Shown here: positions 1 to 33,018 of the stretch, one piece after another
How positions within the stretch are numbered: position 1 is the first letter of the stretch
Layout: each line of letters starts with the position of its first letter
Virus record (IMG/VR): IMGVR_UViG_3300025687_000178
Coordinates: 1-33,018 of that record
DNA: 33,018 nucleotides
Direction: 5' to 3' (one strand)
Source: a virus
Made by a program: the position numbers and the translations under genes
The notes under the pieces: generated by a model
What the model was told of the DNA's origin: nothing
The model's input: the letters and a program-made list of their open reading frames with translations, nothing else
Database searches by the model: none

Positions 1-966
1 ATCACAATCATTACATCTATTAGTTCTTGCATACGGTGTTCCATCTTTCCTTACTTTTCGTATATACCCATTACCTTTACAGGTATTGCATTGCTTTGCC
101 TTCTGCTTGTACAAGACATCACTGCTGTTACGTACTTGATACTTGTAGTCCTGATCGTCCATGTAGTCATCAAACAGATCTGCCCAATGCTTTTTGCTCT
201 TGGGTTTGCGGCTGTAAATAACCCAAGATAATTGCTCTGGGCTATTGAGATTGATAGGTGTGTCACCCATCAGTGTACGTATTTGTGCATCAAGGCTGGC
301 TATGAGAGTGTCACGTTCTTGTGTAAACTCTTGCCTAACTTCCTCAAGTACTGACATATCAACAGCAAAGCCACGTTGATAGATACGTGCAAGATGTACA
401 GCAAGCTGATTGGTTAGTCGTATTGTTCCTGCCAGTGTACTACACTCCTCGTACTTCGTCATCAAACGCAAGTACAGTTGTTGTGTTGCCTTTATATCAT
501 CAATGCAGTAGCTCTCTAGCTCTTCATATGGCATGTCACGAACTTGTTTACCAGCCTTCAACCACTCCTTCATGGTGTCTTGTTTCTTGGTGTCAAGTTC
601 GTAACGTTCTGCACATGCCTCAAGAGACAGTGGTTCTTTCTGGCCACGTTGTAGTATGTACTCGCCTAGCATGGTGTCAAAGATAGGTCCATTGTATGTG
701 AACCCAGACTCCCATAACCACAATAGATCATGTGAAGCATTGTGCATGATAAGTAGAGGAGCACAGTCAAGAAGGTCTTGTACTATCTGTGCTCCCCTGT
801 CGGTGGGTGGATGCTCTGCGTGATCAAATGTCACAATAGTTTCGTTACCAAGATCATCTAGCATACCCACCATGACTAATGTATTCTCAGGTTCGAATGG
901 ATCAAGGTGTTTCTTGCCATCCCGTTTGGTCACAGTGTTTTCTACGTCGAGTGTTAAGTGTTTCAT
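1..966 (-). CDS. polA: DNA polymerase I family (family A), N-terminal part, cut by window edge
   Basis: The replicative phage DNA polymerase; only the first 322 residues are in the window. The N-terminal 3'-5' exonuclease domain is clear: ExoI D7/E9 in LDVEN, ExoII N76..D80 in HNASHD, ExoIII Y153..D157 in YCIDDIKAT. The segment INLNSPEQLSWVI (about 238-250) is the usual link before the palm. At 293-300 comes CNTCKGNG, an exact CxxCxGxG DnaJ zinc motif, followed by a second Cys pair at 318/321, so the zinc module lies between exonuclease and polymerase domains. This is known from the SAR116 phage HMO-2011. The polymerase motifs A, B and C lie beyond the window. The start ATG overlaps the stop of the upstream 55-aa gene (ATGA), suggesting translational coupling. 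I translated this gene by eye from the minus strand. Confidence 0.93.
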   Translation of the reverse strand, partial: MKHLTLDVENTVTKRDGKKHLDPFEPENTLVMVGMLDDLGNETIVTFDHAEHPPTDRGAQIVQDLLDCAPLLIMHNASHDLLWLWESGFTYNGPIFDTMLGEYILQRGQKEPLSLEACAERYELDTKKQDTMKEWLKAGKQVRDMPYEELESYCIDDIKATQQLYLRLMTKYEECSTLAGTIRLTNQLAVHLARIYQRGFAVDMSVLEEVRQEFTQERDTLIASLDAQIRTLMGDTPINLNSPEQLSWVIYSRKPKSKKHWADLFDDYMDDQDYKYQVRNSSDVLYKQKAKQCNTCKGNGYIRKVRKDGTPYARTNRCNDCD

Positions 967-1130
967 TCGTCTAGTATTACCTCATTTGCATACAACCTGT
1001 CAAGGTGTTCGTGAAACTCTTTGTCATTAGCATACATTTCCATTGCAGTTACTGCTTCTTTCAATGTTAGATTAGTACGCCTCATTGCTGAGTGTAATAT
1101 AATCTCTTCTGTCATAGTTGCTGTATTCAT
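963..1130 (-). CDS. Small hypothetical protein (55 aa)
   Basis: A small acidic, probably helical protein of unknown function. A start 15 bases further upstream (1145) is possible, but I chose the ATG at 1130 because GAGGAG sits 7 bases before it. That ribosome site contains the stop codon of the preceding zinc-ribbon gene. Its own stop overlaps the polymerase start by four bases (ATGA), so it probably couples translation between the two genes. Confidence 0.7.
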   Translation of the reverse strand: MNTATMTEEIILHSAMRRTNLTLKEAVTAMEMYANDKEFHEHLDRLYANEVILDE

Positions 1131-1134
1131 ATTT

Positions 1135-1311
1135 TCACTCCTCATTCAAACAAAACTCACAGAAATCACCTGTAGATACATTTCCGCAAGACACACATTT
1201 ACTTTCACCATACATATTCTGTTTGGCTCGTTCTTTTGCCCTCTGTCTTTCTTCCTTAGTCATAGGACGTATCTCTCTTAGAGGTATACCGAATGTATAC
1301 TTACCTGTCAT
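1135..1311 (-). CDS. Small zinc-ribbon-like protein (58 aa)
   Basis: Short protein with two Cys pairs, C39-x2-C42 and C51-x2-C54 (CVSCG and CEFC), in its last third, the pattern of a small zinc ribbon. The N-terminal part is basic and Lys/Arg/Glu-rich (about residues 18-32) and probably helical. It starts with an ATG overlapping the stop of the 102-aa gene (ATGA) and ends inside the ribosome site of the next gene. Its place between ThyX and DNA polymerase suggests a replication or nucleic-acid accessory role; that is inference from position only. Confidence 0.72.
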   Translation of the reverse strand: MTGKYTFGIPLREIRPMTKEERQRAKERAKQNMYGESKCVSCGNVSTGDFCEFCLNEE

Positions 1312-1616
1312 GCAAGGTTCTCCGATTTATCTTGGCTATCCTGTGACCATTCAGAAGATACTGGTGGGTTGTTCTCACCATAGTTTCCGTACTCGTCAAA
1401 CCTCTCATCTTTGTTGTACCTGATGTGATCCTCAATGAAGTCATACACTACACCCATGTCGAGCTTGGCTGCTGCACAGTACATCACTAGCTTCAAGCCT
1501 TCCTCTGTGAGTAGGCCACGGGCATGTGCATCCATATGAAACTTAAATGTTGCACCACCATCCTCATGTTCCTCTACGGTTTCAACACCAATAATACCTG
1601 CATCTTTACTCATCAT
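1308..1616 (-). CDS. Hypothetical protein (102 aa) between thyX and polymerase
   Basis: No family recognised. Acidic protein with a probable helical middle (about residues 34-68) and a hydrophilic Asn/Ser/Asp-rich tail. It overlaps the thyX stop through ATGATGA. Two adjacent ATGs (1616 and 1613) are possible starts; the second is better spaced from GGAG in the end of thyX. Its stop overlaps the zinc-ribbon gene start. The unbroken chain of four-base overlaps indicates one co-transcribed unit. Confidence 0.75.
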   Translation of the reverse strand: MMSKDAGIIGVETVEEHEDGGATFKFHMDAHARGLLTEEGLKLVMYCAAAKLDMGVVYDFIEDHIRYNKDERFDEYGNYGENNPPVSSEWSQDSQDKSENLA

Positions 1617-2281
1617 CCTCTCCCTTTACATAATGCCATCCATGACACAGGGAATAGCTTGTGCATACTCATACTAATCTGATTGGCTACCTCTTGTGTT
1701 TCCTGTTGTGTGTCAGAAGCACATCTTAGCAGACACATATCAGCAAATGCATCTAAGCTACCTGACCAGTACCACTCCGTGACCATGCTCTGTGGCAGTA
1801 CCATACGTGCTTGCTCTGGGCAGACACCATCCTGTAACATCTCTGCATAAGCCCTTTTAGCCCATAGAATGGCCTTGGCTTCAGACCTCATAGTAGAACT
1901 AGATGGGACCATTGCATCACCTGACCCTTGCTTTTTGTCTTCTGCCCTACGTCTGTATGTAGCAGGTTCATGGAAGTCTGGTATTATGTCCACATACCTA
2001 CGGCTAATCTCATTCCAACGTAGGAATTTATGTTTCACAAGTTGACGTGCCACAAAGATGGGAGCCTTGACATGGAAGCTGGCAAAGCAATGTCCGAATG
2101 GAGACATGTGTTTGTGCTCTGCCAGATACCAGATCAGCTTCTGATCCTTCTTCTCAAGCTCCCATTTACCTAGAACATTATCGACGCAGACCATGCCTGA
2201 TCGTTTGCCAAATGACACACGGGCAGCATTTACTACTGTAATGTCACTGCCCATGTGATCCATCAGTGTTGCTTCTATCAT
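1613..2281 (-). CDS. thyX: FAD-dependent thymidylate synthase ThyX
   Basis: Makes dTMP from dUMP using methylene-tetrahydrofolate and reduced FAD, supplying thymidylate for phage replication. The 222-aa length is normal for ThyX. The signature RHR-x7-S is present in variant form as KHK at 83-85 with S93, continuing EISRRY. Other family features include the late ARMVLPQS segment (158-165), which resembles the usual ARxxLP stretch with the substrate arginine at 159, and a Gln/Glu-rich C-terminal helix. Replacement of both signature arginines by lysine is unusual against the textbook motif but conservative in charge. It overlaps the helicase stop by four bases. Confidence 0.93.
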   Translation of the reverse strand: MIEATLMDHMGSDITVVNAARVSFGKRSGMVCVDNVLGKWELEKKDQKLIWYLAEHKHMSPFGHCFASFHVKAPIFVARQLVKHKFLRWNEISRRYVDIIPDFHEPATYRRRAEDKKQGSGDAMVPSSSTMRSEAKAILWAKRAYAEMLQDGVCPEQARMVLPQSMVTEWYWSGSLDAFADMCLLRCASDTQQETQEVANQISMSMHKLFPVSWMALCKGRG

Positions 2282-3501
2282 GCTGTATACCTCGCTATTT
2301 TGTATTCAAGTTCAGTGTGTACAATACCGTGCCACCCTGTGAGTTTGTTTTTCACAATGTTAATGTGACGTTGGTTGTCTTCTTCATCCTGTCCTTCAAC
2401 AGTAGCATTCTTAGAGATCATAATCATCAGATCAGCTTCTGCTGCCTTACCTGTACGACTACCCTCCATCATGGATTGGTTCAATACAACCTTGCCTTCT
2501 GCTTCAGCAGACAGTTGGGACATGTAGAATACTGCACAGTTGTACATCTTTGCAATCTGTCTGGCATGTATTGCATTAGCCTTGAGTGCCTCATCGGGAC
2601 GTGCAAAGCCACCTGTCTTGGCGAACTTGTCACCCATGTCAAGGATTACAATGTCAGGTTTGTATGACTTGCATACAGACTCCACCCAATTCATGTCACG
2701 GCCTGTCGCATCCTTAAACATTACGTTACCACGTATACGATCAAAGATTTCGGCTGCCGTAATCTTGTACTTACTAATCTGGAACTTGTCCATACCAGTA
2801 GCGGCAGTGATGTATCTATGTGCGACACGGTGATACCCTTCCTCATTACACAACACTATGCACCTTGCACCTTGCCATGCAAATCCATTAGGACCAGCCA
2901 CAAGAGAGGCATGGAATGATGTCTTACCTGTATTTGGTCTTGCGCCAACCTCAATCAGGTGTCCTGCATTGACGCCCTCTACCTTACGTACAAGAGTAGG
3001 TATGTTGAATACCCACTGAGACTCAAGGTCAGTCATTGCAAGTATCGTATCAAGACTAGTGTCTTCCCATGTAACTCTTAGGTTGGGAGTGAAGTCATCG
3101 CCATACTGTTCAAGCAGCATACGTAAAGGCTCAAGACTAGACTTGTCACCATTCACATAATCAAAGCCAAGGTTGGCAATGTCCTCACCAACTACCTGTT
3201 GGAACAGTTTGGACAACACTTCCTGTGCTACGTCACCGCCCATAGGCTTCTCACGTTTCACCTGAGAGAACAGGTGTGAGTATGCCTGTTTCTGTGCAGT
3301 TGTAAGTGTAGGATTGTTAGCCATGAACAAGGCTTCAATCTCATCTGGTGTTACGGTACGTTCGTAACGGGTCATAGCAGTGTCAATGGACTGCTTGATC
3401 TTACGTACATCCTTGCTGAATAGTCTATCAGGGCAACGAGCACCACGATGTTCATCGTAAAACTCTTTGTCCATCAAGCTACGTATGAGGGATAATTCCA
3501 T
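2278..3501 (-). CDS. Replicative DNA helicase, DnaB / T7 gp4 type
   Basis: Hexameric RecA-fold helicase that unwinds the fork, probably with the separate primase encoded just upstream. Walker A is GARPNTGKT at 186-194; Walker B is DIVILD at 283-288; MSQLS at 327-331 matches the DnaB H3/Q-loop region; KNKLTGWHG at 384-392 matches the C-terminal Arg/Lys-finger stretch of this family. The first 150 residues are a helical N-terminal region without a zinc-binding primase domain, so helicase and primase are separate polypeptides here, unlike T7 gp4. AGGAG lies 6 bases before the ATG. Confidence 0.92.
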   Translation of the reverse strand: MELSLIRSLMDKEFYDEHRGARCPDRLFSKDVRKIKQSIDTAMTRYERTVTPDEIEALFMANNPTLTTAQKQAYSHLFSQVKREKPMGGDVAQEVLSKLFQQVVGEDIANLGFDYVNGDKSSLEPLRMLLEQYGDDFTPNLRVTWEDTSLDTILAMTDLESQWVFNIPTLVRKVEGVNAGHLIEVGARPNTGKTSFHASLVAGPNGFAWQGARCIVLCNEEGYHRVAHRYITAATGMDKFQISKYKITAAEIFDRIRGNVMFKDATGRDMNWVESVCKSYKPDIVILDMGDKFAKTGGFARPDEALKANAIHARQIAKMYNCAVFYMSQLSAEAEGKVVLNQSMMEGSRTGKAAEADLMIMISKNATVEGQDEEDNQRHINIVKNKLTGWHGIVHTELEYKIARYTA

Positions 3502-3502
3502 T

Positions 3503-4291
3503 TCATTCTCCTAGCGTTGTCAGTTTCATCATGTCGGTTGGATTCCTATACTTGAGGTCATCCAGTAGGTATAACACACGTATCTGTTTTACGTGTGATC
3601 GTAATTCTTTTGCAATTGCCAAGGTCTTTGGTAGTGCATCGGGGTCTAGGGCAATCACTGCTGTTGAGAACTGTGACAAGTACTGCTTGTGTCCCTCTGA
3701 TAATGATGTACCCAACACTGCTACCCCGACATATACATCATCATCTTGGCATCCAGTTCCGTCTGTCGCACCTACAATAGCTGCACTCACACAGTCCTCA
3801 ACAACTACAGCAGTTTTACCACATCCGTAGGTGTATGGCAAGCTACTATTTCCATATCTTTTCCACTTGGGAAGTTTCTTTGACAGGCTACGACCCGTAG
3901 CATCCACCATTATATTACCCTGCATAATAGGGAACACCACACGATGTTCCTTTACATCGTACAGTAGACCCAATGCCTTGGGGTCAAGCCCCCACTGGTC
4001 ACAGAACTTATTGATTGCATCATAGTCCTGCACAATCCAATCAGGTTTAGAAAAACCTACAGAGTGTGTTTCCTGTGCAACACTGCCAAGGGATTTACGT
4101 ATGTCATCTGCCGATAGATGCACACGTTTACCCCCAGACACAGAGCACCCAGCTTTGTAACAGTTCCACACTAATGATCCCATGTTGTTAGTAACAGTAA
4201 ACGTTTTGTATCCATTACACTCAGGACAATTCATACGTTTAGTTTCACCATTACTAAGTGATAGATCATTAATTATATTTCTTACACTCAT
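3503..4291 (-). CDS. DNA primase (zinc-binding plus TOPRIM)
   Basis: Makes RNA primers for lagging-strand synthesis. The N-terminal zinc site has C22-x2-C25 (CPEC) and C44/C49 (NCYKAGC), counting from the ATG at 4291. The TOPRIM half has VVVEDCVSAAIVG with the catalytic Glu, and ALDPDA with the DxD pair. At 262 aa it is a compact stand-alone primase similar to the N-terminal half of T7 gp4. A GTG three codons upstream (4300) is also open, but the ATG has AGAAAG at good spacing. The start lies inside the 3' end of the integrase gene, so the two are co-transcribed. Confidence 0.9.
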   Translation of the reverse strand: MSVRNIINDLSLSNGETKRMNCPECNGYKTFTVTNNMGSLVWNCYKAGCSVSGGKRVHLSADDIRKSLGSVAQETHSVGFSKPDWIVQDYDAINKFCDQWGLDPKALGLLYDVKEHRVVFPIMQGNIMVDATGRSLSKKLPKWKRYGNSSLPYTYGCGKTAVVVEDCVSAAIVGATDGTGCQDDDVYVGVAVLGTSLSEGHKQYLSQFSTAVIALDPDALPKTLAIAKELRSHVKQIRVLYLLDDLKYRNPTDMMKLTTLGE

Positions 4292-5411
4292 ATGTATCAC
4301 TTTCTATGTTGTTCGTTTCACTCAAGGATACAGATACATTACGCATTGTCAATGCATTATTTGCACTGTCATACGAATGCTTTAGATAAGGCTTCACTGA
4401 AGCCATGTGATTGTGTCCTGTAACAGACATGATCTGGTTTATTGGTACACCTTTCTGATCCATCTGTGTTACCCCTGTTCTACGTAAGTCCATAAGACGT
4501 AAGTCTTCTGACAATCCAGCTAGTCGCATGACCCGTCTACCTACTTTAGACAGACGTTCCATAGCATACGGATTGTATACACCAGACACAGGTCTAGGGT
4601 GTGGTGCCACATACTCTTGAAATCCAAAGTCATTACGTTGTGCATTTAACATCTCTGTCAAGTCATCAGAGATGGGTAGTGTGACCTCTGCCCTGCGTTT
4701 ACTTTGCTCAAGAGATAGCTTTTGCCTATGCAGATCAATGCTCTCCCACTTGAGATTACGCATGTCCCCAAGACGTTGGCACCATTCGTATGCCATCTGT
4801 ACGATCAGCCCAATGTTTCTGTATTCAAACTCAGAGTATGCAACATCAAGGAACTTGATCACATCACCGTGTGTCCATGTAACCTTGCGTTGCTTGGGGT
4901 TCTTACGTTTGATGTTGGCCCAAGGATTCTGCGTAGCATGTTCCATCTGTATGGCATAGTTGTACACTCTGCTTGCACAGGTAGCCGCATGATTAGCAAA
5001 GCTGACGCCACGTTTGACCCAATCCTCATAGGCTTGCTTGGCAATCTTGGTTGTAACCTTGTCATACCTACGCCATCCCATAGTCTGATGCAGTATGGTC
5101 AGGAAATATCTGTAGTCAACTTTAGTTGTATCACGTAACATATTGAAATCATTAGACTGATAGTAATAGTTGATCAGATCTGTGACCTTGCTGCTTGGCT
5201 TTATACGTATGACAGACAGTTGTTCCTCTCTCCATTTGTCAATGTTATCATTGTGTTGTTTAACTATCTTACGAACTTGCTTTAAGTCTGACCCATAAGA
5301 CTCTCTTTTTACTACACCTTCATCGACTAGTATCTGTGGTGGATTGAAACGGTAGGAGATGTCACCCGAAGATGACACCTGTTCCTGTACATAACGTGGT
5401 AGCCTTGGCAA
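4269..5411 (-). CDS. int: Tyrosine recombinase (phage integrase), TTG start
   Basis: Site-specific recombinase expected to join phage attP to a host attB. An N-terminal arm-type region (1-65) and core-binding domain (about 73-165) are followed by the catalytic domain: R213 in CQRLGD, K238 in the beta-hairpin, R310 in MDLRRT, H333 in TGHNH, and nucleophile Y342 in VKPYLKHS. Spacing is close to that of lambda Int. The box II position that is normally His (HDLRRT) is Met307, an unusual change at a conserved active-site residue. The start is TTG immediately after the DUF932 stop, supported by GGAGG 8 bases upstream; no ATG occurs until residue 91. It sits within the replication operon, with no repressor beside it. 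Confidence 0.92.
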   Translation of the reverse strand: MPRLPRYVQEQVSSSGDISYRFNPPQILVDEGVVKRESYGSDLKQVRKIVKQHNDNIDKWREEQLSVIRIKPSSKVTDLINYYYQSNDFNMLRDTTKVDYRYFLTILHQTMGWRRYDKVTTKIAKQAYEDWVKRGVSFANHAATCASRVYNYAIQMEHATQNPWANIKRKNPKQRKVTWTHGDVIKFLDVAYSEFEYRNIGLIVQMAYEWCQRLGDMRNLKWESIDLHRQKLSLEQSKRRAEVTLPISDDLTEMLNAQRNDFGFQEYVAPHPRPVSGVYNPYAMERLSKVGRRVMRLAGLSEDLRLMDLRRTGVTQMDQKGVPINQIMSVTGHNHMASVKPYLKHSYDSANNALTMRNVSVSLSETNNIESDTYECKKYN

Positions 5412-6257
5412 TTACGCAGCCTCCAACTGAATGAAACGATTATCACTGACCCACTTGCTCACCTCTTGCTCACGACTGAACATGCTGATAGCCTGTGTAT
5501 CATTACCAGTGTTACGTAGGTTGAACCCGTTACGTTCATCAGCGTAGCTGGCATAGTTTGTGAAGGCAGAATACAATGCCCACTTGTTGTGACCACGTGT
5601 GCTTGCCTCTGCACAGTACAGGCTGTACATCTTCTCTGCCTTACGACGAGATGAAATCATCTCCTCAAGCAAAGACTTGATGTCCACATACTTTGTGGAA
5701 GTCTGCGCCCACACCTGCATCTTGGCAGTCTCTTCGTAGAAGTCACGCCGTGCACGTACCAGTTCCTTGATGAAACCGTCAAGTGTAAAGTTGGATGTGT
5801 TCTTCTTGCGTACCTTATCGTACTCACCACGGATCAGACCGTTGGTACAGAAGAAATCAATAGCACCAAAGAATGCTTGGTTGCTGCACGATCCATCAAT
5901 ACCATGCAATGATATGATACGATTACCCAACGTAGTTGTGTGCTTGTCGGTATTAATCTCTACCTGCATGTCAGGTAGTGTGATGTCTAGCATAGACCAT
6001 GCACCACCACGTGCAGACCGCCACTTAAAACTAGCATTCGCCATCTCTGATGGGTCAAGGTTCTCTGTGATTGTGTCAAAGACACCACGGTAGAAGTCAC
6101 CGTGTGATGCACAGGTAAACTTGTCACCCACAACACCAAGGTATTCACCTGTGTCTCCATTGATGACATACTTTTTGTCCTTAACTTTGGTAGGTTCAAA
6201 CTCTACATTAAAATCAAGGTAGTGTGGTACGTCAAAGTTTGTAATATCAAATGGCAT
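5412..6257 (-). CDS. DUF932 family phage/plasmid protein
   Basis: A 281-aa member of the DUF932 family, common in phages and plasmids; its biochemical role is unknown. Recognisable pieces are YVINGDTGEYLGVVGDKF near the N-terminus, the central GNRIISLHGIDGS and FFCTNGLIRG segments, and a helical C-terminal half. The ATG at 6257 is chosen over one at 6287 because AGGAGA lies just before it. It is the gene directly upstream of the integrase and contains the integrase's ribosome site at its end. The 80-base gap upstream is the largest gap in this part of the operon and might hold an internal promoter, but no convincing -35/-10 pair is visible. Confidence 0.88.
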   Translation of the reverse strand: MPFDITNFDVPHYLDFNVEFEPTKVKDKKYVINGDTGEYLGVVGDKFTCASHGDFYRGVFDTITENLDPSEMANASFKWRSARGGAWSMLDITLPDMQVEINTDKHTTTLGNRIISLHGIDGSCSNQAFFGAIDFFCTNGLIRGEYDKVRKKNTSNFTLDGFIKELVRARRDFYEETAKMQVWAQTSTKYVDIKSLLEEMISSRRKAEKMYSLYCAEASTRGHNKWALYSAFTNYASYADERNGFNLRNTGNDTQAISMFSREQEVSKWVSDNRFIQLEAA

Positions 6258-6337
6258 ATTTGTCTCCTTTTCATTTGTTATTGGCAACTGATGCCCCGTT
6301 ATATCATACCCATCACCCCTATACTAGGAACGATAAG

Positions 6338-6730
6338 CTATTTGTAGTACTTGTGTGTCTTTAATGACACAGTCTTAGTCAGTGCCTTTGCCCAAAAGGG
6401 TTTTACATAATGGGCATGGTAGTGTGTCGCACCGCCTGTGTTATCAGGCACAGTCCCATCAAGCACATCCTGTGCAATCAACTGAGACAATGCCCATGCT
6501 TTCTTTTCATATGGGGTGTCAGACTTACCGTCACAGTACCAACTGAACTGGCACTTGTGTTTGCCCTTACTATATCCCTGCTTCACGACAGAACATACAT
6601 CGTCAGGCCATCGGTCATGTGCCACACGATTTAACACTACGTGTGACACTGCATACCCTTCAGACATAGGACTGCCCCGTGTCTCGTGATATATGTTGAG
6701 TGCAAGGCACATCAAAGCTGTACTAAGCAT
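6338..6730 (-). CDS. Cell wall hydrolase, SleB type
   Basis: Peptidoglycan-cleaving enzyme of the SleB / Hydrolase_2 family. Seen: LNIYHETRGSPMSEGYAVSH at 11-30, with E16 as the likely catalytic glutamate; CQFSWYCDG in the middle; and the C-terminal GATHYHA, PFWA and HKYYK blocks typical of the family. At 130 aa it is essentially the bare domain, with no obvious signal peptide beyond a short hydrophobic N-terminus. AAGGA lies 6 bases before the ATG. It is encoded in the early replication strand, far from the late lysis cassette at 15.8-17.1 kb, which has its own M15 peptidase. It may therefore act at another stage or be a second endolysin; that is inference. Confidence 0.88.
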   Translation of the reverse strand: MLSTALMCLALNIYHETRGSPMSEGYAVSHVVLNRVAHDRWPDDVCSVVKQGYSKGKHKCQFSWYCDGKSDTPYEKKAWALSQLIAQDVLDGTVPDNTGGATHYHAHYVKPFWAKALTKTVSLKTHKYYK

Positions 6731-6733
6731 AGC

Positions 6734-6850
6734 TTATCCTTTCGGTGGTGGCAGTCCAGACCAATCGTCACATGGATCATCATGCGGCATTGGTGCTGGC
6801 TTCTGTGTATGGTCTGTGAACTGATATGAATATACGTGTTCCATCTGCAT
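6734..6850 (-). CDS. Possible small gene (38 aa) before the SleB hydrolase
   Basis: An open frame overlapping the 3' end of the 117-aa gene. It begins at an ATG preceded by AGGG and ends with TAA only three bases before the SleB start codon, inside its ribosome site, which is the spacing expected for a coupled operon gene. The end, CDDWSGLPPPKG, is Pro/Gly-rich. It is too short for family assignment and could be a chance frame. Confidence 0.35.
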   Translation of the reverse strand: MQMEHVYSYQFTDHTQKPAPMPHDDPCDDWSGLPPPKG

Positions 6851-7133
6851 CCCTACTGTTTGATATGAGGCGTACTATGTCACCTGCATCGGCATATTGC
6901 TTTAGCTTTTGTATGCTAATCATCTTATCGCCACGGCCTGACCGTGTGAAAAAGTTTACCTTTGCTTCAGTACCATCAATGTATTCACCCGTCACAGTGA
7001 ATTTGTTTTCATTGAAGAATGGATCTGTGTAGTCCATATCAAATTCATCTAACAAAAACTGCCTTACAGTTTTGTTGGCATTGATCTCTGACTTGCTCAA
7101 CATACGTTGAGTTAGTTTTATTCTAGCTTCCAT
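6780..7133 (-). CDS. Hypothetical protein (117 aa)
   Basis: Family not recognised. Mixed alpha/beta protein with an N-terminal helical part (1-35) followed by beta-rich segments such as FTVTGEYIDGTEAKVNFFTR and TRIFISVHRPY. AGGAG lies 8 bases before the ATG. It follows the 78-aa gene by 11 bases in the same direction and belongs to the early operon. Confidence 0.75.
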   Translation of the reverse strand: MEARIKLTQRMLSKSEINANKTVRQFLLDEFDMDYTDPFFNENKFTVTGEYIDGTEAKVNFFTRSGRGDKMISIQKLKQYADAGDIVRLISNSRDADGTRIFISVHRPYTEASTNAA

Positions 7134-7144
7134 AGCTGTATCTC

Positions 7145-7381
7145 CTAGTGTAATTGCATTGGGGCTGGGAATATATACCCATAGTCATCGTATTCTTCTG
7201 CGTCATACTCAGTGCATGAGACAAACTCTACCTCACACTCTGGGTGTACGTGCTTTGCCATCAACACTGCCATAGTACAGGCAGTATGCCAATCGACAAT
7301 GGCTGGGAAAGTATCATCAAGTGTGATGGTACTATCCTGCCCGTCAATCTCAAGCACAATCTCGTATGCTTTAATCGTCAC
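7145..7381 (-). CDS. Hypothetical acidic protein (78 aa), GTG start
   Basis: Small acidic protein rich in Asp/Glu/Tyr near its end (AEEYDDYGY); function unknown. The frame is open back to 7474, but that would overlap the 92-aa gene by about 100 bases. The GTG at 7381 has AAGGAG 9 bases upstream and gives an 11-base overlap with the preceding gene, in line with the rest of the operon, so I chose it. Confidence 0.68.
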   Translation of the reverse strand: MTIKAYEIVLEIDGQDSTITLDDTFPAIVDWHTACTMAVLMAKHVHPECEVEFVSCTEYDAEEYDDYGYIFPAPMQLH

Positions 7382-7649
7382 AGGTACATGCTCCTTTACA
7401 TAACTCAGGGAAAGCACCACGTAGTTTGTACTCAAGTGTAGACAGTCTGCGTACATGACGCATGTCAAGGTCAAAGCACTCCCTGATGTGGCTTTCCATA
7501 TCGTCCATAAGATTCCACACTTTGGTGATTACCTCACGTTGATCTTGTGTCAAAGACAAAGCTGCATCATTAAGCACCTTTTCCATTTCTTCACGTTCTT
7601 GTTGCCACTTGCTGCGTCTATCCACAATTTCTTCTGGTGTTATTGTCAT
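7371..7649 (-). CDS. Hypothetical helical protein (92 aa)
   Basis: Highly charged, probably helical protein (long Glu/Arg/Lys-rich stretches from 10 to 80) with a Cys-containing tail (ELCKGACTCDD). No family recognised. AAGGAG lies 7 bases before the ATG, and the ATG overlaps the stop of the 135-aa gene (ATGA). Confidence 0.75.
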   Translation of the reverse strand: MTITPEEIVDRRSKWQQEREEMEKVLNDAALSLTQDQREVITKVWNLMDDMESHIRECFDLDMRHVRRLSTLEYKLRGAFPELCKGACTCDD

Positions 7650-8053
7650 GGTCTTGCTCCTTCTGCATATAGGTATGGTCTATCTCTCCAATCGCCAACC
7701 ACCATACTTGGTTGCAACTGTAGGAATGCACGTTTAGCTGTACGTACAGGTGTCGTGTCATGCACATCAACGAATGTGTCAAACTTGTATGGGTTGTATG
7801 ACACAAGTGTGTAGTCCAGATATTTTGGATGATAGTCTGGATCAAAGTCATCAAAGTATGTAGCTTCACCACGTACAAAGGCATGAACATTCTTCTTGCC
7901 CTCACGCAATACACGTTCACGTCCTGCTTGACGTACTACAAACTCAGGATTACGAATGTGTACCTTGTCAGTGTGCAGTATTACCCTGCCCGTTCTAGCT
8001 GAACGGACAGACCATACGTATTTGTGTAGGTTGAAGTATACTTCTACTCTCAT
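7646..8053 (-). CDS. Hypothetical protein (135 aa)
   Basis: Basic, aromatic-rich protein with beta-strand-like segments at the N-terminus (VEVYFNLHKYVWSVRS, then GRVILHTDKVHI) and a Tyr-rich middle. The start resembles small phage proteins that describe a strand-rich N-terminal sheet, but I cannot name a family. It overlaps its neighbours on both sides by four bases (ATGA). Confidence 0.75.
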   Translation of the reverse strand: MRVEVYFNLHKYVWSVRSARTGRVILHTDKVHIRNPEFVVRQAGRERVLREGKKNVHAFVRGEATYFDDFDPDYHPKYLDYTLVSYNPYKFDTFVDVHDTTPVRTAKRAFLQLQPSMVVGDWRDRPYLYAEGARP

Positions 8054-8250
8054 GTTAACATGATCTCCTCTAAAGCAGCCAAAAAAGACTTGGTTGAATC
8101 TACAAATCGTATAGGATCTTTATCATATCCATCCGTTATGTCAAGCATTTCGGAGCACACAATTTTGCCTGATTCATCCTTGTGTTGAGCAATAGATATA
8201 ACTCTATCACCATGATGCAGAACAATATTATTCATATTTATTCCGTGCAT
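8050..8250 (-). CDS. Hypothetical protein (66 aa)
   Basis: Small protein, unknown function. Two starts fit: the ATG at 8250 with AAAGG 8 bases upstream, or the ATG at 8235 preceded by GGAAT. The first overlaps the upstream membrane-protein gene by 23 bases, the second by 8. The stop overlaps the 135-aa gene start. Confidence 0.68.
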   Translation of the reverse strand: MHGINMNNIVLHHGDRVISIAQHKDESGKIVCSEMLDITDGYDKDPIRFVDSTKSFLAALEEIMLT

Positions 8251-8422
8251 TGGATCTACCTTTCGTATATTTAAGTAGGCATACAGCTATATACATTTGT
8301 ATATACACAGACCATATGCCTATGGAGTTTACATTGTCTTTATCGTAGCCCATGCTTACCAGTATACCAACGGTCACTAGCATACAGACATAGGCTACAA
8401 TAGGTGTCAGTATTAAGAACAC
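8228..8422 (-). CDS. Small membrane protein (64 aa), GTG start
   Basis: Two hydrophobic segments (about residues 2-24 and 33-50) joined by a short polar loop, with a basic C-terminus (KYTKGRSNARNK), suggest a two-pass inner-membrane protein. The GTG start overlaps the end of the helix-turn-helix gene by 10 bases and has only a weak ribosome site, so it depends on coupling. Role unknown; superinfection exclusion or host membrane remodelling would be guesses. Confidence 0.65.
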   Translation of the reverse strand: MFLILTPIVAYVCMLVTVGILVSMGYDKDNVNSIGIWSVYIQMYIAVCLLKYTKGRSNARNKYE

Positions 8423-8754
8423 TGTGCTAACTTGTTGTCAATATCCTTTAGCCATGTGGCTGCTTGTTTGCGTTGACGTAACAGATCGGCACGTTCCATA
8501 TTGTACTTGTTCTTGATAAGACCTTTGGTCTTGAGAACTTGCACACGATATGCGATACGATTTGGGTATTCATTCAATGCCTCGGCAATCTGTGCCATTG
8601 TCATTTCACCCCAAAACTCAAGGATCACCTCATCAATTACACAGTAATTGTATGTGTAAGACACGGCTTTCTTCATGTGAAACGTATGCTCTGCATACAG
8701 TTCTGGGAAAGCTGATTTTACTACGGGTGCGATGTTTTCATTTGAGTTTGTCAT
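8413..8754 (-). CDS. Helix-turn-helix DNA-binding protein (113 aa)
   Basis: Residues about 44-82 (ILEFWGEMTMAQIAEALNEY followed by NRIAYRVQVLKTKGLI) read as a helix-turn-helix or winged-helix unit: a helix, a turn at MTMAQIAE, and a recognition helix before VQVLKTKGLI. The C-terminal 30 residues form a charged helix that could dimerise. AAGGAG lies 8 bases before the ATG. It is the clearest regulator candidate in the early block, and therefore a candidate to read the palindromic sites at 8.9-12.1 kb, though nothing in the sequence ties it to them. Confidence 0.75.
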   Translation of the reverse strand: MTNSNENIAPVVKSAFPELYAEHTFHMKKAVSYTYNYCVIDEVILEFWGEMTMAQIAEALNEYPNRIAYRVQVLKTKGLIKNKYNMERADLLRQRKQAATWLKDIDNKLAQCS

Positions 8755-8766
8755 TGTGATAGCTCC

Positions 8767-8934
8767 TTATGCTACTGATTTACAAGTGCCACTGGCACGG
8801 CGAAGGTTGATTTTGTTTTGACGTGCGATCTTACGTTCACGTTTCCAATCGTCACGTTTGGATTTAGGTTTATCAGACTGTCCAACATTGGACGGTTTTG
8901 AAAACTTAATAAAGTTTTGCATCTCGTATTTCAT
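8767..8934 (-). CDS. Small basic protein (55 aa) carrying a palindrome-encoded PSNVGQSD
   Basis: Lys/Arg-rich small protein, probably nucleic-acid binding by charge. Residues 14-21 (PSNVGQSD) are encoded by one of the seven GTCCAATGTTGGACA palindromes; the same eight residues occur in the 194-aa protein at 11.4 kb through a 26-base identical stretch. The ATG at 8934 overlaps the 51-aa gene by 29 bases; its stop precedes the ribosome site of the helix-turn-helix gene. I translated it by eye. Confidence 0.65.
   Translation of the reverse strand: MKYEMQNFIKFSKPSNVGQSDKPKSKRDDWKRERKIARQNKINLRRASGTCKSVA
8880..8893 (-). repeat. Palindrome copy 1 of 7 (in the 55-aa gene)
   Basis: GTCCAATGTTGGAC on the minus strand, inside coding sequence. 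The surrounding 26 bases (8872-8897) are identical to those of copy 6 at 11384-11409, and both are read in the same frame as PSNVGQSD. Confidence 0.95.
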
Positions 8935-9061
8935 TTTGCTTTTCCTTCTTACTAGGTTTGCGTTTGTTGCCCTTCTTAGGCGGCACTACCTGTGGGCTTT
9001 TGCGTTGCTGCAACAATGCTTTCGCCACAGGGTTCACAATGCCCACAGGTCTGTTTTTCAT
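8906..9061 (-). CDS. Small basic protein (51 aa)
   Basis: Very basic protein (VVPPKKGNKRKPSKKEKQ in the middle), unknown function. The ATG at 9061 overlaps the stop of the 65-aa gene (ATGA), the standard junction in this operon, which is the main reason to believe it. Too short for family assignment. Confidence 0.6.
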   Translation of the reverse strand: MKNRPVGIVNPVAKALLQQRKSPQVVPPKKGNKRKPSKKEKQNEIRDAKLY

Positions 9062-9255
9062 TGTTCTACATCCTCGTCTGTTACTTGCATGTTATCTATA
9101 AACTCTTGCACCTCATCGCTTGATGCACTTTTGCGATAGTATGTCCATAGGTCATCAGTTACAATTTGTACAAGGTCATCTATATCTAGGTCATCGACAT
9201 AACGATCAATGGCTAGTTCAAGTTTATCATAGTCAGTATTTGTAATGGGTTTCAT
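9058..9255 (-). CDS. Small acidic protein (65 aa)
   Basis: Strongly acidic (Asp/Glu-rich throughout, for example YVDDLDIDDLVQIVTDDL), probably all-helical. Function unknown; small acidic early phage proteins are often DNA mimics or inhibitors of host enzymes, but nothing here shows that specifically. AAGGAG lies 6 bases before the ATG, overlapping the end of the 229-aa gene. Confidence 0.72.
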   Translation of the reverse strand: MKPITNTDYDKLELAIDRYVDDLDIDDLVQIVTDDLWTYYRKSASSDEVQEFIDNMQVTDEDVEQ

Positions 9256-9256
9256 A

Positions 9257-9946
9257 TTACACTCCTTGTGCTACTGTGTTTGCTTTACGTTTTGTTGTCC
9301 CATGTGCAGGGAAACCAATGATTGCATCACGGTTTCTTGCACACAGTTGGCATGTGGCACATGACACATTGTCACGTATAGTGGCAGGACATACAATCAC
9401 CTTGCGACCTTTAGGTGTGGTGGTGTTAGTTGTTTGTGCCTCTGGCAATACTGTCGCAACTGGCCCAATGTCTAGGTCATACAGTGCATCGGCATGTTTG
9501 ACATTGTTAGCTGACAGATTGACCACGAAACCTTTCTCATTCATCCGTTTGACTACCTGTGCATTATGCTTGTCAGTCAATACAGGATAGTGAGTGTAGG
9601 TGAAACCACGTTTGCCACGGTTGGCATCAGCAAGCTGATCGTTTGCATCAGCATCCAAACGTTTGCCATCACCTGCAAGATCACCTGCTTGGTTGTGTCT
9701 CCACACTTGCCCATCTTTGAAAGATGAAACATTGGCAATGAATGTTGACCAATTATCACCACGTTCACCACGTGTCACTTTGGCCCAATGTATAGCAAGT
9801 GGGCCACCATTTGCATAGCAACCACCCTCGTTTGCATTGTTGAATGGGCAAGCATCAGGACATGTATCTGCTGATGTGGTTGTGACAGGTATCTTGCCAA
9901 CCTTACGGTTGTTAGATTTGAATGTAGTGTGTACTGTGTAAGTCAC
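9257..9946 (-). CDS. Cys-rich phage protein of unknown function (229 aa)
   Basis: Contains two Cys clusters: C29-x3-C33 and C43 (TCPDACPF, then GGCYANGG) near the N-terminus, and C186, C196, C199, C202 (VCPA, SCATCQLC) near the C-terminus, followed by IIGFPAHGTTKRK. The seven cysteines suggest two metal sites or an Fe-S cluster. I believe it belongs to a widespread uncharacterised phage family, but I cannot name it with certainty. The GTG start is supported by CGGAG 8 bases upstream, inside the palindrome cassette shared with two other genes. Confidence 0.75.
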   Translation of the reverse strand: MTYTVHTTFKSNNRKVGKIPVTTTSADTCPDACPFNNANEGGCYANGGPLAIHWAKVTRGERGDNWSTFIANVSSFKDGQVWRHNQAGDLAGDGKRLDADANDQLADANRGKRGFTYTHYPVLTDKHNAQVVKRMNEKGFVVNLSANNVKHADALYDLDIGPVATVLPEAQTTNTTTPKGRKVIVCPATIRDNVSCATCQLCARNRDAIIGFPAHGTTKRKANTVAQGV

Positions 9947-9966
9947 TTGACTAACTCCGTTAAAGT

Positions 9967-9980
9967 GTCCAACATTGGAC
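9967..9980 (-). repeat. Palindrome copy 2 of 7 (5' cassette of the 229-aa gene)
   Basis: GTCCAATGTTGGAC on the minus strand, followed by ACTTTAACGGAGTTA, whose CGGAG is the ribosome site of the next gene. Lies in the 42-base gap between genes. Confidence 0.95.
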
Positions 9981-9988
9981 GGTTTGAA

Positions 9989-10192
9989 TTAAGAACCAAA
10001 GGTTTCGTTCCATTCGGCAGGTGTGATACCTGTCATTATGAACTCACGTTGGTCAGCTGTAAGCTGTGGCATGGCATCTTGGATCAGCATACCATCAACC
10101 CAAGCATCCAATTGTGCTTGTGTGATTGGCAGATACCAATGGCTTGTGTTGCCAGTTAAACGAGAGGTACGAACGATTTTTCTAAGTTTCAT
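9989..10192 (-). CDS. Hypothetical protein (67 aa) behind a palindrome cassette
   Basis: Small protein with a basic N-terminus (MKLRKIVRTSR) and an acidic helical remainder. The frame is open further upstream, through the palindrome, but the ATG at 10192 has CGGAG 9 bases ahead, exactly as in the two sister cassettes, so I chose it. Function unknown. Confidence 0.7.
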   Translation of the reverse strand: MKLRKIVRTSRLTGNTSHWYLPITQAQLDAWVDGMLIQDAMPQLTADQREFIMTGITPAEWNETFGS

Positions 10193-10213
10193 TTTGGATA
10201 ACTCCGTTAAAGT

Positions 10214-10227
10214 GTCCAACATTGGAC
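10214..10227 (-). repeat. Palindrome copy 3 of 7 (5' cassette of the 67-aa gene)
   Basis: Same core and same downstream ACTTTAACGGAGTTA as copy 2, again ending in the ribosome site of the following gene. Confidence 0.95.
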
Positions 10228-10234
10228 GTTTCAA

Positions 10235-10531
10235 TTAAGCCCACATACTGTGGACGTTAGCTTCCTCAAGCCACCGCATTGCAGTGTCAATGTCGGGAGC
10301 ACCAGCTTCCATGCAAGCATTGATGGACGCATCTTCATCTGCACGTTCCTGTGCCAAATCCTCTGCGATCCAATCGTAATAACGATTAGTCCATTCTTCC
10401 ATCTCTTGAATGGCACCTTCAATGCCAAGCTGACTATCCCAATAGTCATATGCAAGCATAGGACGAATACCGTGATACTCTTTATAAGCATCACTGTAAG
10501 CCTGTACAGCTTGGTCAAATTTGCTAGTCAT
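10235..10531 (-). CDS. Hypothetical acidic protein (98 aa)
   Basis: Acidic, Trp/Tyr-rich helical protein (YDYWDSQLGIEGAIQEMEEW and similar), unknown function. The ATG at 10531 overlaps the region just after the 63-aa gene and has GGAAAG upstream; the frame extends to 10564 but that would place the start inside the preceding gene. Ends just before the palindrome at 10214. Confidence 0.72.
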   Translation of the reverse strand: MTSKFDQAVQAYSDAYKEYHGIRPMLAYDYWDSQLGIEGAIQEMEEWTNRYYDWIAEDLAQERADEDASINACMEAGAPDIDTAMRWLEEANVHSMWA

Positions 10532-10532
10532 T

Positions 10533-10724
10533 TTAGCTTTCCTTTCCCATGTATGGTGGCACATCTTGCAGATGAATAGTTTTTACAATACATTTGTCAC
10601 CAGTTTCATGTTGTGCCTCTAATGCGGATTGCAAGGCATCATCATAACAAGCAAACCTGCTGTTATAATCAGAGTAGACGTAGGGATCACCATCGTCATA
10701 AGCAATTACGATGTACAGTTCCAT
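10533..10724 (-). CDS. Hypothetical protein (63 aa) behind a palindrome cassette
   Basis: Begins MELYIVIAYDDGDPYVYSDY, with beta-strand character, and is acidic overall; function unknown. CGGAG lies 6 bases before the ATG, within the third copy of the palindrome cassette (palindrome at 10745-10758). One base separates its stop from the start of the next gene. Confidence 0.72.
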   Translation of the reverse strand: MELYIVIAYDDGDPYVYSDYNSRFACYDDALQSALEAQHETGDKCIVKTIHLQDVPPYMGKES

Positions 10725-10744
10725 ATTAAACTCCGTTTAAAAGT

Positions 10745-10758
10745 GTCCAACATTGGAC
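10745..10758 (-). repeat. Palindrome copy 4 of 7 (5' cassette of the 63-aa gene)
   Basis: Same core, followed by ACTTTTAAACGGAGTTT, a slightly longer version of the cassettes of copies 2 and 3. Lies in the 116-base gap that also holds the 10790-10830 hairpin. Confidence 0.95.
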
Positions 10759-10789
10759 GGTTTCAGTTTCAGTGTTAATGTCTATACAT

Positions 10790-10830
10790 GTTATATAACA
10801 CTTTCACTAAAGATTCAAGTGTTATATAAC
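10790..10830 (-). repeat. Strong hairpin, 14-bp perfect stem, in the early operon
   Basis: GTTATATAACACTT (10790-10803) and its exact complement (10817-10830) flank a 13-base loop. It lies between the 39-aa membrane-protein gene and the 63-aa gene on the transcribed strand. No U-run follows on the minus strand, so it is not a standard terminator; an mRNA processing site, a partial terminator or an operator are possible. Confidence 0.85.
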
Positions 10831-10840
10831 TGTAAGACAA

Positions 10841-10960
10841 TTAATTGTACACCAAAGGCAGCAAAGCAATCAGCATTGCAGTTGCAGTCCAGCCTACACC
10901 TAACAGAAACCAGCCTATGGCTCTGTTACGGTTCAACCGTTTAATCTCACGTCTAGTCAT
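10841..10960 (-). CDS. Single-pass membrane micro-protein (39 aa)
   Basis: MTRREIKRLNRNRAIG followed by a hydrophobic stretch of about 22 residues (WFLLGVGWTATAMLIALLPLVY) reads as a basic cytoplasmic end plus one transmembrane helix. The ATG overlaps the stop of the 93-aa gene by 8 bases and has GGGGA upstream. It ends 11 bases before the strong hairpin at 10790-10830. Translated by eye; function unknown. Confidence 0.6.
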   Translation of the reverse strand: MTRREIKRLNRNRAIGWFLLGVGWTATAMLIALLPLVYN

Positions 10961-11234
10961 TGCTTACGTCCCCCGTGCCTACGGCACTTTTCCAACCACT
11001 ATCGTAGATAAGTGTAGGTGATTGCTCGAACATCTGTTCGGGTGTTTTTGTGTTGGCGATCAAAGTGTCCAATGTTGGACAAATCTGATCTTCGATCATA
11101 TGGCGGTTTGCTTCCTGTGATGCCAATTCATAGAATTGAGCAGCAGCAGCATCAAGCTGCCACTGTTCAATGTCACGTTTAGTGCTAGGTAATAAATACC
11201 TAACACTAGTTTCATGTATGTGGCGGCTGATCAT
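10953..11234 (-). CDS. Hypothetical protein (93 aa) containing a palindrome copy
   Basis: No family recognised; mostly helical. The start overlaps the stop of the 194-aa gene (ATGA). One copy of the palindrome lies inside it, in the opposite orientation to most others, and is read as CPTLDT. So the same DNA site is accommodated in a different reading frame from the PSNVGQSD copies. Confidence 0.72.
   Translation of the reverse strand: MISRHIHETSVRYLLPSTKRDIEQWQLDAAAAQFYELASQEANRHMIEDQICPTLDTLIANTKTPEQMFEQSPTLIYDSGWKSAVGTGDVSND
11067..11080 (+). repeat. Palindrome copy 5 of 7 (inside the 93-aa gene)
   Basis: GTCCAATGTTGGAC on the plus strand, in reverse orientation to copies 1-4. It is followed by AAATCTGAT, related to the AGTCTGAT after copies 1 and 6. 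Confidence 0.95.
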
Positions 11235-11815
11235 GCAGCCACCTTTGCTTCCGTAGGAAGTGACGCCATCAGATCCTCAATGATCTTTTCAAGATCAAGG
11301 CCATTGAGTTTGGCTTGGTTAATGATGGTATTCACCATCACCTTGTGAGTGATCTTGGGACGTTCAGCTTTAGCTGGTGCCTCATCAGACTGTCCAACAT
11401 TGGACGGTTCAGCCTTTGGCTGTTCATTCTGTGGTTCGTCACTGCCTTTGGCAGCTTTACGCATTGCAGCTTGTAAAGCTGTAAGAGAGGAACCTTTGAA
11501 ACCAGAGGTTTCGATGAAGGCACGAACCTCTGTTTCGTTTTCAACGAACCACAGAGCCTCTGAACGACGACGACGATCAATGCAGTGAATACCGTAGGTA
11601 GTCAGTGTTTGACGAGAGATTTGACCAGAGTCAAGGGATGACTGAGCTTTCAGCTTCTGCATCAGCTTTCCAAGCCGTGTGTCGAAGCCATTGGCCTTGA
11701 TGGTCTGTTTCAGACTGTTAGTCTGTCTCCAGATTGACCCAAGGGCTTTGCCCTCTTTGATGTCGGCATCAATTGAAGTTCCTTCAACTTTGGTGATTTT
11801 CGCTGATTTTGCCAT
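11231..11815 (-). CDS. First gene of the early operon, hypothetical (194 aa)
   Basis: Lys-rich protein with three parts: an N-terminal helical region (1-75) with a basic patch at IDRRRR (79-84), a middle ending in a Gln/Pro/Ala linker (about 124-150), and a C-terminal helical domain (151-190). The linker holds PSNVGQSD, encoded by the palindrome at 11392-11405. Its position as the first leftward gene next to the control region suggests an early regulator or a DNA-binding initiator; that is inference. AAAGGAG lies 7 bases before the ATG, and the 5' leader starts with a 92-base inverted repeat. Confidence 0.75.
   Translation of the reverse strand: MAKSAKITKVEGTSIDADIKEGKALGSIWRQTNSLKQTIKANGFDTRLGKLMQKLKAQSSLDSGQISRQTLTTYGIHCIDRRRRSEALWFVENETEVRAFIETSGFKGSSLTALQAAMRKAAKGSDEPQNEQPKAEPSNVGQSDEAPAKAERPKITHKVMVNTIINQAKLNGLDLEKIIEDLMASLPTEAKVAA
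11392..11405 (-). repeat. Palindrome copy 6 of 7 (inside the 194-aa gene)
   Basis: GTCCAATGTTGGAC on the minus strand. It encodes PSNVGQS in the linker of the first early protein and shares 26 identical bases with copy 1. Confidence 0.95.
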
Positions 11816-11829
11816 TGGATGGCTCCTTT

Positions 11830-11921
11830 CTCTATCTCTAAGTGTTACATAAGAGAGTTTTATATCTCTCTCACCCTAAAGGGAGAGATAGAAAACTATC
11901 TGTAACACTAGAGAGATAGAG
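11830..11921. repeat. Long inverted repeat abutting the first early gene's ribosome site
   Basis: Arms of about 40 bases. The outer part pairs CTCTATCTCT (11830-11839) with 11912-11921, then AGTGTTACA (11841-11849) with 11901-11909; the inner part pairs GAGAGTTTTATATCTCTC with a partner at 16 of 18 positions, leaving a loop of about 8 bases. It touches the AAAGGAG ribosome site of the 194-aa gene, so a leftward transcript starting upstream would carry the hairpin in its leader. Confidence 0.85.
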
Positions 11922-11931
11922 TAGGTGATTT

Positions 11932-12029
11932 CAGCCTCATGTGATCCTCTGCCCATGCCGTTTCACGTGTGACTGCAAAAATATATTTCATATATATTTT
12001 GAAGTTCGTGTGCGAAACTCGTGAGGCTG
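11932..12029. repeat. Second inverted repeat with AT-rich centre
   Basis: CAGCCTCA (11932-11939) pairs with TGAGGCTG (12022-12029). Inside, a near-symmetric AAAATATAT...ATATATTTT stretch lies at about 11976-12000, with partly matching GTTTC/GAAAC flanks. The AT-rich core is the type of sequence that melts easily. Confidence 0.6.
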
Positions 12030-12046
12030 GTTCACTGTTTGTTCTC

Positions 12047-12066
12047 ACTGTCCAATGTTGGACAGT
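12047..12066 (+). repeat. Palindrome copy 7 of 7, perfect 20-bp form
   Basis: ACTGTCCAATGTTGGACAGT: the core at 12050-12063 extended to 9-base perfect arms around a 2-base centre. It lies in the non-coding control region and is directly followed by another palindrome (CTACCCATAGGGTAG, 12067-12081). Confidence 0.95.
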
Positions 12067-12081
12067 CTACCCATAGGGTAG
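12067..12081. repeat. 15-bp palindrome next to copy 7
   Basis: CTACCC-ATA-GGGTAG, perfect 6-base arms around 3 bases, directly joined to the 20-bp palindrome at 12047-12066. Confidence 0.85.
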
Positions 12082-12376
12082 GGTTAAAATGTGCATCGGC
12101 TTTGCAACACACCCTTGCCGTGAAAATCCACCCCATTTTTTCATGCTAAAGCATGGCAACTGATTGCATAACAGTTTCCCTTTGACTGTAACTCACTGAA
12201 AGTGAAGGGTTTTTCTCACATGATGTGGATGTGTGCACAGTATGCGTTTACACATGCGCTGCATATGCCTCATATGTGTGCTACATACGCCATGATGTGG
12301 GGGTGGGCAGGGGCCATGCGGGGGGTGTGCGTATATGTATACACAGAAATACACAGATCAGGAAAAATGAAGTGTT

Positions 12377-12418
12377 AACCACATTACATATATAGTGGTT
12401 TACACAGAACAATGTTCT
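12377..12418. repeat. Hairpin AACCAC/GTGGTT and 13-bp palindrome
   Basis: AACCAC (12377-12382) pairs with GTGGTT (12395-12400), extendable outward with one mismatch. Six bases later lies AGAACAATGTTCT (12406-12418), a perfect odd palindrome. Both lie upstream of the candidate late promoter and could be protein-binding sites. Confidence 0.6.
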
Positions 12419-12478
12419 CAGAAAACAGTGTTACGAAGAACAATTTCCCTAAAATGAAGCATATGTAAAATTTAGGGG

Positions 12479-12506
12479 TTGACATGTACCACAGAATGTG
12501 TAAAAC
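12479..12506 (+). promoter_or_regulatory. Candidate sigma70-type promoter for the late block
   Basis: A perfect -35 TTGACA (12479-12484), then 16 bases, then TAAAAC (12501-12506), matching 4 of 6 positions of TATAAT; TATATT follows directly. It lies about 175 bases before the first rightward gene. The -10 is imperfect. Confidence 0.5.
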
Positions 12507-12546
12507 TATATTAAGAGAGTTTTTGGTAGGCTCACTTTAACTGTTA

Positions 12547-12575
12547 CACGTACAATGAATCACTTAGAATGTACC
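12547..12575 (+). repeat. Direct repeat, copy 1
   Basis: CACGTACAATGA ... ACTTAgAaTGTACC. Begins and ends with GTACa/tGTAC, giving a dyad. Near-identical to the copy 62 bases further on. Confidence 0.7.
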
Positions 12576-12608
12576 ATATACTACCTTAAATAAATACATT
12601 AACTAAAT

Positions 12609-12638
12609 CACGTACAATGATTACACTTAAACTGTACC
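12609..12638 (+). repeat. Direct repeat, copy 2
   Basis: CACGTACAATGA ... ACTTAAACTGTACC, matching copy 1 with a few changes and a one-base insertion. Both lie between the candidate promoter and the first late gene; possible operator or iteron pair. Confidence 0.7.
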
Positions 12639-12681
12639 TAAGTGTAATTAATTTGTACTATTTTGTAATTAAGTATTGACA

Positions 12682-12888
12682 ATGGCTAAAAAATCAGTAA
12701 AACTATACACAGACAATGTTCTTGAAGAGTTCTATCGTCACGTATTAGACGATAACATTGAGAGTTTGCATATTCCCCATAGTGATGTATTCTACGTGCG
12801 AGAGGCTGTACAGAATCATTACGGTAGATCTTTCACTTTAAAGGAAGTTGAAGATGCTATGAGGGCAGAAGGATGGAATGATACGTAA
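12682..12888 (+). CDS. First late gene, hypothetical (68 aa)
   Basis: Small protein, MAKKSVKLYTDNVLEEFYRH at its start, charged and helical. The frame opens two codons earlier at a TTG, but the ATG at 12682 is the natural start; no strong ribosome site precedes it. The stop overlaps the next start (TAATG). Function unknown. Confidence 0.7.
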   Translation: MAKKSVKLYTDNVLEEFYRHVLDDNIESLHIPHSDVFYVREAVQNHYGRSFTLKEVEDAMRAEGWNDT

Positions 12889-13181
12889 TGTCAGTACCTG
12901 ATCGTGTAAAAAATAAAATGAAAGAGTTAGGTTTGAGTGGAGTTAACGTACCTAAACGTACTCCTAGTCACAAAACTAAGTCTCACGTAGTAATGGCATC
13001 GGAAGGTGGTAAGTATAAAGTTGTAAGATTTGGACAACAGGGTGTTAAGGGTGCGGGTAAGTCTCCTACAACAGCTAAAGATAAAGCTCGTAAACGTAGC
13101 TATTATGCAAGACACAATGCACAGGGCAAACCAACGACTAAGTTGAGTGCCAAGTATTGGTCACACAAAGTTAAATGGTAA
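12888..13181 (+). CDS. Small basic phage protein, DUF6321-like (97 aa)
   Basis: The pattern RTPSHKTKSHVV, KVVRFGQQG, SYYARHNAQGK and SAKYWSHKVKW matches, from memory, a conserved family in marine phages (filed, I believe, as DUF6321). Function unknown. Strongly basic. Translation is coupled to the upstream gene through TAATG. Confidence 0.8.
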   Translation: MSVPDRVKNKMKELGLSGVNVPKRTPSHKTKSHVVMASEGGKYKVVRFGQQGVKGAGKSPTTAKDKARKRSYYARHNAQGKPTTKLSAKYWSHKVKW

Positions 13182-13193
13182 GAGGATAAACCA

Positions 13194-13607
13194 ATGGGAA
13201 TACTTTCTAAGGCTCAGAAAGCAGCTAGGGCAGCACGTAAAGCTAAAGAAGCTGCCAAGACAGTTGAAAAGAAAGGCAGCATTGCTAAGAAGATGACTGT
13301 CAGCAAAACAGATATTCAACAAGCTAAGACTGCAAATCAACTTGATACAATGCAAAGACGTATTGACGATATGGATGATGGTCTACGTAAAGACATGATG
13401 CAGAAGATGTTGGATGCACAACGTAGGTCTTTTGAAAAGATGCAAGCCGATGAGTTAGATAAAGCTGGACGTAAGTCTGCACAGTCTGCTCGTGACCGTA
13501 AGCCTTTTAAAGGATATGACCCAAGCAAAGATCTTCCGTTTAAACGTGGTGGCTTAGTTAAGACAGGTCATATGGACATGCGTAAAGGTGGTATGTTCTA
13601 CAAGTGA
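13194..13607 (+). CDS. Lys-rich coiled-coil protein (137 aa)
   Basis: An Ala/Lys-rich helical N-terminus (1-30) is followed by a coiled-coil-like region (about 40-95) and a C-terminal FKRGGLVKTG...MRKGGMFYK. The GG-containing tail recurs in several neighbours. GAGGA lies 7 bases before the ATG. Probably virion-associated or a morphogenesis factor, by position only. Confidence 0.78.
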   Translation: MGILSKAQKAARAARKAKEAAKTVEKKGSIAKKMTVSKTDIQQAKTANQLDTMQRRIDDMDDGLRKDMMQKMLDAQRRSFEKMQADELDKAGRKSAQSARDRKPFKGYDPSKDLPFKRGGLVKTGHMDMRKGGMFYK

Positions 13608-14185
13608 GCATAGAGAAAGACCTACGTAATTGGTCACGTGATGTATTAGAAGTTCCGAATGAAGCATTGGGCGGTTTACCTGCTTGCCCATTTGCTAAAA
13701 AAGCATGGAAACAACGCAAAGTAAATGTTGTAGAAACTACTGGTTTAGTGTATACTACAGAAAAAGAAGCTAAAGTATTCCATAATCACAGATACGAATT
13801 AGTTGTAGTTGCATCCTATAACTACCCCGACATAAGTATGTTTAACATGTATGTCGAATACCTTAATGATAAATATACAAAGAATGATTTGCACATAATG
13901 GGGTTTCATCCTGACTATGGTGCAGAAGATGCAGAGCTAGACTTTTTGTATGAACATGATTGGGAATCTAGCATAGACAAAGAGTATGCTATGTTGTTTA
14001 TTCAATCCTTGAGTCAGGTAGATGACGCAAGTTTACAATTAGAAAAGCTAGGGTATTACACAGTATATCCTGAAGAAGAGTACAAAGCACTTGTGCTAGA
14101 TCGCAGAGCAAGGAGACAGTCTAATGGCGATGAAACCCAGAGCAATGAAGAAGAAGACGCCAATGCGTGGCGGCGGTATGGCTAA
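13604..14185 (+). CDS. Hypothetical protein (193 aa), GTG start
   Basis: Begins MSIEKDLRNWSRDVLEVPNE and continues LGGLPACPFAKKAW, a stretch that recalls the N-terminus of DUF1415-type proteins (Cys-Pro-Phe-Ala), but the match is too short to claim. The middle is mixed alpha/beta and the end acidic. The GTG overlaps the preceding TGA stop (GTGA). The last 62 bases overlap the MRGGGMAKK peptide gene in another frame. Confidence 0.75.
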   Translation: MSIEKDLRNWSRDVLEVPNEALGGLPACPFAKKAWKQRKVNVVETTGLVYTTEKEAKVFHNHRYELVVVASYNYPDISMFNMYVEYLNDKYTKNDLHIMGFHPDYGAEDAELDFLYEHDWESSIDKEYAMLFIQSLSQVDDASLQLEKLGYYTVYPEEEYKALVLDRRARRQSNGDETQSNEEEDANAWRRYG

Positions 14186-14261
14186 GAAACCTATGATGCG
14201 TGGTGGTGGAATGGCTAAAAAGAAAATGATGCGTGGCGGAATGGCAAAGAAAAAGAAATAA
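14124..14261 (+). CDS. Met/Lys/Gly repeat micro-protein (45 aa)
   Basis: Almost wholly composed of a repeated unit of the type M-R-G-G-G-M-A-K-K, three times with small changes, ending in KKKK. AAGGAG lies 8 bases before the ATG, which is good support for so short a gene. It overlaps the end of the 193-aa gene and stops 3 bases before the next start. The composition suggests nucleic-acid or membrane binding; function unknown. Confidence 0.65.
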   Translation: MAMKPRAMKKKTPMRGGGMAKKPMMRGGGMAKKKMMRGGMAKKKK

Positions 14262-14264
14262 TGA

Positions 14265-14588
14265 ATGCCAGTAAAAAAAGTAAAGGGTGGTTATAAGTGG
14301 GGTACATCAGGTAAGGTGTACCCTACTCGTGCTCAAGCTGAAAAGCAAGCACGTGCCGCCTATGCTAGTGGTTATAAAGGTAGTAAAATGAAAAAACCTA
14401 AGAAGTTTGTATTGGGTGGTGCAGCTACACCTGAACAAGGTGAGCAAAGCAGATATAGACCCTCCGCAATGAGATCTCCTCAAGGCATGATGTCAGCCAG
14501 AGGTATGACAAGTGGCATGGCTAAAATGAAAAAGGGTGGCTATGTCAACCCTGTAAAAATTGTAGATAACCTTAAAAAGAAAAAATAA
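14265..14588 (+). CDS. Basic phage protein (107 aa)
   Basis: The N-terminal KKVKGGYKWGTSGKVYPTRA block followed by QAEKQARAAYASGYKG is a recurring element in marine phage proteins (a YKWG..GK.Y.t...A pattern). The C-terminal half is Met/Gly/Lys-rich (MMSARGMTSGMAKMKKGGYV), related in composition to the preceding micro-protein. Function unknown. Confidence 0.78.
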   Translation: MPVKKVKGGYKWGTSGKVYPTRAQAEKQARAAYASGYKGSKMKKPKKFVLGGAATPEQGEQSRYRPSAMRSPQGMMSARGMTSGMAKMKKGGYVNPVKIVDNLKKKK

Positions 14589-14975
14589 ATGGCTGGTATT
14601 AACTTTAGGACTGCATCTAAGTTTTTAGACGTAACAGCTACGTCTGCTAGTACCTCTGGCAGTCCTAACAATGCTAATACTTTATTTACGTGTCCTGCCA
14701 GCCATGAAGCTGAAATAGTTTTACTTATGGTAGCTAATGAAGGTTCATCTACTTCTAACATAGGAATACAGGTGTACCATGCAGACGATACTACATATCA
14801 TTTTTTTGTAGCAAACGAAGCTATAGCTGGAAACTCTCACGAACATTACATTGCAAGTGGTCCTTTGTTTTTACATGAAGGTGATAAAGTATTAGTATTT
14901 AAACATAGTGGTTCTTCTTCTTTTGATGTTACACTATCTGCACGTTTGTATTATACTCCTGCAAGACGGACATGA
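14589..14975 (+). CDS. Putative beta-sandwich structural protein (128 aa)
   Basis: Ser/Thr-rich and predicted beta-rich: alternating strands such as EIVLLMVANE, NIGIQVYHA, HFFVANEAIAG and KVLVFKHSG. This looks like a small virion decoration or tail-associated domain; family not recognised. The ATG directly follows the previous stop. Confidence 0.7.
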   Translation: MAGINFRTASKFLDVTATSASTSGSPNNANTLFTCPASHEAEIVLLMVANEGSSTSNIGIQVYHADDTTYHFFVANEAIAGNSHEHYIASGPLFLHEGDKVLVFKHSGSSSFDVTLSARLYYTPARRT

Positions 14976-15051
14976 CGAAATAGCAATACTAATATAGTCG
15001 TACATATGTTATAACTATCTCCATAGCACACAAACAAAAGGAGGTAGTGCA

Positions 15052-15192
15052 ATGTTTAAACGTATATATGACTTTATAAAAGAAACAAATGAAAAACGAG
15101 TAGCATACTGGCAATTAAATAATATGTCAGATAAAGCTCTTAAAGATATAGGAATAAGTCGTGGCGAAATCTACTCGAAAATCTACGGTTAA
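15052..15192 (+). CDS. DUF1127-type micro-protein (46 aa)
   Basis: The C-terminal half YWQLNNMSDKALKDIGISRG, then EIYSKIYG, matches the DUF1127 pattern (L-s-D..L-k-D-i-G-i-s-R-g-e-I), found in many Alphaproteobacteria and Gammaproteobacteria; some members bind RNA and affect RNA turnover or phosphate metabolism. GGAGG with AAGGAGG (15038-15044) lies 7 bases before the ATG, the best ribosome site in the window, suggesting high expression. A TATAAC (15010-15015) could be the -10 of a dedicated promoter, but no clear -35 is seen. Its end overlaps the next gene by 32 bases. Probably host-derived. Confidence 0.82.
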   Translation: MFKRIYDFIKETNEKRVAYWQLNNMSDKALKDIGISRGEIYSKIYG

Positions 15193-15346
15193 CAAGGCAG
15201 GTAATTATACTAAACCTACGATGCGTAAAAATTTGTTTAATCGTATTAAGGCAGGTAGTAAAGGTGGTAAAGCTGGACAGTGGTCAGCACGTAAAGCTCA
15301 AATGCTTGCAAAACAATATAAGGCAAAAGGCGGGGGCTATAAGTAA
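15161..15346 (+). CDS. Small basic conserved phage protein (61 aa), GTG start
   Basis: A highly basic protein with FNRIKAGSKGGKAGQWSARK followed by AQMLAKQYKAKGGGYK, a pattern recurring in marine phages, function unknown. The GTG lies within the DUF1127 gene, with AGGA 7 bases upstream. Its stop overlaps the next start (TAATG). Confidence 0.75.
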   Translation: MAKSTRKSTVNKAGNYTKPTMRKNLFNRIKAGSKGGKAGQWSARKAQMLAKQYKAKGGGYK

Positions 15347-15591
15347 TGGCTCTTGCTAAATCACAAAAAAGCCTAAAGGATTGGACTAAACAAAAGTGGA
15401 GAACCAAGAGTGGCAAGCCTAGTGCTAAAACGGGAGAACGTTATCTACCTACTGCTGCTATTAAGTCTCTCAGCCCTGCTGAGTATGCAGCAACTTCACG
15501 AGCCAAACGAGAAGGCACGAAGGCAGGTAAGCAGTTTGTGGCTCAACCTAAAAAGATTGCAAAGAAAACCGCTAGATTTAGAAGGACTTAA
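15346..15591 (+). CDS. Small basic protein, DUF5872-like (81 aa)
   Basis: KSLKDWTKQKWRTKSGKPSA, then GERYLPTAAIKSLSPAEYAA and KAGKQFVAQPKKIAKKTARF, matches, from memory, the family filed as DUF5872, seen in phages and some large algal viruses. Role unknown; the strongly basic composition fits DNA or RNA binding. Confidence 0.8.
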   Translation: MALAKSQKSLKDWTKQKWRTKSGKPSAKTGERYLPTAAIKSLSPAEYAATSRAKREGTKAGKQFVAQPKKIAKKTARFRRT

Positions 15592-15594
15592 ACC

Positions 15595-15825
15595 ATGAAT
15601 GTAAGTTTAGGTTTACTTGATTATCTACCATTACCTAAAATGCCATTTGATAAAGTAAAATTAACAGAAGGTACAACAAAACAAGAAGTCGTAGAAACTT
15701 CAAAAACAGCAATGGAACGAAAAGCAGATAAGTATAGGTATGAGGATGTATATGCATACCACCCACACAATGGAAACAAACTGTATCCTAAACAAGGACG
15801 TAATGTAGACTTTGTAGTGTGGTAG
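15595..15825 (+). CDS. Hypothetical protein (76 aa)
   Basis: Lys-rich, hydrophilic, with a Tyr-rich C-terminal part (KYRYEDVYAYHPHNG). No family recognised. It lies in line with its neighbours, 3 bases after the previous stop. Confidence 0.68.
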   Translation: MNVSLGLLDYLPLPKMPFDKVKLTEGTTKQEVVETSKTAMERKADKYRYEDVYAYHPHNGNKLYPKQGRNVDFVVW

Positions 15826-15838
15826 AAAGGAAAGCAAT

Positions 15839-16054
15839 ATGGCAAGTACAATTATTGATAACTATAAAGTATTTCCACGACTTATGATGCTTGTAGTAAC
15901 TATTCTGACATATCAGTCAGTACACTGGTATATGTCACTCCCTGACCCCAGCAATGGACAAGCAGGTCTTGTATCAGTTTGTATGGGTGCATTAACAGGT
16001 TGTTTTGGTATTTGGATGAACAAAGAGGCCAAGACTGATCGTGGTACAAGCTGA
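15839..16054 (+). CDS. Small two-helix membrane protein, possible holin (71 aa)
   Basis: Two hydrophobic segments (about 13-32 and 43-60) with a short Pro/Asn/Gly loop and a basic end (KEAKTDRGTS). The size, topology and position at the head of the lysis cassette fit a holin or holin-partner. AAAGGAAAG precedes the ATG. The stop overlaps the next start (TGATG). Confidence 0.68.
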   Translation: MASTIIDNYKVFPRLMMLVVTILTYQSVHWYMSLPDPSNGQAGLVSVCMGALTGCFGIWMNKEAKTDRGTS

Positions 16055-16263
16055 TGTATATTATTGTTCTAATTCTTTTTCTAGGTGGTAATCATCAGGT
16101 AGGTTCAAATCAAATACTATATGCAAACGAAGAAATGTGTGAGGCAGATAAAGCAGTAATGGTTCAAAAGCTAGAGCAAACTAAGCCTACTCCAGATGCT
16201 TTTGTAATTACTAAATGTGTAGAGATGTCTTTCGAAAATAAATCAAAAGGAATAGCCTTATGA
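16054..16263 (+). CDS. Small exported protein in the lysis cassette (69 aa)
   Basis: A hydrophobic N-terminus (MYIIVLILFLGG) reads as a short signal or anchor, followed by a hydrophilic domain with two cysteines (C29, C55) that could form a disulfide in the periplasm. It lies between two membrane proteins of the lysis cassette, so a spanin- or antiholin-like role is possible but unproven. Overlaps both neighbours by 3-4 bases. Confidence 0.62.
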   Translation: MYIIVLILFLGGNHQVGSNQILYANEEMCEADKAVMVQKLEQTKPTPDAFVITKCVEMSFENKSKGIAL

Positions 16264-16646
16264 TTCAAGCATTAATAGGACCAATAACTCAATTAGCAGG
16301 AACATGGTTAAATGGAAAAGTTGAAACTAAAGCTGCAGAAACCCGTGCAATGGTTGCTAAGTCTGAAGCTGAAGCACAGATTATGCTCTCTCGTGCAACG
16401 AGTGAAGCAGATTGGGAAAAGATTATGGCTCAAGGTAGCCAGAATAGTTGGAAAGACGAATGGTTGACTATACTCTTTAGTATACCACTTATACTTGTAT
16501 TTACAGGAGATTGGGGTAGAAGTGTAGTTGCCAATGGTTTTACAGCCCTTGAGACTATGCCAGATTGGTATCAATATACTTTGGGTGTAATTGTTGCTGC
16601 CAGCTTTGGGGTAAGATCTGCTACTAAACTTTTTGGGAAAAAATAA
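16260..16646 (+). CDS. Holin, GTA 3-TM type (128 aa)
   Basis: The N-terminal amphipathic half with coiled-coil character (ETKAAETRAMVAKSEAEAQI), then WKDEWLTILFSIPLILVF and YQYTLGVIVAASFGVRSATK as transmembrane helices, match the GTA_holin_3TM family, which releases gene-transfer agents and phages. It permeabilises the inner membrane to let the endopeptidase encoded next reach the wall. Confidence 0.82.
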   Translation: MIQALIGPITQLAGTWLNGKVETKAAETRAMVAKSEAEAQIMLSRATSEADWEKIMAQGSQNSWKDEWLTILFSIPLILVFTGDWGRSVVANGFTALETMPDWYQYTLGVIVAASFGVRSATKLFGKK

Positions 16647-17113
16647 TGGCATTTAAACTAAGCAAACGATCACTAGACAAATTAGAGGGTGTTCACCCTG
16701 ACATGGTAGCTACAGTTAAACGTGCTATTGAATTGACTACAGTAGACTTTGGTGTAACGTATGGGGTCAGAACTCTTCAGGAGCAAGAGAAGCTATATGC
16801 TTCAGGACGTTCACAAACTATGAACTCTAAGCATTTAATTCAAGACACAGGCTATAGCCATGCCGTAGACCTTGTTGCGTATGATGGATCAAATGTAGTT
16901 TGGGAATTAAATGTTTACGATAACATTGCTGATGCAATGACTGAGGCTGCTAATGAAATAGGTTGCCCTATTAAGTGGGGTGCAGCTTGGTCAGTAGGAG
17001 ATATTACTAAATACGTAGGTACTATGGAAGATGCAATGAATGAGTATATTGATTTGCGTAGATCCCAAGGCCGTAGACCATTTATTGATGGCCCACATTT
17101 TGAGATGATGTAA
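16646..17113 (+). CDS. M15 family peptidase endolysin (155 aa)
   Basis: L-alanyl-D-glutamate/D-Ala-type peptidoglycan endopeptidase of the VanY/M15 type. The family motif is present: SKH at 61-63 (H63), HAVDL with D75, and the C-terminal DGPHFEM with H151 as the third ligand. The H63-to-D75 spacing (12) is longer than in the usual SRHxxGxAxD, owing to an insertion LIQDTGYS. YGVRTLQEQEKLYASGR is the substrate-domain signature. Together with the upstream holin it forms the late lysis unit. Confidence 0.9.
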   Translation: MAFKLSKRSLDKLEGVHPDMVATVKRAIELTTVDFGVTYGVRTLQEQEKLYASGRSQTMNSKHLIQDTGYSHAVDLVAYDGSNVVWELNVYDNIADAMTEAANEIGCPIKWGAAWSVGDITKYVGTMEDAMNEYIDLRRSQGRRPFIDGPHFEMM

Positions 17114-17114
17114 T

Positions 17115-17483
17115 ATGAGTAGACAATTAACAGAACAACAACAGAAGTTTTTAGATGTCTTGTTTGACGAGGCAGCAGGTAATGTAGCTGCGGCTAAAAA
17201 ACTTGCTGGATATTCTGACGGTACATCTACGACTCAAGTAGTAAATAGTTTAAAAGAAGAAATACTAGATGCTACACATATGTACATGTCACGTAATGCA
17301 CCTCGTGCTGCAGTTGCAATGGTAGGTGCTCTAATGGACCCAACAGAATTAGGTATACGTGATAAGATGCAAGCAGCAAAAGAATTATTAGATCGTACTG
17401 GTCTAGTAAAAACAGAGAAGATGCAAGTAGAAGCAAAGGGTGGTGTAATGCTTATGCCACCTAAACAGGTAGAAGAAGATTGA
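17115..17483 (+). CDS. terS: Terminase small subunit (122 aa)
   Basis: LTEQQQKFLDVLFDEAAGNV followed by AAAKKLAGYSDGTSTTQVVN is the usual TerS helix-turn-helix start, with a helical oligomerisation middle and a Lys-rich end. It recognises the packaging site and recruits the large subunit. It lies upstream of the large terminase gene and overlaps the next stop/start region. Confidence 0.82.
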   Translation: MSRQLTEQQQKFLDVLFDEAAGNVAAAKKLAGYSDGTSTTQVVNSLKEEILDATHMYMSRNAPRAAVAMVGALMDPTELGIRDKMQAAKELLDRTGLVKTEKMQVEAKGGVMLMPPKQVEED

Positions 17484-17899
17484 TTAAAACTGGCGTTTGG
17501 AAACTCCCGCAACCAACCGACTTACAAGAAGATAATGAGTGGATAGAAATTCCACGAATCGCACGAACTGTCCCGTTTGGCTACGAACTACATCCTGATG
17601 ATAGTGAAGTCCTAGTACCAATACCCGACGAGCTAGACAAGCTACAACAGGCTAAGAAGTATCTAAAGCAATACTCATATCGTGAGGTTGCTAACTGGTT
17701 GTCCAGAAACACAGGTAGATACATATCACACGTAGGATTAAAGAAACGGTTAGATAATGAAAGAAGACGGTACAACCAAGCTAGAAGCCTACGCAGATGG
17801 GCAGACTATGCAAAAAAGGCAATCGCCAAGGCGGAAGCCCTCGAAACCAAAAGGCTCAACAGCAAGAAAGACAACGAGGAAAGTAGCACAGCAGCATAA
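17480..17899 (+). CDS. Helix-turn-helix protein between terminase genes (139 aa), TTG start
   Basis: Residues about 56-93 (KKYLKQYSYREVANWLSRNT then GRYISHVGLKKRLDNER) form a helix-turn-helix of the resolvase/Hin-like type. Its TTG start overlaps the TerS stop. The last 143 bases overlap the TerL start in another frame: both readings look protein-like. Could be a packaging or regulatory DNA-binding protein. Confidence 0.7.
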   Translation: MIKTGVWKLPQPTDLQEDNEWIEIPRIARTVPFGYELHPDDSEVLVPIPDELDKLQQAKKYLKQYSYREVANWLSRNTGRYISHVGLKKRLDNERRRYNQARSLRRWADYAKKAIAKAEALETKRLNSKKDNEESSTAA

Positions 17900-19328
17900 A
17901 CCTGTAGTTACTGAGCTTCCTGTAGAAGAACAACACAACGTAGTATTTAAACCTAATGCTGGCCCCCAGACAGATTTTCTTGCAGCAGGTGAACGTGAAG
18001 TGTTGTACGGTGGTTCTGCAGGTGGTGGCAAGTCATACGCAATGTTAGCTGACCCTTTACGGTTTATGGGTCATCCAGCTTTTTCAGGATTGCTACTGCG
18101 TCATACTACAGAAGAACTTAGGGAACTTATATTTAAATCACAAGAAATGTACCCTAAGATTTGGCCCGGAATAAAGTGGTCAGAACGTAAGATGCAGTGG
18201 ACTGCGCCATCTGGTGCGAGATTGTGGATGTCCTACCTAGATAGGGAAGATGATGTCCTGCGTTACCAAGGTCTAGCATTTAGCTGGATAGGCTTTGACG
18301 AGTTGACACAATGGCCTACGCCATTTGCATGGAACTATATGCGATCTCGTCTACGGTCCACTGCACCTGACTTACCAGTATATATGCGAGCTACTACCAA
18401 CCCCGGAGGTAGAGGTCATCATTGGGTCAAAAAAATGTTTATTGATCCTGCACCACACGGAAAGGCGTTTGATGCTACTGATATTGAAACAAATGAAGTC
18501 TTACGTTATCCTGCAGGACACTCGAAAGCTGGCAAGCCTTTATTCAAACGTAGATTCATACCTGCCCGTCTTACCGACAATCCTTACCTAGCTGAACAAG
18601 GTGACTATGAAGCAATGCTTCTGTCACTGCCAGAGCAACAACGTAGGCAATTACTAGATGGTGATTGGGATATTAAAGAAGGTGCAGCTTTTACAGAGTT
18701 TGATAGAAACATACATGTTGTAGAGCCATTTAACATACCAAGTAACTGGGTTAAGTTTAGAGCATGTGATTATGGATACGGAAGTAAATCTGGCGTTGTG
18801 TGGTTTGCTGTATCTCCAAGTGAACAGCTAATTGTTTACAGAGAATTGTATGTATCTAAAGTACTAGCAACAGATTTAGCTGATATGGTACTTGACTTAG
18901 AAGCTGAAGATGGTAACATTAAGTATGGAGTTCTTGACTCTAGTTTGTGGCACAAACGTGGTGACACTGGTCCTAGCCTAGCAGAACAAATGATACACCG
19001 TGGATGTAGGTGGCGTCCATCCGATAGATCAAAGGGTTCTAGGGTAGCAGGTAAAAACGAAATACACAGACGTTTACAAGTTGATGAGTTTACTGAAGAA
19101 CCAAGGATTGTATTTTTTAATAACTGTACTAATCTAATTGCACAGCTACCTGCATTACCTATTGACAAAAGAAATCCAGAAGATATTGACACAACTGCAG
19201 AAGATCACTTGTACGATGCACTTAGATACGGTATAATGTCAAGACCAAGGTTTAGTGTATTTGACTATGACCCATATGGAAGACCTGAAACAGGAATGAG
19301 AATAGCTGATGCTACCTTTGGATATTAG
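17757..19328 (+). CDS. terL: Terminase large subunit (523 aa)
   Basis: ATP-driven DNA packaging motor and nuclease. Walker A GGSAGGGKS at 85-93, Walker B ending in DE at 181-182 (WIGFDEL), coupling motif RATTNPGG at 211-218. The nuclease acidic residues are D338 in RACDYG, D394 in GVLDSS, and D483/D487 in AEDHLYDALRY. The first 50 residues are basic and lie over the end of the upstream helix-turn-helix gene. An ATG at 17808 is an alternative start that would shorten the overlap. Confidence 0.95.
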   Translation: MKEDGTTKLEAYADGQTMQKRQSPRRKPSKPKGSTARKTTRKVAQQHKPVVTELPVEEQHNVVFKPNAGPQTDFLAAGEREVLYGGSAGGGKSYAMLADPLRFMGHPAFSGLLLRHTTEELRELIFKSQEMYPKIWPGIKWSERKMQWTAPSGARLWMSYLDREDDVLRYQGLAFSWIGFDELTQWPTPFAWNYMRSRLRSTAPDLPVYMRATTNPGGRGHHWVKKMFIDPAPHGKAFDATDIETNEVLRYPAGHSKAGKPLFKRRFIPARLTDNPYLAEQGDYEAMLLSLPEQQRRQLLDGDWDIKEGAAFTEFDRNIHVVEPFNIPSNWVKFRACDYGYGSKSGVVWFAVSPSEQLIVYRELYVSKVLATDLADMVLDLEAEDGNIKYGVLDSSLWHKRGDTGPSLAEQMIHRGCRWRPSDRSKGSRVAGKNEIHRRLQVDEFTEEPRIVFFNNCTNLIAQLPALPIDKRNPEDIDTTAEDHLYDALRYGIMSRPRFSVFDYDPYGRPETGMRIADATFGY

Positions 19329-19336
19329 GAACAATC

Positions 19337-21469
19337 ATGGCAGAAGAAACTGAAGGCTTTATTGAAGACGATGCAATTGCACTAGCGGATGCAGAAGATT
19401 CTACTATTGAAGACGTTGATACAAATAAAATTATTCCATTTGTTATGGAACGGTATCACCGTGCAGACGATTATAGAAATCAAGATGAAGAACGGTGGTT
19501 ACGTGCCTATCGTAACTATCGTGGTATTTATGGATCTGACGTACAATTTACAGAAGCAGAAAAATCAAGAGTATTTATTAAAGTAACTAAAACAAAAACA
19601 CTTGCAGCATATGGTCAAATTGTAGACGTATTATTTGCAGGTCAAAAGTTTCCATTGACAATTGATCCAACAGAACTTCCCGATGGAGTTGTTGCCGATG
19701 TAAACTTTGACCCAAAAGAACCAGAACAATTAAAGCAGTCAGAACTTGGACAGGAAGTAAATCCATATGGGTTTGCTGGGGATGGACGGGATTTACCCGC
19801 AGGTGCTACAGCTAAAACTCTTTTGGAAAGTCTTGGATCATACAGAGATAAACTAGAGAATATTGACGGTGTTCGTGAGGGTGTAGGTAAAACGCCAACT
19901 GCAATTACGTTTAGCCCAGCTATGGTAGCTGCTAAGATGATGCAAAAGAAAATACACGATCAACTAGAAGAGTCTAGTGCAAGTAAACATCTACGCAGTA
20001 CAGCATTTGAAATGGCTTTGTTTGGTACTGGCGTAATGAAAGGACCATTTGCTGTAGACAAAGAATATCCTAATTGGAATGAAGATGGTGAATATACGCC
20101 TATTATGAAAACCATTCCACAAGTTTCACATGTATCTGTTTGGAATTTTTATCCTGATCCAGACGCAAACAATATGGATGAAGCTCAGTATGTAATTGAA
20201 CGTCATAAAATGTCACGTACACAATTACGTGCTTTAAAGAAACGTCCTTACTTTAGATCTTCTGTGATTGATGAAGCTGTACAGCTAGGCGAAAACTATA
20301 ATAAAGAATACTGGGAAGATGATTTATCTGACTATGCACCAGAGCATGGCGTAGAACGTTATGAGGTTCTTGAGTATTGGGGTATGTGTGATACCGAAAT
20401 GCTTGTAGAACAAGGTGTAGATATTCCAGATGAACTGCAAGACGTAGATGAACTACAAGCAAACATATGGATTTGTAATGGCAAGCTATTGCGTATGGTC
20501 TTGAATCCATTTAAACCTGCCACTATTCCTTACATGGCTGCACCTTACGAATTAAACCCATATTCATTCTTTGGGGTAGGTATTGCAGAAAATATGGATG
20601 ATACCCAAACTCTTATGAATGGGTTTATGAGAATGGCAGTTGACAATGCCGTATTATCTGGTAATCTTCTTATTGAGGTAGATGAAACAAACTTAGTTCC
20701 GGGTCAAGACTTGTCAGTATATCCCGGCAAAGTATTTAGGAGACAGGGTGGTGCTCCGGGGCAAGCTATCTTTGGTACAAAGTTTCCAAATGTTGCAGCA
20801 GAAAACTTACAGCTATTTGATAAAGCAAGGGTATTAGCCGATGAATCTACTGGTTTTCCATCTTTTGCACATGGTCAAACTGGAGTATCGGGGGTGGGTC
20901 GTACTGCTTCTGGCATTTCTATGCTTATGGGTGCCGCACAAGGCGGTATAAAGAATGTAATTAAAAATGTAGATGATTATCTATTACGTCCTCTTGGTGA
21001 GGGTTTGTTTAGATTTAATATGCAGTTTGACTTTGATCCTACAATCAAAGGTGATTTGGAAGTTAAAGCTCGTGGAACAGAAAGTCTTATGGCTAATGAG
21101 GTACGTAGCCAAAGACTTATGCAGTTTATGCAGATTGCATCTAGCCCAGCATTAGCACCCTTTGCTAAGTTTCAATACATTATTAGAGAGATTGCAAAGT
21201 CTCTTGACCTTGACCCTGACAAAGTAACCAACAATATGGATGAAGCTGCAATCCAAGCTGAACTTATGAAAGACTTTCAGCAACCAGCACAACCCGTTCC
21301 TGCAGGTGCAAACCCAGCAGATCCTACAGGAGCAGGTGGCGGTACGATAGGTACTGGACAAGTACCAACACCACAGGAACAAGGATTTAGCGGAAATGAC
21401 GGACAAGGAGCACCTCAACAAGCTCAAGGGGTTGGTGAACAACCACCAGCAATGGGACCAGTTCAGTAA
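19337..21469 (+). CDS. Portal protein (710 aa)
   Basis: Dodecameric ring at the capsid vertex through which DNA is packaged and ejected. At 710 aa it has the size of P22-like and HMO-2011-type portals. It begins with an acidic N-terminus, then MERYHRADDYRNQDEERWLR, a mid-protein DDTQTLMNGFMRMAVDNAVL segment (usual in these portals), and a Pro/Gly/Gln-rich C-terminal tail (about 660-710). AGGA precedes the ATG. The C-terminal end overlaps the next gene by 74 bases. Confidence 0.9.
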   Translation: MAEETEGFIEDDAIALADAEDSTIEDVDTNKIIPFVMERYHRADDYRNQDEERWLRAYRNYRGIYGSDVQFTEAEKSRVFIKVTKTKTLAAYGQIVDVLFAGQKFPLTIDPTELPDGVVADVNFDPKEPEQLKQSELGQEVNPYGFAGDGRDLPAGATAKTLLESLGSYRDKLENIDGVREGVGKTPTAITFSPAMVAAKMMQKKIHDQLEESSASKHLRSTAFEMALFGTGVMKGPFAVDKEYPNWNEDGEYTPIMKTIPQVSHVSVWNFYPDPDANNMDEAQYVIERHKMSRTQLRALKKRPYFRSSVIDEAVQLGENYNKEYWEDDLSDYAPEHGVERYEVLEYWGMCDTEMLVEQGVDIPDELQDVDELQANIWICNGKLLRMVLNPFKPATIPYMAAPYELNPYSFFGVGIAENMDDTQTLMNGFMRMAVDNAVLSGNLLIEVDETNLVPGQDLSVYPGKVFRRQGGAPGQAIFGTKFPNVAAENLQLFDKARVLADESTGFPSFAHGQTGVSGVGRTASGISMLMGAAQGGIKNVIKNVDDYLLRPLGEGLFRFNMQFDFDPTIKGDLEVKARGTESLMANEVRSQRLMQFMQIASSPALAPFAKFQYIIREIAKSLDLDPDKVTNNMDEAAIQAELMKDFQQPAQPVPAGANPADPTGAGGGTIGTGQVPTPQEQGFSGNDGQGAPQQAQGVGEQPPAMGPVQ

Positions 21470-21611
21470 CTATTTAGATTTACTGATAGCCCAACAGCAT
21501 CGTTCTATGGAACAAACAGACAACACACAAATAATGTATAGAGCACAAGGTGCTATCTATCAGTTGCGTAGATTAAAACTATTACGTGATGAAGTTTTAA
21601 AGAATGGATAA
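21396..21611 (+). CDS. Small helical protein overlapping the portal gene (71 aa)
   Basis: KLKGLVNNHQQWDQFSNYLD, then LLIAQQHRSMEQ and YQLRRLKLLRDEVLKNG: an all-helical protein often found between portal and the next virion gene in marine phages. The ATG lies in the portal gene (74-base overlap), and its stop overlaps the next start. Role unknown; perhaps a portal or internal-virion accessory protein. Confidence 0.75.
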   Translation: MTDKEHLNKLKGLVNNHQQWDQFSNYLDLLIAQQHRSMEQTDNTQIMYRAQGAIYQLRRLKLLRDEVLKNG

Positions 21612-24585
21612 ACCTATGATGGAACAACAAATGGAACTATTTAGACGTGGTGGTCTTAACGACGAAGGCGGCGAAATAGATGAAGTATCTGGAAATGAAG
21701 TTCCCGTTGGTGGAACTAAAAAAGGCGTAAGGGATGACGTACCTGCTATGGTAAGTGAAGGTGAGTTTGTTTTTCCAGAAGATGTTGTTCGATACATTGG
21801 TTTAGATAAACTTATGCAATTGCGTCAGCAAGCTAAGATGGGTTTGAAAACAATGGAAGCTATGGGTCAAATGGGTAATGGTGATGAAGCCACTATTCCT
21901 GATGATTTACCATTTGATATGGCTGATCTTATTATTGTTGCTGGTGATACTGGTGAAGAATTAGAAATGCAAGAAGGTGGATTTGTACGGCGTCCAACAA
22001 CTGTTACACGTACAACACAACAACCTACCTATGCACAACCGCCTGTAGCTACACTACCGCCTGAACAACCTGTGTTTAGAAGTGTTCGTTCTCTTACTCC
22101 TCAGATAGAACGACCAGCACCTAGTGTTATAAATTTTGATAAACTTATGGGTGATGCTCGTATTAATTTTAAAGAGTATAGAAATGCAAGTGGGCAATCT
22201 ATACTTATTCCATTTTTAGGTGACAGTCCTATTTTTCCTATTCCACAAGGCTATTCGTTATACCAACCCTCTGCAGAAGAAACTACAACTGAAGAGCAAG
22301 AAGCAGTTGAAGAAGTAAATGAAGCATTAGCAAACGCACCTCGTGATTCTTCTGAAAGTAGAAGTAGCTCTGCAATAGTCAGAAATGAATTTACAGAAGC
22401 TGGTAGTTGGGAAGGTGTACCTCTTGACATGTATATAAAAGAAGCTACTAAATTTGTAGATGGTACTTCTTCACTTGCTACAGGTATTATGGGAGCATTT
22501 GGTGGTTTACCTATGGGTTTGTTTACACGAGTAGCTGCATCTGACCAAAAGAAACGTATACTTGCAACTATTGATAAACGTATTCAAGAAGCTATGGGAA
22601 CACCTATTGAAGGACAAGTTGCACAACTAAGAAAAATTAAAGCTATACTTGAGGGTAAAGAAGCTCCAGCAGGTGCTTTTGATAAAGTTAAAAGTATAGT
22701 AAAAGGCATACTTGCCCCTGAAGAAATAAAACAACAAGCTGTAAAAGTTGCAGCAAATTCACCCGTTAAAATGGAAACACCTGAATCTGATGCAGCTTTA
22801 ACTGAACAAGTTCAACAGTATATTTTAAGTGGTGATGGTACTTCACCTGAACTTGCAGGAATTATGCAAGATGTAGCAGACTATGAAATGGGTAGACCCA
22901 CTAGAATAACACAAGAAACTATAAATCGAGTGGAACAACTTAGAGCAATGGAACAACAAGGTGTAGATCCTTTAGACATAAGCCAAGTACCTCCTGTACC
23001 TACACAAGCAGTTAGACCTGCACCTCAAATAGGAAAATTACCTGCAGCACCTACAATGTATCAACCTCCAGAAGAAGTGTATACCGATTTAGAACGTGGA
23101 TTAATTACTAGAGGTGGTCAACCTATTCAATATTTAGATGAAAAAGATATTGCTAGAGAGGCTTATTCAAAACAAGCTCCATCTCAACCTTATGAATTTT
23201 TTGAATCTGTCCAATTACCTACAGGTACAGGTGGTATGCTTAGAGATGGTTCAGCGCAACCTAAAGATCCACTTGCTCGTTTAACAGAAGAAGAAACACA
23301 AAGAAGAACTGCAAGAATACAAAGAGAAGATCCAATTGCAAAAAGAGCAGAACTGGCTTCTGTGTATCAAACTCCCTCTGTAGTAGCAGGTCAACCTGTT
23401 GTTACACCACCTACTCCTGTTTCTTATGAATTGCCAGATGAATTAACTATACCTGCTTTTACTCAACCTACTCCTGCTGTTGCACCCACAACAGAAACTC
23501 CAACTGTTAGTCAAATAGACTATACTGATATTCAAACATCTGGACCACCTAGTGTGCCTGATGCTATTCGTACTCCATTAGGAACTGCAGCAGCAGCAAG
23601 TGCTCGTGAACAAGAATCTACTTTACCAACTGCAGTTACACCAACACCTACACCTACTGTACAAGAGCAAATGGCAACAGCACTTCCTGCACAAACTATT
23701 TCTGGACCTAAAGCAGATGAAGTTTCTCAAATGCCAGATCCTTATGCATATATGTTTGAGACACCTAAAGAAACAGTCGTTTCTCCTGCAACACCTAGTT
23801 ATGCAACAATGGATATGGGAGAAGCAGGTAGAACAGAAAAAGTAATACCTACTACTACTACTACAGCAAAAGTAGAAGACCCATATGGAATTGGCGATGT
23901 TGGTGAGTTTGGAGGAACGCCAATTACTACTACTACTACAAAAGCTACACCTAAAGATGATAAACCTGCTACTACTACACAACCTTCATTAGCACCTGAT
24001 GTATCATTACGTCCTCAAGCAAGACCAACAACAACTGCACCTAAAGACGATAAACCTGCTACTACAACTACAACCAGTAAAGATACTAACGTTGCATCAT
24101 CTGGTCGTACTGAAACACAAATTCAAAATGATATTAACCAAGCACTTAAAAATTCAGGTGGAGAATGGACATCTGAATTAAACAACCTTGTGTCTGAACG
24201 TGACAGTGCTCGTGCAAATGAAGGAAGCTCTGGAGGTGGAGGAGGAGGTGATAGTGGTGGATCATCTGGTGGCGGTGGTTGTGTAATTGCTACTCATGCT
24301 GTAGCCAACGGAGCATTTCAATGGTCAGATAAACAAAATGCTATTGAATGGTGTAAAAATACTCTTCACGACAAGTGGTGGGGTGAAACTATGCGTAAAG
24401 GATACAGATACTTAGGACGTAAGCACATTGCTAATGGAACAGCCGAAACTGTATATAAAGAATTTAAAGAGTGTATTGAATGGGCAAATGGAAAACGTCC
24501 ATTTAGTATAAAAATTGCATCGAGATACTATTATCGTGCTGCACAAACATTTATTGTTGGACTTTTTGTAAAAGAGGACGTATAA
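21604..24585 (+). CDS. Large virion-associated protein, Thr/Pro-rich, with C-terminal Cys domain (993 aa)
   Basis: The N-terminal 110 residues (FRRGGLNDEGGEIDE, SEGEFVFPEDVVRYIGLDKL, LPFDMADLIIVAGD) are of the type seen in internal or tail proteins of marine podoviruses. Residues about 130-780 are low-complexity and Pro/Thr/Gln-rich, and 765-840 carries poly-Thr runs and a twice-repeated PKDDKPATTT. A Gly/Ser linker then leads to a compact C-terminal domain (893-993) starting CVIATHAV and rich in Trp/Lys/Arg. It is the longest complete gene here. A probable internal or ejection protein, inferred from position. Confidence 0.75.
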   Translation: MDKPMMEQQMELFRRGGLNDEGGEIDEVSGNEVPVGGTKKGVRDDVPAMVSEGEFVFPEDVVRYIGLDKLMQLRQQAKMGLKTMEAMGQMGNGDEATIPDDLPFDMADLIIVAGDTGEELEMQEGGFVRRPTTVTRTTQQPTYAQPPVATLPPEQPVFRSVRSLTPQIERPAPSVINFDKLMGDARINFKEYRNASGQSILIPFLGDSPIFPIPQGYSLYQPSAEETTTEEQEAVEEVNEALANAPRDSSESRSSSAIVRNEFTEAGSWEGVPLDMYIKEATKFVDGTSSLATGIMGAFGGLPMGLFTRVAASDQKKRILATIDKRIQEAMGTPIEGQVAQLRKIKAILEGKEAPAGAFDKVKSIVKGILAPEEIKQQAVKVAANSPVKMETPESDAALTEQVQQYILSGDGTSPELAGIMQDVADYEMGRPTRITQETINRVEQLRAMEQQGVDPLDISQVPPVPTQAVRPAPQIGKLPAAPTMYQPPEEVYTDLERGLITRGGQPIQYLDEKDIAREAYSKQAPSQPYEFFESVQLPTGTGGMLRDGSAQPKDPLARLTEEETQRRTARIQREDPIAKRAELASVYQTPSVVAGQPVVTPPTPVSYELPDELTIPAFTQPTPAVAPTTETPTVSQIDYTDIQTSGPPSVPDAIRTPLGTAAAASAREQESTLPTAVTPTPTPTVQEQMATALPAQTISGPKADEVSQMPDPYAYMFETPKETVVSPATPSYATMDMGEAGRTEKVIPTTTTTAKVEDPYGIGDVGEFGGTPITTTTTKATPKDDKPATTTQPSLAPDVSLRPQARPTTTAPKDDKPATTTTTSKDTNVASSGRTETQIQNDINQALKNSGGEWTSELNNLVSERDSARANEGSSGGGGGGDSGGSSGGGGCVIATHAVANGAFQWSDKQNAIEWCKNTLHDKWWGETMRKGYRYLGRKHIANGTAETVYKEFKECIEWANGKRPFSIKIASRYYYRAAQTFIVGLFVKEDV

Positions 24586-24803
24586 TGGACATAAAAAGTA
24601 CATATGGAGAATACCTAGCTCAAGTAGGTGCTCGTTACAATAAACTTTCTGAAGATGAAAAGGATATAGTACGTGCAATGCGTGGTACGCAACAAGGTTT
24701 GGTTCTTAGTAAAGTACTAGGAAATGAATTGGCACTTGCTGATTTAGGTGTAAAACGAACACCAACAGCAAGACCAAAAAGACGTGGACTAGGAACACGA
24801 TAA
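24585..24803 (+). CDS. Small protein before the scaffold (72 aa)
   Basis: EYLAQVGARYNKLSEDEKDI followed by VRAMRGTQQGLVLSKVLGNE, then a basic tail (RTPTARPKRRGLGTR). Family unknown; similar small genes often lie before the scaffold in related phages. Starts at an overlapping TAATG. Confidence 0.72.
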   Translation: MDIKSTYGEYLAQVGARYNKLSEDEKDIVRAMRGTQQGLVLSKVLGNELALADLGVKRTPTARPKRRGLGTR

Positions 24804-24873
24804 ATAACCTAGATACGCTGGCTACTCATCCCCCATCCAACATGGCTACGGTGGCCCCAGTTAAGGAAATAAC

Positions 24874-25731
24874 ATGTCTGAAGAAATGGTAGTGGAACAA
24901 CCACAGAAATCTATGGCGTTTATGACAAAGCCATATTCTAATCAAGATCGTATTAAGAAAGACGAAGAAGAATTAGAGCAACTTATTGCACAACAAAAAG
25001 GTGAAGCACAGGAAGAATCTGTAGAAGAAGAACCTACAAGTGCAGAGGAAAAAAGTTTTAAAAAACGTTATGGTGATCTTCGTCGTCACATGCAGCAAAA
25101 AGAAAAAGATTGGGAAGATAAGTTTAAACAACTTGAAAGCCAACTAAAAGAAGTAACACGTAAGGAAATTAAACTTCCTAAGTCTGATCAAGACATTGAA
25201 ACTTGGGCTGCACAATACCCTGATGTAGCAGCTATAGTTGAAACAATTGCAATTAAAAAAGCTCGTGAACAAAGTGCTGGACTAGAGGATCGTGTAAAAG
25301 AAATTGATGAGCTTAGAGCTACAGCTTCCAGAGAAAAAGCAGAAGTAGAATTAATGAAGGCTCACCCAGACTTTGGTGAAATTCGTGAAAGTGATGATTT
25401 CCATGAATGGGCAGAAGAACAACCAAAGTGGGTTCAAGATGCTCTTTATGAAAATGATAGTGATGCTCGTTCTGCTGCACGTGCAATTGATTTATATAAA
25501 GCAGATCGTAATATTAAACCTAAAAAATCTGCAAATGAAAAAGATGCAGCCCGTTCTGTAGGTAGTCGTAACAGTAGAAGTCAACCTGATACAGACTCAG
25601 AAGGAATGGTATATAAAGAAAGTGTCGTAAATAAAATGACCGCAGCACAATATGAAAAAGCAGCCGACGATATTATGGAAGCTATTCGTACTGGTAAATT
25701 TATTTATGATATGTCGGGTTCTGCCCGATAA
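24874..25731 (+). CDS. Head scaffolding protein (285 aa)
   Basis: Acidic, Glu/Lys/Gln-rich, with long coiled-coil-like stretches (about 25-120 and 140-175), and a basic/Ser-rich C-terminal region (NEKDAARSVGSRNSRSQ). It lies directly upstream of the major capsid gene, the usual scaffold position. It guides capsid assembly and is removed before DNA packaging. AAGGA lies 6 bases before the ATG. Confidence 0.83.
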   Translation: MSEEMVVEQPQKSMAFMTKPYSNQDRIKKDEEELEQLIAQQKGEAQEESVEEEPTSAEEKSFKKRYGDLRRHMQQKEKDWEDKFKQLESQLKEVTRKEIKLPKSDQDIETWAAQYPDVAAIVETIAIKKAREQSAGLEDRVKEIDELRATASREKAEVELMKAHPDFGEIRESDDFHEWAEEQPKWVQDALYENDSDARSAARAIDLYKADRNIKPKKSANEKDAARSVGSRNSRSQPDTDSEGMVYKESVVNKMTAAQYEKAADDIMEAIRTGKFIYDMSGSAR

Positions 25732-25737
25732 AAAGAG

Positions 25738-25765
25738 TTGACATATAAGTTAATTATGATATAAC
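25738..25765 (+). promoter_or_regulatory. Candidate strong sigma70-type promoter ahead of the capsid gene
   Basis: Perfect -35 TTGACA (25738-25743), 16 bases, and TATAAC (25760-25765; 5 of 6 matches). It lies just after the scaffold stop, about 220 bases before the capsid start. It would give capsid mRNA independent of read-through. Confidence 0.65.
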
Positions 25766-25779
25766 TATATGTATACTAT

Positions 25780-25818
25780 AAAAAGTGTAGCCCCTTCATA
25801 GGTTTACCTACACTTTTT
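25780..25818 (+). terminator. Stem-loop with A-run and T-run just after the promoter
   Basis: AAAAAGTGTAG (25780-25790) pairs perfectly with CTACACTTTTT (25808-25818). The U-run end and A-run start are typical of a bidirectional intrinsic terminator, although the stem is short on G/C. A transcript from the promoter at 25738 would begin at about 25772 and meet this hairpin almost at once, so it could be a terminator for the scaffold mRNA, a leader hairpin of the capsid mRNA, or an attenuator. Confidence 0.65.
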
Positions 25819-25983
25819 GTAACTTTAGCAAACAACAAGTACTTTCGGACTCACCTAATCCCTCGTGGCCCATAAGGTGTAATGTAGGCCAACATTACGT
25901 TTTATGCACCCTAGTACATTAGCCTCTAGTAAGTAAAGTTAGTTTTGCATCTGTGTGCTCATAATGCTATAAGGAGAATATCA
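25819..25983 (+). promoter_or_regulatory. Structured leader of the capsid mRNA
   Basis: Non-coding, 165 bases. Contains a clear hairpin GTAATGT-AGGCCA-ACATTAC near 25880-25900, with GGTG/CACC flanks able to close a larger stem, and then AAGGAG at about 25970 as the capsid ribosome site. Confidence 0.6.
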
Positions 25984-27045
25984 ATGGCATTTTCAACAGC
26001 GTCAGGTTACGGCAACCTGCCTAATGGCAATTTTAGTCCCGTAATCTATTCCAAACAGGTGCAACTTGCATTCCGCAAAGCATCTGTTGTTGAAGCAATT
26101 ACTAACTCTGATTATTTCGGAGAGATTGCAAACATGGGCGATAGTGTCAAAATCATTAAAGAACCTGAGATTACAGTGAAGGCGTACTCACGTGGTACGA
26201 CGATCACTCCACAGGATCTTGATGACGAAGACTTTTCATTGACCATTGACAAAGCTAACTACTTTGCCTTTAAGGTTGATGATATTGAGGAAGCTCACTC
26301 ACACGTGAATTTCCAATCTATCGCATCTGATCGTGCAGCCTATCGTTTGGCTGACCAATTTGACCAAGACGTTCTTGGATATATTTCTGGCTTTACACAG
26401 TCAGCAATTCATGGACGTGCCAATACAGCTAACACAACCGTAAATGGTTCTAAGGCTGTAACGACTGCTGGTTCTGATGAACTACTTGCTAACATGAAGT
26501 TGGATGCGTCCGACTTTAATGCTGGTACTGGTGGTAATTCTATCGTTGTCAAGCCTCGTACAGGTGCAGACACGTTAAACACCACTGCAGCTAATGCGAC
26601 ACCAATGCAAGTTATTGCACGTATGTCACGTAAGCTGGATCAGCAAAATGTTGACACGTCAGGTCGTTGGCTCGTAATTGACCCTGTGTTTGCTGAACTT
26701 CTAAAAGATGAAGACTCACGTCTTTTGAACTCAGACTTCGGTGGATCAGGACTTCAAAACGGCTTGATCATCAATAACATTCACGGCTTTAAAGTCTTTA
26801 TGTCTAACAACCTTCCTGAAGTAGGTGACGGTCCAACCTCAACTACATCTTCAGGTTCTACTCACTACGGTGTATTGGTTGCTGGTCATTCATCTGCCGC
26901 TGCAACTGCAGAACAGATTAACAAGACTGAAACATACCGTGATCCAGATTCATTCGCTGACATTGTTCGGGGTATGCATCTATACGGTCGTAAGATCCTT
27001 CGTCCAGAAGCTCTGGTCAATGCGATCTATACGTCAGGTCTATAA
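25984..27045 (+). CDS. Major capsid protein (353 aa)
   Basis: MAFSTASGYGNLPNGNFSPV, then a beta/alpha pattern with SVKIIKEPEITVKAYSRGTT and the acidic DLDDEDFSLTIDKANYFAFK, fits the HK97-fold capsid proteins of marine podoviruses. A frame continues 13 codons upstream (25945), but AAGGAG precedes the ATG at 25984. It follows scaffold and promoter and precedes the decoration gene. Confidence 0.88.
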   Translation: MAFSTASGYGNLPNGNFSPVIYSKQVQLAFRKASVVEAITNSDYFGEIANMGDSVKIIKEPEITVKAYSRGTTITPQDLDDEDFSLTIDKANYFAFKVDDIEEAHSHVNFQSIASDRAAYRLADQFDQDVLGYISGFTQSAIHGRANTANTTVNGSKAVTTAGSDELLANMKLDASDFNAGTGGNSIVVKPRTGADTLNTTAANATPMQVIARMSRKLDQQNVDTSGRWLVIDPVFAELLKDEDSRLLNSDFGGSGLQNGLIINNIHGFKVFMSNNLPEVGDGPTSTTSSGSTHYGVLVAGHSSAAATAEQINKTETYRDPDSFADIVRGMHLYGRKILRPEALVNAIYTSGL

Positions 27046-27059
27046 GGGAGGAATGAGAT

Positions 27060-27545
27060 ATGGCACTTGGTGATAATACTCTAGCTTCCGCACGTGGTAA
27101 TTCACAACGTGGACGCAACCCTTATATGGTTCAAACTACATTGAACTGGGCTACAGCTTTGTCAGACAAAGGTGGTGCTCTTGCAGCAACCGATATTGTT
27201 CCTGTCATTGCTGTACCAAAAGGTACAATGATTTTGAATGCAGGTATTGAAGTAGTTACGGCTACTGATGGTTCAACTTTTACTGTTAATCTTGGCACAG
27301 GAGTTGACCCTGACGTATTTGCTGCTACTTTTGATGCAACATCTGCGGCTGGTGTTCTTTCACAGAACCCTGCAGCTTATCAGCCAGTAATGGCTGTAGC
27401 TGATGACAACATTGATGTTGTTATTGCTGCTCTTTCAGGTGGTGCAGTTACCTCTGGTGAGTTCCGTGTATGGGCAGTTCTTATGGATTGCACCGACACA
27501 GGTGACATGGCTGCTAATGAAGTAGCTCGTGACGCACTTGCATAA
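27060..27545 (+). CDS. Putative head decoration protein (161 aa)
   Basis: Gly/Ala/Val-rich, beta-rich protein: an N-terminal basic stretch (ASARGNSQRGRN), then strands such as DIVPVIAVPKGTMILNAGIE and TFTVNLGTG. It lies directly after the major capsid gene, in the usual place of decoration or capsid-stabilising proteins. GGAGG lies 8 bases before the ATG. Confidence 0.68.
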   Translation: MALGDNTLASARGNSQRGRNPYMVQTTLNWATALSDKGGALAATDIVPVIAVPKGTMILNAGIEVVTATDGSTFTVNLGTGVDPDVFAATFDATSAAGVLSQNPAAYQPVMAVADDNIDVVIAALSGGAVTSGEFRVWAVLMDCTDTGDMAANEVARDALA

Positions 27546-27557
27546 TAACTAAACACT

Positions 27558-27581
27558 GAGGGGCTGGGAAACTGGCCCCTC
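27558..27581 (+). terminator. GC-rich stem-loop between decoration and tail genes
   Basis: GAGGGGC-(10 bases)-GCCCCTC. Perfect 7-bp stem. No U-run follows, so it may act as an mRNA stabiliser or partial terminator rather than a full stop. Confidence 0.55.
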
Positions 27582-27604
27582 TAGGCTTATCTAAAGAGAT
27601 TCTT

Positions 27605-28321
27605 ATGGCTACTTTTATTAACCTGACAAATGAGCTACTACGTAGACTTAATGAAGTTCAGATCACAGAGTCTGAGTTTACTTCAGTTAAGAACGTACAA
27701 GCTCTTGCTAAAGATGCTATTAACTCAGCTACTAGGCAAATGTTACAGGATGCTCAAGAGTGGCCTTTTTTGTTGACAACAACAACACAAACACTTACAG
27801 CAGGAACAGGAACGTATGACTTTCCTGCAGATTATTCCAAAGCAGATTGGGATACATTTTATATTAGACAACTAACTTCTGAAAACAATACACCTAAAAA
27901 ACTTAGACTTACAACATTTGATCAGTATATTAGTTACTATAAACCATTAGAAGATTTAGGTGGAGAATCATCTCGTAGTGATCCTGATTTAGTGTACATG
28001 ACACTAGAAGAAAAGTTTGGTGTACATCCTGTACCTGATGCAGCATATGTAATTGAATATAGGTACTTTAAGTTTCCTGCAGATTTAACTGCATCTAGTG
28101 ATGTATCTGTTGTACCCGATAGATTTAAACACGTTCTTATTGATGGTGCTATGATGTACATGATGTTGTTTAGATCTAATGAACAAAGTGCAGCTATGCA
28201 CAGTCAAAAATTTGAACAGGGTATTGATATGATGAGAAGATTACTTCTTGACTATCCTGTTAATGTTATATCTACAATGATTAATAGACCTACAAGTAGA
28301 ATTACAACAGATGGATTCTAA
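27605..28321 (+). CDS. Head-tail adaptor/gatekeeper-like protein (238 aa)
   Basis: An N-terminal helical region (FINLTNELLRRLNEVQITES, then VKNVQALAKDAINSATRQML) followed by beta-rich middle strands is the pattern of T7 gp11-like tail adaptor or gatekeeper proteins in marine podoviruses. Position between capsid and the 594-aa tail protein supports it. Confidence 0.75.
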   Translation: MATFINLTNELLRRLNEVQITESEFTSVKNVQALAKDAINSATRQMLQDAQEWPFLLTTTTQTLTAGTGTYDFPADYSKADWDTFYIRQLTSENNTPKKLRLTTFDQYISYYKPLEDLGGESSRSDPDLVYMTLEEKFGVHPVPDAAYVIEYRYFKFPADLTASSDVSVVPDRFKHVLIDGAMMYMMLFRSNEQSAAMHSQKFEQGIDMMRRLLLDYPVNVISTMINRPTSRITTDGF

Positions 28322-28323
28322 CA

Positions 28324-30108
28324 ATGTCTGACGCATTACAAACATATGTGTCTGTTATGGCTGGTGGACTTGTAACTAACGTTGATCCACTTACACAGTC
28401 AAACAACTTCTCAGGTAGTGCAGTACGTCTTGTAAACATGGAACCTTCACTTGAGGGTGGATACAGACGAATAAGTGGTTTTGAAAACTCTTATGGTACA
28501 CTTCCCGGTACAGGTAAAGTATTAGGACTTTCTGTCAACGGTGATATTAATCAGGGTGTACTTGGGTGTAGAGCACCTTCTTCTGGTAGCAACTATCTGC
28601 ATTGGTATAATCACTACTATGATGTACCATTAGGTACAGGAGAAGGTTCAGGTTTTACTGTTGGTGAAACTGTTACAGGTGTAGTTAGTTCTGGTGACAG
28701 TACTGCAGTTGCAGCATCAGGTACAGTAATATCCAAAACTGCAGATGCTATTGTAGTAAACTTTGGTAGAATACCAGATAATATATTTGCTACAGGTAAC
28801 GTACTTACAGGTGGTACATCTAGTGCAACAGGTACAGTATCAAGTACTCCTACTGTAATAGGTTGGACTGCAGTTACTACAGCAGGTAGCCCTACAATGA
28901 CAGGGGTTGACGTAGTAAGGTTTGAACGTTATAATTGGACAGAAGAAATCTTACTACTAACTGATGGTGTTAATCCTGCAGCTAAGTATAACGGTACAAC
29001 GTATACGCAGATTACACACGCAAATGCACCAACAGATCCTAAGTTTTCTAGTGCCTTTGCAAATCATCTTTGGTTAGCTGGTGATCCTGCAGAACCCTTT
29101 AACATATATTTTTCTGCTCCTAATGCAGATACAGACTTTGATCCAGCAAACGGTGCAGGTGTAATCAACATAGGCTTTACTGTAACTCAGTTAAAATCTT
29201 TTCGTAACCAACTTTATGTATTTGGTCAGAACCAGATCAAACGTATTATAGGTGATAACTATTCTAACTTTACAGTTGAAAACGTAACGAATGACTTGGG
29301 GTGTGTTGCACCTGATACTGTGGTAGAGTTTGGTGGTGATATTATCTTCTTAGGACCAGATGGTATTCGTCCTATTTCAGGTACATCACGTATTGGTGAC
29401 GTTGAACTTGAAACTGTTTCTCGTGAGATTCAAAAGACATTTGAGAACTACACAGCTAACGAGGACGTAACTAAACTTAAAGCTCTTGTAATACGAAGAA
29501 AGTCACAGTTTAGGTTGTTCTTTGAAGCTAACACTTCTTTGTCACTACTGGCAGCTATACGTAAAGGCCCAACTGCACAGTCTACATTTGAATATAGTCA
29601 GCTTGTAGGTGTTGAAGCAACAGCAGTAGCTAGTGGTTACATAGGTCAGTTTGAGTTTGTATTACATGGAGACAGTACAGGCAAGGTACATAAACAAGAA
29701 GAAGGTGATTCATTTGCTGGCTCTGAAATATTCAGTGTGTACCAAACTCCGTATTACTTTATGGGTGATCCAGAAGTTCGTAAAGTATTTTATAAAGTTA
29801 AGACCTTTCTTAAAACTGAAGGTGAGGCTTTAATTAACGTAGGTATAGACTTTAACTTTGGTGACTCTGAAATAAACACACCAGAAAACTTTTCATTAAC
29901 TACTGCAGGTGCAGCTTCTTTGTTTGATGCAGCATCTACAATCTACGATACAACAGACATATACGATGGCAACCCATCACCAACCAGAACAACGAATATA
30001 AGTGGATCAGGGGATTCTATTTCGGTATCTTACGTTACCAATAGTACAAGCCCAAGTCATACAATACAGGCCGTATCCATACTGTATGGCACAGGCGACA
30101 GGAGATAA
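28324..30108 (+). CDS. Tail nozzle/tubular protein (594 aa)
   Basis: Gly/Thr/Val-rich, beta-rich protein with repeated strand-turn units, for example LLLTDGVNPAAKYNGTTYTQ, KSFRNQLYVFGQNQIKRIIG and GGDIIFLGPDGIRPISGTSR, typical of the beta-propeller nozzle proteins of short-tailed phages (T7 gp12 group). It would form the tail tube end through which DNA leaves. Confidence 0.78.
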   Translation: MSDALQTYVSVMAGGLVTNVDPLTQSNNFSGSAVRLVNMEPSLEGGYRRISGFENSYGTLPGTGKVLGLSVNGDINQGVLGCRAPSSGSNYLHWYNHYYDVPLGTGEGSGFTVGETVTGVVSSGDSTAVAASGTVISKTADAIVVNFGRIPDNIFATGNVLTGGTSSATGTVSSTPTVIGWTAVTTAGSPTMTGVDVVRFERYNWTEEILLLTDGVNPAAKYNGTTYTQITHANAPTDPKFSSAFANHLWLAGDPAEPFNIYFSAPNADTDFDPANGAGVINIGFTVTQLKSFRNQLYVFGQNQIKRIIGDNYSNFTVENVTNDLGCVAPDTVVEFGGDIIFLGPDGIRPISGTSRIGDVELETVSREIQKTFENYTANEDVTKLKALVIRRKSQFRLFFEANTSLSLLAAIRKGPTAQSTFEYSQLVGVEATAVASGYIGQFEFVLHGDSTGKVHKQEEGDSFAGSEIFSVYQTPYYFMGDPEVRKVFYKVKTFLKTEGEALINVGIDFNFGDSEINTPENFSLTTAGAASLFDAASTIYDTTDIYDGNPSPTRTTNISGSGDSISVSYVTNSTSPSHTIQAVSILYGTGDRR

Positions 30109-30114
30109 AAATTT

Positions 30115-30618
30115 TTGGTGGTATTAAGAAAAGAAGCAAAAGAAAAAGGTTTTTTAAAATATTATACTGGTAAACCTTGTATACATGGTCATGTTTCTTA
30201 TAGGCTTACATCTACAGGGTGTTGTTTAGAATGTGCAAAATTAAGAAAACCAGATGGACTACACAAAGAACGTGTAAAAAAATATAAACAAAAAAACAAA
30301 CAGAAAATAAAAGAATACCAAAGAGCTTATCAAAAAAGACCAGAAGTAAAAGCTAGAAGAGCAGCAACTCAAAAAAATAGAGAGTACTTAAAATATAGTT
30401 CTTGTAATATAGTAAAAGAACTTAATCTAAAAAATGCCATGGATGATATTTATTTAGAGTGCAGAAAAATAACAGAGGATACAGGTGTGATACATCACGT
30501 AGATCATATAATACCTTTAAAAGGTGTAAATGTGTGCGGTTTGCATGTTCCGTGGAATCTTCAGATAATTACAAGGAAAGAAAATCTTTGTAAATCAAAT
30601 AGGTATGAGGAAATGTAA
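30115..30618 (+). CDS. HNH endonuclease (167 aa), TTG start
   Basis: Contains an HNH site: [11 protein letters not shown] (H127-H128-V129-D130-H131) with later N148 and N157..K160 ([14 protein letters not shown]). N-terminal Cys/His pairs (PCIHGH, CCLEC) suggest a zinc module. The region is more AT-rich than its neighbours and very Lys-rich. It sits between the tail nozzle and tail fibre genes, as a free-standing homing endonuclease would. Starts at TTG (30115), with GGAG 10 bases upstream; no ATG is available nearby. Confidence 0.85.
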
Positions 30619-30620
30619 TT

Positions 30621-33018
30621 ATGGCAGGGTATACCCGACAATCTTCAGCAGACATTGTGGCAACAGCCGTTGTACGAGCTAACCCGTTAAACCTAGAGTT
30701 TGACCAAGTACTTGCTGCGTTTAATGCTTCAACTGGACACAAGCACGATGGTACTGCAGCAGAGGGCGCATACGTACCACTTATTGCTGATTCAGATGCA
30801 CTTAATAAAGTAGTTATAGATACATCAAATAATCGTGTTGGTGTATTTGTAGAGGTATCTGCTGCAGCCGTAGAGCAAGTTAGATTCCAAGATGGTCTTA
30901 TCACTCCTGTCACAGATAACGATATTGATCTTGGTACATCTAGCCTAGAGTTTAAAGACTTGTACCTAGATGGTACTGCCACCATTGACACATTGCAAGT
31001 TGATGAGAATGCTACGATTACAGGCAACCTTACAGTAAATGGTAATGCTACTCTTGGTAATGCTGCTACTGACACTGTAACCTTTACTGCTGATATTGCT
31101 TCTGCACTTCTTCCTTCTGCTGACGATACATACGACTTAGGTGCTACAGGCTCTGAGTGGCGTAATCTTTACATTGATGGTATTGCTAACATTGATAGTC
31201 TTGTAGCTGACACTGCAGACATTAACGGTGGTACAATTGATGCTGCTACCATTGGTGGAACAACTGCTGCTGCTGGTACGTTTACAACCCTTACAGCTAC
31301 AGGTACATCTACACTTACTACTGTTGATATTAACGGCGGTGCTATAGATAACACGGTAATTGGTGGTACTACTGCAGCAGCCATTACAGGTACAACCATT
31401 ACAGGTACATCTCTTGTAGGTCCACTTACAGGAAACGTGACAGGCAACGTAACAGGAAATCTCACAGGTAACGTTACGGGCAATGTCACTGGTAATGTTA
31501 CAGGAGACTTAACGGGTGACGTTACAGGTAATCTTGTAGGTACAACTTCAACAGCTAAAAACCTTAACCCTGCATCTGACAGCCTGTATGACTTAGGTAC
31601 TACTTCTGTTCGTTGGGCAAACATCTACGGTGATGCCGCTAACATTACTGCAATTACAGGTGCTTTGACAGGTAACGTCACTGGTAACGTAACAGGTAAT
31701 GTTACTGGCAATGTTACGGGTAACGTGACGGGAGACTTGACAGGAGATGTCACAGGGGATGTAACTGGCAACCTAACGGGTAATGTCACAGGAAATGTTA
31801 CAGGAAACGTAACTGGTAATGTGACGGGGGATCTGACAGGAGATGTTACGGGTAATGTCACAGGAAACCTTACAGGGAATGTAACTTCTACGGGTGCAAA
31901 CTCTTTTGGTTCTATTACTGTATCAGGTGCAGCTACCTTTAATGGTAACACTACTATTGGTAATGCAGCTACAGACACTGTTACAATTACAGCAGACGTA
32001 GCCTCTAACCTTATACCAAGTGCAGACAGTACATATAGTTTAGGTGACAGTTCTAACTATTGGTCACATGGATACATTGACGCAATTACTACAACAGGTA
32101 ACGTTATTGTAGGCGGTGACTTAACTGTAAATGGTACAACAACTACGATTAGCACAACTAACACTGTAGTTGCTGACTTGTTAATGGAACTAGGTAATGG
32201 TACTACAGGTACACCTTCTAATGATGCTGGTATTGTCATTGAACGTGGTACATCTGATAATGCCTTTATTGGTTGGGATGAAAGTGCAGATAAGTTTACT
32301 GTAGGTACAGGTACATTTACAGGTGCATCTACAGGTGATCTTACGATTACTACAGGTACACTTGTAGCTAACATTGAAGGTAATGTTACAGGTAATATAA
32401 CAGGTAACGTTACTGGTGATCTAACAGGTAATGCAGATACTGCAACTGCACTACAAACTGCACGTACTATTGGGGGTGTTAGCTTTGACGGTACGGCTAA
32501 TATAAACTTACCCGGTGTTAATACAACAGGTAATCAGGATACCTCTGGTAATGCTGCAACAGCTACAGCTTTAGAAACTGCACGTACAATTGCTGGTCAG
32601 TCTTTTGATGGTACAGCTAACATTAGTATTGCACCTACGGATCTTACAGGTGTAACTGCCACTGCTACTGAAATAAATATCATGGATGGTGATACAGCAG
32701 CTACAGCTACCACTCTTGCAGATGCAGATAGAGTTGTAGTTAATGATGCTGGCACTATGAAGCAGGTAGCACTAACTGACTTTGAGACATACTTCGAAAG
32801 TGCATTAGATACACTAAGCAATGTGACTACAGTAGGTGCTCTTGATAGTGGTAGCATTACAAGTAACTTTGGTTCTATTAATAATGGATCAAGTGCTATC
32901 ACCACTACAGGTACAATTACATTTGGTACTCTGTCAGATGGTACAGACAGTGTAACTGATATTGTAACCAGTGTAGGTACAGGATCTACTAACTCTGAGC
33001 TACCAACTGCTGCAGCCG
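30621..33018 (+). CDS. Tail fibre with TGN-V/L repeats, C-terminus cut by window edge
   Basis: At least 799 residues of a Thr/Gly/Asn/Val-rich fibre. The protein begins MAGYTRQSSADIVATAVVRA. Three or four copies of a block of the form D/S-..-Y-D-L-G-..-W/F-..-Y-..-G (for example DDTYDLGATGSEWRNLYIDG) lie along it; long runs of the unit [V/L]TG[N/D] lie at 31425-31541 and 31665-31886, with a shorter run near 32380-32430. This architecture makes long trimeric beta-helical fibres that bind host receptors. The repeats use many different synonymous codons. The missing end probably carries the receptor-binding or chaperone domain. Confidence 0.9.
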   Translation, partial: MAGYTRQSSADIVATAVVRANPLNLEFDQVLAAFNASTGHKHDGTAAEGAYVPLIADSDALNKVVIDTSNNRVGVFVEVSAAAVEQVRFQDGLITPVTDNDIDLGTSSLEFKDLYLDGTATIDTLQVDENATITGNLTVNGNATLGNAATDTVTFTADIASALLPSADDTYDLGATGSEWRNLYIDGIANIDSLVADTADINGGTIDAATIGGTTAAAGTFTTLTATGTSTLTTVDINGGAIDNTVIGGTTAAAITGTTITGTSLVGPLTGNVTGNVTGNLTGNVTGNVTGNVTGDLTGDVTGNLVGTTSTAKNLNPASDSLYDLGTTSVRWANIYGDAANITAITGALTGNVTGNVTGNVTGNVTGNVTGDLTGDVTGDVTGNLTGNVTGNVTGNVTGNVTGDLTGDVTGNVTGNLTGNVTSTGANSFGSITVSGAATFNGNTTIGNAATDTVTITADVASNLIPSADSTYSLGDSSNYWSHGYIDAITTTGNVIVGGDLTVNGTTTTISTTNTVVADLLMELGNGTTGTPSNDAGIVIERGTSDNAFIGWDESADKFTVGTGTFTGASTGDLTITTGTLVANIEGNVTGNITGNVTGDLTGNADTATALQTARTIGGVSFDGTANINLPGVNTTGNQDTSGNAATATALETARTIAGQSFDGTANISIAPTDLTGVTATATEINIMDGDTAATATTLADADRVVVNDAGTMKQVALTDFETYFESALDTLSNVTTVGALDSGSITSNFGSINNGSSAITTTGTITFGTLSDGTDSVTDIVTSVGTGSTNSELPTAAA
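31425..31886 (+). repeat. Coding repeat array of [V/L]TG[N/D] units in the tail fibre
   Basis: Two runs (31425-31541, about 9-10 units; 31665-31886, about 18 units) of a four-residue unit. The DNA units differ at most third positions (Gly as GGT/GGC/GGA/GGG; Val as GTC/GTA/GTT/GTG; Thr as ACT/ACA/ACG/ACC; Asn as AAC/AAT), although the protein repeats closely. Confidence 0.88.

Follow-up and report, generated by a model that had tools for sequence, protein, structure and literature searches.

The window, by which we mean the whole stretch of 33,018 bases that was analysed, encodes a terminase 84-89% identical to those of CRP-345, CRP-1 and HMO-2011, and is therefore counted as a fragment of an HMO-2011-type phage. 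It also encodes an integrase, and its control region lies between the leftward early and the rightward late genes. The early cluster carries seven copies of a short palindromic site, which are listed below by their 14-bp cores together with the genes and elements around them; the strand given for a site is the one on which its centre reads TG (minus for five cores, plus for those at 11067 and 12050).

8413..8754, minus strand: HTH113, a 113-aa winged-helix-like protein with a weak HTH match; partner candidate, not favoured
8767..8934, minus strand: 55-aa ORF with site 1 in frame; similar FIKxxK-PSNVGQ contexts occur in relatives
8880..8893, minus strand: site 1, within the 55-aa ORF, encoding PSNVGQ
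9257..9946, minus strand: DUF7227 early gene (E 1.3e-87), behind site 2
9967..9980, minus strand: site 2, leader site of the DUF7227 gene, ending 20 nt before its GTG
9989..10192, minus strand: 67-aa early gene, behind site 3
10214..10227, minus strand: site 3, leader site of the 67-aa gene, which starts at 10192
10533..10724, minus strand: 63-aa early gene, behind site 4
10745..10758, minus strand: site 4, leader site of the 63-aa gene, which starts at 10724
10953..11234, minus strand: 93-aa early gene, containing site 5
11067..11080, plus strand: site 5, within the 93-aa gene; placement similar in several relatives (e.g. loci L019, L057 and L118)
11231..11815, minus strand: g194, 194 aa, first gene of the early cluster; proposed site-binding protein, from co-occurrence and co-variation
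11392..11405, minus strand: site 6, within g194 in a predicted disordered linker, encoding PSNVGQ at about residues 137-142
11450..11485, minus strand: proposed recognition helix, g194 codons 111-122; residues 112, 116, 119 and 120 co-vary with the site
11935..12026, minus strand: structured 5' leader of g194, conserved, with compensatory changes
12050..12063, plus strand: site 7, proposed operator in the control region; the g194 start lies about 235 nt downstream

An exact scan of the record bore out the original prediction that the 15-mer GTCCAATGTTGGACA occurs exactly seven times: all copies lie at 8.88-12.06 kb and the whole 33,018-base record holds none outside this early cluster, which is a single cluster and not a background frequency. 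That the number of copies exceeds chance was likewise confirmed with shuffled windows, which gave a mean of 1.55 matches at up to three mismatches, with 0 of 100 attaining the observed 14. The sites are distributed as had been described, over leaders (three, at 9967, 10214 and 10745), the interior of ORFs (three, at 8880, 11067 and 11392) and the divergent control region (one, at 12050), and are separated by about 250-1090 bp, not in tandem. About 24 nt separate the control-region copy from the conserved structured leader of g194 downstream of it, and an Rfam search of the control region returned sub-threshold matches only.

The sites are conserved in HMO-2011-type relatives, which carry clustered copies. 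Exact scans of IMG/VR retrieved many contigs with 3-9 clustered copies, in which the core is GTCCAA-YR-TTGGAC with a centre of TG/CA or CG, and rarely GG; the TG centre that had been called invariant is thus found in all seven copies of the window, but not throughout the relatives. Two flank styles were observed, AAACC-site-ACTTT and TAA-site-TTA. Among 13 complete phage genomes, GTCCR-N4-YGGAC palindromes are present in CRP-345, CRP-1 and HMO-2011 only, with 5-6 each, and ten uncultivated records of 47-60 kb likewise have their true sites gathered in a single cluster. A literature search turned up no publication that mentions these sites.

The palindrome differs between genomes, being GTCCAA-YR-TTGGAC in the window, GTCCGA-YR-TCGGAC in others, and GTCCGACAGCGGAC, a third class, in HMO-2011 (the DNA sequences of the site classes are GTCCAATGTTGGAC, GTCCGATGTCGGAC and GTCCGACAGCGGAC). 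The copies are near-invariant (599 exact against 12 with one mismatch) and mixed-class loci are few. The copies within one genome thus tend to change class together (GTCCAAYRTTGGAC, GTCCGAYRTCGGAC or GTCCGACAGCGGAC). Sites of this kind characterise the HMO-2011 subgroup-I-like marine phages as a family, with one palindrome per genome in 3-10 copies.

The original prediction had named two candidate partners, the helix-turn-helix protein at 8413-8754 (HTH113) and the 194-aa protein at 11231-11815 (g194). Homologues of g194 are present in 54 of 66 multi-site loci, and those of HTH113 in 32 of 66. Among phage records, a tblastn search with g194 matched CRP-345 and CRP-1 alone, while gp74 of HMO-2011, which occupies the same position, is a distant homologue (hhalign 98.7%, E 4e-16). 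Every one of the 199 loci that encode a g194 homologue also carries one or more sites, many of these loci having been found via the site; because of this, the unbiased co-occurrence figure is that of 79 new loci gathered through g194 similarity alone. The site cluster is present in 79 of these 79: 71 carry at least two copies of GTCCAAYRTTGGAC (364 copies in 753 kb, against about 0.04 expected), and the other eight have no GTCCAAYRTTGGAC and each carry 3-6 copies of GTCCGAYRTCGGAC in the same layout.

In the AlphaFold model of g194, a helix at residues 94-104 is followed by a short turn and a second helix at 111-122, an arrangement that looks like a helix-turn-helix. The protein has no family match in Pfam or PHROG, and a comparison with the solved structures and folds of the PDB gave no useful match and no DNA-binding match. 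A viral library returned one clear match, S4S2E1 (205 aa), which from its protein length is taken to be HMO-2011 gp74, and one weak match, A0A6J5NRU3. On these searches g194 is a previously undescribed protein family, without relatives in Pfam, PHROG and PDB.

To relate g194 to the site classes, trees were built with FastTree, leaving out residues 112 and 119 and the site-encoded linker, and the loci, which overlap in source contigs, were reduced to 136 distinct proteins. On the g194 tree, position 5 of the half-site has switched between A and G many times. Residue 112 is T in 92 of 97 A-type, S in 21 of 23 G-type and K in 11 of 12 H-type proteins, and it follows the class in a mean of 11.9 of 13 independent pairs, with 0 opposite (median p 0.0005). 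When the 153 columns of g194 were ranked, the top four were 112, 116, 119 and 120, all within helix 111-122 (the median score being 1.3); the chance of the top four falling within this 12-residue helix is about 2e-5, a value calculated after the result was known. The commonest combinations at these four residues in A-type proteins are T-A-R-K and T-K-R-D, and Ser112 with Lys116 is found in 21 of 23 G-type versus 0 of 97 A-type proteins. The codons of helix 111-122 are outside the in-gene site. In the main Ser112 clade labelled A-type, some sites are half-and-half hybrids, GTCCGACGTTGGAC.

When HTH113, DUF932, g109b and g135 were put to the same test in matched loci, none of their best columns reached the scores of g194 residues 112 and 116, these matched controls comprising 4-8 independent pairs each; an unmatched version was also run. 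Another phage protein, such as HTH113 with its weak HTH match, could itself bind the sites, or a host protein could do so, with g194 merely nearby. Yet, over five pairs from the same loci, agreement with the class was 2.5 for the best HTH113 column and 4.4 for g194 residue 112, and HTH113 occurs in fewer of the site-bearing loci; the class also switches repeatedly among close relatives, which argues against a shared host binder. We regard another binder as highly improbable, and HTH113 was rejected as the partner on its weaker co-variation in matched loci. Of the two candidates, it is thus the 194-aa protein whose variation tracks the site, while that of the HTH protein does so much less. Sequence-specific binding of the DNA palindrome by g194 is strongly supported, as is the earlier view that these are binding sites for one dimeric protein, the dimer being presumed. 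Site specificity co-varies with the putative recognition helix, as expected of the operator of a DNA-binding regulator.

Most of the 131 loci surveyed have a site 200-350 nt ahead of g194, and one is found at most 600 nt upstream in 110 of the 115 loci with enough sequence; the sites upstream of g194 have no orientation bias. In 104 of the 131 loci a site also lies inside g194, near codons 130-145 in the predicted disordered linker. Nearly all of the 399 downstream sites are within 4 kb, and 290 of the 399 are in leaders, where the distance from site to start codon has a median of 20 nt and a peak at 19-21 nt. The translatable ORFs behind leader sites (n = 243) fall in 59 unrelated families, which indicates that the site travels with the leader and not with a particular gene. 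On the sense strand, leader sites read TG in 182 cases and CA in 61.

The tight start-codon spacing and the sense-strand TG bias make control through RNA the strongest rival explanation, in which the leader palindrome would be a hairpin 5' of the ribosome-binding site and g194 a translational repressor, RegA- or coat-protein-like. The few A/G hybrids point the same way, since every one would form a G-U pair when read on the sense strand (GT in 16, AC in 0), albeit in about three lineages only. However, some sites fall within genes, and those at 200-350 nt ahead of g194 show no preferred orientation; stem pairs 1-4 have no compensatory swaps in some 600 copies, although an RNA stem would tolerate them, and position 5 alone changes, in step with the protein. 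Furthermore, a 14-mer with a 2-nt centre gives merely a 5-bp stem with a tetraloop. We consider action on RNA unlikely.

Several palindromes within a few kb of early DNA would also suit a dispersed centromere, a reading for which in-gene copies pose no problem, with g194 as a ParB-like partition or nucleoid protein. Partition is improbable because no ParA ATPase (PF13614) was found in six complete or near-complete genomes, namely CRP-345, CRP-1, HMO-2011 and three relatives of 55-57 kb; g194 has no ParB family match, and partition has no need of sites placed at a set distance ahead of start codons in many unrelated genes. The iterons bound by Lambda O lie within the O gene itself, a parallel to the in-gene site which, together with the presence of an integrase, could suggest replication-initiator or recombination (arm-type) sites and not gene control. 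The wide, non-tandem spacing and the preference for leaders speak against such a function, which we hold to be very doubtful, and so does the GG copy in the integrase gene. This copy is A-type in a G-type phage and encodes ERLSKVGR; being off the site class of its genome, it looks like a coding coincidence and was rejected as a true site.

We consider it likely that the seven palindromes are operators of the phage's own g194, for feedback-limited silencing of its early genes. The layout, the conservation, the class switching and the co-variation are read directly from the sequences. Very probably, g194 binds the DNA palindrome and uses helix 111-122 to recognise position 5 of the half-site, presumably acting as a dimer because the site is a dyad. 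In a second step, towards which we lean, g194 bound at 12050 would damp early transcription, including that of its own gene, while the leader and in-gene sites would act as roadblocks or by start occlusion. The first ~4 kb of early genes would thereby come under a silencer that limits itself by feedback, in lysogeny or early shut-off, where we infer the repression, the roadblock and the timing. As the sites and the DNA-reading helix change together in relatives, the phage probably damps its own early genes, and repression with stoperator-like roadblocks is our best inference.

Some observations count against silencing by g194. The g194 gene is co-directional with the genes under the proposed silencing, and the TG orientation bias of the leaders is not predicted by a symmetric dimer on DNA; this bias may be explained by common descent of leader cassettes. 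In addition, a consensus promoter scan of the control region gave a count not above chance and no promoter at the 12050 site, and the PDB comparison, as described above, offered no DNA-binding match. An integrase is carried by most subgroup I members (PMC9038755), and CRP-3, which is without these sites, can integrate (PMC6918029). A scan of bacterial genome contigs found no g194 relatives, so that no lysogen of these phages has been seen and a role as a classical prophage repressor is conjectural.

Now that a likely regulator can be named together with its sites and recognition helix, the change of the half-site from A to G with that of Thr to Ser at 112 plus Lys116 offers a natural experiment in protein-DNA co-evolution, and a prediction of which phages of the group share or escape one another's repression. 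A wider proposal, to which we give an even chance, holds g194 to be the founding member of a new family of phage DNA-binding regulators, perhaps with a novel fold as well, which would shut down an early operon via mobile-looking operator-RBS leader cassettes; its one-helix recognition code, having switched repeatedly in nature, would have split a marine phage group that ranks among the most abundant into regulatory, immunity-like specificity classes.

Among known systems, the operators of Lambda CI and Cro are palindromic and clustered at promoters. The present sites share with them the palindromic form and a helix-based recognition by a presumed dimer, but are dispersed through the operon. 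The plasmid-prophage N15 has a centromere of inverted repeats scattered over its early region, and thus resembles our phages in having a few inverted repeats dispersed there, whereas here no ParA or ParB was found and the sites are in register with start codons. The nearest known idea is the stoperator system of cluster A mycobacteriophages (L5/Bxb1), whose 20-30 sites per genome are asymmetric 13-mers that a monomer binds and that follow the direction of transcription (PMC9283540, PMC6550527). In contrast, the sites described here are perfect or near-perfect dyads, palindromes of 14-24 bp, with 3-10 per genome, most of them no more than 4 kb past the regulator gene and frequently lying in ORFs; and the cluster A repressor has an N-terminal HTH and a stoperator domain, whereas g194 is without a match in Pfam, PHROG or PDB. 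The stoperator analogy drawn in the original prediction fits the layout (a control-region site, short gaps, in-gene copies) but not the sites themselves, which are palindromes and not asymmetric monomer sites (PMC9283540), a transcription block being hypothetical here. The two systems are nevertheless alike in using a single phage protein of comparable length (L5 183 aa, g194 194 aa) to bind DNA, a function predicted for g194, and perhaps in combining an operator with many sites in short intergenic gaps, for which the upstream site, as a putative operator, and the downstream leader sites would stand here. Finally, cluster A repressors and their sites diverge together (PMC6550527), just as the consensus of each genome described here shifts with its putative repressor between relatives.

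The gene for the 194-aa protein (g194), the proposed binding partner of the dispersed palindromic site, carries a conserved structured 5' leader, and the gene's Shine-Dalgarno sequence is directly preceded by a long imperfect hairpin that relatives keep in shape.

11935-12026, (-) strand: conserved structured 5' leader of g194, with compensatory changes
11829-11922, (-) strand: long imperfect hairpin, ACTCTATCTC...GAGATAGAG, shape kept in relatives

The leader follows the pattern GAGTTT...ACTTC-stem-TGCAGT...GAAACGRCA..GCAGAGGAT and occurs as one copy in each of 95 loci, including that of the related phage HMO-2011. Double compensatory changes are found in 6 of 14 pairs (36 cells with compensatory changes versus 9.9 when shuffled), and no one-sided G-U intermediates were seen, which is odd. 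No Rfam family matched the leader at or above its threshold.

Short perfect hairpins (5-bp arms, loops of 2-5) are in 2-3 fold excess in the early region (1-12070; z 4-7), and the same count gives no such excess in the late region. In several cases, in relatives likewise, a Shine-Dalgarno sequence is held in the loop of a mini-hairpin, e.g. TAAACGGAGTTTA.

Site 1 lies in frame within an unlisted ORF, and similar short peptides with the site in frame recur in relatives.

8767-8934, (-) strand: 55-aa ORF, FIKFSKPSNVGQSDKPKSK...

Several relatives carry, within their integrase gene, a GG-centred copy that encodes the peptide ERLSKVGR.

7079-7092 of locus L121, 6868-6881 of locus L123, and other integrase genes: GG-centred copy GTCCAAGGTTGGAC

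Since this copy is still A-type (GTCCAA half-site) in G008, a phage of the G-type (GTCCGA), we rejected it as a true site; it is probably a coding coincidence.
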